NCBI GenBank assembly: GCA_016178305.1
Contig: JACOTM010000035.1
Location: forward strand, 1-64,000
Direction: 5' to 3'
Source: Flavobacteriia bacterium
GTDB taxonomy: Bacteria > Bacteroidota > Bacteroidia > Flavobacteriales_D > Crocinitomicaceae
DNA: 64,000 nt
The notes beneath the pieces are model-generated. The model saw nothing but the letters and a program-made list of their open reading frames with translations, was not told the origin of the DNA and searched no databases. The position numbers and the translations under genes are program-made. Of the stretch, positions 1 through 64,000 are shown piece after piece. Each line of letters opens with the position of its first letter. The stretch's first letter is position 1.

Positions 1-519
1 GATTTGCTCCATGCTTCCTGACGCTTCTTTTACGGCTACGATATTTTTAATTGTTCTAGCAATTTCTAAAGTTGTTTCTGCTAAAACATTGGAACCTGTT
101 CTTCCTGGAACGTTGTACAAAATAATTGGCAACTCTGTACATGCTGCAATGTATTTGTAATGTGCTAGGATTCCTTTTTGAGTCGGTTTATTATAGTAAG
201 GTGATACTGATAAAATCCCATCAACACCTGCTGGAATTTTTTTCAATTTTTCACCAACATCAATTGTATTGTTACCTCCAACACCATAAACAATCTTAAG
301 CTTTCCCGCATTTTCTTCGATTACAGTCTTCAATACTTCTTCTTTTTCTCCTGAAGTTAAAACGGGAGATTCACCTGTTGTCCCTTGAACGACTAAGAAG
401 TTAGTTCCTCCTTCAATTTGTAAACGAACTAAACTACGCAACGCATCAAAATCAATTGAACCATCGTTGTTAAATGGAGTAACTAATGCAACTCCTGATC
501 CTTTGAAAATATTATTCAT
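1..519 (-). CDS. dapA: 4-hydroxy-tetrahydrodipicolinate synthase, C-terminus outside window
   Basis: The first 173 codons are present; the rest lies beyond the left edge. DapA condenses pyruvate with aspartate semialdehyde in the lysine/diaminopimelate pathway in the cytoplasm. The reverse-strand translation begins MNNIFKGSGVALVTPFNNDG and carries the family's early GTTGES phosphate/pyruvate-binding motif, then YYNKPTQ and the YNVPGRTG segment. All of these are DapA hallmarks. The Schiff-base lysine follows in VAVKEASG, close to the window edge. The ATG is preceded by the stop of the small DUF6913-like gene with a one-base gap, so the two are probably co-transcribed with ligA upstream. Assignment is firm; only its C-terminal end is unseen. 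Confidence 0.95.
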   Translation of the reverse strand, partial: MNNIFKGSGVALVTPFNNDGSIDFDALRSLVRLQIEGGTNFLVVQGTTGESPVLTSGEKEEVLKTVIEENAGKLKIVYGVGGNNTIDVGEKLKKIPAGVDGILSVSPYYNKPTQKGILAHYKYIAACTELPIILYNVPGRTGSNVLAETTLEIARTIKNIVAVKEASGSMEQI

Positions 520-520
520 T

Positions 521-1003
521 CTATGATATTTTTCTTAATGTTGATACTGCGAAATTAAGCATTTCCTGAATAGAATTTAACGAACTTTTTAAATTTAACA
601 AGAAATAGTCTTCATTTTCACAATTTACTCCTATTCTGTTAGGAATACTAAATCCATTTATCCATTTTGCAACTTTTGGGGTTGGTGTACCTAAACAAAT
701 TAACAAATCAAAATATTTTTGTCGAAGAGCTTCAATATCATCGTCTCCAACAACTTTATTTTTCTTTTTTATTTTACCCCAAAATGAAATATCTTTTTCT
801 GAAAAATAATTATATAAAGAATGTTTTTCAACCATTTCATTTTTATCAAGTATCAATACAATTACTTTCAATTCTTTGATATTACTATCTGTAACATTTT
901 GATCAAGCGTTTTTTTAAATAATGAAAACTCTATTTCTGTCGTATAAATATAAAACACAACTAAACTTTTTGACTTCTCCCATATACTATTTTTCAATTC
1001 CAT
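521..1003 (-). CDS. small DUF6913-like protein between ligA and dapA
   Basis: This is a 160-residue cytoplasmic protein with no signal peptide or membrane segment. It alternates beta and alpha elements and contains the run FDLLICLGTPTPKVAKWING, with a late NRIGVNCENEDYFLLNLK segment. It resembles the small DUF6913 proteins I associate with the ligA-dapA interval in Flavobacteriia, but no function is established for that family. It begins five bases after the ligA stop and ends one base before the dapA start, which argues for a single transcript. I assign it by recalled context and fold-like pattern only, so the family name is likely but not certain. Confidence 0.65.
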   Translation of the reverse strand: MELKNSIWEKSKSLVVFYIYTTEIEFSLFKKTLDQNVTDSNIKELKVIVLILDKNEMVEKHSLYNYFSEKDISFWGKIKKKNKVVGDDDIEALRQKYFDLLICLGTPTPKVAKWINGFSIPNRIGVNCENEDYFLLNLKSSLNSIQEMLNFAVSTLRKIS

Positions 1004-1008
1004 TATTC

Positions 1009-3015
<2,007 letters not shown>

Positions 3016-3056
3016 TTAATTAAAAGATAATTTCTATCACTATCTGAAACTTAATT

Positions 3057-4223
3057 TTATAAATTTTTAATTTCGTTTTCAATAAAATCAACAATTTTTT
3101 GTTTGTCTGGTAATTGCAATAAATATTTACTTACGAAAATTTCGTTATCGCTATCCGCAACGGCATATTCTACTAACGCTTTATTTTGATTGGTCACTAA
3201 TAGAATTCCAATTGGTGGATTGTCTGTTGGTTCAACGATGTTTTTCTTAAAATAATTGAGATATGTTTTTAATTGTCCGATGTGTTCATATTTCACATTG
3301 TCTGTTTTCAATTCCACAATCACATGACATTTCAATATTCGGTGGTAAAAAACTAAGTCTATGAAATAATATTCCTCACCTATCAATATTCTTTTTTGAC
3401 GTGCTTCAAAACAAAAGCCGTTACCTAATTCTAAAATAAATTGTTGTAAATGTTGAATTAATGCTTGTTCTAAATCACTTTCTTCCACTAATTGTGGATG
3501 TTTTAAATTTAAAAACTCTAAAAAGTAATGTGATTTTATAATGTCTTGACCTTCCTGCGGAGTGATTTTTTGCTGAATTTGTTCGTATGCTAATTCATAG
3601 TTTTCAGACAATCCTAATCGTTCAAAAGTAAGGGTGTTTATTTGTCGTTTCAATTCTGAAACAGATGGTGTTGTTTTTAAAATTAATAGCTCATAGAATT
3701 TTCTTTTCGTTGCATCATCAATTTTAATGAGTTCCACAAAATGGGTGAATGATGTCGCTAAAAACAACTTGTTCAAATAGGCATTATTCTCGTCTTTTGA
3801 TGGAGAAAAATCGTTTTGATTTGGGTTGGTTGCGAATTCGTCAGTCGGCGACTGACAAATTTCAATTGATTGAAAACTAGACACATGGAATTCGTCAGTC
3901 AGCGACTGACGAATTTGAAAAGGTAAACTATTTTTTAGTTCTTGAGATGCGTTTTTGAAAACTGTTGGGTACACAAGATAAAATTGACGACACAACTTTA
4001 AATTTGTTTCTCCCAAACCTTTCACTTCAATTCTTGAAGCTAATTCACTAATGATTTTAGTTCCATATTTTGCTCTATCTTCCCCTTGTTGTTCAAATTC
4101 TAAGATATAGCAACCAATCAACCAATTTCTTAAGGTTAGGCTAATATTTATCGCTTTTACAGAATTTCTCTGTAATAAAATATGTGTTTCATTAATTTGA
4201 GTAACTAAACTATCAAAATTCAT
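3057..4223 (-). CDS. YhcG-type PD-(D/E)xK nuclease family protein (DUF1016)
   Basis: The N-terminal half is the helical DUF1016 domain (LRNWLIGCYILEFEQQGEDRA, then a KYG.KII.EL pattern). The C-terminal half is a PD-(D/E)xK nuclease-like domain with Asp289 in FIDLVFYH and Glu304-Leu-Lys306 in VIVELK. These proteins are widespread in mobile and defence-like contexts, but the exact role is not settled. The variable linker (residues 100-145) contains two in-frame copies of a palindromic DNA element encoding RQSLTDEF (105-112) and CQSPTDEF (123-130). The gene sits in a housekeeping run, three bases after the prmC stop, which is unusual company and suggests insertion. Family assignment is strong; biological role is inferred. 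Confidence 0.88.
   Translation of the reverse strand: MNFDSLVTQINETHILLQRNSVKAINISLTLRNWLIGCYILEFEQQGEDRAKYGTKIISELASRIEVKGLGETNLKLCRQFYLVYPTVFKNASQELKNSLPFQIRQSLTDEFHVSSFQSIEICQSPTDEFATNPNQNDFSPSKDENNAYLNKLFLATSFTHFVELIKIDDATKRKFYELLILKTTPSVSELKRQINTLTFERLGLSENYELAYEQIQQKITPQEGQDIIKSHYFLEFLNLKHPQLVEESDLEQALIQHLQQFILELGNGFCFEARQKRILIGEEYYFIDLVFYHRILKCHVIVELKTDNVKYEHIGQLKTYLNYFKKNIVEPTDNPPIGILLVTNQNKALVEYAVADSDNEIFVSKYLLQLPDKQKIVDFIENEIKNL
3835..3915. repeat. two palindromic 27-nt elements inside the YhcG gene
   Basis: Positions 3835-3861 and 3889-3915 hold near-identical 27-base imperfect palindromes whose arms are GTCAGTC and GACTGAC around GG or AG centres, flanked by AATT on both sides. 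They start 54 bases apart, exactly 18 codons, so the reading frame is preserved and both encode the same peptide pattern (R/C)QS(L/P)TDEF. Only two copies exist with an 18-codon period, so this is not a CRISPR array. Confidence 0.85.
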
Positions 4224-4226
4224 ATA

Positions 4227-5102
4227 TCAATCTTTTTTCTGCGCTTTTACCATTCGATTTTTGCCTTGTAAATCTTTTTTGACTTCACAATTTACAAATC
4301 CTTTTAGAAATAAATCTTCCAGCACTTCTTTAGCGAAACGTTCGTGAATTTCAAAAAATAAATATCCGCTTGGTTTCAAATATCGTAACGCATTTTCAGC
4401 TATCTTCTGATAAAAGATTATTGGTGAATCATTCTCGACGAATAATGCCATGTGAGGTTCAAAATCCAATACATTTTGACTCATTTCTAATTTATCAACT
4501 TCAGGAATATAGGGCGGATTCGAAATAATCGCGTCAAATTCATTTTCTTTCAATGGATAAGCTGAATTAGTTAAAGCATCAAATTCTAAAAAATCCACTG
4601 CTAAATTTAATGCTACAGCATTCTCCTTTGCTAATTCAATTGCTTCTTTTGAATAATCTGAACCTAGTACTTCCGAATTTTTAAAGATGGATTTTAATGC
4701 CAACGCGATACAACCTGTTCCTGTACAAATATCCGCCAACTTTAAATCTTGTTGCTTAGCAAATGTCTCTTTTATCCATTCGATAAGCTCTTCGGTTTCT
4801 GGACGAGGTATCAATGCTCGTTTATCCGATTTAATAATCAAACCATAAAATTCTGAATGGCCAATAATATATTGAAATGGTTCATTCAGTAATAATCGCT
4901 TTACGATTCCTCTGAAATATAACAAGTCTGATTCTGAAAGTAATTGATTATTAGCGAAAATTAAATCAGAATAATCCATTTTTAATCTTTCACAGATTGC
5001 AGTATTAGTGATTGAGCGAATTTCAGATTCCGAAAAATGTTCAATCAAGCGATTTTTCATGTAATCTTTTACAGCTCTAATTGAATTTGTTTGAACGAAC
5101 AT
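4227..5102 (-). CDS. prmC: peptide chain release factor N5-glutamine methyltransferase
   Basis: PrmC methylates the glutamine of the GGQ motif of release factors RF1 and RF2, using S-adenosylmethionine. The protein has 291 residues. It has the small N-terminal helical domain, the RPETE motif (100-104), the SAM-binding DICTGTG loop (124-130) and the catalytic NPPY motif at 195-198, all diagnostic. It lies between the YhcG-like gene (three-base gap) and a barrel-protein gene (ten-base gap), all on the minus strand. No prfA is present in the window. Identification is secure. Confidence 0.95.
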   Translation of the reverse strand: MFVQTNSIRAVKDYMKNRLIEHFSESEIRSITNTAICERLKMDYSDLIFANNQLLSESDLLYFRGIVKRLLLNEPFQYIIGHSEFYGLIIKSDKRALIPRPETEELIEWIKETFAKQQDLKLADICTGTGCIALALKSIFKNSEVLGSDYSKEAIELAKENAVALNLAVDFLEFDALTNSAYPLKENEFDAIISNPPYIPEVDKLEMSQNVLDFEPHMALFVENDSPIIFYQKIAENALRYLKPSGYLFFEIHERFAKEVLEDLFLKGFVNCEVKKDLQGKNRMVKAQKKD

Positions 5103-5112
5103 ATAACTTTCT

Positions 5113-5760
5113 TTATTCCGCTTTTCGTCCTATGAAATGAGTATATCCAAAGCCGACAGTCATAAATTGCGTACTCCCTTGAAAATCAACTAAAGTATAA
5201 CCTTGTGGAGTATATCCTAGGCGAGCGGGATAAAAATTAAAATCATTAAACGTATAACCAAACGTAAAACTAAATGCATTCGCTTCATCTGCCATCAATT
5301 TAAATCCAATCATTGGCGTTAAATTAATTGAAGAAATAGAATACATTTTACTTGAATACTGATCAACTAACAAACTATCTTTAAAAACTGTTTGTCCATA
5401 ACCAATCTTCACACCAAAATCAGTTCCGAAAGTTTCTGAATGAAATTTTTCATGAGCAATTTTAATAAAACCTCCAAAATTATACAATGAACCTTTAATA
5501 CTCGGCTTAACTCTAACAACGTTAATTGAAAATAATGAGTAATTAATTCCTGCACCAAAAGCTAAATTATTAGGCAGCCTAAACTGATAATACATACTTG
5601 AATTTACGACCCCTTGCATCATCCATTTAAAAGGTCTATTAGCCATCGTAACCGGTAATCCAACTTCAATATTAAATGTATGTTTTGGTTGTAATATAGA
5701 TTGTGCCTTACATTCAGAAAAAAACATAATCATTAAAAGTATAATAATTCCTTGTTTCAT
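5113..5760 (-). CDS. outer-membrane beta-barrel protein
   Basis: I start at the internal ATG at 5760, because the translation from there, MKQGIIILLMIMFFSECKAQ, is a clear signal peptide; an upstream ATG at 5790 would bury it. The mature part of about 195 residues is rich in alternating aromatic and glycine residues (FGAGINYSLFSI, FGVKIGYGQTVF, FSFTFGYTFNDF) and ends in a short strand-like segment, as in small outer-membrane barrels. I do not recognise a named family. It is divergent from the cobalamin riboswitch that begins about 140 bases upstream, and lies ahead of prmC. The barrel fold is an inference from sequence pattern. Confidence 0.65.
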   Translation of the reverse strand: MKQGIIILLMIMFFSECKAQSILQPKHTFNIEVGLPVTMANRPFKWMMQGVVNSSMYYQFRLPNNLAFGAGINYSLFSINVVRVKPSIKGSLYNFGGFIKIAHEKFHSETFGTDFGVKIGYGQTVFKDSLLVDQYSSKMYSISSINLTPMIGFKLMADEANAFSFTFGYTFNDFNFYPARLGYTPQGYTLVDFQGSTQFMTVGFGYTHFIGRKAE

Positions 5761-5898
5761 TATATCATTGATTTGAACACTAAGATACATTTTTTATTTT
5801 ATCTACTAAATATCATTTCCATATTTAATAAACACTTTAATATTTTCTTTACCTTCGTTCAACATTCGTTCTTTATTTCAGTCAATCAATTTAGATAA

Positions 5899-6030
5899 AA
5901 ACAATGTGAATTTTAGGGGAATCGTGTTAAATTCACGAACTGTCGCGCAACTGTATGTAACACTAAGTTATAAGTCAGATTACCTATTTACATTGTATAT
6001 CAATACTTTCGCCGTAAGAGTATTTGAACC
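5899..6030 (+). ncRNA. cobalamin (B12) riboswitch
   Basis: The core matches the cobalamin aptamer in order. GGGAATCGTG and TTCACGAACTG form the early stem, CGCGCAACTGT is the conserved CAACTG box, and AAGTCAGATTACCT is the B12 box at about 5971-5985. Outer arms ACAATGTGAA (5901) and TTTACATTGT (5987) can close the structure. A hairpin AATACT...AGTATT follows at about 6003-6025 and could be the expression platform or kissing-loop partner. A promoter-like TACCTTCG lies at 5850-5857. The next gene on this strand is the thioesterase at 6131, which is not a usual B12 target. Confidence 0.88.
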
Positions 6031-6130
6031 GTCTTGAATTTTTTAATAAAATAATTTTTCAATTCAAATTCATTTTTTCAAACGCAAAATAATTGAACGA
6101 AAACAATGAACTAATTAATTTTATAAAAAA

Positions 6131-6523
6131 ATGAATTTACAAGAAAAAATTGCTCAATCAGAAACTAAAATTTTTAAAGCTGTATTTCCAAATACAACAA
6201 ATCATTATGATACATTATTTGGAGGAACAGCAATGCAATTAATGGATGAAGTTGCATTCATTGCTGCAACTCGCTTTAGTCGTCAACGTATGGTTACTGT
6301 GAGTAGTGACCGAATCGATTTTAAAAAACCTATTCCTGGAGGCACAATTATTGAATTAATCGGAAAAGTTAGTTATATTGGCAACACAAGTTTAAAGGTA
6401 AAAGTCGATATATTTATTGAGCAAATGTATGCAACCGATAGAGAAAAAGCTGTTTCAGGTGAATTTACATTTGTTGCAATAGACGAAAATAAACAACCTG
6501 TTAAAATTCTAAATGAAAATTAA
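6131..6523 (+). CDS. hot-dog acyl-CoA thioesterase
   Basis: This 130-residue single hot-dog domain belongs to the YciA/acyl-CoA hydrolase group that cleaves acyl-CoA thioesters in the cytoplasm. The characteristic N-terminal NHYDTLFGGTAMQLMDEVA contains the conserved Asn, the GG turn and the catalytic-type Asp. VSSDRIDFKKPIPGG is the second family signature. Its length is typical and there is no signal peptide. It is a single gene, about 100 bases downstream of a cobalamin riboswitch, and ends about 37 bases before the convergent helicase gene. The substrate cannot be read from sequence. Confidence 0.92.
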   Translation: MNLQEKIAQSETKIFKAVFPNTTNHYDTLFGGTAMQLMDEVAFIAATRFSRQRMVTVSSDRIDFKKPIPGGTIIELIGKVSYIGNTSLKVKVDIFIEQMYATDREKAVSGEFTFVAIDENKQPVKILNEN

Positions 6524-6559
6524 ATTTTAATAAAATGGTGGTTTCAAAAAAATATGGAA

Positions 6560-7783
6560 TCACCATTCATCTTCTGTTCCATCTTCTTTGTTTGTTAAAT
6601 CAATTAATTTCTTCCAATCATAAGAACCGTCATCTGTATCTGATAAAACATCTTTGTATTCAGCCAAAGTCATTTCATAATGTTCAATATCTTCACCAGT
6701 ATATTTTTCAATTTCTTCTAACAAAGGTTTTTCTTCTTTGCTACAAAAAGAAATAGCTTGGCCTCTTTTATTGCCTCTTCCACAACGCCCACATCTATGT
6801 ACATAATTCTCAGGATTGTCTGGAACGTCATAATTAACAACATAGTCAATTGATGGAATATCAATTCCTCTTGCAGCCACATCTGTGGTAATTAAAACAC
6901 GATTTTCTCCAGCTCTAAATCGATCTAAAATTGAAAATCGGTCTTTTTGTTCAATCCCTCCATGCAAAGCTTCTGATTTTATCCCAACACGCTCCATCGC
7001 AGCAACCACTCTTTCAACTCTCACTTTAGTACGCACAAATACTACAAATTTAGACTCCTCGTATTCTTTCAATACGTTTTCCAAGAAAAATCGTTTATCA
7101 TCCATATCGACAAACACAACCGCATGATCAATATTTTCGGCAACTGGATTTTTGGGAGAAATTTGTATTCGAATAGCGTCTTTTACTAATGAATAAGCTA
7201 ACGTTTTAATCTTTTTTGTGATTGTAGCAGAAAAAAACAAAGTTTGTCTTTTCTTAGGAATATGCTTCAAAACATCTTGAATATCTTTCAAAAACCCCAT
7301 ATCCAACATCAAATCTGCTTCATCCAAAACAAGAAATTCCAATTGGGAAATATCTAAATAACCTTGTGAAATCAAATCAAACATTCTACCAGGCGTAGAA
7401 ACTAAAACATCAATCCCATTATTTAATGTATGAATCTGTTGTTCTTGTTCCACCCCACCAAACAATCCAAATGTCTTAATAGTTGTTTCAGAGCCAATTT
7501 CACGAAATACAGCAGCATTTTGCTTTGCTAATTCCCTTGTAGGAACCATCACTAAACAACGAACACCTTTGTAATTTTTATGTTTTTTAGATTCTAATTT
7601 ATGTAAAATAGGAATAACAAAACTTCCCGTTTTCCCAGTTCCTGTTTGAGCAATCGCCAAAACATCTTCTCCATCCAATATTGGTTTGATAGCTTTAAAC
7701 TGAATATCAGTTGGCTTTTTAAATCCTAATTTTTCTAATTGAGATTTAATTAATGACGAAATATTATAATCGGAAAATTTCAT
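6560..7783 (-). CDS. DEAD-box RNA helicase, RhlE-like
   Basis: This ATP-dependent RNA helicase core has 407 residues and only a short acidic tail, so it lacks the long basic C-terminus of some RhlE proteins. Motifs in order are the Q motif (FKKPTDIQ, 21-28), AQTGTGKT (45-52), PTREL (81-85), DEAD (154-157), SAT (185-187), and HRCGRCGR near residue 330, with ARGID just before it. Proteins of this type act in rRNA maturation or RNA decay, often at low temperature. It is transcribed alone, downstream of the terminator at 7861-7892. RhlE rather than another DEAD subgroup is an inference from the compact architecture. Confidence 0.92.
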   Translation of the reverse strand: MKFSDYNISSLIKSQLEKLGFKKPTDIQFKAIKPILDGEDVLAIAQTGTGKTGSFVIPILHKLESKKHKNYKGVRCLVMVPTRELAKQNAAVFREIGSETTIKTFGLFGGVEQEQQIHTLNNGIDVLVSTPGRMFDLISQGYLDISQLEFLVLDEADLMLDMGFLKDIQDVLKHIPKKRQTLFFSATITKKIKTLAYSLVKDAIRIQISPKNPVAENIDHAVVFVDMDDKRFFLENVLKEYEESKFVVFVRTKVRVERVVAAMERVGIKSEALHGGIEQKDRFSILDRFRAGENRVLITTDVAARGIDIPSIDYVVNYDVPDNPENYVHRCGRCGRGNKRGQAISFCSKEEKPLLEEIEKYTGEDIEHYEMTLAEYKDVLSDTDDGSYDWKKLIDLTNKEDGTEDEW

Positions 7784-7860
7784 TTTATGTTACACTTTAA
7801 GATTCAAGATTTCAAGAGTAAGGACTTTTAATTCAAAATTCAATACATTAGATTTAGACG

Positions 7861-7892
7861 AAAAAAAACCGCTCGGATAAATCGGAGCGGTG
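7861..7892 (-). terminator. intrinsic terminator of the zinc-ribbon gene
   Basis: On the minus strand, CCGCTC and GAGCGG form a GC-rich stem with a ten-base loop, followed directly by eight T. It lies about 20 bases after the stop of the gene at 7913. It is a textbook rho-independent terminator separating that gene from the helicase. Confidence 0.9.
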
Positions 7893-7912
7893 AATTTTAT
7901 ATCTTTCAAAAA

Positions 7913-8662
7913 TTATTCAGCCATTGAACCAGGAATCAATATACGTCCACAATGTTCACAAACAATAACTTTTCTTTTTGTTTCAATTTCTAATTGTCTT
8001 TGAGGTGGGATTTTATTAAAACAACCTCCACAACAATCACGTTCAACAGGAACAACAGACAACCCATTTTTAGCGTTATTTCTTAATCGAGAATATGCAA
8101 ATATTAAACGCTCTTCAATTTTAGCTTTCGCTGTTTCTGAAGCTGCGATTAATTTTTCTTCATCTTTTTGAGTTTCGCCAACAATTTCATCTAATTCTGA
8201 TTTTTTAGTTGCTAAATCAACTTTTCTGAACTCTAAACGATTTTTAGCTTCTTCTAAAGTTTCTTTTTTAGATGTAATTTTAAATTTTACCTCTTTACTT
8301 TTTTTCTCGTGTAACTTAATTTCTAATTCTTGGTACTCGATTTCTTTTGCTAAAGATTCAAATTCTCTGTTATTTCTAACTTTTTCTTGTTGTTCTTTAT
8401 ACTTACTTATTGCAAGTTCAGAATCTTTAATAGCATTTTTACGATCCGTAATTTCAGTATCAAGGTCTTTGATTTCCTCTACTGTCTTTGCAATACGGTT
8501 ATTGATTCCAGCTAATTCGTCTTCCAAATCTTGAACTTCCAAAGGTAATTCACCTCTAATCGTTCTGATTCTATCGATCTCAGAATCAATTTTTTGCAAT
8601 TCGTATAGAGCGTCTAATTTTTCCGCTACTGATGTTTCTTTTTTAGTCGCAGTTGTTGCCAT
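7913..8662 (-). CDS. coiled-coil C4 zinc-ribbon protein, CdsZ/DUF164 type
   Basis: The protein has 249 residues. About residues 15-180 form a long charged coiled coil. The C-terminus holds a zinc ribbon with CCGGCFNKIPPQ and, about 25 residues later, CEHCGRILIP, giving two CxxC knuckles. This matches the zf-RING_7/DUF164 group; the chlamydial member CdsZ is the named representative, and the proposed role of the group is nucleic-acid binding or regulation. It lies four bases downstream of the Nif3-like gene, a pairing common in Bacteroidota. Function here is unknown; the family match is good. Confidence 0.88.
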   Translation of the reverse strand: MATTATKKETSVAEKLDALYELQKIDSEIDRIRTIRGELPLEVQDLEDELAGINNRIAKTVEEIKDLDTEITDRKNAIKDSELAISKYKEQQEKVRNNREFESLAKEIEYQELEIKLHEKKSKEVKFKITSKKETLEEAKNRLEFRKVDLATKKSELDEIVGETQKDEEKLIAASETAKAKIEERLIFAYSRLRNNAKNGLSVVPVERDCCGGCFNKIPPQRQLEIETKRKVIVCEHCGRILIPGSMAE

Positions 8663-8666
8663 TTCT

Positions 8667-9761
8667 CTAAAAATAATTTATAGGATTCGTGTTTACCTCC
8701 GTTAAATGAACGACAAAGGTAGGAAATTTTTTTGTCAATTTATCAGCAATTAAATTAATTGTGAACTGTTCACTCTCAAAATGTCCTATATCGGCTATTA
8801 CTATCTGATTTTCAGCATCAAAAAAATCATGATATTTGTAATCTCCAGTGATAAAAATATCAGCATTAACTTGTTTCGCTTTATTCAATAAAAAACTTCC
8901 TGAACCTCCACAAAAAGCAATTTTTTGAATCGGTTTATTTAGTAATTTGGTATGACGAATAATTCCACATTTAAAATCTTCTTTTATTTTTCTTAACAAA
9001 TCGATTTCAGAAATTGGTGTTTTTAACATTCCAAACATACCACTACCTTCAAAATGGTTTTTATTTTGAATTGAAACAATATCATAAGCAACTTCCTCGT
9101 ATGGATGAACCTCTTTCATTGTCTCAATCACTTTGGAAAGATTATGAGTGGAAACAAGTATTTCTACTTTTTGCTCATCAACTAGAGATTGTATATTTGG
9201 TTTTCCTTCAAATGGACTCGCATTTTCGTTTGGTTTGAATGTACCTCTTCCTTGTGTTTCAAAACTACATTCTGAATAATCCCCAATTGCTCCTGCTCCT
9301 GCTTCAAATAATCTAGCTTTTAATATTTCAGTATGGCTAACAGGTACATAAATAATTAATTTACAAAGAACACTTTCCATTGGATCTAATACTTGTAAAT
9401 TTTCTAATCCTAGTCTTTTACCTATTTCGTAATTAACTCCAAAGCGATAATGATCTAAATTGGTATGAATTGCATAAATAGCGATTTCATTTTTAATTGC
9501 TTTCACAAGCGTTCTCTCAATGTAATTTTTACCATTTATTTTTTTCAAACCTTTAAATATCAAAGGGTGATGCGAAATAATAAAATTAGAACCTTTTTGA
9601 ATTGCTTCCTCTACAATCGCTTCTGTACAATCTAAACAAGAAATTGCACTTGTTATTTCCATTTGACTATCACCAACCAACAATCCACAATTATCAAAAT
9701 TTGCTTGACTTGTAAGTGGTGCTAAACTTTCTAAATAATTCGTTATTTCTTTAATTTTCAT
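8667..9761 (-). CDS. Nif3-like dinuclear metal-centre protein
   Basis: This 364-residue cytoplasmic protein has the two halves of the NIF3/YqfO family (long form with a central insert). Visible metal-ligand motifs are FIISHHPLIF in the N-terminal half, AIHTNLD shortly after, and the C-terminal TGDYKYHDFFDA and DIGHFESE segments, which bring His and Glu ligands. The central CutA-like insert spans roughly residues 130-245. The family forms hexamers with a two-metal site; it has been linked to GTP cyclohydrolase-like activity in some reports, but no firm role exists. It starts two bases after the barrel gene stop and is followed closely by the zinc-ribbon gene. Confidence 0.9.
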   Translation of the reverse strand: MKIKEITNYLESLAPLTSQANFDNCGLLVGDSQMEITSAISCLDCTEAIVEEAIQKGSNFIISHHPLIFKGLKKINGKNYIERTLVKAIKNEIAIYAIHTNLDHYRFGVNYEIGKRLGLENLQVLDPMESVLCKLIIYVPVSHTEILKARLFEAGAGAIGDYSECSFETQGRGTFKPNENASPFEGKPNIQSLVDEQKVEILVSTHNLSKVIETMKEVHPYEEVAYDIVSIQNKNHFEGSGMFGMLKTPISEIDLLRKIKEDFKCGIIRHTKLLNKPIQKIAFCGGSGSFLLNKAKQVNADIFITGDYKYHDFFDAENQIVIADIGHFESEQFTINLIADKLTKKFPTFVVHLTEVNTNPINYF

Positions 9762-9762
9762 T

Positions 9763-10506
9763 TTATAATTGATAAGTCAAACCAAAATTTAAACTAAAAA
9801 CACGTGCATAATGCCTATAACTATTAATAGGTAACAATGAATTTGTTAATTGCCAACGATATTCAGGCATCACAAATAATGATGTAAATTTACTTATTTT
9901 AATTTGCAAACCTACATTTACTCCAGCACTCAAAACGATTGAATTATAATACTCCTTGTCCGTAATATCCAACTTTTTATTTTCATTTTTCGAATTTGTC
10001 CAATGTTGAGCTTGTTTATATCTCATTAACATTTGAGGAAAGATAGAAGCGCCTGCAAAAAACTTAATCTGAGAACCTCTAACATATTGAAATCGAATAG
10101 GCATGGCCATGTAGGTGTATTTTGTTTCATAGTTAAACGATGAATCCGATTGTTGATAAGCATAAGATTCTCCATTTCTCAATAAAGAAATCCCCCCTTC
10201 AAATACAAAATGCTTCGATAAATAATTACGAAATCCTAAGCCAAACGACCAAATTTTCAACGACTTTTCATCTGTTAATTTCCCCAAAGATTTAGAAAAA
10301 ACAGAATTATTTTGCTCAATTACTCGAGTTGAATTCGACCAAGAATTTAATAAAAAAACTTCCGTAGAACCATCTATATTTTTTCTTTCTTTCTTCGTTT
10401 TTTTCAACGTATCGGTAACATTATTATTTCCATTTTCATTTTGTGCACACAATTTGTATGGCATCATGATGATTAACAAGAAAAATGGTAGAATGATTTT
10501 TTTCAT
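9763..10506 (-). CDS. outer-membrane beta-barrel protein, PorT-like
   Basis: The signal peptide MKKIILPFFLLIIMMPYKLCAQ ends at a plausible AQ cleavage site. A polar, lysine-rich stretch (residues 25-45) follows, and then alternating barrel-like strands such as FGLGFRNYLSKHFVFEGGIS, YMAMPIRFQYV and IKFFAGASIFPQM. The C-terminus VFSLNFGLTYQL ends in an aromatic-rich strand, as barrel proteins do. Length (247) fits the outer-membrane beta-barrel family related to PorT. It is divergent from the AsmA-like gene and precedes the Nif3-like gene by one base. The barrel is well supported; its specific role is unknown. Confidence 0.72.
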   Translation of the reverse strand: MKKIILPFFLLIIMMPYKLCAQNENGNNNVTDTLKKTKKERKNIDGSTEVFLLNSWSNSTRVIEQNNSVFSKSLGKLTDEKSLKIWSFGLGFRNYLSKHFVFEGGISLLRNGESYAYQQSDSSFNYETKYTYMAMPIRFQYVRGSQIKFFAGASIFPQMLMRYKQAQHWTNSKNENKKLDITDKEYYNSIVLSAGVNVGLQIKISKFTSLFVMPEYRWQLTNSLLPINSYRHYARVFSLNFGLTYQL

Positions 10507-10570
10507 TATTTTTACAAGTATTAAAAATTTTCACGTTAAAGCTAAACAAAAAACATAAATTACAAATCTT

Positions 10571-13468
10571 ATGGCTGCAAAAGAAAAAAAGAAAAAAAGT
10601 TTATTTAAAAGAATCTTAAAATGGACAGGGATTTCATTTTTACTCCTTCTAATGACTATTATCATTATTCCATTTGTTTTTAAAAATCAAATAAAACAGT
10701 TGGTAATCGATGAAGCAAACAAAACTTTAACAGCCGACTTGTCTCTTGGTGAATTTGATTTAACATTTCTAAGTACGTTTCCTAATCTTTCTATCAAATT
10801 ATACGATACAAAAATTATTGGGAGAAAGGAGTTTAAAGGTGTTGAATTAGTAAACGTAAAAGAATTTACAGCGCATGTAAATCTTTGGGATGTAATGGGT
10901 GGAGACCAAATTTCAATCAATGAAATACATTTAGAAGACCCCAAATTTGATGTTCGAGTTTTAAGTAATGGAAAAGCAAATTATGACATTACAATTCCTG
11001 ATACAGTTCCATCAGCACCAAAAGAAGCGTCTAATTTCAAATTATCTTTAAAAGAATATTCGATTACAAACGCTCAAATTCGATATGATGACCAGCCTGG
11101 AAATATGTTTGCTGAATTAAAAAATTTAACTCATATCGGAAAAGGAGATTTGACTGCTGATATAATTGATTTCGAAACAACGACCAATATTGATGAATTA
11201 ACTTATGAAATGGATGGGGTTTCTTATCTTTCAAAAGTAAAAACAGAAGCTGTAGCAAATATATTAATGGAATTCACTGAAAAAACTTCAAAATTCACTT
11301 TAAAAGAAAATACTTTTGCTTTAAATGCCTTGAATTTTTCGTTAGATGGCTTCTATGAAATGTTGGAGAAAAAAGACAATATGGATTTGAAAATGAATGC
11401 TTCTAAAGCAACATTTAAAGATTTTCTTTCTCTAATACCAACTTTTTATCAATCAGGATATGAAAGTATGATCGCCGATGGTAACCTGGCTTTCAATGCT
11501 GAAATTAAAGGAATTATGGATGATGTTAACATGCCTGGTTGGGACTATCATTTAAACGTTGACAAAGCAAAAATAAAATATGCAGATTTACCTGGTTCAA
11601 TTAATAATATCGAAATTAAAGCAGCTTCAAAATTTGAAGGTGGTGCAAATTTAGATAAAATGACTTTAGATATTCCTAAATTTCATGCGGACTTTGTTGG
11701 AAATTCTTTAGATGCAACATTAAAAATGCGTAATCCAATGACTGACCCTTTAATTGATTCAAAGATACTTGCAAAAGTAAATTTAGCTACGCTGGGTAAA
11801 GTAATTCCATTAGCAGAAGGAGAATCTTACAACGGCAAATTAAATGCTGACATTGCTTTGAACGGTAGAATGAGTGCAATCGAAACTGAAAATTATGAAG
11901 CATTTAAAGCTAATGGAACTTTATTGTTAACTGACATGCTTTACAAATCTAAAGACATGCCTGCAGATGTAATGGTTCAGGATTTATTATTCCGTTTTTC
12001 TCCCCAAAATTTATCATTAGAAAAATTAGATGCCCAAATGGGGAAATCTGATTTTAATATGGCTGGAAAAATTGACAATTATTTAGGATATGTATTTAGA
12101 AATGAATTATTGAAAGGCAACTTCTCTTTTAATAGTAATAATTTAGATTTAGATGAATTAATGGGGGGATCGGCTGTTTCGACAAGCTCAACAGCCGCGA
12201 CAAGCTCAACAGCCGCGACAAATTCAGTTGATTCTAAAAGTTCAACTGCAACAGATGCTTCTGAGCCTTTTTTAATTCCAAACAATGTAGATTTCAATTT
12301 AACAACCAATATTAACAATGTTAAATACAACGGAATGAATATTAAAAATATTTCTGGTGGTGTTAAAATGAAAGAAGAAATTGCAATCTTAGACCAATTA
12401 AAAATGAATGCTATGGGAGGTGGAATCATACTAGATGGCTCCTACAATACGAAAGAACATACCAAACCAGTAATTAATTTTGCTTATGATTTAAAAAATA
12501 TTGAAATTCAAGAATTGGCTTCCAATTTTATGACAATTGATAAATTAGCTCCAATTGCAAAATATACAAAAGGAAAAATAAATTCTAATTTTTCTATGAA
12601 ATCAGCATTGAATGGGAATATGGAACCTATATATAGCTCATTAAACGGAAATGGAAATTTGATTTCTCAAATGGTAACGATTTCAGGATTCAAACCAATG
12701 CAAAAAATGGATGAAGCTCTTAAAATGAACAAATTCTCAAATCAAACAATAAAAGACATTAAAGCTTTTTTCAAATTTGAAAATGGAAAAATATCTGTCA
12801 CTCCTTTCAATGTAAAACTTGGAAAAATATTAACTAATGTCTCAGGTTCTACGTCCTTTGAACAAGATATCGATTACAAATTAATCATGGATATTCCGAA
12901 AGAAGAAATTCCTTCTGCAGCGATTAAAGCAATTGAAGATCAATTGAAAAAATTAAATTCAATGGTACCCAAATTAAAAGTAACCGAATTACCTGCTATT
13001 ATTAAAGTAAATGCTTTGATAGGTGGAAAAGTTACCGATCCAAAAGTAACAACCAATTTATTGGAAGCATTGAAAGAAAGTTTCAATATCAAAAATATCA
13101 AAGAACAGGTAAAAGACCAAATCAAAGATTCAGCAAAAGCAATCATTAAAGACAAGGTCAATGAAGTGAAAGAAGATTTAAATGCTAAAAAACAAGAAAT
13201 ATTAGCCGATGCCCAAAAACAAGCCGACAAAGCAAAAGCTGAAGCGAAAAAAGCTGCTGATGCTGTTCGAAAAGAAGGCGATAATCAAGCTTCTCAACTT
13301 ATTTCTGAAGCAGGATCAAATCCTATTAAGAAAAAAATTGCAGAAGCAGCTGCGAAAAAAGTTAAAGATGAAGCAGAAAAGAAAGCTGTAAAAATTGAAA
13401 ATGAAGGAGATCAAAAAGCTGATCAAATTATGTTAACTGCTAAAACAAAAGCAGATTCTATAAAATAA
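10571..13468 (+). CDS. AsmA-like family protein
   Basis: This 965-residue envelope protein has a basic N-terminus, then one membrane helix at about residues 14-35 (WTGISFLLLLMTIIIIPFVF), and a long periplasmic beta-rich region typical of AsmA/DUF748 proteins. Related proteins (AsmA, TamB, YhdP) help lipids cross the periplasm. The tail from about residue 835 is Ala/Lys/Glu-rich and likely a long helix. A hexapeptide repeat TSSTAA, twice, lies at residues 538-549 in a Ser/Thr/Ala-rich linker and is encoded by an 18-base tandem repeat related to intergenic elements elsewhere. The family is clear; the lipid role is inferred. Confidence 0.85.
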   Translation: MAAKEKKKKSLFKRILKWTGISFLLLLMTIIIIPFVFKNQIKQLVIDEANKTLTADLSLGEFDLTFLSTFPNLSIKLYDTKIIGRKEFKGVELVNVKEFTAHVNLWDVMGGDQISINEIHLEDPKFDVRVLSNGKANYDITIPDTVPSAPKEASNFKLSLKEYSITNAQIRYDDQPGNMFAELKNLTHIGKGDLTADIIDFETTTNIDELTYEMDGVSYLSKVKTEAVANILMEFTEKTSKFTLKENTFALNALNFSLDGFYEMLEKKDNMDLKMNASKATFKDFLSLIPTFYQSGYESMIADGNLAFNAEIKGIMDDVNMPGWDYHLNVDKAKIKYADLPGSINNIEIKAASKFEGGANLDKMTLDIPKFHADFVGNSLDATLKMRNPMTDPLIDSKILAKVNLATLGKVIPLAEGESYNGKLNADIALNGRMSAIETENYEAFKANGTLLLTDMLYKSKDMPADVMVQDLLFRFSPQNLSLEKLDAQMGKSDFNMAGKIDNYLGYVFRNELLKGNFSFNSNNLDLDELMGGSAVSTSSTAATSSTAATNSVDSKSSTATDASEPFLIPNNVDFNLTTNINNVKYNGMNIKNISGGVKMKEEIAILDQLKMNAMGGGIILDGSYNTKEHTKPVINFAYDLKNIEIQELASNFMTIDKLAPIAKYTKGKINSNFSMKSALNGNMEPIYSSLNGNGNLISQMVTISGFKPMQKMDEALKMNKFSNQTIKDIKAFFKFENGKISVTPFNVKLGKILTNVSGSTSFEQDIDYKLIMDIPKEEIPSAAIKAIEDQLKKLNSMVPKLKVTELPAIIKVNALIGGKVTDPKVTTNLLEALKESFNIKNIKEQVKDQIKDSAKAIIKDKVNEVKEDLNAKKQEILADAQKQADKAKAEAKKAADAVRKEGDNQASQLISEAGSNPIKKKIAEAAAKKVKDEAEKKAVKIENEGDQKADQIMLTAKTKADSIK
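12177..12216. repeat. in-frame TTCGACAAGCTCA-type repeat in the AsmA-like gene
   Basis: An 18-base unit beginning GACAAGCTCAACAGCC occurs twice in tandem (12181-12198 and 12199-12216), preceded by TTTC at 12177. TTTCGACAAGCTCA resembles the TTTCGACTCCGCTCAG units found outside genes at 40237-40306 and 30662-30720. It encodes TSSTAA twice and keeps the frame. Confidence 0.75.
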
Positions 13469-13486
13469 ATTAGCTCAAATTTTAGA

Positions 13487-13523
13487 GAAAGGCTGTCTTA
13501 TTTTTAGGCAGCCTTTCTTATTT
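13487..13523 (+). terminator. terminator after the AsmA-like gene
   Basis: GAAAGGCTG and CAGCCTTTC form a nine-base stem about 20 bases past the stop codon, with a T-rich loop and a T-rich tail. The GGCTGTC...GCAGCC core is shared with the hairpins at 21564 and 25365. Confidence 0.75.
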
Positions 13524-13720
13524 CAATTCAAAAATAGAATTTAATTATACTACTGAATACACCCTAAAAATTCTTTTTTTGTTAACCTACCAATGACGTA
13601 TTTTATTTTAGAAATTCACTTTTTTATTTACACTCAATCGTTTTATTAAAACAAATCTAAAATTGGCACTTGTAAATTAAAAAAACCATCTTAGTTTCGC
13701 GAAAAATTAAACTATTATTT

Positions 13721-14044
13721 ATGAATAAATTATTTACATTAACCGTTACCTTGTTGCTATCTGCTACAAGTTTATTCGCACAAGATGACAATTCATTAAT
13801 TGGAAGAGCTAAAGGTGCAGCTCACAATTGTTTACAAGATTTCAATAGCAATCAATGGAATATTACAGCAAATGTTAACGATATTTCAATTTGCTTTGTT
13901 GATGGTACTATTAAAGAAGTAACATTTATTGCTACACCTAAATTATCTGGTGATATCTATCCTCTTGTTCGAATTATGCCTATCGTAATTGCTTCAGTTC
14001 AATTTGATTGTAACGGTAACATTATCTCAGAAGCATGCTATTAA
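13721..14044 (+). CDS. small secreted protein of unknown function
   Basis: MNKLFTLTVTLLLSATSLFAQ is a signal peptide with cleavage expected after AQ, leaving about 86 residues. The mature part has three cysteines (HNCLQ, ISICFVDG, FDCNG) plus a fourth near the end (ISEACY), so disulfides are possible. It lacks a T9SS sorting domain, so periplasmic residence or another export route is likely. A promoter-like TTAGTTTCG lies about 30 bases upstream, and a strong terminator follows, so the gene is a single transcription unit. I do not recognise the family. Confidence 0.75.
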   Translation: MNKLFTLTVTLLLSATSLFAQDDNSLIGRAKGAAHNCLQDFNSNQWNITANVNDISICFVDGTIKEVTFIATPKLSGDIYPLVRIMPIVIASVQFDCNGNIISEACY

Positions 14045-14087
14045 ACAACTTGATAATAGCTTACTGAAATCTTCCATTTGAAAGATG

Positions 14088-14126
14088 AAAAAAGGAGACA
14101 TTTCAATTAAATATCTCCTTTTTTTT
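14088..14126 (+). terminator. intrinsic terminator of the small secreted-protein gene
   Basis: AAAAAAGGAGA and TCTCCTTTTTT pair around a 15-base loop and end in eight T, 43 bases after the stop codon. The A-run on the other side lets it act on the opposite strand as well, where the DoxX-like gene converges. Confidence 0.85.
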
Positions 14127-14146
14127 GGTCAATTCATTGTTTATAT

Positions 14147-14515
14147 CTAAGCAATATTATTTATTTTTTTCTGATAGAAATAAGAAATAACCAATAGCAA
14201 CCAAATAATAATCGGTGCAATTGCTACACCAACCGAATCTCCAACTGCTAGATGAGAAATTGAAGCTGAAATTAATGTAATTGTAAACCCAAAATAAGCT
14301 AACTTTTTTAAATTTTGTGATACAATCGGTAAAATTAATAATGCCACTCCAATTATTTTTGCAAAAGCTAATTCAATTCTAAAATAATTAGGATACCCTA
14401 AATGTATGAAAGCATTTTTCATCTCGACATTTGTAAAATAATTGATTGCACTAAAGAGCATTAAAAATGATAATATACTTGTGCTTGTCCAATAAATGAT
14501 ATTATTTTTTTTCAT
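14147..14515 (-). CDS. DoxX-like membrane protein
   Basis: I start at the ATG at 14515 (MKKNNIIYWTSTSILSF), because upstream residues are low-complexity and cross the promoter and operator. The 122-residue product has four hydrophobic helices and the pattern HLGYPNYFRIELAFAKIIGVALLILP, as in the DoxX-like (DoxX_2) group of small inner-membrane proteins of uncertain role. It is divergent from an HxlR regulator, a common pairing in Bacteroidota. A perfect -7 element TAAGTTTG lies at 14545-14552 on this strand, giving a short 5' leader. Confidence 0.82.
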   Translation of the reverse strand: MKKNNIIYWTSTSILSFLMLFSAINYFTNVEMKNAFIHLGYPNYFRIELAFAKIIGVALLILPIVSQNLKKLAYFGFTITLISASISHLAVGDSVGVAIAPIIIWLLLVISYFYQKKINNIA

Positions 14516-14544
14516 TCGTTTTGTTTTTAATTTGTAGAACAATA

Positions 14545-14595
14545 CAAACTTACGTATATTTGATATATAATATATATTACTAACCTTTTGGTTAG
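14545..14595 (-). promoter_or_regulatory. DoxX promoter -7 element and likely HxlR operator
   Basis: The minus-strand -7 element TAAGTTTG (14545-14552) matches the Bacteroidota TAnnTTTG consensus. No -33 TTTG is present at the normal spacing. The inverted repeat CTAACC-TTTT-GGTTAG occupies 14580-14595, just upstream of where -33 would sit. Its size and place between the divergent genes fit a dimeric HxlR site. The role is inferred. Confidence 0.6.
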
Positions 14596-14702
14596 CGCTT
14601 ACTTTTATGTTAGTTTTACTACAAATCAATATGTTATATTTTCTTATCGTATTATTAAAATGCAATTGATTTGATTTTTCTTAATAAAACACAAAATTGA
14701 TT

Positions 14703-15059
14703 ATGAAAAAATGTGCCGGTAAATTTGCTCATAATGGTTGTGAAAAAACAGCCCTAATGGCTGTAAAAGATTCACTTGATGTATTAAGTGGGAGTTGGAA
14801 GCTTCCTATTTTGGTTTCTTTAGCAAATGGTCCCAAGCGGTTTAATCAAATTTCAAAAGAGGTTGAAGGCATAAGTGACAAAATGCTTTCGAAAGAATTG
14901 AAAGACTTAGAACAAAATCATTTAATAACTCGATCTGTTCAAGATACATTTCCTCCTACGGTTATGTATGATGTAACGGAACACGCAGAAACTCTTGATA
15001 AAGTAATAAAGGAATTAAGAGATTGGGGGATTATTCATCGAAAAAAAATAATAGGTTGA
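14703..15059 (+). CDS. HxlR-family transcriptional regulator
   Basis: This winged-helix regulator has 118 residues, using the ATG at 14703 (a TTG six bases earlier is also in frame). The family core LDVLSGSWKLPILVSLANGPKRFNQI is followed by the recognition region GISDKMLSKELKDLE and the wing LITRSVQDTFPPTVMYDVTE. Two N-terminal cysteines (Cys4 and Cys13) are present; a cysteine at about the second position is the redox sensor in some HxlR/DUF24 proteins. It probably controls the divergent DoxX-like gene and itself through the palindrome at 14580-14595. The ligand or stress signal is unknown. Confidence 0.9.
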   Translation: MKKCAGKFAHNGCEKTALMAVKDSLDVLSGSWKLPILVSLANGPKRFNQISKEVEGISDKMLSKELKDLEQNHLITRSVQDTFPPTVMYDVTEHAETLDKVIKELRDWGIIHRKKIIG

Positions 15060-15162
15060 TATTAGAAACTATATGCTATCATTTGAGGACCGCTTTATTG
15101 AATTTATCGTTTAAACAATGAAGTATTTCACTAGCATACAAACTCTTATTTTAAACCAATTC

Positions 15163-16317
15163 TTAAAGTGCTTGTTCAATATCTTCCCAAATATCTTCAA
15201 CATGTTCGAGTCCTATTGATAAGCGAATAAGTCCATCTGATATTCCTACATCCATTCTTTGTTCGGGAGTTAACTTTGAATGGGTTGTAGAAGCTGGATG
15301 TGTCGCAATACTTCGGGTGTCTCCTAAATTCGCTGTTAATGAAAACAATTGAAGTTGATTAAGGAAATTTCGACCTGCTTCCAATCCTCCATTAATTTCA
15401 AATGACACTATTCCGCCGCCCATTTTCATTTGTTTTTTGGCGATTTCAAATTGAGGATGTGATTCCAAATGTGGATATTTCACCCATTTCACTTTATTGC
15501 TTTTTTGAAGTCTTTTAGCTATTTCTAATGCATTACTCGAATGTCTCTCAATGCGCAGAGGAAGTGTTTCTATAGATTTTGATAAAACCCAAGCATTAAA
15601 TGGACTCATAGAAGGACCTGTATGTCTCGCAAAAGCTTCAACTTTTTGAATGATTTTTTTCGAGCTTACAATTATTCCTCCTAAAGTTCTACCTTGGCCA
15701 TCAATATATTTTGTTGCGGAATGGATAGAGACATCTGCTCCAAAATTCAATGGCTTTTGTAAAATTGGGGTAGCGAAACAATTATCGACAATGAATAATA
15801 TTTGCTTCTTTTTACAAATGATCGCTAATTTTTCTAAATCAATAATGTCTAACCCTGGATTTGAAGGTGTTTCGATATATAAAAGTTTTGTATTTTCTTG
15901 AATACTGTTTTCAAAACTATCATAATCATCAAAATCAACATAAGTCGATGAAATATTCCAACGTGGTAAGATATCTGCAAATAAACGGTGAGTCGAACCA
16001 AAAATTGAACGACAAGACACAACATGATCTCCTGCTGAAAGTAAAGATCCAAAAAGCGTAAAGACTGCTGCCATACCAGATGCAGTAGCCCATCCAGCTT
16101 CAGCGTTTTCAAAAGCACAAATTTTATCAATAAATTCTTGAACATTTGGATTGGAATACCTTGAATAGATATTTCCTTCTTTTTCATCAGCAAATAAAGC
16201 TCTCATTTCTTCCGCATCATCAAAAGAATAGCTACTAGTCATATAAATAGGAGCAGAATGTTCTTTAAATTGTGATCGTTCGGTTTGTAAACGAATCGCT
16301 TTTGTTTCTTCTCTCAT
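15163..16317 (-). CDS. metZ: O-acyl-homoserine sulfhydrylase (trans-sulfuration PLP enzyme)
   Basis: This is a cytoplasmic PLP enzyme of the Cys/Met metabolism family, 384 residues. The PLP lysine is Lys203 in HSATKYIDGQG. YSRYSNPNVQ (51-60) and the SGMAA loop (80-84) bind the cofactor phosphate, and SLTANLGDTRS is the C-terminal signature. Sequence style fits MetZ-type sulfhydrylases better than MetB or MetC, and the neighbours hom and metX supply O-acetylhomoserine, so sulfide incorporation into homocysteine is the likely reaction. The start directly abuts the OsmC stop. Substrate preference (acetyl versus succinyl, sulfide versus cysteine) is inferred. Confidence 0.85.
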   Translation of the reverse strand: MREETKAIRLQTERSQFKEHSAPIYMTSSYSFDDAEEMRALFADEKEGNIYSRYSNPNVQEFIDKICAFENAEAGWATASGMAAVFTLFGSLLSAGDHVVSCRSIFGSTHRLFADILPRWNISSTYVDFDDYDSFENSIQENTKLLYIETPSNPGLDIIDLEKLAIICKKKQILFIVDNCFATPILQKPLNFGADVSIHSATKYIDGQGRTLGGIIVSSKKIIQKVEAFARHTGPSMSPFNAWVLSKSIETLPLRIERHSSNALEIAKRLQKSNKVKWVKYPHLESHPQFEIAKKQMKMGGGIVSFEINGGLEAGRNFLNQLQLFSLTANLGDTRSIATHPASTTHSKLTPEQRMDVGISDGLIRLSIGLEHVEDIWEDIEQAL

Positions 16318-16740
16318 TTAAATGTAATTTATTTCGTATAATATTTGAATATTTTCCTTCAGTGAAGCTGAAACAGAACAATATTTTTCCAATGTTAAAC
16401 CGATTGCTCTATCTAATTTTTCTTGAGGAACCTCTTTATTAATATTAAAAATTAATTTTATTTCTTCAAAAATTGCTGGAATACCACTCGCTCTTTTAGA
16501 TTCTATTTTTATTGAAAAATGAATAGGTTCAATTTTCTGTTTTTTTAAAATGAGTAAAATATCAATGGATGCACACCCTGCTAAAGAACCTGCTAAAAGT
16601 TCCATGGGACGCAAACCTTTATTTTTACCTCCTATTGATGGACTTGCATCTATACCGCATATAACCCCATCATCGTTTTTTAATTCAAAAACAAATGGGG
16701 CGTCAATTCGACTTAATTCTAAACTCATATTTTTAATCAA
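16318..16740 (-). CDS. OsmC family protein
   Basis: The protein has 140 residues and the OsmC/Ohr fold. Its two redox-type cysteines are Cys56 (GSLAGCASIDIL) and Cys121 (LEKYCSVSASL), spaced as in peroxidase members of the family. ELLAGSLAGCA is the strongest family signature. The gene abuts metZ, with the stop codon ending one base before the metZ start, so the two are almost surely co-transcribed. In this sulfur locus it may handle reactive sulfur species or peroxides; that is inference. No signal peptide is present. Confidence 0.88.
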   Translation of the reverse strand: MIKNMSLELSRIDAPFVFELKNDDGVICGIDASPSIGGKNKGLRPMELLAGSLAGCASIDILLILKKQKIEPIHFSIKIESKRASGIPAIFEEIKLIFNINKEVPQEKLDRAIGLTLEKYCSVSASLKENIQILYEINYI

Positions 16741-16799
16741 TTAATATTGAAAATGATAATCCATAGTTGAAAAGCAGAAAGTTTAAATAATGTTTGAAA

Positions 16800-17213
16800 T
16801 TATTTAATTGTTCGTTTATCAAATATCCCAAACAAATAGGCTCCAATTATCGACCCTAAAAAAAGTGCAATCCCTATTTTCACATGCATTCCCATCAATA
16901 TATATAAGGGAGCAGAGCACGCACCAGTTAAGCCCCAACCAATACCAAATAATAAACCTCCAATTATATTTCCTTTCCAATTCAATTTTTTAGGTTGAAC
17001 TTCAATTGGATTTCCATGAATTGATTTTAGTTTAAATTTTTTAATGATAATTAAACTAAGAGCTGCGGTTCCAATCGCCGTAAAAAGTACTCCATACATG
17101 TGAAAAGATTCAAAATGAAACATTTGTTGAATTCGAAACCATGAAAAAGCTTGTGTTGCAATTAATAAACATCCAAAAGCGAATCCTAAAATTAATGTAA
17201 TAATAAACTTCAT
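16800..17213 (-). CDS. YeeE/YedE-type sulfur transporter, second half
   Basis: From the ATG at 17213 (MKFIITLILGFAFGCLLIAT), the product has 137 residues and about four membrane helices. The motif GIGWGLTGACSAPLYILMG carries the conserved cysteine of the second YeeE/YedE repeat (the DUF6691-like half-protein). An upstream in-frame ATG at 17249 would overlap the first half-gene by 26 bases and adds a non-hydrophobic lead, so I prefer the shorter start. Together with the gene upstream it forms a split transporter; family members move thiosulfate or other reduced sulfur inward. Confidence 0.85.
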   Translation of the reverse strand: MKFIITLILGFAFGCLLIATQAFSWFRIQQMFHFESFHMYGVLFTAIGTAALSLIIIKKFKLKSIHGNPIEVQPKKLNWKGNIIGGLLFGIGWGLTGACSAPLYILMGMHVKIGIALFLGSIIGAYLFGIFDKRTIK

Positions 17214-17223
17214 ATTAAATAAC

Positions 17224-17715
17224 TTAAAAAATAAAAGGAATAATACCATAACTCACAATCATTCCTCCTATAAAAAAAGAAACCGTTGCTACAATTGAAC
17301 TTTTTGAAAATTGAGAAACCCCCATAATACAATGACCTGAAGTACACCCATTTGCATATCTTGTTCCAAATCCAATTAAAATTCCTCCAATAAAAAAGTA
17401 TAAAATATTTGTTGGGGTATAAATTGTTTTTGAAATTTTACCATAAATTGTATTAGCTTCTTCCGATGTAATTGTCTCAAAATCTCCCCAAAAAGGAGTA
17501 AGAAATCCTGCTAAAATTAAACCATAAGCAAAGTGAAGTTGCCATTTATCTGGTTCACTATTGTATTTAAAATAAGGAATTGATTTGAAAATTTTTGAAC
17601 CTATATATCGATAACTTGAAGAAATTCCAAATTGCTTTTCACGAAGGATAAGTAACAATGGAACAATCAAGCCAATTAATGGACCTGCGATATACCAAGC
17701 AAGGGGATTTTTCAT
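17224..17715 (-). CDS. YeeE/YedE-type sulfur transporter, first half
   Basis: This inner-membrane protein has 163 residues and about four or five helices. The signature GTRYANGCTSGHCIMGVSQF contains the conserved Cys of the GCTSGH motif that passes the sulfur substrate in YeeE-type channels. It lies ten bases upstream of its partner half-gene, so the pair is one unit. The hom gene sits about 180 bases upstream with no clear shared promoter. Substrate is likely thiosulfate or a related sulfur species, from the family and from the metZ/OsmC context. Confidence 0.86.
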   Translation of the reverse strand: MKNPLAWYIAGPLIGLIVPLLLILREKQFGISSSYRYIGSKIFKSIPYFKYNSEPDKWQLHFAYGLILAGFLTPFWGDFETITSEEANTIYGKISKTIYTPTNILYFFIGGILIGFGTRYANGCTSGHCIMGVSQFSKSSIVATVSFFIGGMIVSYGIIPFIF

Positions 17716-17894
17716 GTTTTTTTTATACGTTTTATAGTTTTTTAAAGCGACAATGATAATCTTTTTTTTTGAAAAATAATTATCAAAATTTCTTGAAAAT
17801 GATATTTTTAAACTTTAAAAAGAGAAATCTTAATTTTAATTAGCTTATCTAACAAATTCAAAATTCATTCTAAAACTTACGTTTTCAATCATTT

Positions 17895-19142
17895 TTATAC
17901 TATTTCATTAATTAAATCTTCCTTTATTTGTTTTGAATTAACTATTTCATTTTCATTTAAAAATGGTTCTGGAAGTACCGCAAAAAATAATTTTTCTAAA
18001 TCATTGAAATTATTTTTACTTAAATCACTAAATTTTACATATCCCGTTTGATAATTATATCCTTTGCTTTGAAAAATTTCATCTATTTGAGCAAATGGAA
18101 TTGTTTTTAAAGCATCCACATCCGAAGATGCCAAATATATTTTTAAATAGAAATCTTCTGTAAATTCAGTATTGGATTCTTTGTCCGATTTTCTGTATTC
18201 ATATTGATAATCAAATTGTAGCGCTGAAATATCCGAAAGTACGGCGCTTGCTGTAGGAAAACTTCCAGCCCCTTTGCCTAGAAATAATTGTCTGTCTGAA
18301 AAAGAAGCTTCAACAATTACGGCATTAAATTCATTATCTACTTGATATGCAACATGTTCTTTTTTAATAAAATGAGGGGCTACAAATCCTATAATTTTAT
18401 CTCCTATTTTTTCAGCTCTTGCGAATAATTTAATGCGATAATCTTTTTCAGAAGCATATTTTACATCTTGATTTTTTATTTGGCGAATACCATAATTGAA
18501 AACATTTTCTGGTAAAATCGAAAGTCCAAAAGCATGTTTAATCAATAAAACTAATTTGAATTTAGAATCAAAACCATCAACGTCTAGTGTAGGATTAGCT
18601 TCTGCAAAACCTAATTCTTGCGCTTTTTGTAATGCATCTGCATAAGAAACGCCATAATTTGATTGTGTTAATATGTAATTCGTAGTTCCATTTACGATTC
18701 CTTGAACTGAAGATAGGGTATCATTATTGTAATATTCTTCAAGATTTCTTAATATAGGAATTGAACCAGCTACTGAAGCTTCGTATAAAAAAGAAACTTT
18801 ATTCTGTTTAGCTAAATCAATTAATTCATCTAAATGTTCTGCAATTAATTTTTTATTAGCTGAGACAACATGTTTTCCTTTTGCTAATGCTTCACGAACG
18901 ATTATTAATGCTTCGTCACTGTCATTTATTAATTCTACAACTACATTAATCTCCGAGTCGTTTAAAATTTCAGATGCCTCATAACCAAAATGTTCTGCTG
19001 CGATAATACGCTTTTTCGCTTTATTTTTCACAATAATTCGCTTAATTTTTGCATCTAATAAATTGGATTGATTCAATACTTGATATAATCCTGTACCAAC
19101 ACATCCAAATCCGAATAATCCTATTGTTAATTGTTTTCTCAT
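17895..19142 (-). CDS. hom: homoserine dehydrogenase
   Basis: The enzyme reduces aspartate semialdehyde to homoserine with NAD(P)H. It has 415 residues. The Rossmann loop GLFGFGCVGTG is at about residues 8-18. The substrate region includes GIVNGTTNYILTQ, AQELGFAEANPTLDVDGFDSKFK and the catalytic lysine in DGFDSKFKLVLLIKHAFG. The C-terminal part (about 340-415) could be a degenerate ACT-like regulatory domain. It is not fused to aspartokinase. It follows metX by 38 bases, so both are likely expressed from the SAM/cysteine-leader promoter. Confidence 0.95.
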   Translation of the reverse strand: MRKQLTIGLFGFGCVGTGLYQVLNQSNLLDAKIKRIIVKNKAKKRIIAAEHFGYEASEILNDSEINVVVELINDSDEALIIVREALAKGKHVVSANKKLIAEHLDELIDLAKQNKVSFLYEASVAGSIPILRNLEEYYNNDTLSSVQGIVNGTTNYILTQSNYGVSYADALQKAQELGFAEANPTLDVDGFDSKFKLVLLIKHAFGLSILPENVFNYGIRQIKNQDVKYASEKDYRIKLFARAEKIGDKIIGFVAPHFIKKEHVAYQVDNEFNAVIVEASFSDRQLFLGKGAGSFPTASAVLSDISALQFDYQYEYRKSDKESNTEFTEDFYLKIYLASSDVDALKTIPFAQIDEIFQSKGYNYQTGYVKFSDLSKNNFNDLEKLFFAVLPEPFLNENEIVNSKQIKEDLINEIV

Positions 19143-19180
19143 GTTTTATTTATTTAGTACTGATTCTAGTACGCTGTTTA

Positions 19181-20308
19181 TTAAATTGTTTTTTTATGTT
19201 TAAATATGGTTGGCGAAAACTTCTTAAAATCATTATGCAAAAAATCATTAATAATATCTTTTAATTTTTCACCTTCAACTAAGAAACCATCATGACCAAA
19301 TGCAGAAGAAATTTCTGCGTATTTTGCATTTTCAATTTTATTTTTTAAAAATTTTTGTTCACTGGTTGGAAATAGATTGTCGCTGTCAATTCCAATAATT
19401 AATGTTTTCGAACGAATTTCTTGAAGAGCTTTTGAAATAGAATCTCTTTTTCTACCAACATTGTGAGCATCCATTGCTTTTGATAATACGATATAAGAAT
19501 ATGCATTAAATCTATCTGCTAACTTTTGTCCTTGGTATCTTTGGTATGAACTTGCTTTGAAATCATCTAATTTGTTATTGTTTTCATCTGTTTGAGTAAT
19601 GGCATAACCTTGATAAGAGCGATAACTAATCATTGCGATGGCTCTAGCTATTTTCAAACCTTCTTTTGCATCATCTATATTGCCATTTCCAAAAGTTGGA
19701 TCGTTGTAAATCGCTTGTCTTTGAGCTTCATTAAAAGCAATACCATAAGCGGAATGCCGCGCATTTGTTGCAATTAAAATTAATTGTTTAATCAGACTGG
19801 GGTGTTCAATAGCCCATTCGATAGCTTGTTGCCCTCCAAGAGATGCTCCAATTAATATATCAATTGTTTCAATTTCCAAATATATTCTCAATTGCTCATG
19901 AATGCGAGACATATCCCTAGGTGTGATTAATGGAAAATTTTGAAGATATTTTTCTCCATTCTCATTGATAGAATTTGGACAAGTACTACCATAAGAAGAT
20001 CCAATTACATTAGCGCAAATAATGAAATACTCATTCGGATTAAACAAACCATTTGTTCCAAATAAACCTGGCCACCAATCAAAAACATCACTGTTTCCCG
20101 TTAATGCATGACATACCCATACTACTTTTGTTTTACCTGGGATATAGTTCCCATAAGAGTGATAAGTTACAGAAACGGAATGAATAATTTCTTCAGATTC
20201 AGTTGTGAATGGTGAACCAAATGTAATCGTTTGAGGATTTGAAGTAGATTTTATTTTGATTATGTCAAAAGAATTAACTCTTTTAGATAATGTGTTTTTT
20301 GAAAACAT
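19181..20308 (-). CDS. metX: homoserine O-acetyltransferase
   Basis: MetX acetylates homoserine with acetyl-CoA, committing it to methionine. The 375-residue alpha/beta-hydrolase fold shows the nucleophile Ser156 in GASLGGQQ, the oxyanion HALTGNSDV segment (67-75), the Asp in GIDSDNLFP near residue 310 and the His in AFGHDGFLVE near 345. The classical NVIGSSYGSTCP segment is also present. The gene is preceded by a long leader holding a SAM-I riboswitch, a polycysteine reading frame and a hairpin, so regulation by both SAM and cysteine supply is likely. It is followed closely by hom. Confidence 0.95.
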   Translation of the reverse strand: MFSKNTLSKRVNSFDIIKIKSTSNPQTITFGSPFTTESEEIIHSVSVTYHSYGNYIPGKTKVVWVCHALTGNSDVFDWWPGLFGTNGLFNPNEYFIICANVIGSSYGSTCPNSINENGEKYLQNFPLITPRDMSRIHEQLRIYLEIETIDILIGASLGGQQAIEWAIEHPSLIKQLILIATNARHSAYGIAFNEAQRQAIYNDPTFGNGNIDDAKEGLKIARAIAMISYRSYQGYAITQTDENNNKLDDFKASSYQRYQGQKLADRFNAYSYIVLSKAMDAHNVGRKRDSISKALQEIRSKTLIIGIDSDNLFPTSEQKFLKNKIENAKYAEISSAFGHDGFLVEGEKLKDIINDFLHNDFKKFSPTIFKHKKTI

Positions 20309-20359
20309 AGCGATTTTTTATAAAATAAATTGAAATGAGAATGTCTGTAAAGACAATTC

Positions 20360-20386
20360 AAAAAATGAATAACAAGAAACGTTATT
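20360..20386 (-). terminator. terminator-like hairpin after the polycysteine frame
   Basis: On the minus strand, AATAAC and GTTATT (+ strand 20381-20386 and 20368-20373) form a six-base stem followed two bases later by six T. The stem is AT-rich and weak. A competing hairpin AAGAAA/TTTCTT (+ strand 20389-20394 and 20374-20379) would use the loop and disrupt it, as expected for an attenuator. Confidence 0.5.
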
Positions 20387-20392
20387 GATTTC

Positions 20393-20524
20393 TTAAGACA
20401 TGCGACAGCAACAGCAAAGCATAGACGTCTTATTCAAATTATAATTTAATAAAGTCGAATAGGATAATTCTTCCAAATAAATGGATATTGAAGAATTTGC
20501 GTTAAATTGTGAATTTCTTTTCAT
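20393..20524 (-). CDS. putative polycysteine leader peptide of metX
   Basis: This 43-codon frame (ATG at 20524) lies between the SAM-I riboswitch and metX. It ends NKTSMLCCCCRMS then TAA, with four consecutive Cys codons (TGC TGT TGC TGT). The Cys codons fall in the loop of a hairpin whose arms TAAGAC and GTCTTA (+ strand 20427-20432 and 20394-20399) are extended by ATGC/GCAT. A terminator-like hairpin follows. By analogy with known attenuators, ribosome stalling when charged tRNA-Cys is scarce would alter downstream folding. Polycysteine leaders are known to me from Actinobacteria; here the function is inferred. Confidence 0.65.
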   Translation of the reverse strand: MKRNSQFNANSSISIYLEELSYSTLLNYNLNKTSMLCCCCRMS

Positions 20525-20544
20525 AATACAATTAATTTATATTC

Positions 20545-20660
20545 TCCCGATTATTCGGGATCAGGAATTGGCACCGGTTTTCCAATTCCGACTTCACATC
20601 GGAACTTTAAGTTGGTTGCCAGAGGATCATCGAGCCTGTCTCTCACCTCTTCTGTATAAA
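20545..20660 (-). ncRNA. SAM-I (S-box) riboswitch
   Basis: Read on the minus strand, the order is AGAAGAGGTGAGAGACAGGCTCGATGATCC (here in parts: AGAGGTGAG, then GGCTCGATGATCC), GGCAACC (20614-20620), a P3-like arm with TTCCGATGTGAAGTCGGAA, and GGTGCCAATTCCTGA (20561-20575). These are the conserved S-box elements in correct order and spacing. A hairpin CCCGAATAATCGGG follows at 20546-20559. It precedes metX and hom, classical S-box targets. Confidence 0.92.
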
Positions 20661-20692
20661 CATGTTATCTACCGTTGTAGAAATGCTGAGTA

Positions 20693-20725
20693 CAAAGATT
20701 TGGAAATAATTTTCGATATTCCAAA
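20693..20725 (-). promoter_or_regulatory. promoter of the metX leader
   Basis: On the minus strand a -33 TTTG (20722-20725) and a -7 AATCTTTG (20693-20700) are separated by 21 bases, a close match to TTTG/TAnnTTTG. A start near 20687 would place the riboswitch about 30 bases into the transcript. Confidence 0.65.
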
Positions 20726-20863
20726 TTTTTTCTAAAAAAAGGTTCTAAGTATTCTTACTTATAGGATTTAGGTAGAAGTGTGTAAATACAAATTTGTTTT
20801 TTTATTCAATATGAATAATAAAAATTAACCATTTATATTTGAAATTAAGAAAGAAAGATAATA

Positions 20864-21478
20864 ATGAAAAATTCTACTACATTCTTTTCGATATTCATTG
20901 CATTTATATTTAGTGTATTCAGCTTTAATATAAATGCAACTATTCATTTTATGAAATTTTCCGTTGAGCAAAGAGAAGATGCTGCATTTTTGGATTGGGT
21001 ATCTGGAGAAGAAGGGCAGATTTCTGAATTTATTGTAGAAAAATCAATTGATGGTGTTTTTTGGTTTGAAATTTCGATAATATCTCCCCATCAAGACTCG
21101 GTAAATATTTATCATAATTCTTATATGGATACAAATTTAGCGGATGGAACTCAGTATTATCGGGTACAACTATTGACTCCTAATGGAGAGAGTATATTTT
21201 CAGAAGTTTCTTCCTTTAAATTGGAAAAAGATGTTTATATCAAACCTGAATTGTTTCCAAATCCATCGAGTGGGATATTTATTTTGAAATATACTTTTCT
21301 TTCAAAAAACAAACCGGAATTTAATTTAGTTACCAGTAGAGGAAGAGTTGTAGATTTAGAGCCTGTTAATACGGTTGGCATGTACACGTTTGATATTTCT
21401 GAATTGTATGCAGGAGTTTATTTCTTACAAATAATTGAAGGAGACAAGGTTACAAGAGTTAAGATTTCAAAAAAGTAA
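20864..21478 (+). CDS. T9SS cargo with a sorting domain
   Basis: The 204-residue protein starts with a signal peptide (MKNSTTFFSIFIAFIFSVFS). A fibronectin type III-like stretch follows (FVEKSIDG-type FIVEKSIDGVFWFEI, then YRVQLLTPNGE). The C-terminal 75 residues form a T9SS type A sorting domain: FPNPSSGIFILKY opens it, and YAGVYFLQIIEGDKVTRVKISKK closes it. So it is exported to the periplasm and then secreted or anchored by T9SS. No catalytic motif is seen. It is divergent from the metX leader and is followed by a terminator at 21564. Confidence 0.85.
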   Translation: MKNSTTFFSIFIAFIFSVFSFNINATIHFMKFSVEQREDAAFLDWVSGEEGQISEFIVEKSIDGVFWFEISIISPHQDSVNIYHNSYMDTNLADGTQYYRVQLLTPNGESIFSEVSSFKLEKDVYIKPELFPNPSSGIFILKYTFLSKNKPEFNLVTSRGRVVDLEPVNTVGMYTFDISELYAGVYFLQIIEGDKVTRVKISKK

Positions 21479-21535
21479 TATAGTATAGAAAACCGCTACT
21501 TCAAATTTCAGTGTAGTGCCTGAAATTGGTTTTCA

Positions 21536-21560
21536 TTTTTAGTTTAGTTTAGTTTAGTTA
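21536..21560. repeat. short TTTAG tandem repeat
   Basis: About four and a half copies of TTTAG lie between the T9SS cargo stop and its terminator. It may be a slippage-prone tract; no function is evident. Confidence 0.7.
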
Positions 21561-21563
21561 GGT

Positions 21564-21591
21564 AAAAAAGCTGTCTTGTGGCAGCTTTTTT
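21564..21591 (+). terminator. intrinsic terminator after the T9SS cargo gene
   Basis: AAAAAAGCTG and CAGCTTTTTT form a ten-base stem with an eight-base loop, ending in T. The GCTGTC...GCAGC core recurs at 13487 and 25365. Confidence 0.9.
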
Positions 21592-21720
21592 GAGTTTAGA
21601 CAAGTTAGACCTGTAAACATGTTTGTAAATAACACATCTGCTTTATTGATGGTTTGAAATGAAATCTTATTTTTGTAATCCATAATATTTTTTCAATTAT
21701 ACAAACGAAAATTAAAATAA

Positions 21721-22452
21721 ATGAAAGCATTATATTTTAAAGAAATAAGAAGTTTTTTAAGTTCAATAATTGGCTACGTTTTTATTCTGATTTATTTGAT
21801 TGCCTCAGGTTTATTTCATTGGGTAATCTCTGAAGATACAAATTTATTACAAGGAACAGAGGCTGATATGATCCCTTTTTTTAATTTATCCCCTTTTATA
21901 TTTTTAATTTTGATACCTGCTATTACAATGAGATCAATAGCTGAAGAAAGAAGAACAGGTACAATCGAATTATTATTTACACGCCCTATTTCTGATTTGC
22001 AAATTCTTTTAGCTAAATATTTTGCAGGAGTTACTTTATTAGTAATTGCTATTATTCCAACATTAGTTTATTACATTTCAATTTATAATTTAGGTAAACC
22101 TGTTGGTATCATTGATAGCGGAGCGACATTTACATCTTATGTTGGTTTAATTTTATTAGGTGCAACATTCATTGCTATTGGTTTATTTGCTTCTTCAATC
22201 ACAAGTAGTCAAATTGTTGCATTTATTGTTGGAATGTTTTTATGTTGGTTGTTTTATGATGGATTAAGTTTGATGGGATCATTTAATTTAATGGGAAGTT
22301 TTGATTCCGTAATTCAATATTGTGGAATGACTTTACACTACGATTCAATAAAACGAGGCGTAATTGACACGTCAGATATTGTATATTTTGTTTCAGTGAT
22401 TGGATTATTCATCTTTGCAGCTTTAACAGTAATAAAAAGTCTTAAAAAGTAA
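21721..22452 (+). CDS. gldF: gliding-motility ABC transporter permease GldF
   Basis: The inner-membrane permease has 243 residues and six hydrophobic helices. It matches the ABC-2 permease pattern near the N-terminus (FKEIRSFLSSIIGYVFILIY) and carries IPAITMRSIAEERRTGTIELLFTRPIS, the diagnostic loop of this family. GldF with GldG and the ATPase GldA forms the transporter needed for Bacteroidota gliding; gldA is not in the window. The next gene, gldG, starts six bases downstream. Identification rests on this pairing and on the sequence. Confidence 0.93.
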   Translation: MKALYFKEIRSFLSSIIGYVFILIYLIASGLFHWVISEDTNLLQGTEADMIPFFNLSPFIFLILIPAITMRSIAEERRTGTIELLFTRPISDLQILLAKYFAGVTLLVIAIIPTLVYYISIYNLGKPVGIIDSGATFTSYVGLILLGATFIAIGLFASSITSSQIVAFIVGMFLCWLFYDGLSLMGSFNLMGSFDSVIQYCGMTLHYDSIKRGVIDTSDIVYFVSVIGLFIFAALTVIKSLKK

Positions 22453-22458
22453 TATAAA

Positions 22459-24252
22459 ATGGCAAATAAAAATATTTTTAAAGGATTTTACAATTGGACT
22501 TTTTTGCTAATTGTAATTATTGGAATCATCATTTTAAATATAATAAGCTCTTATCTTAATCAAAGATGGGACATGACAGAAGACGATCGTTTTTCATTAG
22601 CTGAAGGGACAGAGTTGTTTTTACAAAACGACAAGCTAATAACAGATAGAATTATCATCAAAATATATCTAGCTGGTAATTTACCTTCTGAATTAAAATT
22701 ATTTAAAAATGCTCTTGAGGATAAATTAAAGGAATTTAAACAAATAGCAGGAAAAAAAATTGAATATCAATTTATTAATCCATCAATTGGAACAGAACAA
22801 GAACAAAAGGAAATTGGTGATGCTATTTTCGATAAAGGAAATGGAATTATTCCAATGAATGTTGTTTATATGAAAGATGGTGCTCAAAATCAACTTTTAG
22901 TCTGGCCAGGCGCTGAAATTGATTATAAAGGCTATACCGTAAAAAGAGTTCAACTATTACCTGGGACAGCATCTGGAAATCCTTTTCAATTGAATGATCC
23001 TCAATTCAATCAAATGGTTCAGAACTCAATTAATAATTTGGAATATATGCTAATTAGCACTATAAAAAGAGCTATTACAGAAAAAAGACCTCGAATTGGA
23101 TTTTTACAAGGTCATGGCGAATTGACGTTTCAACAAACCCAAAGGGCTAGAGCGTTAATTTCTCCTAACTATTCAATTAAAGATGTTAATTTAGATGGGT
23201 CAATTAGTGCATTAGAAGGTGTTGACGGTTTAATTATTGCTAGACCAAGATCTGAATTTTCAGATAAAGATCTTTATTTGATTGATCAATTTGTCTTAAA
23301 TGGAGGTCGATTGATGTGTTTTATGGATGCTTTATCTTTAAATGAAGACACTTTAGATGCGAAAGGAACTGTTCATACAATTAGAAATAATACGCGGTTA
23401 GATAAAATGCTATTTGACTATGGGTTAAAATTAAATGATAACTTAGTAATTGATGTAAATTGTGCTCCTAAACCCGTTCCTCTAGCAAAAGTATCTCTAA
23501 TTCCTTGGTTTTTTCATGTATTAGCAACGCCCTCTTCTCATCCGATTGCAAGAAATTTAGAGCCTGTATCTTTGAAATATGTCAATGAAATTCAATTTGT
23601 AGGAAATAATCCTAAAAATAGATTAACTCCTGTATTAACTTCTTCAACAAATGCTTCTAAAACAGGTATGGCTCCAATGGTTAGTTTAGGTTTAGCTTTA
23701 AATTATGGGGAACATCCTCAACTAGTAGCAAATCCTAAAGATGAAGCGAATAAATTATGTTTGGCAGGATTGTCCGAAGGTTATTATGAATCTCATTTTA
23801 AAAATAGAATTGTTGAAGAATTTGCCAAAAATCCAGATTCAAAATACAAAGAAAAAAGTATAAAAGAGGGAAAAATTCTTTTGGTTGGCAATGGTCGTTT
23901 TCTTCAAAATGATTATGATTCGATGAAGAATGTGGTTGGTGATGCTTTTATGTATCGACCTTCAAAAATAAATAACTTACGATATGACGCTAAATTAGCT
24001 GAACTAGGGATTCCTCTATATTACGGAAATCAAGAGTTTATTCAAAACATGGTCGATTATATGATGGGAGATAATACAGTTTTAGATATTAGAAGTCGTC
24101 AAATTGATATTCATGAAATTGATAATGAAAAAGTAAAAGCTTTTGCAGGATATTATAAAATAATAAATTTAATTGTACCTTGTTTGACAGTTGTAATTTT
24201 AGGTTTTATTATTTATTATTTTAGAAAAAGAAAATTTACAAACATAAAATAA
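22459..24252 (+). CDS. gldG: gliding-motility ABC transporter auxiliary protein GldG
   Basis: The product has 597 residues. An N-terminal membrane helix (about 15-32) precedes SSYLNQRWDMTEDDRFSLAEGT, a signature of the GldG/ABC_transp_aux family. The periplasmic body includes KRPRIGFLQGHGEL, and YRPSKINNLRYDAKLA is near the C-terminus. A second membrane helix lies near residues 566-585, just before a basic tail. GldG works with GldF and GldA in gliding and related functions. It directly follows gldF and is followed 44 bases later by a DUF4340-like gene. Confidence 0.95.
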   Translation: MANKNIFKGFYNWTFLLIVIIGIIILNIISSYLNQRWDMTEDDRFSLAEGTELFLQNDKLITDRIIIKIYLAGNLPSELKLFKNALEDKLKEFKQIAGKKIEYQFINPSIGTEQEQKEIGDAIFDKGNGIIPMNVVYMKDGAQNQLLVWPGAEIDYKGYTVKRVQLLPGTASGNPFQLNDPQFNQMVQNSINNLEYMLISTIKRAITEKRPRIGFLQGHGELTFQQTQRARALISPNYSIKDVNLDGSISALEGVDGLIIARPRSEFSDKDLYLIDQFVLNGGRLMCFMDALSLNEDTLDAKGTVHTIRNNTRLDKMLFDYGLKLNDNLVIDVNCAPKPVPLAKVSLIPWFFHVLATPSSHPIARNLEPVSLKYVNEIQFVGNNPKNRLTPVLTSSTNASKTGMAPMVSLGLALNYGEHPQLVANPKDEANKLCLAGLSEGYYESHFKNRIVEEFAKNPDSKYKEKSIKEGKILLVGNGRFLQNDYDSMKNVVGDAFMYRPSKINNLRYDAKLAELGIPLYYGNQEFIQNMVDYMMGDNTVLDIRSRQIDIHEIDNEKVKAFAGYYKIINLIVPCLTVVILGFIIYYFRKRKFTNIK

Positions 24253-24296
24253 AGAATTAAATATTTACAATTCAACACTTTACACAAACAGTTAAA

Positions 24297-25334
24297 ATGA
24301 AAAAAACACTCGTATTATTAATTTCTACCACAGTCTTGATATTTTTAGGCTATTTTGCTTATAACTTAATTAATCAAAATGGTTCAATTGAAACAGAGTT
24401 AATTACTTTCAATATCGAAAATATAAATACCGTTGATAAAGTTAAAATCACGGACTCAATGGGTAATAAATTTACGCTAATCAAAAATGGTAAAATTTGG
24501 ACGAGAGAAGATGGTGATTGTATTCAACAAGAAGCTGTTGCTTTTATTTTAGATGCATTTAAGAATATTGAATTTAAAGGATATTTACCTGAAAATTCAA
24601 GAGAAAATACCTTAAAAGATTTAGCTACAAGACATATAAAAATAGAAATATTTCAAAACGGTGAATGGGTAAAAACATGGTATATGGGCTCAGCGACTCA
24701 AGATCACCTTGGGCAAATTATGTTGTTAGAATCTGACGAATTTGGAAAAAGTGATTTACCCGTTCTGATGCGAATTAAAGGTGTCTATGGAATTATTGAA
24801 CCTAGATTTTATGCCGATCCTAGAAAATGGATGTGTACAAATATTTTTGCTTTAAATCCTGATGATATATTAAAAGTGGATGTGAAATATATCCATGAGC
24901 CCTTTAGAAGTTTTACTGTTGAACAAAAAAACAATAAAATCAATGTCTCACATTTGGGAAAGTCCCTTAACCAAATAGACACTTTATTTGCCTATAGATA
25001 TTTGAAAAATTTTGAAAAAATCCATTTTAATATTCCCAATTATGAATTAAACAAACGTCAAGTTGATAGTGTGAAAAATAGTAAACCTTTTATTATTTTT
25101 AAATTAACTGAAAAAAATCACAAGACAACAGTCATGAAAATGTTTAAACTTAAAACGATAGAATCTAAAACAAATGATTTTGGAGTGGTCGAAAATGCTG
25201 ATACAGATAAATTTTGGTGTGAATTAAATAATGGAGAACTAGTTAAGTGCCAATATTATGCGCTTAACCCAATATTAATGGGAAATATTTATTTCCCAGA
25301 ATTAAATACTTTTGATCCATTATTAAAAAAATAG
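24297..25334 (+). CDS. DUF4340-like envelope protein of the gldFG operon
   Basis: The protein has 345 residues: a signal anchor (MKKTLVLLISTTVLIFLGYFAY), then a mainly beta periplasmic body. Segments such as KVKITDSMGNKFTLIKNGKIWTR recall DUF4340 proteins, which accompany GldG-like ABC transporters in many bacteria. That family match is by pattern and gene order, so it is moderately sure. No lipobox cysteine is visible after the hydrophobic stretch. Its terminator is at 25365. It probably belongs to the gldFG transcript. Confidence 0.65.
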   Translation: MKKTLVLLISTTVLIFLGYFAYNLINQNGSIETELITFNIENINTVDKVKITDSMGNKFTLIKNGKIWTREDGDCIQQEAVAFILDAFKNIEFKGYLPENSRENTLKDLATRHIKIEIFQNGEWVKTWYMGSATQDHLGQIMLLESDEFGKSDLPVLMRIKGVYGIIEPRFYADPRKWMCTNIFALNPDDILKVDVKYIHEPFRSFTVEQKNNKINVSHLGKSLNQIDTLFAYRYLKNFEKIHFNIPNYELNKRQVDSVKNSKPFIIFKLTEKNHKTTVMKMFKLKTIESKTNDFGVVENADTDKFWCELNNGELVKCQYYALNPILMGNIYFPELNTFDPLLKK

Positions 25335-25364
25335 ATTTCTTCCGAACATTCAAATAGTACCGAA

Positions 25365-25400
25365 GAAGCTGTCCCAAAAGGGCAGCTTTTAATTTTTTAA
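25365..25400 (+). terminator. intrinsic terminator after the gldFG operon
   Basis: AAGCTGTCCC and GGGCAGCTT pair with a one-base bulge and a four-base loop, followed by TTAATTTTTT. It closes the gldFG-DUF4340 unit. Confidence 0.85.
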
Positions 25401-25598
25401 TCAATTTGAAAGTCTAAACGAATAGGATCATACACATCAATAGCACAACTTCTCAATGAAATATTGGTTATTTAGATGTGGGAATATAAATCCAAAAATT
25501 TTGTAAAAAAATCATTAAATTCTTCTATTCAAAAAAAAAATTATACCTTTATTTTAATTTAAAACGACAATAACATTTAGGAACAACCTTTATTGACT

Positions 25599-26417
25599 AT
25601 GAACTTTCTAATTTCACTTATTTTAACCTTGTGTTCAATATATCCGATTTATTCTCAATCAATATCAAACTTTGGTTCCCGTTCAAATGCTTTAGGAAAC
25701 GCTTCTGTTACATTGGATGATGTTTGGTCTTTTTATAACAATCCTGGATCAATCGCTAAAATAAAATCTACCACATTTGGTTTGGCATATCAAAACAAAT
25801 ACAACTTAAAAGAAACACAGTATCAAGCATTTGTATTAGCAATACGTTTGAAAAAAAATGTATTTTCAGGGGGAGGAATCTACTACGGTAACGATGCTTT
25901 TAAATATTACAAAATTGGATTCGGATATGGCTTAAAACTTACGGATAAACTTTATGCTGGTGTTCAGTTAAATACTATTGGAATTCGCCTTCCCTCCTAT
26001 TATGGATCAACTTCAAAGTTAACAGCGGAAATAGGTCTTTTAGCTGAGCTTACAGAGAAAATCTTACTTGGTTGTTCTATATACAACATTACTAATTCAA
26101 AATTAGCAAACTATCAAAACGAACGACTTTCAACGGTCATGAAAATTGGGCTTTCCTATTCCATCTCAACACATATTAATTATTTAATTGAAATAGAAAA
26201 AGATATTTACAACCCTATTCGAATTAAAAGTGGTATCGAATACCAGATAAAAAATAAATTCTTTTTAAGAACAGGTGTTACATCAAAACCAATATCAATC
26301 AATTTTGGTTTTGGTTACAAACTCAAACAATTTCAAATGGATCTTGGAAGTTCTTTTCAACAGCGAATTGGTTGGTCCACAAATTTCTCTTTGAATTACC
26401 TTTTCAATCAAAAATAA
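25599..26417 (+). CDS. outer-membrane barrel protein, PorV/PorQ-like
   Basis: The ATG at 25599 is chosen over a TTG six bases upstream. The signal peptide runs to about IYSQ. The opening after it, SNFGSRSNALGNASVTLDDVWSFYNNPGSIAKIK, has the ARxxGMGGAxVA-like start and the NPA-like box found in PorV/PorQ/FadL-type barrels of Bacteroidota. Alternating strands continue to the aromatic C-terminus FSLNYLFNQK. The 272-residue size fits a 12-14 strand barrel. It sits three bases from the next gene, so the pair is likely translationally linked. Specific role unknown. Confidence 0.75.
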   Translation: MNFLISLILTLCSIYPIYSQSISNFGSRSNALGNASVTLDDVWSFYNNPGSIAKIKSTTFGLAYQNKYNLKETQYQAFVLAIRLKKNVFSGGGIYYGNDAFKYYKIGFGYGLKLTDKLYAGVQLNTIGIRLPSYYGSTSKLTAEIGLLAELTEKILLGCSIYNITNSKLANYQNERLSTVMKIGLSYSISTHINYLIEIEKDIYNPIRIKSGIEYQIKNKFFLRTGVTSKPISINFGFGYKLKQFQMDLGSSFQQRIGWSTNFSLNYLFNQK

Positions 26418-26420
26418 CCA

Positions 26421-28466
26421 ATGAAATTTACAATATTCATTTTGTTTTTATTAATCAATTCAATTATTCTTGCACAGGATAAAAATGAAGTTATTCAACA
26501 ACGAATCGAATTTATTGCTGAACAAAATGAATCGGAGTCAATTGACCTTACTTCCGTTTTAGAAAGTTTAAATTACTATTATGAAAATCCACTGAATTTA
26601 AATCAATGTACTTTTGAAGAATTAGAAAGTTTAAATTTGCTTACTGAAATTCAAATAAATGATCTTTTATTACACCTCCAAAAAAATGGTAAATTAATTT
26701 CAATATATGAATTACAAACTTTAAAATATTGGGATTTATCAACAATCCAACTCATAATCCCGTTCATTAAAATAGATGAAAAAATAGAACAAGCACAATT
26801 AAAAATAGCGGATATTCTAAAGTATGGAAAGTCTGAATTGTACAATCGCTACCAACTTATCCCTCAACCTAAAATAGGTTATTTACAAGATACCAGTATT
26901 TCATCTTCAAACTATCAAGGAAATGCTGATCATTATTATTCACGCTATAGATTTTCATACCGAACAAATTTAAGTTTCGGTATTACAGCCGACAAAGATC
27001 CAGGAGAGCCTTTTTTTAAAGGTATAAACAAAAAAGGATTTGATTTTTATTCAGCTCATGCCTATTATCGAGGAGGAAAATATCTCAAAGCATTTATAAT
27101 CGGAGATTATCATTTAGGTATTGGACAAGGTCTCGCTTTATGGACAAATTATGCTTTCGGAAAAACCGCAGATGTTGCGATGATAAAAAAATCAGCCAAT
27201 TCATTCAAGCCATATACCTCAACTGATGAGAATAGATTTTTAAGGGGTTTTGCTGTTGATTTTGGATTTTCAAATTTCACATTAACGCTATTTGGCTCTT
27301 CAAAAAAAATGGATGCTACTGTTGAAAAAAAATCCATTTCAACTTATTTTTCTTCTATTCAACTAACAGGTCTTCACCGAACAACAAATGAAATTGAGCG
27401 TAAAAATGCAATTACGGAAAACATTTTAGGCAGTTGTTTAAATTATAAAATTCGAAATTTTGAAATCGATTTCAATGGAATTTATCAAAGCTATAATATT
27501 CCTTATCAGAAAAATATCCTCTCATACAATAAATTTGATTTTAGAGGAAAAGAAACAATAACACTTTCCGTAAATTACAATTGGATTTGGAAAAACCTGA
27601 ATGTCTTTGGAGAAATTGCACAAGCTTCTTATTCAAAAGGAATTGCGCAAATACATGGATTGCTTCTTTCATTAAATTCGAAATTCAGCCTTTCATTTAT
27701 TTATAGAAACTATGCTAAAAATTATCAAAGTTTTTACAGTAATGCGTTTGCTGATGGTTCCAAAATACAAAATGAAAGAGGGTTTTATTCCGGAATTAAA
27801 ATGAAACTAAATTCTTCATGGACTATCAATTCATATTTAGACTTGTTTTCTTCTCCATGGCTAAAATATCAAGTAAATGCTCCTTCATTTGGACACGATT
27901 ACTTTACTCAAATAAATTACAAACCCAATAAATTATTGGAAATTTACGCTCGATTTAGAGAACAAAATCATCAAAAAAATAGTCGAATAGAAGATGGTAC
28001 AATTGCTTCTTTAGACGACAATATTCAACGAAATTACCGTTTAAATATAGTTTACAATGTTTCTGAAAATATGACATTGAAAAGTCGAATTGAATACACC
28101 TCATTAGAGGGGAAATACTCAACCATAAAATATGGAAGTTTAATGACGCAAGATGTCATTTATAAACCTAAAAAATATCCTTTTGATCTTATTTTTAGAT
28201 ATGCCTTATTTCAAACAGATAATTACGATACTCGGATTTATAGTTATGAAGCAAATGCGTTGAATGTGTTTTCAATTCCCGCATATTACGACAAAGGTTC
28301 AAAAGGTTATTTACTTATTAGATATACTTTCTTAAAGCATTTTGATCTTTGGATTCGTTATGGAAAAACATTTTACGTCAATCAAAATTCAATAGGAAGT
28401 GAACAAGAAAAAATAAATGGAAACAAAAAAAATGACTTAACAATCCAATTTCGAATCAAATTATAG
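26421..28466 (+). CDS. helix-hairpin-helix protein with a C-terminal barrel
   Basis: After a signal peptide (MKFTIFILFLLINSIILAQ), the region from about residue 50 to 125 contains helix-hairpin-helix-like repeats: NPLNLNQCTFEELESLNLLTEIQINDLL and then LISIYELQTLKYWDLSTIQLIIPF. From about 140 to the end there are many beta strands with aromatic and Gly residues, such as ITADKDPGEPFFKG, and the last strand NDLTIQFRIKL. The whole, 681 residues, matches a Bacteroidota group annotated only as HhH-containing. HhH modules usually bind DNA non-specifically; a role in DNA contact at the outer membrane is speculation. Confidence 0.75.
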   Translation: MKFTIFILFLLINSIILAQDKNEVIQQRIEFIAEQNESESIDLTSVLESLNYYYENPLNLNQCTFEELESLNLLTEIQINDLLLHLQKNGKLISIYELQTLKYWDLSTIQLIIPFIKIDEKIEQAQLKIADILKYGKSELYNRYQLIPQPKIGYLQDTSISSSNYQGNADHYYSRYRFSYRTNLSFGITADKDPGEPFFKGINKKGFDFYSAHAYYRGGKYLKAFIIGDYHLGIGQGLALWTNYAFGKTADVAMIKKSANSFKPYTSTDENRFLRGFAVDFGFSNFTLTLFGSSKKMDATVEKKSISTYFSSIQLTGLHRTTNEIERKNAITENILGSCLNYKIRNFEIDFNGIYQSYNIPYQKNILSYNKFDFRGKETITLSVNYNWIWKNLNVFGEIAQASYSKGIAQIHGLLLSLNSKFSLSFIYRNYAKNYQSFYSNAFADGSKIQNERGFYSGIKMKLNSSWTINSYLDLFSSPWLKYQVNAPSFGHDYFTQINYKPNKLLEIYARFREQNHQKNSRIEDGTIASLDDNIQRNYRLNIVYNVSENMTLKSRIEYTSLEGKYSTIKYGSLMTQDVIYKPKKYPFDLIFRYALFQTDNYDTRIYSYEANALNVFSIPAYYDKGSKGYLLIRYTFLKHFDLWIRYGKTFYVNQNSIGSEQEKINGNKKNDLTIQFRIKL

Positions 28467-28647
28467 ATTCAATTCAATTAACTAAACAACACTTATACAT
28501 AATAACAGTACACTTACAGCTAAAATAACTTTAAAACTATATTTTTCCTATCTAATTAAAATCCAATAGTAAACTAAATCTGTTTAGCAAACCTAAGCAA
28601 CTCAAATTTTAAGTATGCGTCTGAAGAGAAATTTAATATTTCAAAAC

Positions 28648-29412
28648 ATGAAAAAACTAAGTAATTACTTTTTAATTCTGATAGCAATATTTGTTTTCAG
28701 TAAATCCGTTTATGGTACAATAGTCTATACTGATATCACAGATTCTCCTCTAAACAATGGCGGAACTTTTGATATTAATATTGACAATATTGGTGCCGTA
28801 GAATATTCATTTGATAATACTATGGGGAATCCATATATTATGTTTACGACAAACAATCATTTAGTAACAGTAAGTACAAATGAGTGGGATGTCATTCAAG
28901 GATTAGCATTAAACACACCTATCAATTCAAATACTGGTTTTTACGACCAAGGAGATGGCGGAATAAATCCTGGATGGCAACAAACATATACTTTTCCTTC
29001 TGGAATAGATCAGTATTTAGGTTGTAAATTTAATGTAGGAGCAAATACTTATTATGGATGGATTAGAGTACAATTAAATGGCACGGTACTAACATTTAAA
29101 GACTATGCCTATAATAATACTCCAAATACAGCTATCAATGCTGGTGATTATGGAAGCACGAATAACATTATTTCAAATGAAAAAGAAATTTTTTCAATCT
29201 ATCCGAATCCAGCTCAAAGTAAAATTCATATACAAAATATTACAAGCAAAGACATTCAATCGATAAGTATCGTTGATTTAAATGGTAATCAATTATTTTA
29301 CACTGATTATTATTTGAATGAAATTAACATTGAAAACCTCAAACAAGGAAACTATTTTCTTTTAATAAATCATTTAGACTGCCAAAACAACTTCCAATTC
29401 ATCAAAGAATAA
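28648..29412 (+). CDS. T9SS cargo with a sorting domain
   Basis: I use the ATG at 28648 (MKKLSNYFLILIAIFVFSKSVYG), which opens a good signal peptide; an earlier ATG at 28615 adds an ordinary lead. The protein is 254 residues. The mature N-terminal part has beta-sandwich-like strands with YYGWIRVQLNGTVLTFKDYAYN, a pattern seen in many secreted Bacteroidota proteins. The C-terminal type A sorting domain starts IYPNPAQSKIHIQ and ends at NNFQFIKE. No enzyme motif was found. It precedes dnaN but has its own unit. Confidence 0.82.
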   Translation: MKKLSNYFLILIAIFVFSKSVYGTIVYTDITDSPLNNGGTFDINIDNIGAVEYSFDNTMGNPYIMFTTNNHLVTVSTNEWDVIQGLALNTPINSNTGFYDQGDGGINPGWQQTYTFPSGIDQYLGCKFNVGANTYYGWIRVQLNGTVLTFKDYAYNNTPNTAINAGDYGSTNNIISNEKEIFSIYPNPAQSKIHIQNITSKDIQSISIVDLNGNQLFYTDYYLNEINIENLKQGNYFLLINHLDCQNNFQFIKE

Positions 29413-29505
29413 AAATGGTAACTAATTTATTCGAAAATTTTAATGATGAACATTTTAATGTGAATGAAAGAATAATTATTTTCATTCGAATAGAAGAATT
29501 GTAAT

Positions 29506-29513
29506 TATATTTG
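29506..29513 (+). promoter_or_regulatory. dnaN promoter -7 element
   Basis: TATATTTG matches TAnnTTTG, 29 bases before the dnaN ATG. A weak -33-like TTTC occurs at the expected distance. Confidence 0.5.
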
Positions 29514-29542
29514 TTCATCATTAATAATTTTAAGTTAATAAA

Positions 29543-30661
29543 ATGAATTTCATACTTTCAAGTACAACACTTTTACGTCATTTACAAAGCATTTCAGGAG
29601 TACTTTCTACAAGTAATACTTTACCAATATTAGATAATTTCTTGTTTGAAATTGAAGATGGGCAATTGACGGTCTCTGCATCCGATTTAGAAACTACGAT
29701 GAGAACAACGTTAGAAGTTGAAGCGAAAGAAGGTGGGAAAATTGCAATTCCTGCAAAATTATTGCTTGAAGTATTAAAGAATTTACCAGATCAACCTTGT
29801 ACTTTCATCGTTGATATGTCCACGTTTGGAATTGAAATCGCTTATGATAATGGTAAATCAAAAATGGTTGGTTACAATGGGGAAGAATATCCCAAAACAC
29901 CAAGTATTGAAAATAGTAACACGATAAAAATTTCAGGAGAAATTATTTCTAAAGCAATAAACAAAACATTATTCGCTACTGGAAATGACGATTTAAGACC
30001 AGTAATGAGTGGTGTTTTTTGTCAATTTACACCTGAAGATATTACATTTGTTGCAACAGATGCTCATAAACTCGTAAGATATAGAAGAACAGATTCTCAA
30101 GCTACAGGGAGTTCATCATTTATTCTACCCAAAAAACCTTTAAATTTATTAAAATCGAATGTTAGAGGAGATGAAGAAATTTTGATTGAATACAATGATT
30201 CAAATGTTGTATTTACATTAAACGACATCGTTTTAATTTGCCGCTTAATTGATGGGAAGTATCCTAATTATGAAGCTGTAATTCCAAAAGAAAATCCAAA
30301 TGTATTAACAATTGAACGCTCACAATTTTTAAGTTCAATTAAACGAGTATCCATTTTTGCAAACAAAACAACACATCAAATTAAGTTAAAATTAATAGGC
30401 TCTGAATTATCATTATCGGCAGAAGATTTAGATTTCTCTAACGAAGCAAATGAGCGATTGACTTGTAATTATGATGGTGATGATATGGAAATTGGATTTA
30501 ATTCTCGTTTTTTAATGGAAATGTTAAACAACATGGATACTTCTGAAGTTAAATTAGTTATGAGTGAACCTAGTAGAGCTGGATTATTAATCCCTGGAAA
30601 TTCAGACAATGAGCATGAAGATATTCTGATGTTAGTAATGCCTGTAATGTTAAATAGATAA
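29543..30661 (+). CDS. dnaN: DNA polymerase III beta subunit (sliding clamp)
   Basis: The 372-residue clamp shows three similar domains. It begins MNFILSSTTLLRHLQSISGVLSTSNTLPILDNFL, the standard DnaN opening. ATDAHKLVRY in the middle domain and VMPVMLNR at the end are also standard. The dimer encircles DNA and tethers the polymerase. The gene is alone here, with no dnaA or recF adjacent, which is usual for Bacteroidota. TTCGACT-type repeats begin one base after its stop codon. Identification is certain. Confidence 0.98.
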   Translation: MNFILSSTTLLRHLQSISGVLSTSNTLPILDNFLFEIEDGQLTVSASDLETTMRTTLEVEAKEGGKIAIPAKLLLEVLKNLPDQPCTFIVDMSTFGIEIAYDNGKSKMVGYNGEEYPKTPSIENSNTIKISGEIISKAINKTLFATGNDDLRPVMSGVFCQFTPEDITFVATDAHKLVRYRRTDSQATGSSSFILPKKPLNLLKSNVRGDEEILIEYNDSNVVFTLNDIVLICRLIDGKYPNYEAVIPKENPNVLTIERSQFLSSIKRVSIFANKTTHQIKLKLIGSELSLSAEDLDFSNEANERLTCNYDGDDMEIGFNSRFLMEMLNNMDTSEVKLVMSEPSRAGLLIPGNSDNEHEDILMLVMPVMLNR

Positions 30662-30720
30662 CTTCGACTAAGCTCAATTAGTGTTTCGAATGAGCTCAGT
30701 TCATCTTTGACTTTGCTCAG
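30662..30720. repeat. TTCGACT...GCTCA-type repeats after dnaN
   Basis: Three degenerate units follow directly after the dnaN stop: CTTCGACTAAGCTCAA, TTTCGAATGAGCTCAGT and TTTGACTTTGCTCAGC. They are the same family as the cleaner tandem at 40237-40306. Confidence 0.7.
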
Positions 30721-30860
30721 CTACAACTTCAATTTGGTTTAGTTGATATTTGAATTTATTTATAGTATTACCCTATCTGATTAAAATCTGGGACTATTCC
30801 ACCTATAAAAACGATCTGAATGCAAAATTCCAATCGAATTTATGTGATATATAAAACAAA

Positions 30861-30890
30861 AAAATACTACTTTGAAAAAAGTAGTATTTT
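30861..30890. terminator. bidirectional terminator between dnaN and the T9SS thioredoxin gene
   Basis: AAAATACTAC and GTAGTATTTT form a perfect ten-base stem with a ten-base loop between two convergent genes. An A-run precedes it and T follow, so either strand can use it. Confidence 0.75.
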
Positions 30891-31010
30891 CTAGAAATTA
30901 ACTAAAACAACTATTATTTTCCAGTATTTCCTTTCAACTGGCTTCAAAACAAATATTCTTATTTCAAAGAAGAATCAGATACTCAAAAAATGAAATCTAA
31001 TTATCGTTCA

Positions 31011-32717
31011 TTATTTTATTATGGTTAATTTTTGACTAATAATATTCTCACCAGAAATAATATTTACAAAATAAAAGCCATTTACAAAATTTTCAACATT
31101 TAAAACAACATTTTGATTCCCATCTTTTACATCTTCATTCTCCTGACTATAAAGTATTTGACCTTTGGAATCTAATATATTTATCTGACTTTTAGTTGAA
31201 GAATTAAATTGAAGAATTACTTCTTTACTCGAAGGATTTGGAAAAATATTTAAAGAAATATTTTCTTCATTTATAACTAATCCAGAAGTTGCCGAAAAAT
31301 TAATATTATCCAAAAATAAATTATTTCCTAAAGCAGAAACACCTTTAAATCGAACTGAAACATTCGATTGATTTGCAAAAGCATATAAATTAACAAATTC
31401 ATTTCTCCACTGAGCAGTATTCGTTGGCATCGCTGGAACATATCCTGCTGTTGTTGGAGATACAGTCGCTAATGTTGCACCAGATTTATCATAAACAGTC
31501 GTCCATGTTCCGCCACAATCAGAAGATACTTCGATAATCAATTGATCATTTGTACTTGTATTTCTTTGCGCATAAGACACATCAAATGTCAAAGCTGGAT
31601 AATTAACTCCTGTAAAAGAAATAGGAGCACCTATCATCATTGTTTCAATGTTGCCTACTGGAGACCCAAACCAATTGATTCCAACTCCTTGGGATGAATT
31701 GTATCCAAATGGAGCAACACCGAAATTTAAAGTATTTCCCCCATTATCAATTATCCAACTTGAAGGTATTGAACCAGATTCAAAAGTCTCTGAAGGCATT
31801 GTAACTCCTACAGAAGGATATATGTTAAAATTTAAAGTAGTTGAATTATTGGAAGATACTACATCTGTTCCAGCGTTTGGATTTGATACAATTAATGTTA
31901 ACACATGACTGCCTGATGTTCCAGCTCCTACTTTAATCGTATTTATTGTTGCATATTCATAAGTTGCTAAATTCCCTGTCCAATTAAATGTTTTTTGAGT
32001 CACTCCATCCACTTTAAACGTAATTAATGCAGAAGTTAAAGTAACCGTTCCCATATTACTTAAAATTACAGTTGGTGTAACACTATCACAACCAGATAAA
32101 TTTGGATTCATTGCCGTCACATTTAACATTCTTGCATCAATTCCAATACTTGAAGTAGCACATGTTGACTTTGCGGTATATTGACTAGTTGCTGAAACTG
32201 CTCCTGTATTTTTAATCGTTTTATCTGGACAAACCATAAAAACCGTTGGAAAAGCATTAATTGAATAATTCGTATTGAATTGTCCGATTTGAATTGCTGA
32301 AGGATCGATGATTGGATGCGATGTACCTGTTACCCAATTTCCTTGAGTAGAACCATCTACACCACTAATTCCATTTAAAGCATTTGTTCCAGTAGCACCA
32401 TCACCTTCAATTAAATACACCATGACATCATTGGTTGTAGAACCAGAAACGTTCGTTCCTCCAGACGGTCCGTGACTTACCCATAAATTTTCTAACTCTC
32501 CTGAATTATGATAAACCCAACAAGGATTACACCAAGTTGCTGATACATCAATATAAACAGCTTTTCCTGAATTTAAATCAGAATACAAATGATGGCTCGT
32601 CCCGTTAATATCACTTAAGGTCCAATCAGGCGCAATACTTCCGTCTGCTAATTGAGCCTTGCTTTGTAGTGCAAAACAACAAACTAAGCTTGATAATAAA
32701 ATAATTTTTTGTCTCAT
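31011..32717 (-). CDS. T9SS-exported thioredoxin-like protein
   Basis: The protein has 568 residues and a signal peptide (MRQKIILLSSLVCCFALQSKAQ). The thioredoxin-like domain has the redox motif WCNPC at residues 62-66, preceded by APDWTLSDINGT, the AhpC/TSA-style opening. Residues 200-300 and 310-480 are beta-sandwich-like. A type A sorting domain ends the protein (LNIFPNPSSKEVILQFN onward). The family resembles Omp28/TlpA-type secreted redox proteins, but the partner is unknown. An AT-rich gap of almost 600 bases lies upstream. Confidence 0.85.
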   Translation of the reverse strand: MRQKIILLSSLVCCFALQSKAQLADGSIAPDWTLSDINGTSHHLYSDLNSGKAVYIDVSATWCNPCWVYHNSGELENLWVSHGPSGGTNVSGSTTNDVMVYLIEGDGATGTNALNGISGVDGSTQGNWVTGTSHPIIDPSAIQIGQFNTNYSINAFPTVFMVCPDKTIKNTGAVSATSQYTAKSTCATSSIGIDARMLNVTAMNPNLSGCDSVTPTVILSNMGTVTLTSALITFKVDGVTQKTFNWTGNLATYEYATINTIKVGAGTSGSHVLTLIVSNPNAGTDVVSSNNSTTLNFNIYPSVGVTMPSETFESGSIPSSWIIDNGGNTLNFGVAPFGYNSSQGVGINWFGSPVGNIETMMIGAPISFTGVNYPALTFDVSYAQRNTSTNDQLIIEVSSDCGGTWTTVYDKSGATLATVSPTTAGYVPAMPTNTAQWRNEFVNLYAFANQSNVSVRFKGVSALGNNLFLDNINFSATSGLVINEENISLNIFPNPSSKEVILQFNSSTKSQINILDSKGQILYSQENEDVKDGNQNVVLNVENFVNGFYFVNIISGENIISQKLTIIK

Positions 32718-33311
32718 ATAAAAATAATTTAATAATAGTATATCCAGATTAATCTGAACAGATCAAAGTAAATCTTTTATAAAATGAGAAATTTTTGATA
32801 GAATTTGATTTAATTGGAAGGCTAGTTGTCTAAAAAATTATATAATTAATTTAATATATAGTTTCACTGTATTATTTTAAACTTTAGTATAAACACATAA
32901 AAATCAAAAACATAATAAAATTACAATACTAAAACATTTTAATGTTTTTTTGAATTTTTTTTAGCTTAAAAATTCATTTCGTTATAATTCTAAGTCATTT
33001 TTTAAATATTAACAATATTGTTATATTATAGAAATCCTTATTGAAATATTAACTAAAATGAGATGAAAAAATTACAACATTTATTCACATAGCGTAAAGT
33101 AAATATCGAACTAGCAATTAATTAGCTTTAATATGAATTAGAAAAAATAAAAATTCACATTGTACTCCTATAAATACTACCAAGCAAAAATAAATATAAG
33201 GATTTTATAATCAGTATTTTAAACAAAACATACTAAATCGATTTTCTATTTTAATTCAATCGAAAAGATAGATTAAAACTAGAATAACATTCGGACAAAA
33301 ATTTATATACA
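32718..33311. other. 594-base gene-free AT-rich interval
   Basis: I see no reading frame of note, tRNA, riboswitch core or stable hairpin. It separates a T9SS cargo gene from the moxR gene, both on the minus strand; the upstream signals of the cargo gene should lie here. Confidence 0.6.
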
Positions 33312-34265
33312 TTACAATAATTCTTCAATAATTCGATCCATTGAATACCCCTCGGCTTCTGCACGGTAATTTCGAACTAAACGATGTCTTAGAATCGGTT
33401 TAGCAACAGCTTTAACATCTTCTATATCAGGAGAATATTTTCCATTTAATACTGCGTGACATTTTGCTCCAACAATTAAATATTGAGAAGCTCTTGGCCC
33501 TGCTCCCCAAGAAATAAAATCTTTTGTTATTTGAGGGGCAAAATCACTGCTAAATCTAGTCTTACCAACTAATTTCACCGCATATTCTAAAACATTATCT
33601 GGAACAGGCACTCTTCGAATTAAATCTTGGTATTGCATTATTTCTTTGCCTGAAATAACTCTTTTCAATTCTGTCTTCACATCTGAAGTCGTTGCTCTTA
33701 CGATAGCCATTTCTTCATTATAAGTTGGATAATCCACCCAGATATTAAACATAAATCGATCTAATTGAGCTTCTGGTAAAGGATACGTCCCTTCTTGTTC
33801 AATTGGATTTTGAGTAGCTAAAACAAAAAATGGTGCTGGTAATTGGTAATTAACGCCACCTGTTGTCACTGATCTCTCTTGCATTGCTTCTAATAATGCT
33901 GATTGCGTTTTGGGTGGAGTTCTATTTATTTCGTCAGCTAAGACAATGTTACTAAACAAAGGTCCTTTTATAAATTTGAAATTACGATTTTCGTCTAATA
34001 TTTCAGATCCAATAATATCTGATGGCATTAAATCTGGCGTAAACTGAATTCGATTAAAACTTAAGCCTAAAGATTGTGCAATGGTATTAACCAATAATGT
34101 TTTAGCTAATCCAGGAACACCAACCAATAAACAATGTCCTTTTGAAAAAATAGAAATCAATACTTGATCCACTACATCATCTTGACCAACAATTACTTTA
34201 TGAATTTCATTTTTTAGTTCTTTGTAATGATTCACTAATTGATCGACTAAAGCTTTATCTGACAT
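33312..34265 (-). CDS. MoxR-family AAA ATPase
   Basis: The ATPase has 317 residues and is cytoplasmic. Walker A is [10 protein letters not shown], Walker B is [24 protein letters not shown], and sensor 1 is [26 protein letters not shown], all diagnostic of MoxR. MoxR proteins act as chaperone-like ATPases with partners carrying DUF58 or von Willebrand domains; those genes are not visible here. It lies 40 bases after the surA-like gene, so it probably shares transcription with the two foldases and belongs to the cell-envelope side of this run. Confidence 0.93.
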
Positions 34266-34305
34266 ACTTTTTAAGATTCTTTATAAGTTGAATAAATATA
34301 CAAAT

Positions 34306-35661
34306 TTATTTTACTAACCAAGGATTTTTAAAAACACAATCCTTATATGCTTCATCTATTTTGATATAAGCATTTAATAATTTATTTTTAATCCATTTAT
34401 TGATTATTTTTTGTTTTTTGTCATTTTCCGCTGCAGATCTTATTAATGCAAAATCATCGTTTAAATTCGCTTTATGAGGTGCCGTTCTTTCCATTAAACG
34501 AACGATACGAATCCCTTGTTTATGATCATAGATGTCCATGTATAAATTAGGAGTTGTAATATCTCCTTTTTCTAAAACATCTGTTAAAACATAAATTTGA
34601 TGATCAACCTGATTCAAATCTTCCATATCCCATGTTTGATCTCCATTTATAGGATTTGTAATAATCCCTTTATTTTGTTTCGTCATTTCATCATTGGAAT
34701 ATTTCAATACAGCATTTTCCCATGTTATTTTATTTTCCTTTAATTCACGATAACATGAATCCATTTTTATTGCTGCTGCATCTAATGATTCGCTATTAAA
34801 TTCGGGAGTAATTAATATATGACGACAAACATAATCATCTCCTTTTCTTTCCAATAATGTCACAATATGATAACCATAAGCTGTTTCAAATATAGGTGAT
34901 ATCTCTCCTATATTTAAACTAAACACTGCTGCATCAAATTGCGGAACCATCATCCCTCTAGTGGCTTTATATTTACCTCCTTGAGAAGCGCTACCAGGAT
35001 CCATTGAATGAATTCTAGCTTGAGTTTCAAAACTTTTCCCTCCTAAAATTGCATTTCGTATAACATTTAATTTGTCGTAAGCTATTTTTTTGTCTTCTTC
35101 TGTAATTTCTGGATAAAAAACGATTTGCTGAAAACTTAACTTAGAATTAATAAAAGGAATACTATCACTTGGTACAGTTGCAAAATATTCTTTCACTTCT
35201 TTAGGAGTCACTGTTAACCCATCCGTTATTTTAAATTCCATTTCTTGAGCCATCAACCTTTGTTTGATAGACTCTCTAAATTCTTCTTTTATTTGAGAAG
35301 TTGATTTTCCGTAAAATTCCTCTAACTTTTGCCTACTTCCGATTTGTTGTTCCAGCATTCTTAATCTATTTTCCATTTCCCCATCTACTTGGGCATCTTG
35401 AATAACTAAACTATCAATAATAGCTTGATTGATTAATAAATTTTGATACATTAACTCTTCAAGTATAATACAATCAGAAGTTGAATCAATAGACATTTTA
35501 GCTTGAATCATTTGAGATTTTTGTGCTTCAATATCTGATTTCAATATTACATTATCTCCAATTTGAGCCACAATTTTATCAACTACATGTTCTTCTTTTT
35601 GTTGAGAAAAGCAAGTTGTGATTGTCAATACTAAAAAGCTTATTAATAATTTAAATTTCAT
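34306..35661 (-). CDS. surA: SurA-like peptidyl-prolyl isomerase
   Basis: This periplasmic protein has 451 residues with a signal peptide (MKFKLLISFLVLTITTCFSQQ). The N-terminal chaperone domain contains VDKIVAQIGDNVILKSDIEAQ, the SurA opening, and an ERx(I/L)xQ-like helix region. Two parvulin domains follow: FQQIVFYPEI at about 175 with the PGSASQGGKY segment, and HILITPEF at about 280. SurA chaperones outer-membrane proteins to the barrel-assembly complex. The order PPIase, SurA, MoxR is shared with other Flavobacteriales, as I recall. Identity is strong, with sequence-specific activity inferred. Confidence 0.9.
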   Translation of the reverse strand: MKFKLLISFLVLTITTCFSQQKEEHVVDKIVAQIGDNVILKSDIEAQKSQMIQAKMSIDSTSDCIILEELMYQNLLINQAIIDSLVIQDAQVDGEMENRLRMLEQQIGSRQKLEEFYGKSTSQIKEEFRESIKQRLMAQEMEFKITDGLTVTPKEVKEYFATVPSDSIPFINSKLSFQQIVFYPEITEEDKKIAYDKLNVIRNAILGGKSFETQARIHSMDPGSASQGGKYKATRGMMVPQFDAAVFSLNIGEISPIFETAYGYHIVTLLERKGDDYVCRHILITPEFNSESLDAAAIKMDSCYRELKENKITWENAVLKYSNDEMTKQNKGIITNPINGDQTWDMEDLNQVDHQIYVLTDVLEKGDITTPNLYMDIYDHKQGIRIVRLMERTAPHKANLNDDFALIRSAAENDKKQKIINKWIKNKLLNAYIKIDEAYKDCVFKNPWLVK

Positions 35662-35823
35662 TTTTTATGTTATTTCTTGAATCTGTTTAAATTCTTGGAT
35701 AAATATTGTAAGACAAAAGTTTTTTAACAAAGATTTGAAAAGATTTATATATAATGTCTAAAACAAATAATCTTTTAACAATAAATAACGCTCTCCAATT
35801 CTATTTCGGACTTTTTAAAAATC

Positions 35824-35857
35824 AAAAAAACAGGTTTAAAATCACCTGTTTTTTTTT
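35824..35857. terminator. bidirectional terminator after the PpiD-like gene
   Basis: AAACAGGT and ACCTGTTT pair around an eight-base loop, flanked by A on the left and T on the right, so both strands have a U-run. It lies nine bases past the stop codon of the minus-strand gene at 35866. Confidence 0.88.
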
Positions 35858-35865
35858 GAATTTTG

Positions 35866-37821
35866 TTATTTACCAATTGAATAAAGCACGGATTCATTTA
35901 TTTTAATCGGATGTCTTTTCAACAATTCATCCAACCAATTTTTCTCTATGTAATTTTGATAATCTGAAGTTGCAATCCCTTTAGATTCAGAAAGTTCTTT
36001 TTGTCCTGGAGGTAACAATTCACTTATTTTAACGACATAAAACTTACCATCAAATTCATATATTTTGTTAACACCTAATAAATTCGCCTGACCTTTCAAA
36101 AATGGTGTATTTTCAATATCATATTTATTTGTTTTAACTCTTAAATTTAATTCACTGTCTTTATTAATTTTATCCAATACATGCTTTGAATTTATTGTAT
36201 CAATCAATACCATTTTGTAAACTTCTTCAGCAATTGTTTTATTTGAACATTCATAAACCATTGCATTTGCTCGTTTACCCCACATATAATTCGCTCTATT
36301 TTTTTCAAAATATTCTTTTAGTCCAGTAGTGTCTTTCATTGCCTTGTTCCAAACTTTATCCGTCATAATTTCATATAGGATGATCCCGTCATGATATTCA
36401 GATAATAAAGCTTTAAACTCTGGATATTTTTTATCTAATTTCGATTCTTCGTAATTCAATATTGCTTCTTTTTCCCATTTTATAAATTGTGCTTTTACCA
36501 AAGTCGTTATATCTTCTTTTTTAACTCCTCTTTGGTTATTTTCAAGAAATTTAGCAAAGTCTTTTTGAGTAAATTTCTTTCCATCTAATACAAATAGCGT
36601 TTTATTTGTATTTAATTTCGACGCATTCCATTTTCCTGAGAAATAAAGAGTATCAATATTTTCATTGAACCATCCAATTGTTTTTGCAGATTTATCTTTG
36701 AAATGATATTCTTTTTTAAGTTTTTTGACATAAGATTCTTGTGTCTTTAATGATCGTTCATCTTTATTAACTTTACTTTGAAGTTCTTTTTTTGCAACCT
36801 CAAACGTTGGAACATCTGTCCATTCAACTCTCTTAATGATATGGAAACCATAATCTGTTTGTATAGGCTTGCTGTAATCACCATTGTTTTTCAATCCAAA
36901 TGCTGCATCTTCAAAAGAAGTTACCATTCTAGTTGTAGTACCTGTTCCAAAAGCTGGTAAAATTCCCCCTTTACCATTCGAGCTTGGATCATCTGAATAT
37001 TTTTTTACTAATTCTTCAAAATTTTCTCCTGCTTTTAATTTATCATATATTTCATTTGCTTTTTTAGAAGCTGATTCAATTTCATCCTGAGAAGAACCTT
37101 TCGGTACAGAAATCATAATGTGAGCTGTTTTCAGTGTTCCTCTCGCTTTTCTTTCATCTGTCACTTTAATTAAATGGTATCCAAACCTTGTTCTAATTGG
37201 CATTGAAACCGAGCCAACAGGTGTTTTATATGCGGCATCTTCAAAAGGATATACCATTTGGAATGCTGTAAAAAAACCTAAATCACCACCATTATTCACT
37301 ACTGACGGATCTTCTGACCCCATTTTCCCCTTTGCAACTGTTGCAAAATCTTCTCCATTCTCAATTCGCTTTTTAATTTCCAACAATCGATTATAAACTC
37401 TTAATGTATCTGAAGGCAACGCATTTGGATCTAATCTTAACAAGATATGAGAAGCTCGAATTTCTTTTTTTGTTCGTTCATAAGCTTCCTTTACTAATTC
37501 CTGATTCATTGCAGAATCAATCAAATAAGGTGTCGCTAATTGTTTTCTATATCCTTCTAATTCTTTCTTCAATTTTGGAATTGTATCGTATCCTAAAGAT
37601 TCTGCTTCGATTACTTTTAATTGAAACTTTTTAAACAATTCCATATATTCATCTAAGGATTGTTTATCGTATTTTGGATTTGGATTATTCTTCAAATAAA
37701 TTTGTAAAAACTCCGATTTTGTAACTTTTTTACCCTCAATATCTAGTAATACTGGATCTTGTTGAGAAAAACTTTTCAAAACAAATAATGAACTAACTAC
37801 AAATAATAAATACTTTTTCAT
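35866..37821 (-). CDS. periplasmic peptidyl-prolyl isomerase with two parvulin domains
   Basis: The protein has 651 residues and a signal peptide (MKKYLLFVVSSLFVLKSFSQ). Two parvulin (PpiC) domains are visible: IRASHILLRL to FGYHLIKV (about 120-220) and KTAHIMISVPKG to YGFHIIKR (about 230-330). A long helical C-terminal region follows, without known motifs. It most resembles the PpiD/SurA group and probably assists folding of secreted or outer-membrane proteins. It is separated from surA by a terminator and about 200 bases, so it may be its own unit. Family is clear; client proteins are unknown. Confidence 0.9.
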   Translation of the reverse strand: MKKYLLFVVSSLFVLKSFSQQDPVLLDIEGKKVTKSEFLQIYLKNNPNPKYDKQSLDEYMELFKKFQLKVIEAESLGYDTIPKLKKELEGYRKQLATPYLIDSAMNQELVKEAYERTKKEIRASHILLRLDPNALPSDTLRVYNRLLEIKKRIENGEDFATVAKGKMGSEDPSVVNNGGDLGFFTAFQMVYPFEDAAYKTPVGSVSMPIRTRFGYHLIKVTDERKARGTLKTAHIMISVPKGSSQDEIESASKKANEIYDKLKAGENFEELVKKYSDDPSSNGKGGILPAFGTGTTTRMVTSFEDAAFGLKNNGDYSKPIQTDYGFHIIKRVEWTDVPTFEVAKKELQSKVNKDERSLKTQESYVKKLKKEYHFKDKSAKTIGWFNENIDTLYFSGKWNASKLNTNKTLFVLDGKKFTQKDFAKFLENNQRGVKKEDITTLVKAQFIKWEKEAILNYEESKLDKKYPEFKALLSEYHDGIILYEIMTDKVWNKAMKDTTGLKEYFEKNRANYMWGKRANAMVYECSNKTIAEEVYKMVLIDTINSKHVLDKINKDSELNLRVKTNKYDIENTPFLKGQANLLGVNKIYEFDGKFYVVKISELLPPGQKELSESKGIATSDYQNYIEKNWLDELLKRHPIKINESVLYSIGK

Positions 37822-37889
37822 TTTTTTAATTAAGATTTAATTATTGATCAAATATAATTGAACTTCTTTAATACGTAACTTTTACTAAT

Positions 37890-39362
37890 TTATTTTATGC
37901 TATAATTTGGTGCTTCTCTTGAAATGGTAACATCATGCGGATGCGATTCTTTCATCCCTGCATTGGTAATTCGAACAAATTCTGAATTTTTCAATTTTTC
38001 AATTGTTCCAGCACCGCAATACCCCATTCCCGCTCTCAATCCACCAATAATTTGATACATCACTTCAATTAAATTCCCTTTGTATGGAACTCTTCCTGAA
38101 ATTCCTTCAGGTACTAATTTTTTTACATCATCTTCAGCATCTTGAAAATAGCGATCTTTCGAACCCTTTTGCATTGCTTCCAACGACCCCATTCCGCGGT
38201 AAGACTTAAATTTTCTTCCTTCAAAAATAATTGTTTCACCTGGAGATTCTTCTACGCCTGCAAACATAGAACCAACCATCACTGAATCAGCACCAGCAGC
38301 TATCGCCTTTACAATATCTCCGGTATAACGAATCCCTCCATCAGCAATAACGGGAATTCCTGTACCTTCTAATTCTCTAGCCACATCATTGACAGCTGTT
38401 AATTGTGGCACACCGACACCTGCTATAATTCGAGTTGTACAAATAGAACCTGGACCTATCCCCACTTTAACAGCATCTGCTCCTGCTTCTACTAAATACT
38501 TAGCAGCTGAAGCTGTAGCAATATTTCCAACCACAACATCCAATTCAGGATATTTCACTTTAACTTCTTTTAATTTCAATACCACTCCTTGTGTATGACC
38601 ATGAGCCGTATCAATTATAATTGCATCAACTCCTGCTTCAACTAAGGCATCAACTCTTTCAATTGTATCATTCGTTACACCTACTGCTGCGGCAACTCTT
38701 AATCTCCCAAAAGAATCTTTACAAGAATTAGGATGTTGTTTGACTTTAATAATATCTCTATAAGTAATTAAGCCAATTAATTTATTATTTACATCAACAA
38801 CTGGTAATTTTTCAATTTTATTTTCTTGTAAAATACCTTCTGCTGTCGCTAAATCCGTTCCATCAACTGTTGTCACAATATTTCTACAAGTCATCACTTC
38901 TTGAATCGGTCGGCTCAGTTTTTTTTCAAATCGTAAATCTCGATTTGTTACAATACCTACCAAAATTCCTGAATCATTCACAATAGGAATCCCTCCGATA
39001 CTGTTTTCTTTCATTAAAAAAAGTGCATCTTTTACAAATAAGCTCTCATGTAAAGTTACTGGATCTAGAATCATTCCACTTTCTGACCGCTTAACTTTCC
39101 TCACTTGCAATGCTTGTTCCGTAATTGACATATTTTTATGAATCACCCCAATTCCACCTTGTTGCGCTATTGCAATTGCTAATTTAGATTCTGTAACCGT
39201 ATCCATTGCTGCTGAAACAATTGGAGTGTTCAAATAAATATTTTTAGTAAATTTTGTTTTTAATTGGACATCGCGTGGTAACACCTCAGAATAGGCTGGT
39301 ACTAATAAAACATCATCATAAGTTAAACCTTCTCTTACTTGAGCAATATTTGAAAGTGACAT
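37890..39362 (-). CDS. guaB: inosine-5'-monophosphate dehydrogenase
   Basis: GuaB oxidises IMP to XMP with NAD+, the committed step to GMP. I use the ATG at 39362 ([29 protein letters not shown]), giving 490 residues, because this is the family's usual N-terminus; an in-frame ATG 39 bases earlier adds an untypical lead. Two CBS domains lie at about residues 95-220 ([31 protein letters not shown]). The catalytic Cys is in [13 protein letters not shown] near residue 305, and [11 protein letters not shown] and the RYRGM-type flap [12 protein letters not shown] are also seen. No neighbour is obviously linked in function. Confidence 0.97.
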
Positions 39363-39573
39363 ATTGAACTTTTTTTTAATAAATTCGTGCAAATATAACA
39401 TTAGTTAATGAGATTCAAAACGTATAAATGTTATGATTTTAATCTAATCGTTTAATTTTTTGTTAATTAATCAAAAAAACTTGAAGATTCTTTTAAAATT
39501 GAGTAAACTTGTCAAATGAAATAATCTAAAAAAATGAAAATATTTTATTTCAAATTAAATTGATTTTTAATTC

Positions 39574-40236
39574 ATGATTATGAGATCTTCTTGTTTAAAA
39601 AAAATATTTTTCAGTTGCTTTTTACTTTCAAATATTATCGTAAAAGCTCAAAATAAAGACTCCATCCTAATAGACACCAATAAATTAATACAACTTTCAG
39701 GTGTAGTCGTATCCGAAAATGAATTAGAACAATTGTCTTACACAACTGTTTACGATAAAACATTAAAAAGAGGTGTATTATCTGATTATTACGGTTATTT
39801 CACTCTAGTCACATATCCTGGAGACACCTTAATTTTTTCTTTTTACGGTTATAAGAAATCTAGTTTTATCGTCCCAGACACTTTGAAAGATAATCGTTAT
39901 TCAATTATCCACATGCTTCAAAAAGACACTATTAATTTACCTCAAGTGGATATTTACCCTTGGCCTTCCAGAGATGATTTTGCAAGATATTTCGTTAACA
40001 TGAAACCTTACGATGATGCTTTTCGCAAAGCCCAAAAAGTTCTTTCTGGCGAAAGTCTAGCTTTTGCAGCAGCCAAACTTGACAACGATGCTTCTTTAGC
40101 TTCAGGATATGCTGCGAATCAATATTACACTAAAATATATAGTAATGGACAATTACCGGCAAATAATCTACTAAATCCTTATGCTTGGTCAAAATTTATT
40201 CAAGAGTGGAAAAAAGGAAGCCTGAAAAGAGAGTAA
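39574..40236 (+). CDS. carboxypeptidase-regulatory-like domain protein
   Basis: The 220-residue protein has a signal peptide near residues 8-26 (KKIFFSCFLLSNIIVKAQ). The domain LSGVVVSENELEQLSYTTVYDK...GVLSDYYGYFTLVTYPGDTLIFSFYGYKK is the carboxypeptidase D regulatory-like fold, as in the start of SusC-type receptors. A long tail of about 90 residues (VDIYPWPSRDDFARYFVNM onward) is conserved-looking but unknown. No TonB barrel follows, so it is probably a periplasmic or surface protein of its own. TTCGACTCC repeats begin one base after the stop. Confidence 0.78.
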   Translation: MIMRSSCLKKIFFSCFLLSNIIVKAQNKDSILIDTNKLIQLSGVVVSENELEQLSYTTVYDKTLKRGVLSDYYGYFTLVTYPGDTLIFSFYGYKKSSFIVPDTLKDNRYSIIHMLQKDTINLPQVDIYPWPSRDDFARYFVNMKPYDDAFRKAQKVLSGESLAFAAAKLDNDASLASGYAANQYYTKIYSNGQLPANNLLNPYAWSKFIQEWKKGSLKRE

Positions 40237-40306
40237 CTTCGACTCCGCTCAGTTACCGCATTTCGACTCCGCCCAGTTACCGCATTTCGACTCCGCTCAG
40301 TTATAG
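40237..40306. repeat. 24-base tandem repeat of the TTCGACTCCGCTCAG family
   Basis: Three tandem copies start directly after a TAA stop: 40237-40260, 40261-40284 and 40285-40306 (last one partial), each like (C/T)TTCGACTCCGC(T/C)CAGTTACCGCA. A degenerate fourth trails to about 40350. Similar elements lie at 30662-30720 and, in frame, at 12177-12216. Confidence 0.9.
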
Positions 40307-40376
40307 AATCGATTCGTTCAGTTCCAATTTTGACTTTGATCGATTATAGTATTCAACTTCTCTGTTAGCAATGAAA

Positions 40377-41615
40377 TTAAATTAGATAACACAAAAAATA
40401 TTTTTCAACGGGATGTGCCAATGCTGAAATATTCAAATTATCAGATGCTTTTGACAAATCCATGATTGTTCCATTTTTCATCAATAAATTAATATTTTGC
40501 TTGTCTTCGTTGTATGCATTATTTGTTAAAACATCTGAATAAACAAAATACATAGCTTCCTGCTGAGTTAAATTGTATTTTTGAATCACAATTTCTTTTT
40601 CTAATTGAATTCTATCTGGAGCAAATGGCTCTTTAGCAATTTCAATTTTAAACAATTTACGATTGATGAAATGAGAAGCTAAAATTGACAAAACTTTGTC
40701 TTCATGCTGTTGCCAAACTTTGATTGCAGATAAAATATCATAGTCATCCAATTGAGCAAAGGTATCTAAAACTTCTCTCCTATTTTTAAAATCTAATGCT
40801 GTAATGTCATTTTTCAAGAAGAAAATTAATGCTGGACTTGCAAATAAACTTTCTCCTCGATGACTTAATTCTTTTGCTCTTCTCAAAATTCGAATCAACA
40901 TACTATCAGCGGCAACAACTGTTTTATGTAAATAAACTTGCCAATACATCAATCGTCGAGCAACAATAAATTTCTCTACAGAATAAATCCCTTTTTCTTC
41001 AACGACCAAATTCCCGTCATGAACGTTCAACATTTCAATAATTCGCTCACTTCCTACAACTCCTTCGCTTACTCCAGTATAAAAACTATCCCGATTCAAA
41101 TAATCCAGTCGATCCATATCCAACTGACTAGAAACCAATTGATGTAAAAAAGGTTTACTATGTTTGTTTTGAAATACCAACAGTGCTAAATCCAATTCTC
41201 CTCCAAATTCTTCACTTAATCGTTGAATATAAAAACTTGAGATTGCTTCGTGACTTACTTTATCAACAATATCATATTCCAAAGCATGACTATATGGTCC
41301 GTGTCCAATATCATGTAATAAAATAGCAATTAAGACCGCTCTTTCTTCATCTGCTGAAATTTCATGCCCTTTTCTACGAATAACCGATACAGCATTCATC
41401 ATCAAATGCATAGCTCCCAAAACATGATGAAACCGGGTATGCAATGCTCCTGGATAAACCAAATTAGTTGTTCCTAACTGAAGAATTCTTCTTAACCTTT
41501 GAAAGAAAGGATGTTCAATAAGATCGAAAATAAACTCATCTGGAATTGAAATAAAACCGTAGATTGGATCGTTAAATATTTTCTTCTTATTATTTCTATT
41601 GAATATTGGACGCAA
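40377..41615 (-). CDS. HD-domain phosphohydrolase
   Basis: The core IFNDPIYGFISIPDEFIFDLIEHPFFQRLRRILQLG is the family opening. HTRFHHVLGAMHLM and LLHDIGHGPYSHALE supply the HD metal ligands, with the later DMDRLDYLNRDSFYTG motif also diagnostic of dNTP triphosphohydrolase-like proteins. The start is uncertain. The farthest ATG (41762) would overlap porX by 100 bases, and no ATG lies near the domain, so I use the TTG at 41615, ahead of RPIFNRNNKKKIF. The gene is divergent from porX, as in other Flavobacteriales. Substrate unknown. Confidence 0.85.
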   Translation of the reverse strand: MRPIFNRNNKKKIFNDPIYGFISIPDEFIFDLIEHPFFQRLRRILQLGTTNLVYPGALHTRFHHVLGAMHLMMNAVSVIRRKGHEISADEERAVLIAILLHDIGHGPYSHALEYDIVDKVSHEAISSFYIQRLSEEFGGELDLALLVFQNKHSKPFLHQLVSSQLDMDRLDYLNRDSFYTGVSEGVVGSERIIEMLNVHDGNLVVEEKGIYSVEKFIVARRLMYWQVYLHKTVVAADSMLIRILRRAKELSHRGESLFASPALIFFLKNDITALDFKNRREVLDTFAQLDDYDILSAIKVWQQHEDKVLSILASHFINRKLFKIEIAKEPFAPDRIQLEKEIVIQKYNLTQQEAMYFVYSDVLTNNAYNEDKQNINLLMKNGTIMDLSKASDNLNISALAHPVEKYFLCYLI

Positions 41616-41661
41616 TTGAATAATTTTAAAAACGAAATTCAAATTTAAAAAATTAAAGCGA

Positions 41662-43212
41662 ATGCAAGCGAAAATACTTTGGGCAGATGATGAAATTGAT
41701 TTATTAAAACCACATATTCTTTTTTTAGAAGCAAAGGGATATGTAGTCAATACGGTAAACAATGGTGCAGATGCTGTAGAAAAGAGTAATGAAACAAACT
41801 ACGATGTCATTTTCTTAGATGAAAATATGCCTGGAATTTCTGGTTTAGATGCATTGGCACAAATCAAAGAAACAAATCCTCTTGTTCCCGTTGTAATGAT
41901 TACAAAAAGTGAAGAAGAGTACATCATGGAAGAAGCAATTGGGAGTAAAATAGCTGATTACCTCATCAAACCTGTTAATCCAAATCAAATTCTTTTGACT
42001 TTAAAGAAAATTTTAGATCATTCTAAATTAGTTTCTCAAAAAACAAATTCCAATTATCAACAAGAATTTAGACAATTAGGGATGACTTTAAATAACCGAT
42101 TAGATTCTTCGGAATGGAAAGAATTATTTAAAAAATTAGTTTATTGGGAACTGGAATTAGAAAAAATTGAAGATTCTGGAATGCGTGAAATATTAAACAT
42201 GCAAAAAAAAGAAGCAAATGATTTATTCTGTCGTTATATAGAAAATAATTATTTAGATTGGTTAGACGGAACTGAAAAAGGTCCGCAAATGGTTCATACA
42301 ATTATCAAGGACCGCGTTGCCCCTTTTATTAAACCAGATGAAAAAGTTACGCTTTTAGTGGTTGATAACTTGCGCTACGATCAATGGCAAGTATTAAAGC
42401 CAATTATTTCAAAATACTTCAATATAGACGATGACGAAATAATTTATTCTATTTTACCTACAGCAACACATTATGCTAGAAATGCTCTATTTGCAGGTTT
42501 AATGCCTTCTGAAATCCAAAAATTATTATCTAAATATTGGGTTACTGAAGAAGAAGAAGATGGAAAAAATAATTTTGAAAAAGAATTATTAGAAGCTAAT
42601 TTAAAAAGGTTAGGAAAAAATGTAAAATGGTCTTATAATAAAATCACAAATTATGAAGCTGGAAAAAAATTAGCCGACCAATTTCATTTGATTAAAGACA
42701 ATGATTTTAACGCTATCGTTTATAATTTCGTAGATATGCTTTCACATGCCCGCACTGACATGAAGGTAATCAAAGAATTAGCAGATGATGAAGCTGCATA
42801 TCGCTCTTTAACCGTTTCTTGGTTCGAGCATTCACCTTTACAAGACATCATAAAAAAAATCGCAGATGCCAAACATAAATTGATTATCACTTCTGATCAT
42901 GGAACAGTAAAAGTCAATAATCCGATTAAAATTATTGGAGAAAAAACAACCAATACCAACTTAAGATATAAAGTAGGTCGAAATTTATCTTACAAAGACA
43001 AAGAAGTTTTCACGATAAAAAATCCACAAGATGGTTTCTTACCTAAAGGAGCGATGTCTTCTGAATTTGTTTTTGCACGTGAACAAGATTTCTTTGTATA
43101 TCCTAATAATTACAATCATTTTGTCAATCACTATGGCGACACATTTCAACATGGAGGTATATCATTGGAAGAACTATTAATTCCTTTTATAGTTTTATCA
43201 TCAAAAAATTAA
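41662..43212 (+). CDS. porX: T9SS response regulator PorX with PglZ domain
   Basis: PorX is the response regulator of the PorX/PorY system that controls type IX secretion. It has 516 residues. Residues 1-120 form a receiver domain with acidic Asp9/Asp10 and the phospho-acceptor Asp53 (VIFLDENMPG); TKSEEE supplies the conserved Lys/Ser-Thr region. The C-terminal PglZ/alkaline-phosphatase-like domain has LVVDNLRYDQWQ, TATHYARNALFAG, and ITSDHGTVKV plus GDTFQHGGIS as metal-site motifs. No DNA-binding domain is present, as expected. Divergent from the HD gene, it ends at a long terminator hairpin. Confidence 0.95.
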   Translation: MQAKILWADDEIDLLKPHILFLEAKGYVVNTVNNGADAVEKSNETNYDVIFLDENMPGISGLDALAQIKETNPLVPVVMITKSEEEYIMEEAIGSKIADYLIKPVNPNQILLTLKKILDHSKLVSQKTNSNYQQEFRQLGMTLNNRLDSSEWKELFKKLVYWELELEKIEDSGMREILNMQKKEANDLFCRYIENNYLDWLDGTEKGPQMVHTIIKDRVAPFIKPDEKVTLLVVDNLRYDQWQVLKPIISKYFNIDDDEIIYSILPTATHYARNALFAGLMPSEIQKLLSKYWVTEEEEDGKNNFEKELLEANLKRLGKNVKWSYNKITNYEAGKKLADQFHLIKDNDFNAIVYNFVDMLSHARTDMKVIKELADDEAAYRSLTVSWFEHSPLQDIIKKIADAKHKLIITSDHGTVKVNNPIKIIGEKTTNTNLRYKVGRNLSYKDKEVFTIKNPQDGFLPKGAMSSEFVFAREQDFFVYPNNYNHFVNHYGDTFQHGGISLEELLIPFIVLSSKN

Positions 43213-43223
43213 TACAAAAAAAG

Positions 43224-43268
43224 GCGTCAACAAAGAGAAAGATCTCATTTAATCCTCTTTGTTGACGC
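43224..43268. terminator. long bidirectional terminator hairpin
   Basis: GCGTCAACAAAGAG and CTCTTTGTTGACGC form a perfect 14-base stem with a 17-base loop between convergent porX and the DMT-transporter gene. On the minus strand it is followed by seven T; on the plus strand the U-run is poorer. It most clearly ends the minus-strand gene. Confidence 0.9.
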
Positions 43269-43334
43269 TTAAAAACTGTTTTGATTGTATTTTTTAGAAC
43301 AAAATCTATCCCTAAAATAATTTTAGCGAGATTT

Positions 43335-44195
43335 TTATAATTTAACACTTATAAGTAACGCAGACAATACAATTAGAATTATTCCACTTATTTCTTGTAA
43401 ATGAATCATTTCGTGATAAATTATAACACCTAAAAAAACAGGTATTATATTTTCGATCATTTGTAAAACACCAATGTATTGTTTTGAAACAAATTTTGAA
43501 CCATTATAAACTAAAAAATAAGCCAAGCCAGTACAGACTATTCCTAAAAAAACTATTGAAGTCCATCCTTCACTTGATAATTTTGACGGGAAAATGAATA
43601 CAAAAGGTAATAAAATTGGTAATTGTAGCGCATTCTGAAAAAAAACTAATTTAATTGAACTAAAATGTGTCAAATACTTTAAATGATACGTGAAATTAAT
43701 TCCTAAAAAAACAGCTGACAATAATCCATAAATACTTCCTTCGAATGTTGCGCTAGAATTTGCATTATTTGCAAAAGCAATCAATCCTCCTCCAATAATA
43801 GCAACCAAACAAGATAAATAAGTTTTCAAAAATATTTTCTCTTTAAATAACAAATAAGAAAATAACACTACAAACACAGGATGCATTCCCATCATTGTAC
43901 CGGCAATTGCAACAGAACCATTTTTTATTGATAAAAAGTAAAAAACAATCGCAAATGTTAGAAAAACGGACCAATTAAGAAGATGAAACAATGAATATTG
44001 CAAAGAAATCTCTTTTTGATTCTTTGCCGAATCTTTTATAAAAAACATTAAAATCAAAGCAAAAAGAGTTGCGAAACAAGCTCTTCCAAAAGCAATAGAA
44101 GCGACATTTAAATCTGGAGCGTACCGAACAAAAAATGGAATTAAACCGAAAAGTCCAGCTCCAATTATTATTTGTACAACTCCTTTTGCATTCAT
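43335..44195 (-). CDS. DMT-family (EamA) membrane transporter
   Basis: The protein has 286 residues and about ten membrane helices in two EamA repeats. The repeated pattern is visible as ...MHPVFVVLFSYLLFKEKIFLKTYLS and later LQMIENIIPVFLGVIIYHEMIHLQEISGIILIV, both typical of EamA domains. These are drug/metabolite exporters; the substrate cannot be read from sequence. The gene starts 29 bases after the stop of a serine hydrolase gene on the same strand, so the two are likely linked, though no functional link is evident. Confidence 0.88.
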   Translation of the reverse strand: MNAKGVVQIIIGAGLFGLIPFFVRYAPDLNVASIAFGRACFATLFALILMFFIKDSAKNQKEISLQYSLFHLLNWSVFLTFAIVFYFLSIKNGSVAIAGTMMGMHPVFVVLFSYLLFKEKIFLKTYLSCLVAIIGGGLIAFANNANSSATFEGSIYGLLSAVFLGINFTYHLKYLTHFSSIKLVFFQNALQLPILLPFVFIFPSKLSSEGWTSIVFLGIVCTGLAYFLVYNGSKFVSKQYIGVLQMIENIIPVFLGVIIYHEMIHLQEISGIILIVLSALLISVKL

Positions 44196-44224
44196 GATTT
44201 TACTAAACTACTATAAAAAACTAT

Positions 44225-45463
44225 TCATACAGCTGATTCATTCGAAATTGTCACTTCTGTTGTCACTGGATTTGGGAATACTTCAACTTTTAATGGTGTA
44301 TTAACTGTTTCAATTCCACTTGTATTTATACTACCGTTTAATAAATTAAACACTGGTAAATCTATTTTTTGAATCATATCTGCGCCTTGAGTATTAAAAT
44401 TATAAGCAATATAATAGCCATTTGGAGCTATTTGAGAATTTGTATTCGCAAAAAACAACCCACTTGTATTGGCAACTTCTCCGTAATGCCCATCGTAATT
44501 TACACCACTAAAAAGATAATGATCATAACCTAAACCATAGTCATACGTTCCTGGAAACATTGTTTGCATTAATTGAAATGAAGCTGCATTAATAATTTGG
44601 CCATTTCTTAAAGCAGCATAATACAAAATCAAATCATTTGTTGTTGAAACAACATCGGCCCAACCAGCATAAGTAGTTGGATTAATAATCGTCAGATCAA
44701 TCCATGAGCCCATATTCCAATAACATCCCATGTGACTGTCCGATATAACATTAGCTGTTGGAATAAATGTTTGTGACATATTTAATGGTGAAAAAATTGT
44801 CTGTTGCACAAAATCTCTGTAATCCATCCCTGAAACATGATTAATTATCATCGCTAAAATAGAATAATTTGTATTTGAATAAGCCCAAGCAAATTCAGGA
44901 GGAAAAACTTCACCTTGGCTTGCTCCACAAAATATGGCATCCTCTAGAGTATGTCCTGCGGTAGGATTATTTAACACATCCATTTGACAAGTTGTATTAT
45001 CTGCTGAATTTGCAATACCACTTGTATGATTCAATAAATGTCGAATTTTCACGATACCACTGCTTTGTATTGTATCGTTTACTAAAGTTGATCTTAAATA
45101 CAAACTTATTGGATCTTCTATAGACAATTGCCCCATTTCTTGTAATTTCAAAATACAAGTTGCTAACATCATTTTAGTAATACTTCCTACTCGAAATTGA
45201 TTTGAAGAACTTGCTAACATTTGATTTTGTCCGCTCGTGATTCCAGCGATTGAATATCCCGTTGAACCAGACCAAGACCAAAGACCGGGAACAGTTATTG
45301 ACATAATTGCTCCGCTGTTTGAAAAATTTGTGGGTAAAGAATTATTCAATATTGCTTGCAACGAGTCAGCCAATTGCGATGGAGTTTGTTGTGCTTTCCC
45401 ATAAATTGAAATCCAAAAGAAAATTACAATTCCAATAAATTTTAATTTTAAAAATACTTTCAT
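44225..45463 (-). CDS. secreted serine hydrolase with clipped T9SS sorting domain
   Basis: The 412-residue protein belongs to the class C beta-lactamase/DD-peptidase-like family. Signal peptide about 1-25. The nucleophile Ser94 is in the SxxK motif SITK (94-97), the second-motif tyrosine is in YSNTNYSI near residue 197, and HYGEVANTSG likely holds the third motif. At 393-412 a sorting domain begins (VEVFPNPVTTEVTIS) but stops after 20 residues, where a complete one needs about 75. The DMT gene begins 29 bases later. The clipped tail suggests a deletion or mutation, so T9SS export may be lost. Confidence 0.88.
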   Translation of the reverse strand: MKVFLKLKFIGIVIFFWISIYGKAQQTPSQLADSLQAILNNSLPTNFSNSGAIMSITVPGLWSWSGSTGYSIAGITSGQNQMLASSSNQFRVGSITKMMLATCILKLQEMGQLSIEDPISLYLRSTLVNDTIQSSGIVKIRHLLNHTSGIANSADNTTCQMDVLNNPTAGHTLEDAIFCGASQGEVFPPEFAWAYSNTNYSILAMIINHVSGMDYRDFVQQTIFSPLNMSQTFIPTANVISDSHMGCYWNMGSWIDLTIINPTTYAGWADVVSTTNDLILYYAALRNGQIINAASFQLMQTMFPGTYDYGLGYDHYLFSGVNYDGHYGEVANTSGLFFANTNSQIAPNGYYIAYNFNTQGADMIQKIDLPVFNLLNGSINTSGIETVNTPLKVEVFPNPVTTEVTISNESAV

Positions 45464-45610
45464 AGCCGTTTATTTTCGATAAAATTAATGGAGAGAGTCT
45501 ATTAAAAACAACCAAATTTATTTATATTATAATATTTCTACATAAAAAATATTTTGTTTATATCCTTTATTATTAATACTTTTAACTCACACAAATAATA
45601 ATTCAAAAAA

Positions 45611-47113
45611 ATGGACTATTTATTTTCTTTGGTACAATCATTAAGCGCAACTGAAAAAAGATATTTCACGCGATTATCCACTTTACAAACACAGAGTTCT
45701 GTTAATCAATACGCAAAATTGTTTAACAAGTTATGTAAAGTAAAAAAATACAACGAGAAAGAAATTAAGCAAGAATTTAATGCAATTCATTTTCCACAAC
45801 TTAAACAAACCTTATATAAAAAAATTTTACAAGCACTTCGAATGTTTCATGCTTCCGAACATTTTGAAAACGAGCCGAACATTCATTTAACAAATTCAAA
45901 AATATTATTGTCAAAAGGTTTAGTTGACGAGGCCAAAAAAGAATTTAATCGCGCCGAAAAAAATGCTATTGCAAGTAATCTACCATTTGAAAAAGCAATG
46001 TTATTTCGTGATAAAAATTTTCAAAACACACGTATTAGCACAGCCCATGAAATTCAAGAGCGCCTTTCACAACACGATGAGTTTTGGGGTAATCATATCA
46101 AACAATTGGAAAATGAATTAAAATATGAGAAATTATTTTTAGAAGTTGAATTATTAAACAAACAATTTGAAGCTACTAGAAATAGTTTAGAAAAAAGAAA
46201 TATTAGTGACTTTTTACAAAATTTTCTATTAATTAATGAAAAATCAGCTGAAACTGCATATTCTAAAATTCTGTTTCACTTCATCAAAGGGTTGGCTTAT
46301 TATTTAAACAGCGACTTCAATTATTGTGAAAAATACATGCTTTTAAGTGCTGAATTATTAGAAAATAATCCATCCTATATTTCACAAAAAGAAGATATTT
46401 ACATCCGTACATTAGCCAATTTGTGCCTTGTTCAGCTTTATCAAAAAAGCAGCAAATTTGAGGAATCAATTCTCCGTCTAGAAAAATTCAAACCTTCATT
46501 TCCACACATTATTGATTACAAAAACTATTTAGTATTTGTACTTCAATTAATGAAACTCAATATGCATTTAGAATACACACTTGCTGTTGAATTAATTGAA
46601 ACGACCAAAGATTTTACTGAAAAAATTGAAAATCAAATTATTGAAAATCAAGAAATTTCACAAGAAAAAGTATATAGTATTTTCCAAAAAGTAACAGCTT
46701 ATCTAGGGAATAATCAACGTAAAGAAGCGAAAAAATTATTGTCTGATTTCATTCAAAAAAAATCCTATGCAATGAAAGAAGATGCTTTTATTTTAGCACG
46801 CGTTTTATTGTTATTTATTCATTTTGAATCCAAAGATAATCAACTAATTGAATCAGAAATGCGTTCCATTCAACGATTTTTACACGGTCGAAACAAGCTT
46901 TATTTATTTGAAAAACAGATATTGAAATTCATTTCAAATATGCTTGATGCTACAACACTTAGTGAACGAAAAGTTATTTTTTCACAATTAAAAAATGACA
47001 TGATGAGTTTAAAAAGTATGGACTTAGAAAAAAATGCTTTTATCTATTTTGATTTTTCCAATTGGATTAATTCATTTGATGAGACTGCTATTATTCAAGA
47101 AAAAACAGTCTAA
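45611..47113 (+). CDS. helical-repeat protein of unknown function
   Basis: The protein has 500 residues, no signal peptide and no membrane segment. It is almost wholly alpha-helical with TPR-like spacing, for example LTNSKILLSKGLVDEAKKEFNRAEKNAIASN and KILFHFIKGLAYYLNSDFNYCEKYMLLSAELLENN. The first 75 residues look like a separate helical head (LSATEKRYFTRLSTLQ). I do not recognise a named family. It stands alone between divergent and convergent units, with no clear functional neighbour. A scaffold role is the most that can be inferred. Confidence 0.75.
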   Translation: MDYLFSLVQSLSATEKRYFTRLSTLQTQSSVNQYAKLFNKLCKVKKYNEKEIKQEFNAIHFPQLKQTLYKKILQALRMFHASEHFENEPNIHLTNSKILLSKGLVDEAKKEFNRAEKNAIASNLPFEKAMLFRDKNFQNTRISTAHEIQERLSQHDEFWGNHIKQLENELKYEKLFLEVELLNKQFEATRNSLEKRNISDFLQNFLLINEKSAETAYSKILFHFIKGLAYYLNSDFNYCEKYMLLSAELLENNPSYISQKEDIYIRTLANLCLVQLYQKSSKFEESILRLEKFKPSFPHIIDYKNYLVFVLQLMKLNMHLEYTLAVELIETTKDFTEKIENQIIENQEISQEKVYSIFQKVTAYLGNNQRKEAKKLLSDFIQKKSYAMKEDAFILARVLLLFIHFESKDNQLIESEMRSIQRFLHGRNKLYLFEKQILKFISNMLDATTLSERKVIFSQLKNDMMSLKSMDLEKNAFIYFDFSNWINSFDETAIIQEKTV

Positions 47114-47146
47114 AATAGAATCAATGGAGAAATCGAATTTCAATTA

Positions 47147-47830
47147 TCATTCCCCTCCTCCACCACTCTGCCCGAAAGTAGAGAAACTTTGATCTGTTGA
47201 ATAATAATATATTCTAACCTGAGCGACATCTCTTAAAAAGTCAATTTTACCTATTTCAAAACGATTTATTTTCAATCCAGTTCTAGCTTCCAAATCAAAC
47301 TTCATATCAGCATAATGTTCTGGTTTGATTAATTCAATTCTTTCGTAAGTAATAATTTTTCGTGTTTCATGTTTTAATAACCAAAGATTCTCTAAGCCAA
47401 ACGTTAAAAATGTAATTACTCCATTTATTAATAACATTTCAGAAACACTGACTTTATTTGACGCTAAAGAATTAACAACACTAATACCAATGATTAAAAA
47501 CAAATAAGTCATTTCTTTAATTTCAATAGCATCCGTTCTATAGCGAATAATACCAAAAATGGCAAATAACCCAAGTCCCATTCCTGTATCAATATCTAAT
47601 TTCTTTAGGCTAAAACATAAGAAAAAGGTAATGGTACCAATCAAATAATAGGTAAACAAATAATCTTTACGTTTGGTTTTTGGATAATATAGCAATCGAA
47701 TAATGACTGTTAAAAAAAATAAATTTACACCCAACCTCAGTAATAAGGTATAAAAATCTTTTTCATTCCACCATGTAATTGTTTGATCCATAGGAAGTGC
47801 TTTTAATGCAATAATTAATGTATTATTCAT
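47147..47830 (-). CDS. DUF4956 membrane protein
   Basis: The 227-residue protein has four membrane helices between about residues 30 and 155. It contains GMGLGLFAIFGIIRYRTDAIEIKEMTYLFLIIGISVVNSLA, the core of DUF4956, followed by a soluble tail ending GQSGGGGE. A later ATG (MDQTITWWNEKDFYTLLLRLG) could be the true start. It overlaps the VTC gene by eight bases, so the two are translationally linked. DUF4956 and VTC genes occur together widely, which suggests a membrane unit acting with the VTC protein; the function is unproven. Confidence 0.88.
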   Translation of the reverse strand: MNNTLIIALKALPMDQTITWWNEKDFYTLLLRLGVNLFFLTVIIRLLYYPKTKRKDYLFTYYLIGTITFFLCFSLKKLDIDTGMGLGLFAIFGIIRYRTDAIEIKEMTYLFLIIGISVVNSLASNKVSVSEMLLINGVITFLTFGLENLWLLKHETRKIITYERIELIKPEHYADMKFDLEARTGLKINRFEIGKIDFLRDVAQVRIYYYSTDQSFSTFGQSGGGGE

Positions 47831-48587
47831 ATTTATTTATTTTTTGAAGTTTTAATAATTTTTCTTTAAATCTATTGTATTTTATATTCTCTTTTCCATA
47901 TAATTCGATTGCTCCAATACAATATTTACTTAATCTATACGGGCGTATTTGTTTATTTTTCATTAATTTAAAAAAAGGTGAATTCCTGTTAACAATTTCT
48001 TGTTTTAGCTCCGCAATTACCAAATTATTAAATTCTTTTTTATTATCAGACCATTTAAACGTTAATTGAAAATCCAAGGTTAATCTTTCTTTTAATTCAT
48101 TATTAACCAATGTAATTCTATGAAAAGAATTCCAAAGTTTTGGTGTTAAATTTATTGTTTTTGAAATATTTTTCTTTAAAAAAAATAATTGTTTTTCATC
48201 TAAAGTTGCAGGAATAGAATCAACGACAATTCTACTTTTTTTAGTCCTTCCTTTAATTTTATGTTTTATTTCTAAAAAAGTTAAATTAGATTCAACATAT
48301 TTTCTAAACCGAACTTTAAATCTATCAACTCTGCCAACATGATGATCATTGTAAAATTTAAAATTAGATTCATCATAATATAAACTTTCATAAAAAGGAG
48401 TTCTTGTCCCTTCAATTTCTAAAACTTTGTAATCATTTGATATTTCATTTAAAATTGCTTTAAATTCAATAAAACTAAACGCAAATTTGGTATCAACACG
48501 GTTCATTAATTTTACTTCATCCATCTCATTCAATGAAATTGGACAAAATTCACTCAAAACTGCACTTAATTCTTTAATTAATATCAT
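47823..48587 (-). CDS. VTC-domain protein (polyphosphate polymerase-like)
   Basis: Using the ATG at 48587 (MILIKELSAVLSEFCPI), the protein has 254 residues and is soluble. VTC-type tunnel motifs are visible: NRVDTKFAF, YYDESNFKFYNDHHVGRVDRFKVRFRKY with its basic residues, FLEIKHKIKGRTKKSRI and a C-terminal PYRLSKY-type segment. In yeast the VTC domain makes polyphosphate from ATP; the bacterial stand-alone proteins are less studied. An upstream ATG at 48614 overlaps the propeller gene. It sits between the SBBP gene and DUF4956 on one strand. Confidence 0.85.
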   Translation of the reverse strand: MILIKELSAVLSEFCPISLNEMDEVKLMNRVDTKFAFSFIEFKAILNEISNDYKVLEIEGTRTPFYESLYYDESNFKFYNDHHVGRVDRFKVRFRKYVESNLTFLEIKHKIKGRTKKSRIVVDSIPATLDEKQLFFLKKNISKTINLTPKLWNSFHRITLVNNELKERLTLDFQLTFKWSDNKKEFNNLVIAELKQEIVNRNSPFFKLMKNKQIRPYRLSKYCIGAIELYGKENIKYNRFKEKLLKLQKINKYE

Positions 48588-48603
48588 TTTACAAGTACTA
48601 AAT

Positions 48604-51507
48604 TTATTGTACAATTAATTTACCAAAAAATACGGAGTCATCTTCTTTTTTTAGCTTAATAATATATATTCCGCTATTAAGATTAATATTTTCCAAATTA
48701 AAGGATGAATCATTACTTATAAAAGTGGCAGCATTTTCCCCAGAAATTGAAACAATATCGAGTACAACTTCAGATTTATTTTTATTTTCAAATTGAATCG
48801 TCACATTGTTTTTCATCGGATTAGGAAAGATAAAAACATTTTTTTCTGTTTCTTTTATTTCACCTAAAGACAAAGGTGAATTATATTTAATTGTCACTAT
48901 ATCTTTTTGCCCGGCATTAGAAATACTATTTCCTGTAACATAAACATTGTAAGAAGCGTCTATCCCTAAAGCATTTATCCCATCATTTTGCAATATTTGA
49001 CCATCATAGGTTTTTGACCATATTTCTTGTCCGAGTGCATTGTATTTCCGAATAAAAAAATCAGAATTTGTTGCCGTTAAGTCCGTTTGTCCAACTACAA
49101 TAATAAATCCATTACCATCAAAAAGAACTTCCGAAGGAATGTCATCTAAATTGCCAACACCATTAATTACATTACTCCAAGTCTGTACCCCAGAAGTATT
49201 AATTTCAAAAACCACTATATCCAACTGTGTTCCATTATTGACTGTACCAGTTACAACCGTATTACCTAAGTTGTCATTTGCAACAGATACCCCTCTATCA
49301 TCACCTAAAGTACTGTTATATGTATTTATCCAATTTTGAATTCCAGAGGAAGCATATTGAATTGTAACAATATCATCATCATTTCCATTATCTTTTCTTC
49401 CTGTAACGGTTACATTTCCTGAATTATCTAAAAATAAATCTATTGGCCTATCGTTTCCGATTGTTCCATCATAAATTTGTTGCCATTGCTGTACACCTGA
49501 TGCATTGTAACAAATTGTCACAAAATCATCATTAGAACCATTATCACTTTTTCCAGAAACAAATACTTTACCGGTTTGCTGAGCACTAATACCTATCGGA
49601 ATATCAGTTCCATTTCCGTTTCCATTAAATCTTGTTGCCCATTGCTGAACTCCAGAAGAATTGTATTTTAGTGTCACATAATCTTCATTTAATAACATTG
49701 ATGCATCACCATCTGAATACCCTGACACAATTACATTTCCAGTATTGTCAACAAATAAATCTACTCCCTTATCTTCTCCATTTACAAGCGTATTATTATA
49801 TTGAGCAACCCACATTTGAACACCTGAAGAATTATATTTAATCGTTGTTATATCATAATCTGTTGCGTTTTCTTTTGAATAACCTGTTACATATATATTT
49901 CCTGTTTGATCTACTTTAATACCTGTAGCTTCATCACTATTGTTATCACTTCCATTGTAAGTCCTTGTCCATAAAGTATCCCCCAGAGCATTGATTTTTA
50001 CAACTAACATATCTTTTTCTGTTGAAGCATTATAAGTATATCCTGCTAAATAAGTATAACTACCTGTTGGATCAACATAAATTGCATTTACATTATCTGT
50101 ATTATCACCCTGACCATTATAATATTTAGCCCAAGATAAAGTCCCTGAATTTGAATATTTTAATACCAATGCATTTTTTTGTTGATTTTGAATTTCTGAA
50201 AATCCTAAAATATAAATTGAATTACTCGCATCTTGAATGATTGCAAGAGAATTCTCATTTAAATTTGATGTCCCTTGAAAAGTCTGACTCCAAACTAAAG
50301 TCCCAGCAGTATTATATGCTATTGTATAAATATCAAAATTATCAATCAAAGGATTATTGTTTCCATCAGATCTTCCAGTAACAATGATATTATTACTGTT
50401 CGCATCGAATAAAATGGATGAAGCTTCATCTGTCAAATCTCCAACTCCATTAAATGTTTTCACCCATTGCTGTATTCCAAAATTATTATACTTAATAGTA
50501 CAATAATCATAATTTGTTGTAGCACTTGGATCGTTATCTGTTTTCCCTGTCACATACACATTACCACTCCCATCAATGGTTAAAGCTGAAGCTTTATCAT
50601 TACCTCCAACACCTTGATACACAACTCCACCAATCCATTGTTCTACTCCATTGGAATTGTATTTCATGGTTAAATAATCATCATCAGTTCCATTGTTGGT
50701 ACGCCCTGTCACATAAACATTATCTACATTATCCAATTTTAGTTGAATAGGTCTATCATCCATACCTGAATCTAATGTTTTATTCCATAATACAGTTCCA
50801 TTTGCATCATATTTAATCGTAACAAAATCATCATCTGATCCATTATTACTTCGTCCTGAAATGATAGAATTTCCGTTACTATCACAAGAAATTGAAATTG
50901 AACGATCAGTCGAATTTCCTAAACCATTATAAAACTTAACCCATTGTTGAGTTCCAGAAGAATTATATTTAATTGTAACATAATCATCATTTGAAACAGA
51001 ACTTGTACTAACATTTGTTTGTCCAGTAACATATATATTTCCAGAATTATCCAGTGCTATTGAGTTTCCTTGATCATTATTATTCGAACCGTTATTATAA
51101 GAAGACATCCAAATAAGAGCTCCATTTGAATCATATTTTATCGTAACAATATCATCTCCATTATTCGAATCTCTAGAATACCCCGTAACAAAAACATTTC
51201 CTACCCCATCAGCAACAATAGAAAGTATTTCATCATCTTTACTTCCCAATCCATTAAAAGTCTTTGTCCAAAGTGTATCTCCTAAAGCATTGATTTTTAC
51301 TAATAAATAATCTTTTTTACTTCCATTTTTTACGGTATAGCCCGCTAAAAAAATATTGGTATTATTATCTTTTGCAGAACAATTGTATTTATCTGAATAA
51401 TCCCCTAAACCATTGTATCGATTTAGCCATTGTTGAGTAGGTTGTTGACTCCATAAAGAATTGAAAAAGCAAAAAGTGGTAATTAAAAAGATAATTTTAT
51501 ATTTCAT
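48604..51507 (-). CDS. T9SS cargo with SBBP-type beta-propeller repeats
   Basis: The protein has 967 residues: a signal peptide (MKYKIIFLITTFCFFNSLWSQ), about sixteen repeats of roughly 55 residues, and a type A sorting domain at the end (FIFPNPMKNNVTIQFEN to FGKLIVQ). The repeats have the pattern DDYVTIKYNSSGTQQWVKFYNG and GNIYVTGQT, as in the SBBP (seven-bladed propeller) family. It should be a large surface or secreted propeller, possibly two or more joined. No catalytic site is seen. It lies 16 bases upstream of the VTC gene. Confidence 0.88.
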   Translation of the reverse strand: MKYKIIFLITTFCFFNSLWSQQPTQQWLNRYNGLGDYSDKYNCSAKDNNTNIFLAGYTVKNGSKKDYLLVKINALGDTLWTKTFNGLGSKDDEILSIVADGVGNVFVTGYSRDSNNGDDIVTIKYDSNGALIWMSSYNNGSNNNDQGNSIALDNSGNIYVTGQTNVSTSSVSNDDYVTIKYNSSGTQQWVKFYNGLGNSTDRSISISCDSNGNSIISGRSNNGSDDDFVTIKYDANGTVLWNKTLDSGMDDRPIQLKLDNVDNVYVTGRTNNGTDDDYLTMKYNSNGVEQWIGGVVYQGVGGNDKASALTIDGSGNVYVTGKTDNDPSATTNYDYCTIKYNNFGIQQWVKTFNGVGDLTDEASSILFDANSNNIIVTGRSDGNNNPLIDNFDIYTIAYNTAGTLVWSQTFQGTSNLNENSLAIIQDASNSIYILGFSEIQNQQKNALVLKYSNSGTLSWAKYYNGQGDNTDNVNAIYVDPTGSYTYLAGYTYNASTEKDMLVVKINALGDTLWTRTYNGSDNNSDEATGIKVDQTGNIYVTGYSKENATDYDITTIKYNSSGVQMWVAQYNNTLVNGEDKGVDLFVDNTGNVIVSGYSDGDASMLLNEDYVTLKYNSSGVQQWATRFNGNGNGTDIPIGISAQQTGKVFVSGKSDNGSNDDFVTICYNASGVQQWQQIYDGTIGNDRPIDLFLDNSGNVTVTGRKDNGNDDDIVTIQYASSGIQNWINTYNSTLGDDRGVSVANDNLGNTVVTGTVNNGTQLDIVVFEINTSGVQTWSNVINGVGNLDDIPSEVLFDGNGFIIVVGQTDLTATNSDFFIRKYNALGQEIWSKTYDGQILQNDGINALGIDASYNVYVTGNSISNAGQKDIVTIKYNSPLSLGEIKETEKNVFIFPNPMKNNVTIQFENKNKSEVVLDIVSISGENAATFISNDSSFNLENINLNSGIYIIKLKKEDDSVFFGKLIVQ

Positions 51508-51722
51508 AGTATATAAGTTTGATATAATAACGTTTTATATTAACAATGGGTTGGACTAAATATACATTAAAATAAATAATCAAGAGCATATTTCTCTTAT
51601 AATCGCTAATTATTTTATATTAACAAATAATGTAAAATTTTCTAAATGACGGACAATCTACATTTAATTAATTGCAAATGAAATAACTACACAAACAAAG
51701 ACCCGAGTTAGAAATAAAAAAT

Positions 51723-51730
51723 TATATTTG
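51723..51730 (+). promoter_or_regulatory. promoter -7 element of the TPR-SpoIIE gene
   Basis: TATATTTG matches the TAnnTTTG consensus, 20 bases before the ATG at 51751. No clear -33 TTTG is present. Confidence 0.5.
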
Positions 51731-51750
51731 TTTACATATTTACTGATTTT

Positions 51751-53718
51751 ATGAAAAAAATATTTATTTTATTTTTTGCTATCGTTTGGATAAATAATTT
51801 GAATGCAAATAATAATATAATTCAAGCTGATTCAACATTAAAGCTCTTTTTTAGAAGCAAAAATAAAATAATCCGAATCAAAAAATTAAATGATGAATTA
51901 GAACATTGCTGGAGAATCGGATTATACGAGCGTGGATTAATATTAGCTGATTATACAATCCATTTCGCAAGTGAATATCACAATGAAATTGAATTAGCAA
52001 AAGCTCATTTAAACAAAGGTATTATTTATGATTTTATAGGTGAATATGCAAAATCTCTCCATCACTATTTTGAAGCTTTAAAAATACAAAATAATGAAAA
52101 AGACCAATTGGGTTTATCTCAAACGTATAACAATATTGGATTAATATATTCAAATCAAGGTGATTTTCAAAAAGCTGAATATTATCATGTGAAATCTCTA
52201 AAAATTTGTCGATCAATAAAAAATGAGAGTGGAATTTCCATCGCAATAAATAATTTAGGCATTGTTTATATGAATCAACACAAATATGATTTAGCATTAA
52301 AAAGCTATTTATTTTCTGTGAATTATGATAAAAAAAGCAAAAATGAAATAGGAATGGCTGATTCCTATTCTAATGTGGGAATCATCTATATGAAAATGAA
52401 AAAATTTCAAGAATCTGAAAAATATTTTTTAATGGCCATTCGAATTAGGAAGAAATTAAAAGACATCAATGGTATTGGTAATTCATATAATAATTTAGGG
52501 TCATTATATGTAAAGAAAGAAAAATACGATTTAGCAAAAAATAACTTCTACAAAGCAATCGGAATCGGAAAGAAAATTGGCGCAAAAATATTATTAGAAT
52601 ATGCATACGAAAACTTAAGTGATATTGGAGAAAAAACTGATGATTATAAGTCTGCTTTTATGTGCTACCAGAAATACAATGCTTATCATGATAGTATCAT
52701 AAATGAAGATGTTTTAAAAAGTCAAACCAAAGATGAATTACAATATATCTTTGATTTAAAAACAGCCAAAGAATTACATAAACACAATGCCATGCAAATG
52801 ACTAAAGAAAATAAAATTCAACGCCAAAAATTTATTATTATATCGAGTATTACATTGATAATAATTACATTTTCTTTAACTTTTATTCTGATTCGAAAAT
52901 ATCGATTTGAAAAAAATCAGAATTTAATAATTGAAGAACAAAAAGCTTTAGTCGAGTTAAAAAATCAAGAAATTCTATCTTCTATAAATTATGCAAAAAG
53001 AATACAAACAGCAATCCTTCCTCCTGAAAAACTTGTAAAAAATTATTTAATTAACTCTTTTATTTTATATATACCCAAAGATATTGTTGCTGGTGATTTT
53101 TATTGGATAGAACCTAGAGGGGAATCAATCATTTTTGCAGTTGCAGATTGCACCGGACACGGTGTTCCAGGAGCTATGATGAGTGTTGTTTGCCACAATG
53201 CATTAAATCGTTCTGTGAGAGAATTTGGATTAACCGTACCTGGGGAAATCTTAGATCAAACACGAAAAATAATTATCGAAGAATTTGAAAAAAGTGAAGA
53301 TGATGTGTATGATGGTATGGATATTTCTCTTTGCAATTTAAATTTTTCAACCAATAAATTACAATGGTCTGGCGCAAACAATCCGCTATGGTATATCAAA
53401 AAAGATACTTCTGAGATTCTAGAAATAAAGGCAAATAAACAGCCAATTGGTAAATATGACCATTATAATCAATTTGTAACTCATGAAATACAGCTTCAAA
53501 CAGGTGATTCTGTCTATTTATTCACTGATGGATTAGCAGATCAATTTGGGGGACCGTTAAATAAAAAATTTAAAACAAAAAAAATGAAAGAATTAATTTT
53601 ATCTCTCGGAAAGACTCCAATGCAAGAACAAAGGATTAAATTTTTAAATGCTTTCGAAAACTGGAAAAATGAGCATGATCAAATTGATGATGTTTGCATT
53701 ATTGGACTTCAAATATAA
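51751..53718 (+). CDS. TPR-containing SpoIIE-type phosphatase
   Basis: The protein has 655 residues. After a signal peptide (to about residue 20), TPR repeats run from about 60 to 330, with repeat units such as AKSLHHYFEALKIQNNEKDQLGLSQTYNNIGLIYSNQGDFQKAEYYH-type spacing. One membrane helix lies near 356-380 (IIISSITLIIITFSLTFILI). Then a short coiled link, and a SpoIIE/PP2C phosphatase domain (about 425-655) with VAGDFYWIEPRGE, ADCTGHGVPGAMMS and FTDGLADQFGG as metal-site motifs. It is a sensor-phosphatase anchored in the inner membrane; its anti-sigma or other target is not visible nearby. Confidence 0.9.
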   Translation: MKKIFILFFAIVWINNLNANNNIIQADSTLKLFFRSKNKIIRIKKLNDELEHCWRIGLYERGLILADYTIHFASEYHNEIELAKAHLNKGIIYDFIGEYAKSLHHYFEALKIQNNEKDQLGLSQTYNNIGLIYSNQGDFQKAEYYHVKSLKICRSIKNESGISIAINNLGIVYMNQHKYDLALKSYLFSVNYDKKSKNEIGMADSYSNVGIIYMKMKKFQESEKYFLMAIRIRKKLKDINGIGNSYNNLGSLYVKKEKYDLAKNNFYKAIGIGKKIGAKILLEYAYENLSDIGEKTDDYKSAFMCYQKYNAYHDSIINEDVLKSQTKDELQYIFDLKTAKELHKHNAMQMTKENKIQRQKFIIISSITLIIITFSLTFILIRKYRFEKNQNLIIEEQKALVELKNQEILSSINYAKRIQTAILPPEKLVKNYLINSFILYIPKDIVAGDFYWIEPRGESIIFAVADCTGHGVPGAMMSVVCHNALNRSVREFGLTVPGEILDQTRKIIIEEFEKSEDDVYDGMDISLCNLNFSTNKLQWSGANNPLWYIKKDTSEILEIKANKQPIGKYDHYNQFVTHEIQLQTGDSVYLFTDGLADQFGGPLNKKFKTKKMKELILSLGKTPMQEQRIKFLNAFENWKNEHDQIDDVCIIGLQI

Positions 53719-53724
53719 TGAAAT

Positions 53725-54360
53725 TCAAATTTTTCGTTTTTCGTTTTTCGCTTCTATTTTTTTACGAATAAATTTAAAAGAATAATGGGTTAAAAAACTT
53801 GTTCCAGCTCCCAACAAAGCACCTGCCAAAACATCTGTTGGGTAATGAACTCCCAAATACATTCTAGAATAACCAACACTTGAAGCATAGATAAAAGCGG
53901 GCGCAATAATATACCATTTAGGATATTGCAAACTGACCATTGTTGCTGTAGCAAATGCCATTGACGTATGTCCTGAAGGGAAAGATTTTGATCCTGCAAC
54001 CGAATGTTTATGAATATCATCCGGATAAGTGATGAATGGTCGTGTTCTGTTAAATGATTCTTTCAATACACTTGTAAAAATCCCATTTACAATTTGATTT
54101 GAAAATGACTCATAACTGTTCCACATCAATTCTGTTTTTTTTTGAATTTTACCATCAACAAACATTCCTATTGGAATTCCAAATGCAACATAAGAATCTG
54201 AATTTGAGAAACCCCGCATAATTCCTCCACCAAAAGAATTGTATTGATTATTTATTTTTTTAAGAATTGTAAAATCTAAATTTTGAGCATTCACTTTAGA
54301 ATGTAAAGCAACGATAATACAAATAACAATGAAAAATCTAAATCTAATTGAGTTCATCAT
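53725..54360 (-). CDS. PAP2-family phosphatase
   Basis: The protein has 211 residues and a signal-like N-terminus (about 1-25). The three PAP2 motifs are complete: KESFNRTRPF, PSGHTSMAFA, and SRMYLGVHYPTDVLAG. Members hydrolyse phosphatidic acid, undecaprenyl pyrophosphate or similar lipids at the membrane or periplasm. Its start overlaps the end of the HsdR_N gene by 17 bases, so the two are likely translated from one transcript. Substrate is not deducible. Confidence 0.9.
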   Translation of the reverse strand: MMNSIRFRFFIVICIIVALHSKVNAQNLDFTILKKINNQYNSFGGGIMRGFSNSDSYVAFGIPIGMFVDGKIQKKTELMWNSYESFSNQIVNGIFTSVLKESFNRTRPFITYPDDIHKHSVAGSKSFPSGHTSMAFATATMVSLQYPKWYIIAPAFIYASSVGYSRMYLGVHYPTDVLAGALLGAGTSFLTHYSFKFIRKKIEAKNEKRKI

Positions 54361-54796
54361 ATTGCGGTAAATTTTCTAAATAAATTAACTGATTATTTGC
54401 TCTATCAATTTTACAAAACACATGATGAATTCCGTTTGTCATCATTAAATAATCAACTGAAAGTTTAAAATTATATTGTGCTATTTGATGAAATATTTTT
54501 TCATTTAAAGCAACATCAACAGACTTACATTCAACAAGTAAAACAGGATTATTATTCTTGCTGAACACCACTATATCGCACCGTCTAGAAAGCTTATTAA
54601 TTTTTAGTGAATATTCAGAAGCTATTAATCCTAAAGGCACTCTTAAGTGATTCACTAAATAATGAATCACATGTTGGCGCACCCATTCTTCTGGAGATAA
54701 TAACAATGTTTTTTTTCGCGCAATACACCAAACGAAAATTAAGTCTCCTTTCTTTGAAAGTTTTAAATTTGCTTTTGGTAAAGAAAGTGCATGCAT
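54344..54796 (-). CDS. HsdR N-terminal domain protein (PD-(D/E)xK type)
   Basis: This 150-residue, single-domain protein matches the N-terminal domain of type I restriction R subunits (HSDR_N_2). RRCDIVVFSKNNNPVLLVECKSVDVAL provides the D...ExK nuclease-like triad, with the Asp at about residue 77 and the ECK 16 residues later. No helicase or specificity part exists, and no hsdM or hsdS is nearby, so it is not a restriction system. Small stand-alone copies are common in Bacteroidota next to housekeeping genes, with unknown role. Its start lies ten bases downstream of the ald stop. Confidence 0.85.
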   Translation of the reverse strand: MHALSLPKANLKLSKKGDLIFVWCIARKKTLLLSPEEWVRQHVIHYLVNHLRVPLGLIASEYSLKINKLSRRCDIVVFSKNNNPVLLVECKSVDVALNEKIFHQIAQYNFKLSVDYLMMTNGIHHVFCKIDRANNQLIYLENLPQYDELN

Positions 54797-54805
54797 GTAC
54801 CAGAA

Positions 54806-56020
54806 TTATAACATTAACAATTCAATATTTTTATATTTTATATCGAATACTTTTCCTAATACTTCACTTGTTAAAACACCTTTGTATATATAAACTCCAC
54901 TTCTAAAACCAGAATCTTTAATTATCAATTCTTTGCATCCACCTTTTTCTCCCATTTCAAGTAAAATTGGAGAAAAAATATTTGACAACGCAAAAGATGC
55001 AGTTCGGGAAACACGAGACGCAATATTAGGGACACAATAATGAATTACGCCATGCTTTACAAAAGTCGGGTCATTGTGGTTCGTAACTTGTGATGTTTCA
55101 AAACAACCACCTTGATCAATACTAATATCAACAATAACAGAGCCTGATTTCATATTTTCAACCATTTCTTCTGTAACAACGCAAGGAGTTCGTCCGAGTG
55201 GAGCCCGTAAAGCACCAACGACTACATCCGCTCTCATCAAGGCTTTAGCTAAAACTTTAGGCTGAATAACAGAAGTATGAATTCTTCTTCCTAAATCATT
55301 TTGTAAACGTCTTAATTTAGAAAGTGAATTATCAAAAACCTTAACCGTTGCTCCTAAACCTAACGCAGCTCTGACAGCATATTCACCAGCCGTACCTGCA
55401 CCTATAACAACAACTTCAGTCGGTTGAACACCAGCAATACCACCTAACATAATGCCTTTTCCTGAGTTATAAGATGACAATAATTCTCCAGCAATTAAAA
55501 TAGAAGTTGTTCCTGCAATCTCACCCATTGACCGAACAATAGGAAATGCACCTTCATCATCACGAATATAATCCCAAGCAATTGCAGTTATTTTTTTCTG
55601 CATTAATTTTTGTAGCGTAATCTTTGGTTGAACAGATATTTGTAATGCCGAAATTAAAGTCTGATTTCCTTTCATCATTTCAATTTCATCTTCAGCAGGT
55701 GGCGAAACTTTAAAAATAATGTCGCAAGCAAAAATTTCTTTTCGATCATAGCATATTTCAGCTCCAGCTTCACTGTAATCATTATCAGAAAAATTAGCCA
55801 TTTCTCCTGATTTTGACTCTATTTTAACACGATGGCCATTTGAAACCAATAATGAAACAGCTTCAGGAACTAAAGCAACCCTTTTTTCTTGAAAAGAATT
55901 TTCTTTAGGAATACCAATATACAATTGCCCTTTTTTTCGGGAAATTTCTAACATTTCCTCTTTTGGAAGCAAACTTCCTTGTTGCATTAAATGTTTTAAA
56001 ATATTAGGATCTGTTTTCAT
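54806..56020 (-). CDS. ald: alanine dehydrogenase
   Basis: Ald catalyses reversible oxidative deamination of alanine to pyruvate with NAD+. The protein has 404 residues, somewhat longer than the usual 370 because of about 30 extra N-terminal residues (MKTDPNILKHLMQQGSLLP). Family motifs include GIPKENSFQEKRVALVPEAV, the nucleotide-binding GAGTAGEYAVRAALGLGA and VDISIDQGGCFETS. It overlaps the tsaE stop by four bases (ATGA), so the two are translationally coupled. The extra N-terminus may belong to a distinct Bacteroidota subfamily. Identity is secure. Confidence 0.94.
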   Translation of the reverse strand: MKTDPNILKHLMQQGSLLPKEEMLEISRKKGQLYIGIPKENSFQEKRVALVPEAVSLLVSNGHRVKIESKSGEMANFSDNDYSEAGAEICYDRKEIFACDIIFKVSPPAEDEIEMMKGNQTLISALQISVQPKITLQKLMQKKITAIAWDYIRDDEGAFPIVRSMGEIAGTTSILIAGELLSSYNSGKGIMLGGIAGVQPTEVVVIGAGTAGEYAVRAALGLGATVKVFDNSLSKLRRLQNDLGRRIHTSVIQPKVLAKALMRADVVVGALRAPLGRTPCVVTEEMVENMKSGSVIVDISIDQGGCFETSQVTNHNDPTFVKHGVIHYCVPNIASRVSRTASFALSNIFSPILLEMGEKGGCKELIIKDSGFRSGVYIYKGVLTSEVLGKVFDIKYKNIELLML

Positions 56021-56433
56021 AGTTCAAAGCTTATTGTTCGACGATTATCTTCTGTTGTGCGAATATACACCCAAATTGTGTTTTCTGGTAATAGATTTTG
56101 AATTTTTTCTGGCCATTCAATAAAACAGTAGCATCCACTGTATAACATTTCCTCAATTCCAATATCAAAAGCTTCTATTTCAGAATTTAAACGATATAAA
56201 TCAAAATGATAAATTTTACCATAAGCAGGACTATCATAAACATTTACAATCGAATAAGTTGGAGACCCTTCAATATCTTCAACACCTATCGCTTTTAAAA
56301 TTGCAGTAATAAAAGTCGTTTTTCCTGCTCCCATTTGCCCATCAAAAGCAATCACTTTCCGATGATTTAATTCATTAAAAAACTGAATAGCCTTCTCTGG
56401 TAATTCATTTAAATTATTAATTTCTAATTCCAA
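56017..56433 (-). CDS. tsaE: tRNA threonylcarbamoyladenosine ATPase subunit
   Basis: TsaE is the ATPase partner of TsaB and TsaD in making t6A at position 37 of ANN-decoding tRNAs. The protein has 138 residues. The P-loop GQMGAGKTT is near residues 32-40, followed by SPTYSIVNVYDS and HFDLYRLNS, both TsaE signatures, and FIEWPEKIQ in the C-terminal half. It is linked to ald by a four-base overlap. TsaB and TsaD genes are not in the window. Confidence 0.95.
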   Translation of the reverse strand: MELEINNLNELPEKAIQFFNELNHRKVIAFDGQMGAGKTTFITAILKAIGVEDIEGSPTYSIVNVYDSPAYGKIYHFDLYRLNSEIEAFDIGIEEMLYSGCYCFIEWPEKIQNLLPENTIWVYIRTTEDNRRTISFEL

Positions 56434-56537
56434 TGCAGATTATATTGAATTTGAAACTCAAAAATATAAAAAATAATGGTAAATTATGTCAAAAAAAATC
56501 ATGAAATCTAGATATTGCCTAATAAAAATGAAAGTCG

Positions 56538-56545
56538 TAAATTTG
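56538..56545 (+). promoter_or_regulatory. promoter -7 element of the U32/ferredoxin pair
   Basis: TAAATTTG matches TAnnTTTG. A start near 56552 leaves a leader of about 40 bases to the ATG at 56591. An upstream TATTG at about the -33 distance is a weak partner. Confidence 0.45.
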
Positions 56546-56590
56546 TATCCGTTCGAAATAATTTGAATGTTTCTAAATGATTTTTTAAGA

Positions 56591-57835
56591 ATGAATAAAT
56601 CAAGATCGATTGAGTTAATGGCTCCAGCAGGTTCTTACGAGGCATTAATGGCAGCTATAAATGCAGGATGCAATTCTGTTTATTTTGGAGTAGAGCAACT
56701 AAATATGCGTTCTCGTTCTTCGAATAATTTTACGATTGAAGATTTAAAGAAAATTGCTGAATTAGGAAAGGAGCATAATATTAAAACGTATTTGACAATG
56801 AATACGGTTTTATACGATCACGATATCAATTTAATGAAACGTATCATTGATGCAGCGAAAGAAAGTGGTATTACTGCTGTAATCGCAGCTGATCATGCAG
56901 TGATGAATTATGCTAAAAAAGTTGGGGTTGAAATTCACGTTTCAACACAAGCGAATATTTCAAACATAGATACAGTAGAATTTTACGCAAACTATGCAGA
57001 CGTCGTTGTTCTTGCAAGAGAATTAAGTTTAAAGCAAGTTGGTGAGATCAGTAGAGAAATTAAACGGAGAGAAATTACAGGACCTTCAGGGAAGTTAATC
57101 GAAGTGGAGATTTTTGCACACGGAGCATTATGTATGGCTGTTTCAGGGAAATGTTACTTGAGTTTACATTCTCATTTTGCTTCAGCTAACAGAGGTGCTT
57201 GTATTCAGAACTGTAGAAGAACGTATGTTGTAAAAGACGAAGAAGGAATTGAATTTGAAATTGATAACGAATACATCATGTCTGCTAAAGATTTGTGTAC
57301 GATTGATTTCATTGATAAAATCATTGACGCTGGTGTGACGGTTCTAAAAATTGAAGGACGTGGTCGTTCAGCAGATTATGTGCATGTTGTTACTACTTGT
57401 TATAACGAAGCAATCGAAGCTTATTTAGAAGGAATTTATAACCAAAAAAAAGTGGATGTTTGGAAAGAACGATTAGCAACTGTATTTAACCGTGGATTTT
57501 GGGATGGATATTATCTTGGAAAGAAAATGGGTGAATGGTCTGATGAATACGGTTCAAAAGCAACGAAACAAAAAACATACATCGGTCGTGGTTTAAAATA
57601 TTTTGAAAAAGCACAAGTAGGTGAATTTCAATTAGATTCCCATTCATTAAAAGTAGGCGATGAGGTGATGATTACTGGACCAACAACTGGTTACGTTGAG
57701 ACAATTATTTCTGAAATTAGAGTTGATAATCAAGTAACAGAAGCTGTTAAAAAAGGTGATATTTTCTCATTTCCGATCGATATCAAAATTCGACCTTCAG
57801 ATAAATTATACAAATTACACGAGCCAATCAAATGA
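56591..57835 (+). CDS. peptidase U32 family protein (TrhP/RlhA type)
   Basis: Using the ATG at 56591 (MNKSRSIELMAPAGSYEALMAAI) the product has 414 residues; an upstream ATG at 56567 adds only eight. Signature motifs are MAPAGSYE, AINAGCNSVYFG, HVSTQANISN and the cysteine-rich GKCYLSLHSHFASANRGACIQNCRRTY, where three or four cysteines may hold an Fe-S cluster. Despite the name, family members such as TrhP and RlhA act in tRNA or rRNA hydroxylation. A ferredoxin gene overlaps the stop by four bases. Specific RNA target unknown. Confidence 0.9.
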   Translation: MNKSRSIELMAPAGSYEALMAAINAGCNSVYFGVEQLNMRSRSSNNFTIEDLKKIAELGKEHNIKTYLTMNTVLYDHDINLMKRIIDAAKESGITAVIAADHAVMNYAKKVGVEIHVSTQANISNIDTVEFYANYADVVVLARELSLKQVGEISREIKRREITGPSGKLIEVEIFAHGALCMAVSGKCYLSLHSHFASANRGACIQNCRRTYVVKDEEGIEFEIDNEYIMSAKDLCTIDFIDKIIDAGVTVLKIEGRGRSADYVHVVTTCYNEAIEAYLEGIYNQKKVDVWKERLATVFNRGFWDGYYLGKKMGEWSDEYGSKATKQKTYIGRGLKYFEKAQVGEFQLDSHSLKVGDEVMITGPTTGYVETIISEIRVDNQVTEAVKKGDIFSFPIDIKIRPSDKLYKLHEPIK

Positions 57836-58059
57836 TTCGAATCATTCAACAAAGAGACAAGTGTATTGGCTGTAATGCCTGTGTAGAAGCAGCAGATTAC
57901 CGTTGGAGAATTTCACGTAAAGACGGAAAATGCACATTAGTTGGAGGAAAAGAAAAACGAGGTTTTTACAGTGTTTTAGTAGATGATCATGAATTAGAAG
58001 ATAATATCATGGCCAAAGTAAATTGCCCTGTAAATATTATTCAAATCATTGAATTGTAG
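57832..58059 (+). CDS. small 4Fe-4S ferredoxin
   Basis: The 75-residue protein carries CIGCNAC at residues 12-18 (first three ligands) and a fourth Cys in NCPVNIIQI near residue 65, with a long loop between, as in single-cluster [4Fe-4S] ferredoxins. It is translationally coupled to the U32 gene through an ATGA overlap, so it may deliver electrons to that enzyme or help maintain its cluster. No signal peptide. Directly after its stop codon lies a 22-base palindrome (58059-58080). Confidence 0.88.
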   Translation: MIRIIQQRDKCIGCNACVEAADYRWRISRKDGKCTLVGGKEKRGFYSVLVDDHELEDNIMAKVNCPVNIIQIIEL

Positions 58060-58108
58060 ATATGTGATTTATCACATATCAAATATGATATATCATATAT
58101 CACATATC
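58059..58108. repeat. AT-rich palindromes after the ferredoxin gene
   Basis: A perfect palindrome with arms GATATGTGAT and ATCACATATC (TT centre) spans 58059-58080 and shares the G of the TAG stop. A second palindrome (58083-58098, arms ATATGATA and TATCATAT) follows, then another TATCACATATC half-unit. No clear T-run exists, so it is not a standard terminator. Confidence 0.75.
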
Positions 58109-58206
58109 AAAAATAATGATAATACATCTAAATATAAAAGTAGGTTTGTTAAATAATTGAAAAAGAACCAATTTAGGATAAAATGGAATATTTTTCAAAA
58201 AATAAA

Positions 58207-58239
58207 TTTGGAAGTTCAATTTTAATTCACATATCTTTG
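58207..58239 (+). promoter_or_regulatory. his operon promoter
   Basis: -33 TTTG (58207-58210) and -7 TATCTTTG (58232-58239) are separated by 21 bases, matching the Bacteroidota consensus. A start near 58245 places the GTG of the leader peptide about 20 bases into the transcript. Confidence 0.7.
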
Positions 58240-58263
58240 TGTCAACAAAAAAATAATAGAAAA

Positions 58264-58326
58264 GTGAATTTTACACAATTACATCATCATCATTTTCATA
58301 CGAGCATTCAAGCGAGCAGGAAATGA
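58264..58326 (+). CDS. hisL: histidine leader peptide (attenuator)
   Basis: The 20-codon frame starts with GTG and reads VNFTQLHHHHFHTSIQASRK, with five His in six codons, then TGA. An ATG at 58183 is in frame with it, but it lies upstream of the promoter TATCTTTG, so the GTG start is preferred. The run of His codons is followed by an intrinsic terminator at 58352. Stalling at His codons when charged tRNA-His is scarce would favour readthrough into hisG. I name it hisL by analogy with the enterobacterial leader, not by homology. Confidence 0.8.
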   Translation: MNFTQLHHHHFHTSIQASRK

Positions 58327-58351
58327 TATGTGTATAATCTAAAATATTTCG

Positions 58352-58385
58352 AAACCCGTTTGAGTAAGTCAGACGGGTTTTTTGT
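58352..58385 (+). terminator. attenuator terminator of the his operon
   Basis: AAACCCGTTTGA and TCAGACGGGTTT form a 12-base stem (one T-G pair) with a five-base loop, followed by a run of T. It lies between the His leader stop and hisG, as expected of an attenuator. Confidence 0.88.
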
Positions 58386-58432
58386 TTTAAATATTTCCCC
58401 TTTCGATTTACTCAAACCTAAAAACAAACAAA

Positions 58433-59290
58433 ATGAGTAAATTAAAAATTGCAATCCAAAAAAGCGGAAGATTAAGTGAGAAATCACTTGAATTATTAAA
58501 AGAATGTGGAATCAATATTTCGAGTAGTGACCGTAAACTTAAATCGTTAGCAAATAATTTCCCTATTGAAGTATTATTCTTAAGAGACGATGATATTCCT
58601 CAATATGTGGAACAAGGAGTCGCAGATATTGGAATCTTAGGAGAAAATGAAGTAGTTGAAAAAGGAAGAAATGTTGCATTAACAGATCGATTAGGATTTG
58701 CTAGCTGCAGATTGTCCTTAGCAATTCCGAAAGAAGAAGAATATCAAGGTGTAAAATATTTCCAAGCGAAAAAGATAGCAACTAGTTACCCAAAGATGTT
58801 ACAAAAATATTTCGATGAAAAAGAAATTCAAGTTGAAATTGAAGAAATAGGAGGAAGTGTAGAGATTGCCCCAGGAATTGGATTGTCAGATGGTATTTTC
58901 GACATCGTAAGCAGTGGAAGTACATTGGTGTTGAATGGTTTGAAAGAAGTAGAATTGGTCATGAAAAGTGAAGCTGTTTTGATTTCAAATAAATCGTTGA
59001 CGGAAGAAAAACAGCAATTGTTAGATAAATTATTATTCAGAATAAAAGCCGTTAAAAATTCATCTGAAAACAAATACATATTATTGAATGCACCAATCAA
59101 TAAAGTGGATGAAATTTCAAAAATATTACCCGGAATGAAAAGTCCAACAGTATTACCATTATCAGAAGAAGGATGGTGCAGCATTCATTCAGTAATAAAA
59201 GAAGATCAATTCTGGGAGGTAATAGATCTACTAAAAGAAATCGGAGCCGAAGGCATATTAGTAATCCCAATCGAAAAAATGGTAGGTTAG
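58433..59290 (+). CDS. hisG: ATP phosphoribosyltransferase (long form)
   Basis: HisG catalyses the first step of histidine synthesis (ATP plus PRPP). It has 285 residues, the long form with a C-terminal regulatory ACT-like domain at about residues 210-285 that binds histidine in this class, so no HisZ is required. Core motifs are IAIQKSGRLSEKS at the start, VEIAPGIGLSDGIFDIVSSGSTL near 140-165 and the PRPP loop in that segment. It is the first structural gene after the attenuator. A palindrome overlaps its TAG stop. Identification is firm. Confidence 0.96.
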   Translation: MSKLKIAIQKSGRLSEKSLELLKECGINISSSDRKLKSLANNFPIEVLFLRDDDIPQYVEQGVADIGILGENEVVEKGRNVALTDRLGFASCRLSLAIPKEEEYQGVKYFQAKKIATSYPKMLQKYFDEKEIQVEIEEIGGSVEIAPGIGLSDGIFDIVSSGSTLVLNGLKEVELVMKSEAVLISNKSLTEEKQQLLDKLLFRIKAVKNSSENKYILLNAPINKVDEISKILPGMKSPTVLPLSEEGWCSIHSVIKEDQFWEVIDLLKEIGAEGILVIPIEKMVG

Positions 59291-59311
59291 GGACGAATTG
59301 CAATTCGTCCC
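59290..59311. repeat. 22-base perfect palindrome on the hisG stop
   Basis: Arms GGGACGAATT and AATTCGTCCC with GC centre; the first G is the last base of the hisG TAG. No T-run follows and hisD begins about 30 bases later, so it is not a usual terminator. Confidence 0.8.
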
Positions 59312-59341
59312 CACTGTAGCCATTTTCCAAAACATAAAAAA

Positions 59342-60625
59342 ATGAAAACAAAAACAAACCCAAATAAAACCGATTGGTCAGAATTAACAAAAAGACCAAC
59401 AAAATCAATTGAATCATTAGATACAATTGTGAAGCAAGTATTCGCAGAGATTCAATCAAAAGGAGATGAAGCGATCCAAAAATACACGCATTTCTTTGAT
59501 CGAGTGGACGTAGAAGAGTTCATCGTGAAAAGTGCTATAATCGCTGAAGCCAAAAATACTATTTCAGAAAAGTTAAAAGAAGCAATTTGTTTGGCGAAAG
59601 ACAATATTGAGCAATTTCACCTTTCTCAGAAAGAAGAGAAAAAAGTTATAGAGACAGTTCCAGGAGTTCAATGTTGGAGAGAAGCAAGAGCAATTGAGAA
59701 AGTTGGAATTTATATCCCAGGAGGTTCAGCACCTTTGTTTTCAACTGTATTAATGTTGGGTGTTCCAGCTAAAATAGCAGGTTGTAAAGAGATTGTTTTA
59801 TGTACACCACCAGATAAAAATGGTAATATAAACCCCGCAATATTATTTGCAGCTGAATTAGTAGGAGTAACGAAAGTAGTTGCAGCAGGCGGAATTCAAG
59901 CGATAGGAGGCTTAACATTTGGAACACAATCAATTCCAAAGGTAGATAAGATTTTGGGACCAGGAAATCAGTTTGTAACAGCAGCAAAACAAATGGCACA
60001 AAGTTATGGAGTAGCGATTGATATGCCTGCAGGACCAAGTGAAGTGCTTGTGATTACAGATGAATCATGCATACCGGCTTATGTTGCAGCTGATTTATTG
60101 TCTCAAGCAGAACACGGTCCAGATAGTCAAGTTATTTTACTTTCAACAAATGAAGAGGTTGTGAATCAAATCATAGCGCAAGTAGAAGTTCAGTTAGAGG
60201 AATTACCAAGAAAAGAAATTACAGCAAAAGCGTTAGAAAATAGTCGTTTTATAGTTTTGAGTTCATTAGAAGAAAGTATAGAATTCAGTAATTTATATGC
60301 ACCAGAACATTTGATTTTAGCAACTGAAAAAGCAACTCAGTTGATCGATAAAATTCAAAATGCAGGTTCGGTTTTTATTGGGAATTACAGCTGTGAAAGT
60401 GCTGGTGATTATGCCAGTGGAACAAATCACACCTTGCCAACAAACGGTTATGCTAGAAATTACAGTGGAGTTTCTTTAGATACATTTTATAAAAAAATAA
60501 CGTTTCAACAATTATCCAAAGAAGGATTAAATTCAATCGGCTGGGCAATAAAACAAATGGCAGAAGCAGAAGGATTACAAGCCCACAAAAACGCAGTATC
60601 AATTAGATTAAACATTAGTCAATAG
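59342..60625 (+). CDS. hisD: histidinol dehydrogenase
   Basis: HisD oxidises histidinol to histidine in two NAD+-dependent steps. The protein has 427 residues and is cytoplasmic. PGGSAPLFSTVLMLGVPAKIAG and KILGPGNQFVTAAKQ are the NAD and core motifs; MPAGPSEVLVI follows; AEHGPDSQVIL carries a zinc or catalytic His; and YAPEHL plus SAGDYASGTNHTLPTNG complete the active site. The order and length fit the family. About 50 bases separate it from hisG, and 118 from hisC. Confidence 0.97.
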   Translation: MKTKTNPNKTDWSELTKRPTKSIESLDTIVKQVFAEIQSKGDEAIQKYTHFFDRVDVEEFIVKSAIIAEAKNTISEKLKEAICLAKDNIEQFHLSQKEEKKVIETVPGVQCWREARAIEKVGIYIPGGSAPLFSTVLMLGVPAKIAGCKEIVLCTPPDKNGNINPAILFAAELVGVTKVVAAGGIQAIGGLTFGTQSIPKVDKILGPGNQFVTAAKQMAQSYGVAIDMPAGPSEVLVITDESCIPAYVAADLLSQAEHGPDSQVILLSTNEEVVNQIIAQVEVQLEELPRKEITAKALENSRFIVLSSLEESIEFSNLYAPEHLILATEKATQLIDKIQNAGSVFIGNYSCESAGDYASGTNHTLPTNGYARNYSGVSLDTFYKKITFQQLSKEGLNSIGWAIKQMAEAEGLQAHKNAVSIRLNISQ

Positions 60626-60743
60626 TTTCTAGTCAAAGGTCAGTAGTGGTAATAGTAATGAGGCTAAGGCTCTCGAAACTGCTGTTTTAAAGTCTAATTT
60701 CTAGCATCTAGTAGCGAAGCGATTCTAATATCTTAATAATAAA

Positions 60744-61796
60744 ATGAAAAACTTAATAAGAAATAACATAAAAAATCTTCAACCTTACGCATGTGCAAGG
60801 GATGAATATAAAGGAGATGAAGGTATCTTTTTAGATGCGAATGAGAATCCTTTTGGGGAAAACAATCGATATCCAGATCCATATCAAAAAGAATTGAAAG
60901 CTGAATTATCGAAAATTAAAAATGTAGAGACCAATCAAATCTTTATAGGGAACGGAAGTGATGAGGTCATTGATTTATTGTACCGTATTTTCTGTAATCC
61001 GGGGAAAGATAAAGTAATTGTTTTCACACCAACATACGGAATGTATGAAGTTTCTGCAGGGATTAATGATGTCGAAGTAATTAAGATTCCACTTACAGAC
61101 GATTTTCAAATTCAGAAAGGATCTTATGATGCTTATTTGAATGATGAAACTATAAAAGTGATGTTTATTTGTTCACCAAATAATCCAACAGGAAACTCAA
61201 TTGATAACGATGCAATTGAGGATATACTAAAAAGATTTAAAGGAATTGTTTTTATTGATGAAGCGTATATTGATTTCAGCACAAAAGATTCTTGGTTGAA
61301 GAGATTGAATGAATTTCCGAATTTAATTATTTCTCAAACATTCAGTAAAGCATGGGGGTTAGCAGCTGTAAGAGTAGGGATAGCTTATTCAAATGAAGAG
61401 ATTATTTCGTACTACAACAAAGTGAAACCACCTTACAATGTAAGTAAGTTGAATCAAGAATGTATTGTAGAGGCTCTAAAAAATAGAGGTAAATTGAATG
61501 AAGAAATACAATCAATTTTAGAGCAAAAAGCAATCTTAATTTCTAAGCTAAAAGAGTTAAAAAGTGTGGTGAAAATTTACCCTTCAGATGCTAATTTTTT
61601 GTTGATAGAATTCCAAGATGGAAATGCAGTTTATTCAGATTTAATTGAAAGAAAAATAATCACAAGAAATAGAAGTTCCGTGGTTAAAAACACAGTTCGA
61701 ATTTCAATTGGAACAAAAGAAGAAAACGAAAAATTAATTCAAAAGATAATTGAGGTTAATTCAAAATCTAAAATTCAAAATTCAAAATTATCATGA
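60744..61796 (+). CDS. hisC: histidinol-phosphate aminotransferase
   Basis: HisC is a PLP enzyme moving an amino group from glutamate to imidazole-acetol phosphate. The 350-residue product shows [10 protein letters not shown] at the start, [21 protein letters not shown] and the PLP-lysine region [16 protein letters not shown]. The last dozen residues ([12 protein letters not shown]) look unlike an enzyme tail and are encoded by an AAAATCTAAAATTC-type repeat that also follows hisH, so the natural end may have been extended. It overlaps hisB by four bases. Confidence 0.95.
61760..61792. repeat. AAAATTC-type tandem repeat at the hisC-hisB junction
   Basis: Units of AAAATCTAAAATTCAAAATTC lie inside the last codons of hisC. 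A matching run sits after hisH at about 63470-63505; the shared part CAAAATCTAAAATTCAAAAT is 20 bases. Confidence 0.8.
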
Positions 61797-62887
61797 AAAA
61801 AGTATTATTCATAGACAGAGATGGAACGTTAATTATCGAACCACCTGTCGATTTTCAAGTAGATAGCTTAGAAAAATTAGAATATTATCCACAAGTATTT
61901 CAATATCTGAGCAAAATTGTAAAAGAATGTGATTTTGAAATAGTATTAATTACAAACCAAGATGGACTAGGAACTACTTCTTTTCCAGAAGAAACCTTTT
62001 GGCCTGCTCAAAATAAAATGCTTCAAGCGTTTAAAAATGAAGGTGTGATTTTTAATGATATTTTAATTGATAGAAGTTTCCCTGAAGAAAATTTGTCCAC
62101 ACGAAAACCAGGAGTTGGATTGTTAGGGAAGTATATTTATGGGGATTATGATTTGGCAAATTCCTATGTGATTGGTGATCGTAAAACAGATGTTCAGTTG
62201 GCCGAAAATTTAGGTTCCAAATCGATCTATATGGGAACTGATTTTGAAGATGTGAATCCAATCTTTTCTTCTACTAAATGGCAAGAGATTTACAGTTATT
62301 TAACGGTGATTCCTAGAACATTTTCTGTTGTTAGAAACACCAATGAAACGAAAATTAAAGTTGATTTAAATCTAGATGGATCAGGAAAAAATAATTTGTC
62401 AACGGGACTAGGATTTTTTGATCACATATTGGAGCAAATTGCAAAACACGGACTTTTAGATTTAAGCGTAGAAGTAAAAGGCGATTTAGAAATAGATGAA
62501 CACCACACAATTGAAGATGTGGCAATAACGCTTGGAACAGCTTTTCATGAAGCTTTGGGAAGTAAAAAAGGAATTGAAAGATATGGTTTTTTATTACCAA
62601 TGGATGATTGTTTGGCACAAGTAGCAATTGATTTTGGAGGACGACCATGGTTAGTTTGGGAAGCTGAATTTAAAAGAGAAATGATAGGAGAAATGCCTTC
62701 AGAGATGTTTATGCACTTTTTTAAATCGTTTAGTGATGCAGCAAAATGTAATTTGAACATCAAAGCGGAAGGTGAAAATGAACACCACAAAATTGAAGGA
62801 ATTTTCAAAGCGTTTGCAAAAGCCATTAAAATGGCAGTGAAGAAAACAGGTGATTTTTCGATACCAAGTACAAAAGGAAGTTTATGA
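61793..62887 (+). CDS. hisB: bifunctional histidinol phosphatase / IGP dehydratase
   Basis: The 364-residue fusion joins two enzymes. Residues 1-165 are a HAD-family histidinol phosphatase: [12 protein letters not shown] holds the nucleophile Asp. Residues 170-364 are imidazoleglycerol-phosphate dehydratase with [17 protein letters not shown] and [14 protein letters not shown], the His-rich metal motifs repeated in [14 protein letters not shown]. The same fused arrangement occurs in gamma-proteobacteria and many Bacteroidota. Overlaps of four bases with hisC and hisH show tight coupling. Confidence 0.97.
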
Positions 62888-63453
62888 TCGCAATAGTAAA
62901 ATACAACGCAGGGAATGTGACATCGGTAAAAAATGCAATTGAACGATTAGGGTTTGAATGTATTGTAACAGATAATAGTGAAGAACTTCAACAAGCAGAT
63001 AAAGTAATATTTCCAGGTGTCGGAGAAGCTAGTTCCGCGATGGCCTATTTAAAAGAAAAAGAGTTAGATGAGGTGATCAAAAACTTGAAACAACCTTTTT
63101 TAGGAATTTGCTTAGGAATGCAACTCATGTGTGATTATTCTGAAGAAGGTAATATTGATTGTTTGGGGATTTTCAAAACGAAAGTTAAGAAGTTTCCACC
63201 GTTGGATTTAGTGCCACAAATGGGTTGGAATTCAATAATTCAGAATGGAAAAGAAAATGAGAATGAAGATGTTTATTTCGTACATAGTTATTACGCAGAA
63301 GTTTGCGAAGAGACAATAGCAACATGTAATTACGTATTAAATTTCAGTGCAGCTTTACAAAAAGATAATTTCTACGGAGTTCAATTTCACCCAGAAAAAT
63401 CAGGAAAAATAGGAGAGGAAATATTATATAAATTTTTGATTTTAAATTTTTAA
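62884..63453 (+). CDS. hisH: imidazole glycerol phosphate synthase, glutaminase subunit
   Basis: HisH provides ammonia from glutamine to HisF. The protein has 189 residues. The nucleophile Cys is in [13 protein letters not shown], with [11 protein letters not shown] near residue 45 and the catalytic His-x-Glu in [12 protein letters not shown] close to the C-terminus. It overlaps hisB by four bases. An AAAATCC-type repeat follows the stop. HisF is expected beyond the window. Confidence 0.97.
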
Positions 63454-63464
63454 TGTTGAATTAT

Positions 63465-63510
63465 AATCCAAAATCTAAAATTCAAAATCCAAAATCCAAA
63501 ATTTCAATTG
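63465..63510. repeat. AAAATCC/AAAATTC-type repeat after hisH
   Basis: A run of units such as CCAAAATCTAAAATTC and CAAAATCC lies between hisH and hisA. It matches the repeat at the hisC-hisB junction (61760-61792). Confidence 0.78.
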
Positions 63511-63537
63511 CCTTTTATGGTTCAAAAAGAAAACAAA

Positions 63538-64000
63538 ATGAGAATAATACCAGCAATAGATATCATCGAAGGAAAATGTGTCCGATTATCCAAAGGAGAC
63601 TATTCTACGAAAATAATATACAATGAAAAACCTTTAGAAGTTGCGAAGGAGTTTGAGGCAAATGGAATCGAGTATTTACATTTAGTAGATTTAGATGGAG
63701 CAAAGTCAAAGCAAATAGTCAATTATAAAATCTTGAATGAAATAGCATCTAAAACAAAATTGAAAATTGATTTTGGTGGAGGATTAAAGCGAGATGAAGA
63801 TTTGAAAATTGCTTTTGAAAATGGAGCAAATCAAATAACGGCCGGAAGTATAGCGGTAGATCAACCGGAAATAGTTGCTGGATGGCTATCTGAATTTGGA
63901 CCTTCTAAAATTATTTTAGGAGCTGATTGTAAAGATCGTAAAATTGGAACACACGGTTGGTTGAATTATTCAGAGTTAGATGTTGTTGATTTCATAAAAA
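63538..64000 (+). CDS. hisA: phosphoribosylformimino-AICAR ribotide isomerase, truncated by window
   Basis: HisA opens the ring of the histidine intermediate ProFAR by an Amadori-type rearrangement. The 154 visible codons start [20 protein letters not shown], with the catalytic Asp8 in [16 protein letters not shown] and [13 protein letters not shown] follow, also typical. The end and the downstream genes (hisF, hisI expected) are outside the window. It starts about 84 bases after the hisH stop. Confidence 0.96.

Follow-up and report, generated by a model that had tools for sequence, protein, structure and literature searches.

Riboswitches and codon-sensing leader peptides are usually regarded as separate regulators. 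Among the latter, the polycysteine leader frames of Actinobacteria (PMC1262725) come closest to the locus considered here; the first-pass annotation of this DNA had mentioned them, and they are indeed on record. Like the leaders of this study, they are short frames that carry a run of Cys codons near the stop codon and precede sulfur genes, and a conserved terminator is often missing; in contrast, the accessible part of that report describes neither a riboswitch nor an enrichment of Met, the genes concerned are the cys operon and cbs, and the phylum is another one. Judged from sequence, the likeness would be a resemblance, and common descent is not implied. Mycobacterial polycysteine leaders are reportedly leaderless, to go by the title of a 2020 paper by Canestrari, whereas the frame described below is preceded by an aptamer of ~130 nt. 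A leader of cysS in the Rhodobacterales, uORFC-8-2 (PMC8632094), is likewise a short Cys-codon frame that is taken to sense the charging of Cys-tRNA, but it has two Cys codons and an intrinsic terminator, it serves cysS, and no riboswitch is described in the available part of the paper.

On the side of the riboswitches, SAM-I riboswitches with a ribosome-binding site on the 3′ side of the P1 helix have been described (PMC2258182, in the sections accessible to us). In these, the 3′ side of P1 adjoins a start codon, as it does here; the regulated start is described as the gene's own, whereas in our leaders it is mostly that of a leader frame. The same source presents the tandem SAM-I and AdoCbl riboswitches of Bacillus clausii metE, which also bring two inputs to the leader of one sulfur gene, but through two aptamers with separate terminators, and its available text mentions no leader frame. 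A translated leader under riboswitch control precedes the mycobacterial ppe2 gene (PMC11260477), and translation of this uORF is needed for the downstream gene; in contrast to our leaders, the ligand is B12, the coupling involves a stop/start overlap and reinitiation, and the accessible sections describe no sensing of amino-acid codons. The introduction of that paper presents the effect of uORFs associated with riboswitches as a question still to be addressed. Leader-peptide attenuation is mentioned in general terms in the available parts of transcriptome papers on Flavobacterium (PMC9723704) and Bacteroides (PMC7366714). Our literature search, which covered only a minor part of subscription papers and preprints, found no report that combines a SAM riboswitch with a Cys leader. 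We describe such a combination upstream of metX in the window, by which we mean the whole stretch of 64,000 nucleotides that was analysed (contig 24 of a 3.6 Mb draft genome that is 99.99% complete), and in the relatives of its source organism.

Results

The features of the metX leader all lie on the minus strand. A SAM-I riboswitch aptamer (RF00162) occupies 20662-20534 with 67.5 bits, against a gathering score of 44.4, and covers positions 1-108 of the 108 in the Rfam covariance model; the first-pass annotation had placed it at 20660-20545, and Rfam agrees, with a slightly longer span. The 3′ side of P1 (AATATAAATT, 20543-20534) adjoins the leader start upstream, and we propose that it belongs to the region in which the leader is initiated. 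The 43-codon frame that follows (20524-20393; MKRNSQFNANSSISIYLEELSYSTLLNYNLNKTSMLCCCCRMS, then the stop codon) can be read directly in the sequence with the ending CCCCRMS that had been reported for it, and it is conserved in relatives. In its final residues, SMLCCCCRMS, the four Cys codons (TGC TGT TGC TGT, 20416-20405) have a Met codon on the 5′ side (20422-20420) and another on the 3′ side (20401-20399), Met being enriched in the tails of the relatives as well. The Cys codons do lie, as had been claimed, inside a hairpin of TAAGAC (20432-20427) and GTCTTA (20399-20394), the formation of which is predicted with a probability of 0.60 without a ribosome.

At either end of the leader, the earlier reading stood in part. 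The two elements of the proposed promoter are present: TTTG (20725-20722), possibly an upstream promoter element, and 21 nt further on AATCTTTG (20700-20693), possibly a -7 element; the latter, however, is one base off the consensus TAnnTTTG given in the accessible part of PMC9723704, differing at the first base. TAnnTTTG was found at most 90 nt upstream in 27 of the 70 leaders tested. At the 3′ end (20394-20360), AATAAC (20386-20381) can pair with GTTATT (20373-20368), and CA and six T (20365-20360) follow. This hairpin had been annotated, and it exists as a candidate terminator, but it contains one G-C pair, it is separated from the T run by a 2-nt gap, and it was not listed in our terminator scan.

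The leader precedes metX (20308-19181, minus strand), a member of the homoserine O-acetyltransferase family by matches to TIGR01392 (340 bits, cut-off 500) and NF001209 (312 bits, cut-off 331). Behind it on the same strand lie a homoserine dehydrogenase (19142-17895) identified by profile search, two half-size YedE/TsuA-like membrane proteins suggestive of sulfur/thiosulfate transport (17715-16800; weak matches of 40.4 and 29.2 bits, cut-off 400), an OsmC-like protein (16740-16318), again from the profile search, and an O-acyl-homoserine sulfhydrylase-like enzyme (16317-15163; NF006003, 516 bits, cut-off 522); metX and these genes are likely to form a sulfur operon. Elsewhere in the window, Rfam places an AdoCbl riboswitch at 5889-6027 on the plus strand (56.5 bits), and the first frame 3′ of it (6131-6523, plus strand) is by eye acyl-CoA thioesterase-like, an unexpected partner.

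RF00162 is present in 86 of 99 related genomes. Thirty loci and 60 stretches from related genomes gave 90 loci, and an exact-pattern scan of named genomes for the aptamer core, which was blind to Cys, gave 83 stretches, of which the 80 that were listed were used. Our table of 123 entries comprises the window, 36 of the 90 loci, the 80 scan loci and six leaders from a sample of the phylum; because these six were chosen with their frames already known, the set is partly non-blind. The other 54 of the 90 loci were set aside by gene, after their frames had been inspected: they are metH leaders (47 recognised by motif and three more with cut or late-starting MetH frames), L002, L004 and L072, which precede other sulfur-type genes, and L016, which lies at a contig end. 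Removal of L118 (no aptamer), L156 (truncated) and 23 duplicates over 220 nt left 98 distinct SAM leaders. A leader frame was found in 77 of them, whereas 13 have metX at the leader position, 7 stand before a dehydrogenase-like gene and 1 is frameless. The genes behind the 77 frames are metX (47), metY (21), hom (2) and genes without an assignment (7); where more than one frame started within 30 nt (3 of the 77), the frame richest in Cys was taken.

The leaders L046, L092, L123, L153, L163 and L169 consist of a SAM-I aptamer and a frame of 12-15 codons (e.g., MKKRMCCCCYEK) before the dehydrogenase-like gene, which has no obvious sulfur role. This gene resembles one for a Glu/Leu dehydrogenase; a Pfam scan of a 70-residue piece of it gave no match. 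A second metX-type SAM leader of genome G011 (L040), with a short frame that lacks Cys, also precedes a dehydrogenase-like gene.

Cys and Met are concentrated in the tail of the 77 leader frames, the head of which is nearly free of both. Cys accounts for 34.0% of the last 14 residues against 0.7% elsewhere (367/1078 against 12/1753) and Met for 13.2% against 0.6% (142/1078 against 10/1753), with Fisher p values of 3e-154 and 1e-49, respectively, to which related leaders contribute as non-independent observations. Met occurs in the last 14 residues of 74 of the 77 leaders, and Cys or Met in 75. Conservation of the Cys run among relatives was one of the tests on which the first-pass annotation had made its leader depend, and the run is conserved: at least three consecutive Cys are encoded in frame in 55 of the 77 leaders and in 0/77 in both frame +1 and frame +2, and 200 dinucleotide shuffles yielded a mean of 0.44 and a maximum of 3. 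The enrichment of Met in the same tail is an addition to the first account of the leader, and it too is restricted to the reading frame (13.2% versus 0.6 and 0.7% in the other frames). When the six phylum leaders are left out, a run of at least three Cys is found in 53 of 71 leaders and Met in 69 of 71. The 43 distinct leaders from the Cys-blind scan alone show such a run in 33 cases and Met in the last 14 residues in all 43, at 37.4% Cys and 15.1% Met. CC is absent from 11 of the 77 frames, which have endings such as CLACR and RMRQMA, and in nine sets of close relatives, variation in the tail Cys columns was synonymous in 6 and non-synonymous in 4, which lends the Cys codons weak support. The metH SAM leaders provided an internal control: a CC-bearing frame was present in one of the 42 that were examined, in another position, and the metH ATG lies 37-162 nt from P1. 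We conclude that the SAM-I aptamer combined with a Cys/Met leader is a real, conserved class in a group of Fluviicola relatives, most of them uncultured.

Of the SAM leaders inspected in the wider phylum, a number end in a hairpin and a T run, without a Cys/Met-tailed frame. Such a frame precedes metY in five of 60 stretches (G100, G145, G176, G195 and G234, of families f14 and f19) and has between 2 and 7 Cys close to its end. The leader of G172 has an ATG frame without Cys, and an overlapping frame that starts inside the aptamer ends in CC. In L205 and L207, a SAM-I aptamer is followed by a Cys/Met-rich frame (RMCMPVNI and IRMCMELCCSS) and then, by eye, a SusC-type outer-membrane receptor-like gene; a clear hairpin and T run separate the aptamer from the frame in L207, and in these two loci the leader frame may exist apart from the riboswitch. 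A SAM leader with the frame MRRAGMGCCCCCWLA before an ATP-grasp-like gene (by eye) in a G+C-rich genome (L235) may be due to chance. A polycysteine scan of the source genome itself found 65 sites of four TGY codons; among the 30 loci that were inspected, there was one short frame besides the metX leader (L264:1396-1518). It is antisense to a PLP enzyme gene and was rejected as a further leader; we take it as an example of how CCCC frames can arise by chance.

The start of the leader frame keeps a narrow distance from the aptamer, the ATG lying 9-11 nt past the P1 core in 57 of the 77 leaders. Thirteen of the 98 distinct leaders have the start of metX in the place of the leader ATG. From a leader ATG at about 10 nt from P1 and a metX start that can take its place, and by analogy with the P1-type switches cited above, SAM-bound P1 probably blocks initiation of the leader frame.

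The effect of a ribosome on the leader was modelled with a mask from -14 to +16 relative to the P site, placed at every codon, and the energy needed to open the metX start region was computed. For 46 metX leaders that have Cys in the tail, a ribosome at Cys codons gave a mean opening gain of 1.48 kcal/mol, against 0.13 for one in the head and 0.92 for one at the stop codon (p=2.8e-5 and 0.027). When the spacers were shuffled, the mean gain was 0.14 versus 1.52 for the native spacers (p=9e-6), and 17 of the 46 leaders exceeded all 12 of their own shuffles. For example, the predicted opening cost in L129 drops from 9.7 to about 2 over the greater part of the Cys tail and is back at 8 when the ribosome is at the stop codon; L056 starts at 7.9 and has values of 1, 7 and 8 for the first Cys codon, the third Cys codon and the stop codon, respectively. 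In the Fluviicola-type leaders, RNAalifold paired the Cys codons with the segment before metX, with 10 pairs in all seven leaders and G-U variants at two. A gain of at least 1.5 kcal/mol with the ribosome on Cys codons was obtained for 17 of the 46 metX leaders and for none of the 22 metY/hom leaders in the same model; because the other 29 metX leaders stay below this value too, there is no single platform, and the platforms differ. In a subset of the relatives, a sequestered metX start would thus be a better-supported platform than a terminator, according to this model.

Pairing between Cys codons and spacer was rejected as a general rule (mean z -0.30 over 68 leaders, with 8/68 below -1.65), and no common consensus structure 3′ of the frame was predicted for eight leaders of one metX group. 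Nine metY spacers contain a hairpin in which the loop, GGGCC(C), is conserved and the stem varies (L043, L048, L049, L051, L093, L120, L138, L145 and L159). In this region, 7 of 14 predicted pairs show a two-sided change in one or more of eight sequences, and the position of the ribosome had no consistent effect on the hairpin in the nine leaders.

We also asked where these bacteria obtain cysteine. The source genome has no typical CysK or CysE gene: its sole close CysK paralogue, a frame of 453 residues, best matches cystathionine beta-synthase (494 bits, cut-off 510), and the best CysE-like match is a frame of 199 residues with 115 bits (cut-off 211), beside one that presumably encodes a sialic-acid synthase. 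A cystathionine gamma-synthase/lyase-type enzyme is present. Because the typical CysE/CysK pair is missing, this genome probably draws its cysteine, like its methionine, from homocysteine, downstream of metX; with both amino acids probably coming from homocysteine, metX would be a sensible target of regulation. Nine of the eleven other members of the genus have a CysK-like frame of 294-299 residues together with a CysE-like match of 159-165 bits; of the remaining two, G011 has the CysK-like frame alone and G002 has neither. None of these matches passes the curated cut-offs, and the CysE/CysK pair is thus our interpretation.

The number of Cys codons was compared among 31 genomes of the family (33 leaders, with the best leader taken for each genome). 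Its mean is 1.9 in genomes with a CysE/CysK-like pair (n=14) versus 5.1 in those without (n=17), with p=1.3e-4, and p=0.022 at the genus level. When a metX tree of 25 genomes is used for a Brownian correction, which is the model that fits best, the link is no longer significant (p=0.14). G002 was dropped from this comparison, as it is 86% complete and its near-identical sister G004 has the pair; G034 was counted as zero Cys, yet it has a CCCC leader before a dehydrogenase-like gene. Four pair-less genomes have another CysK-family frame of 306-318 residues, and dropping or reassigning them gave p=2.4e-4. There are counterexamples: G013 combines a CysE/CysK-like pair with six Cys codons, and G051 has neither the pair nor a leader. 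A dependence of Cys-codon number on the absence of the pair is suggestive only.

Discussion

How might these leaders work? We favour a two-stage check on sulfur, to which we assign a probability of about 0.6: the SAM-I aptamer gates the start of the leader frame, and pausing on the Cys/Met tail then exposes metX. The reading starts from the architecture seen in the leaders, from its conservation and from the observed codon enrichment and spacing. With the P1 helix about 10 nt before the leader start, SAM-bound P1 would, we infer, keep ribosomes from loading on the leader frame. A ribosome that has loaded would presumably pause on the Cys/Met tail when charged Cys-tRNA or Met-tRNA is short. In the subset of leaders in which the model predicts opening of metX, the paused ribosome would separate RNA that otherwise pairs with the metX start region, and metX would be translated. 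The presumed sign of the response is such that full metX output would need low SAM as well as short sulfur amino acids. A wider formulation is tentative, and we hold it to be possible rather than probable: these leaders might be a conserved three-input RNA device in Bacteroidia, in which SAM-I licenses the leader, the Cys and Met codons report on both tRNAs, only a paused ribosome exposes metX, and the length of the Cys run follows the dependence on homocysteine.

The mechanism proposed in the first-pass annotation was classical transcription attenuation, in which stalling at the Cys codons frees an antiterminator, there an AAGAAA/TTTCTT pairing, and so prevents the T6 terminator. The T6 hairpin does lie directly past the leader stop codon, and the GGGCCC-loop hairpin of some metY leaders, given its compensatory changes, could be an antiterminator. 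In the window model, however, the candidate terminator forms with a probability of 0.94 without a ribosome and of 0.96-0.97 when the ribosome stands on the Cys codons; the value is 0.82 at Met 41, 0.52 at Ser 42 and 0.01 at the stop codon. The proposed antiterminator is not supported, because the modelled terminator gives way only once the ribosome is at the stop codon; AAGAAA pairs into the lower stem of the candidate terminator, not against it. The window thus has the sensing codons of a transcription attenuator, but the model gives it no stall-driven antiterminator. A loose test that had no shuffle control detected terminator-like hairpins in 28 of 70 leaders, and terminators are therefore not a constant part of the class; the window's hairpin is missing from the scan, and the GGGCCC-loop hairpin did not respond consistently to the ribosome. 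We consider transcription attenuation unlikely. What survives of the idea that a single leader reads both SAM and tRNA-Cys charging is the junction of SAM-I with a conserved Cys frame; the attenuator as drawn does not. The behaviour of the modelled terminator at the stop codon would rather suit a protective role of leader translation, in which the terminator, or Rho, is kept from acting in the window by a ribosome that has reached the stop codon, and a shortage of Cys lowers metX, a gate of opposite sign. This would hang on a weak terminator in one leader, and the modelled effect in relatives has the other sign, which makes such protection distinctly unlikely. For the window itself, the metX start is not sequestered in the model: its start region is open, at about 3.2 kcal/mol whatever the position of the ribosome, with a gain of 0.22 in the spacer-shuffle run. 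By this model, the second stage in the window cannot be a sequestered metX start, and it would have to work through a terminator or by some other route; if the candidate terminator is real, the response of the window would have the reverse sign of that in its relatives.

Two further explanations do without codon sensing as the primary function. Cys together with Met is typical of copper ligands, and the Cys/Met-rich peptide might itself act, for example as a metal or redox sensor, with codon reading secondary. Leaders differ widely in how Cys and Met are spaced and ordered, though, some keep one or none, and the gene context is SAM-controlled synthesis of sulfur amino acids; an active peptide is very improbable. 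As for the TGY repeat being a structural RNA element in an untranslated frame, its pairing with the metX start region in Fluviicola-type leaders is what such an element would show, but the runs are confined to the frame of an ATG that keeps a fixed distance to P1 (0/77 in the other frames), and Met, too, is enriched in that frame only. We regard this as the least probable explanation. For the class as a whole, the anatomy of the two-stage check is well supported and its mechanism moderately so.

A riboswitch and a codon-sensing leader placed in series, with natural variants that have or lack the leader, make the integration of cofactor level and tRNA charging testable in a single RNA. The class would also supply a simple rule for locating leader frames in Bacteroidota. 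If the reading is true, metX would be a shared entrance to the methionine and cysteine routes of bacteria that lack a typical CysE/CysK pair, and with this arrangement several sulfur end products may be checked by a single RNA before the gene is used.
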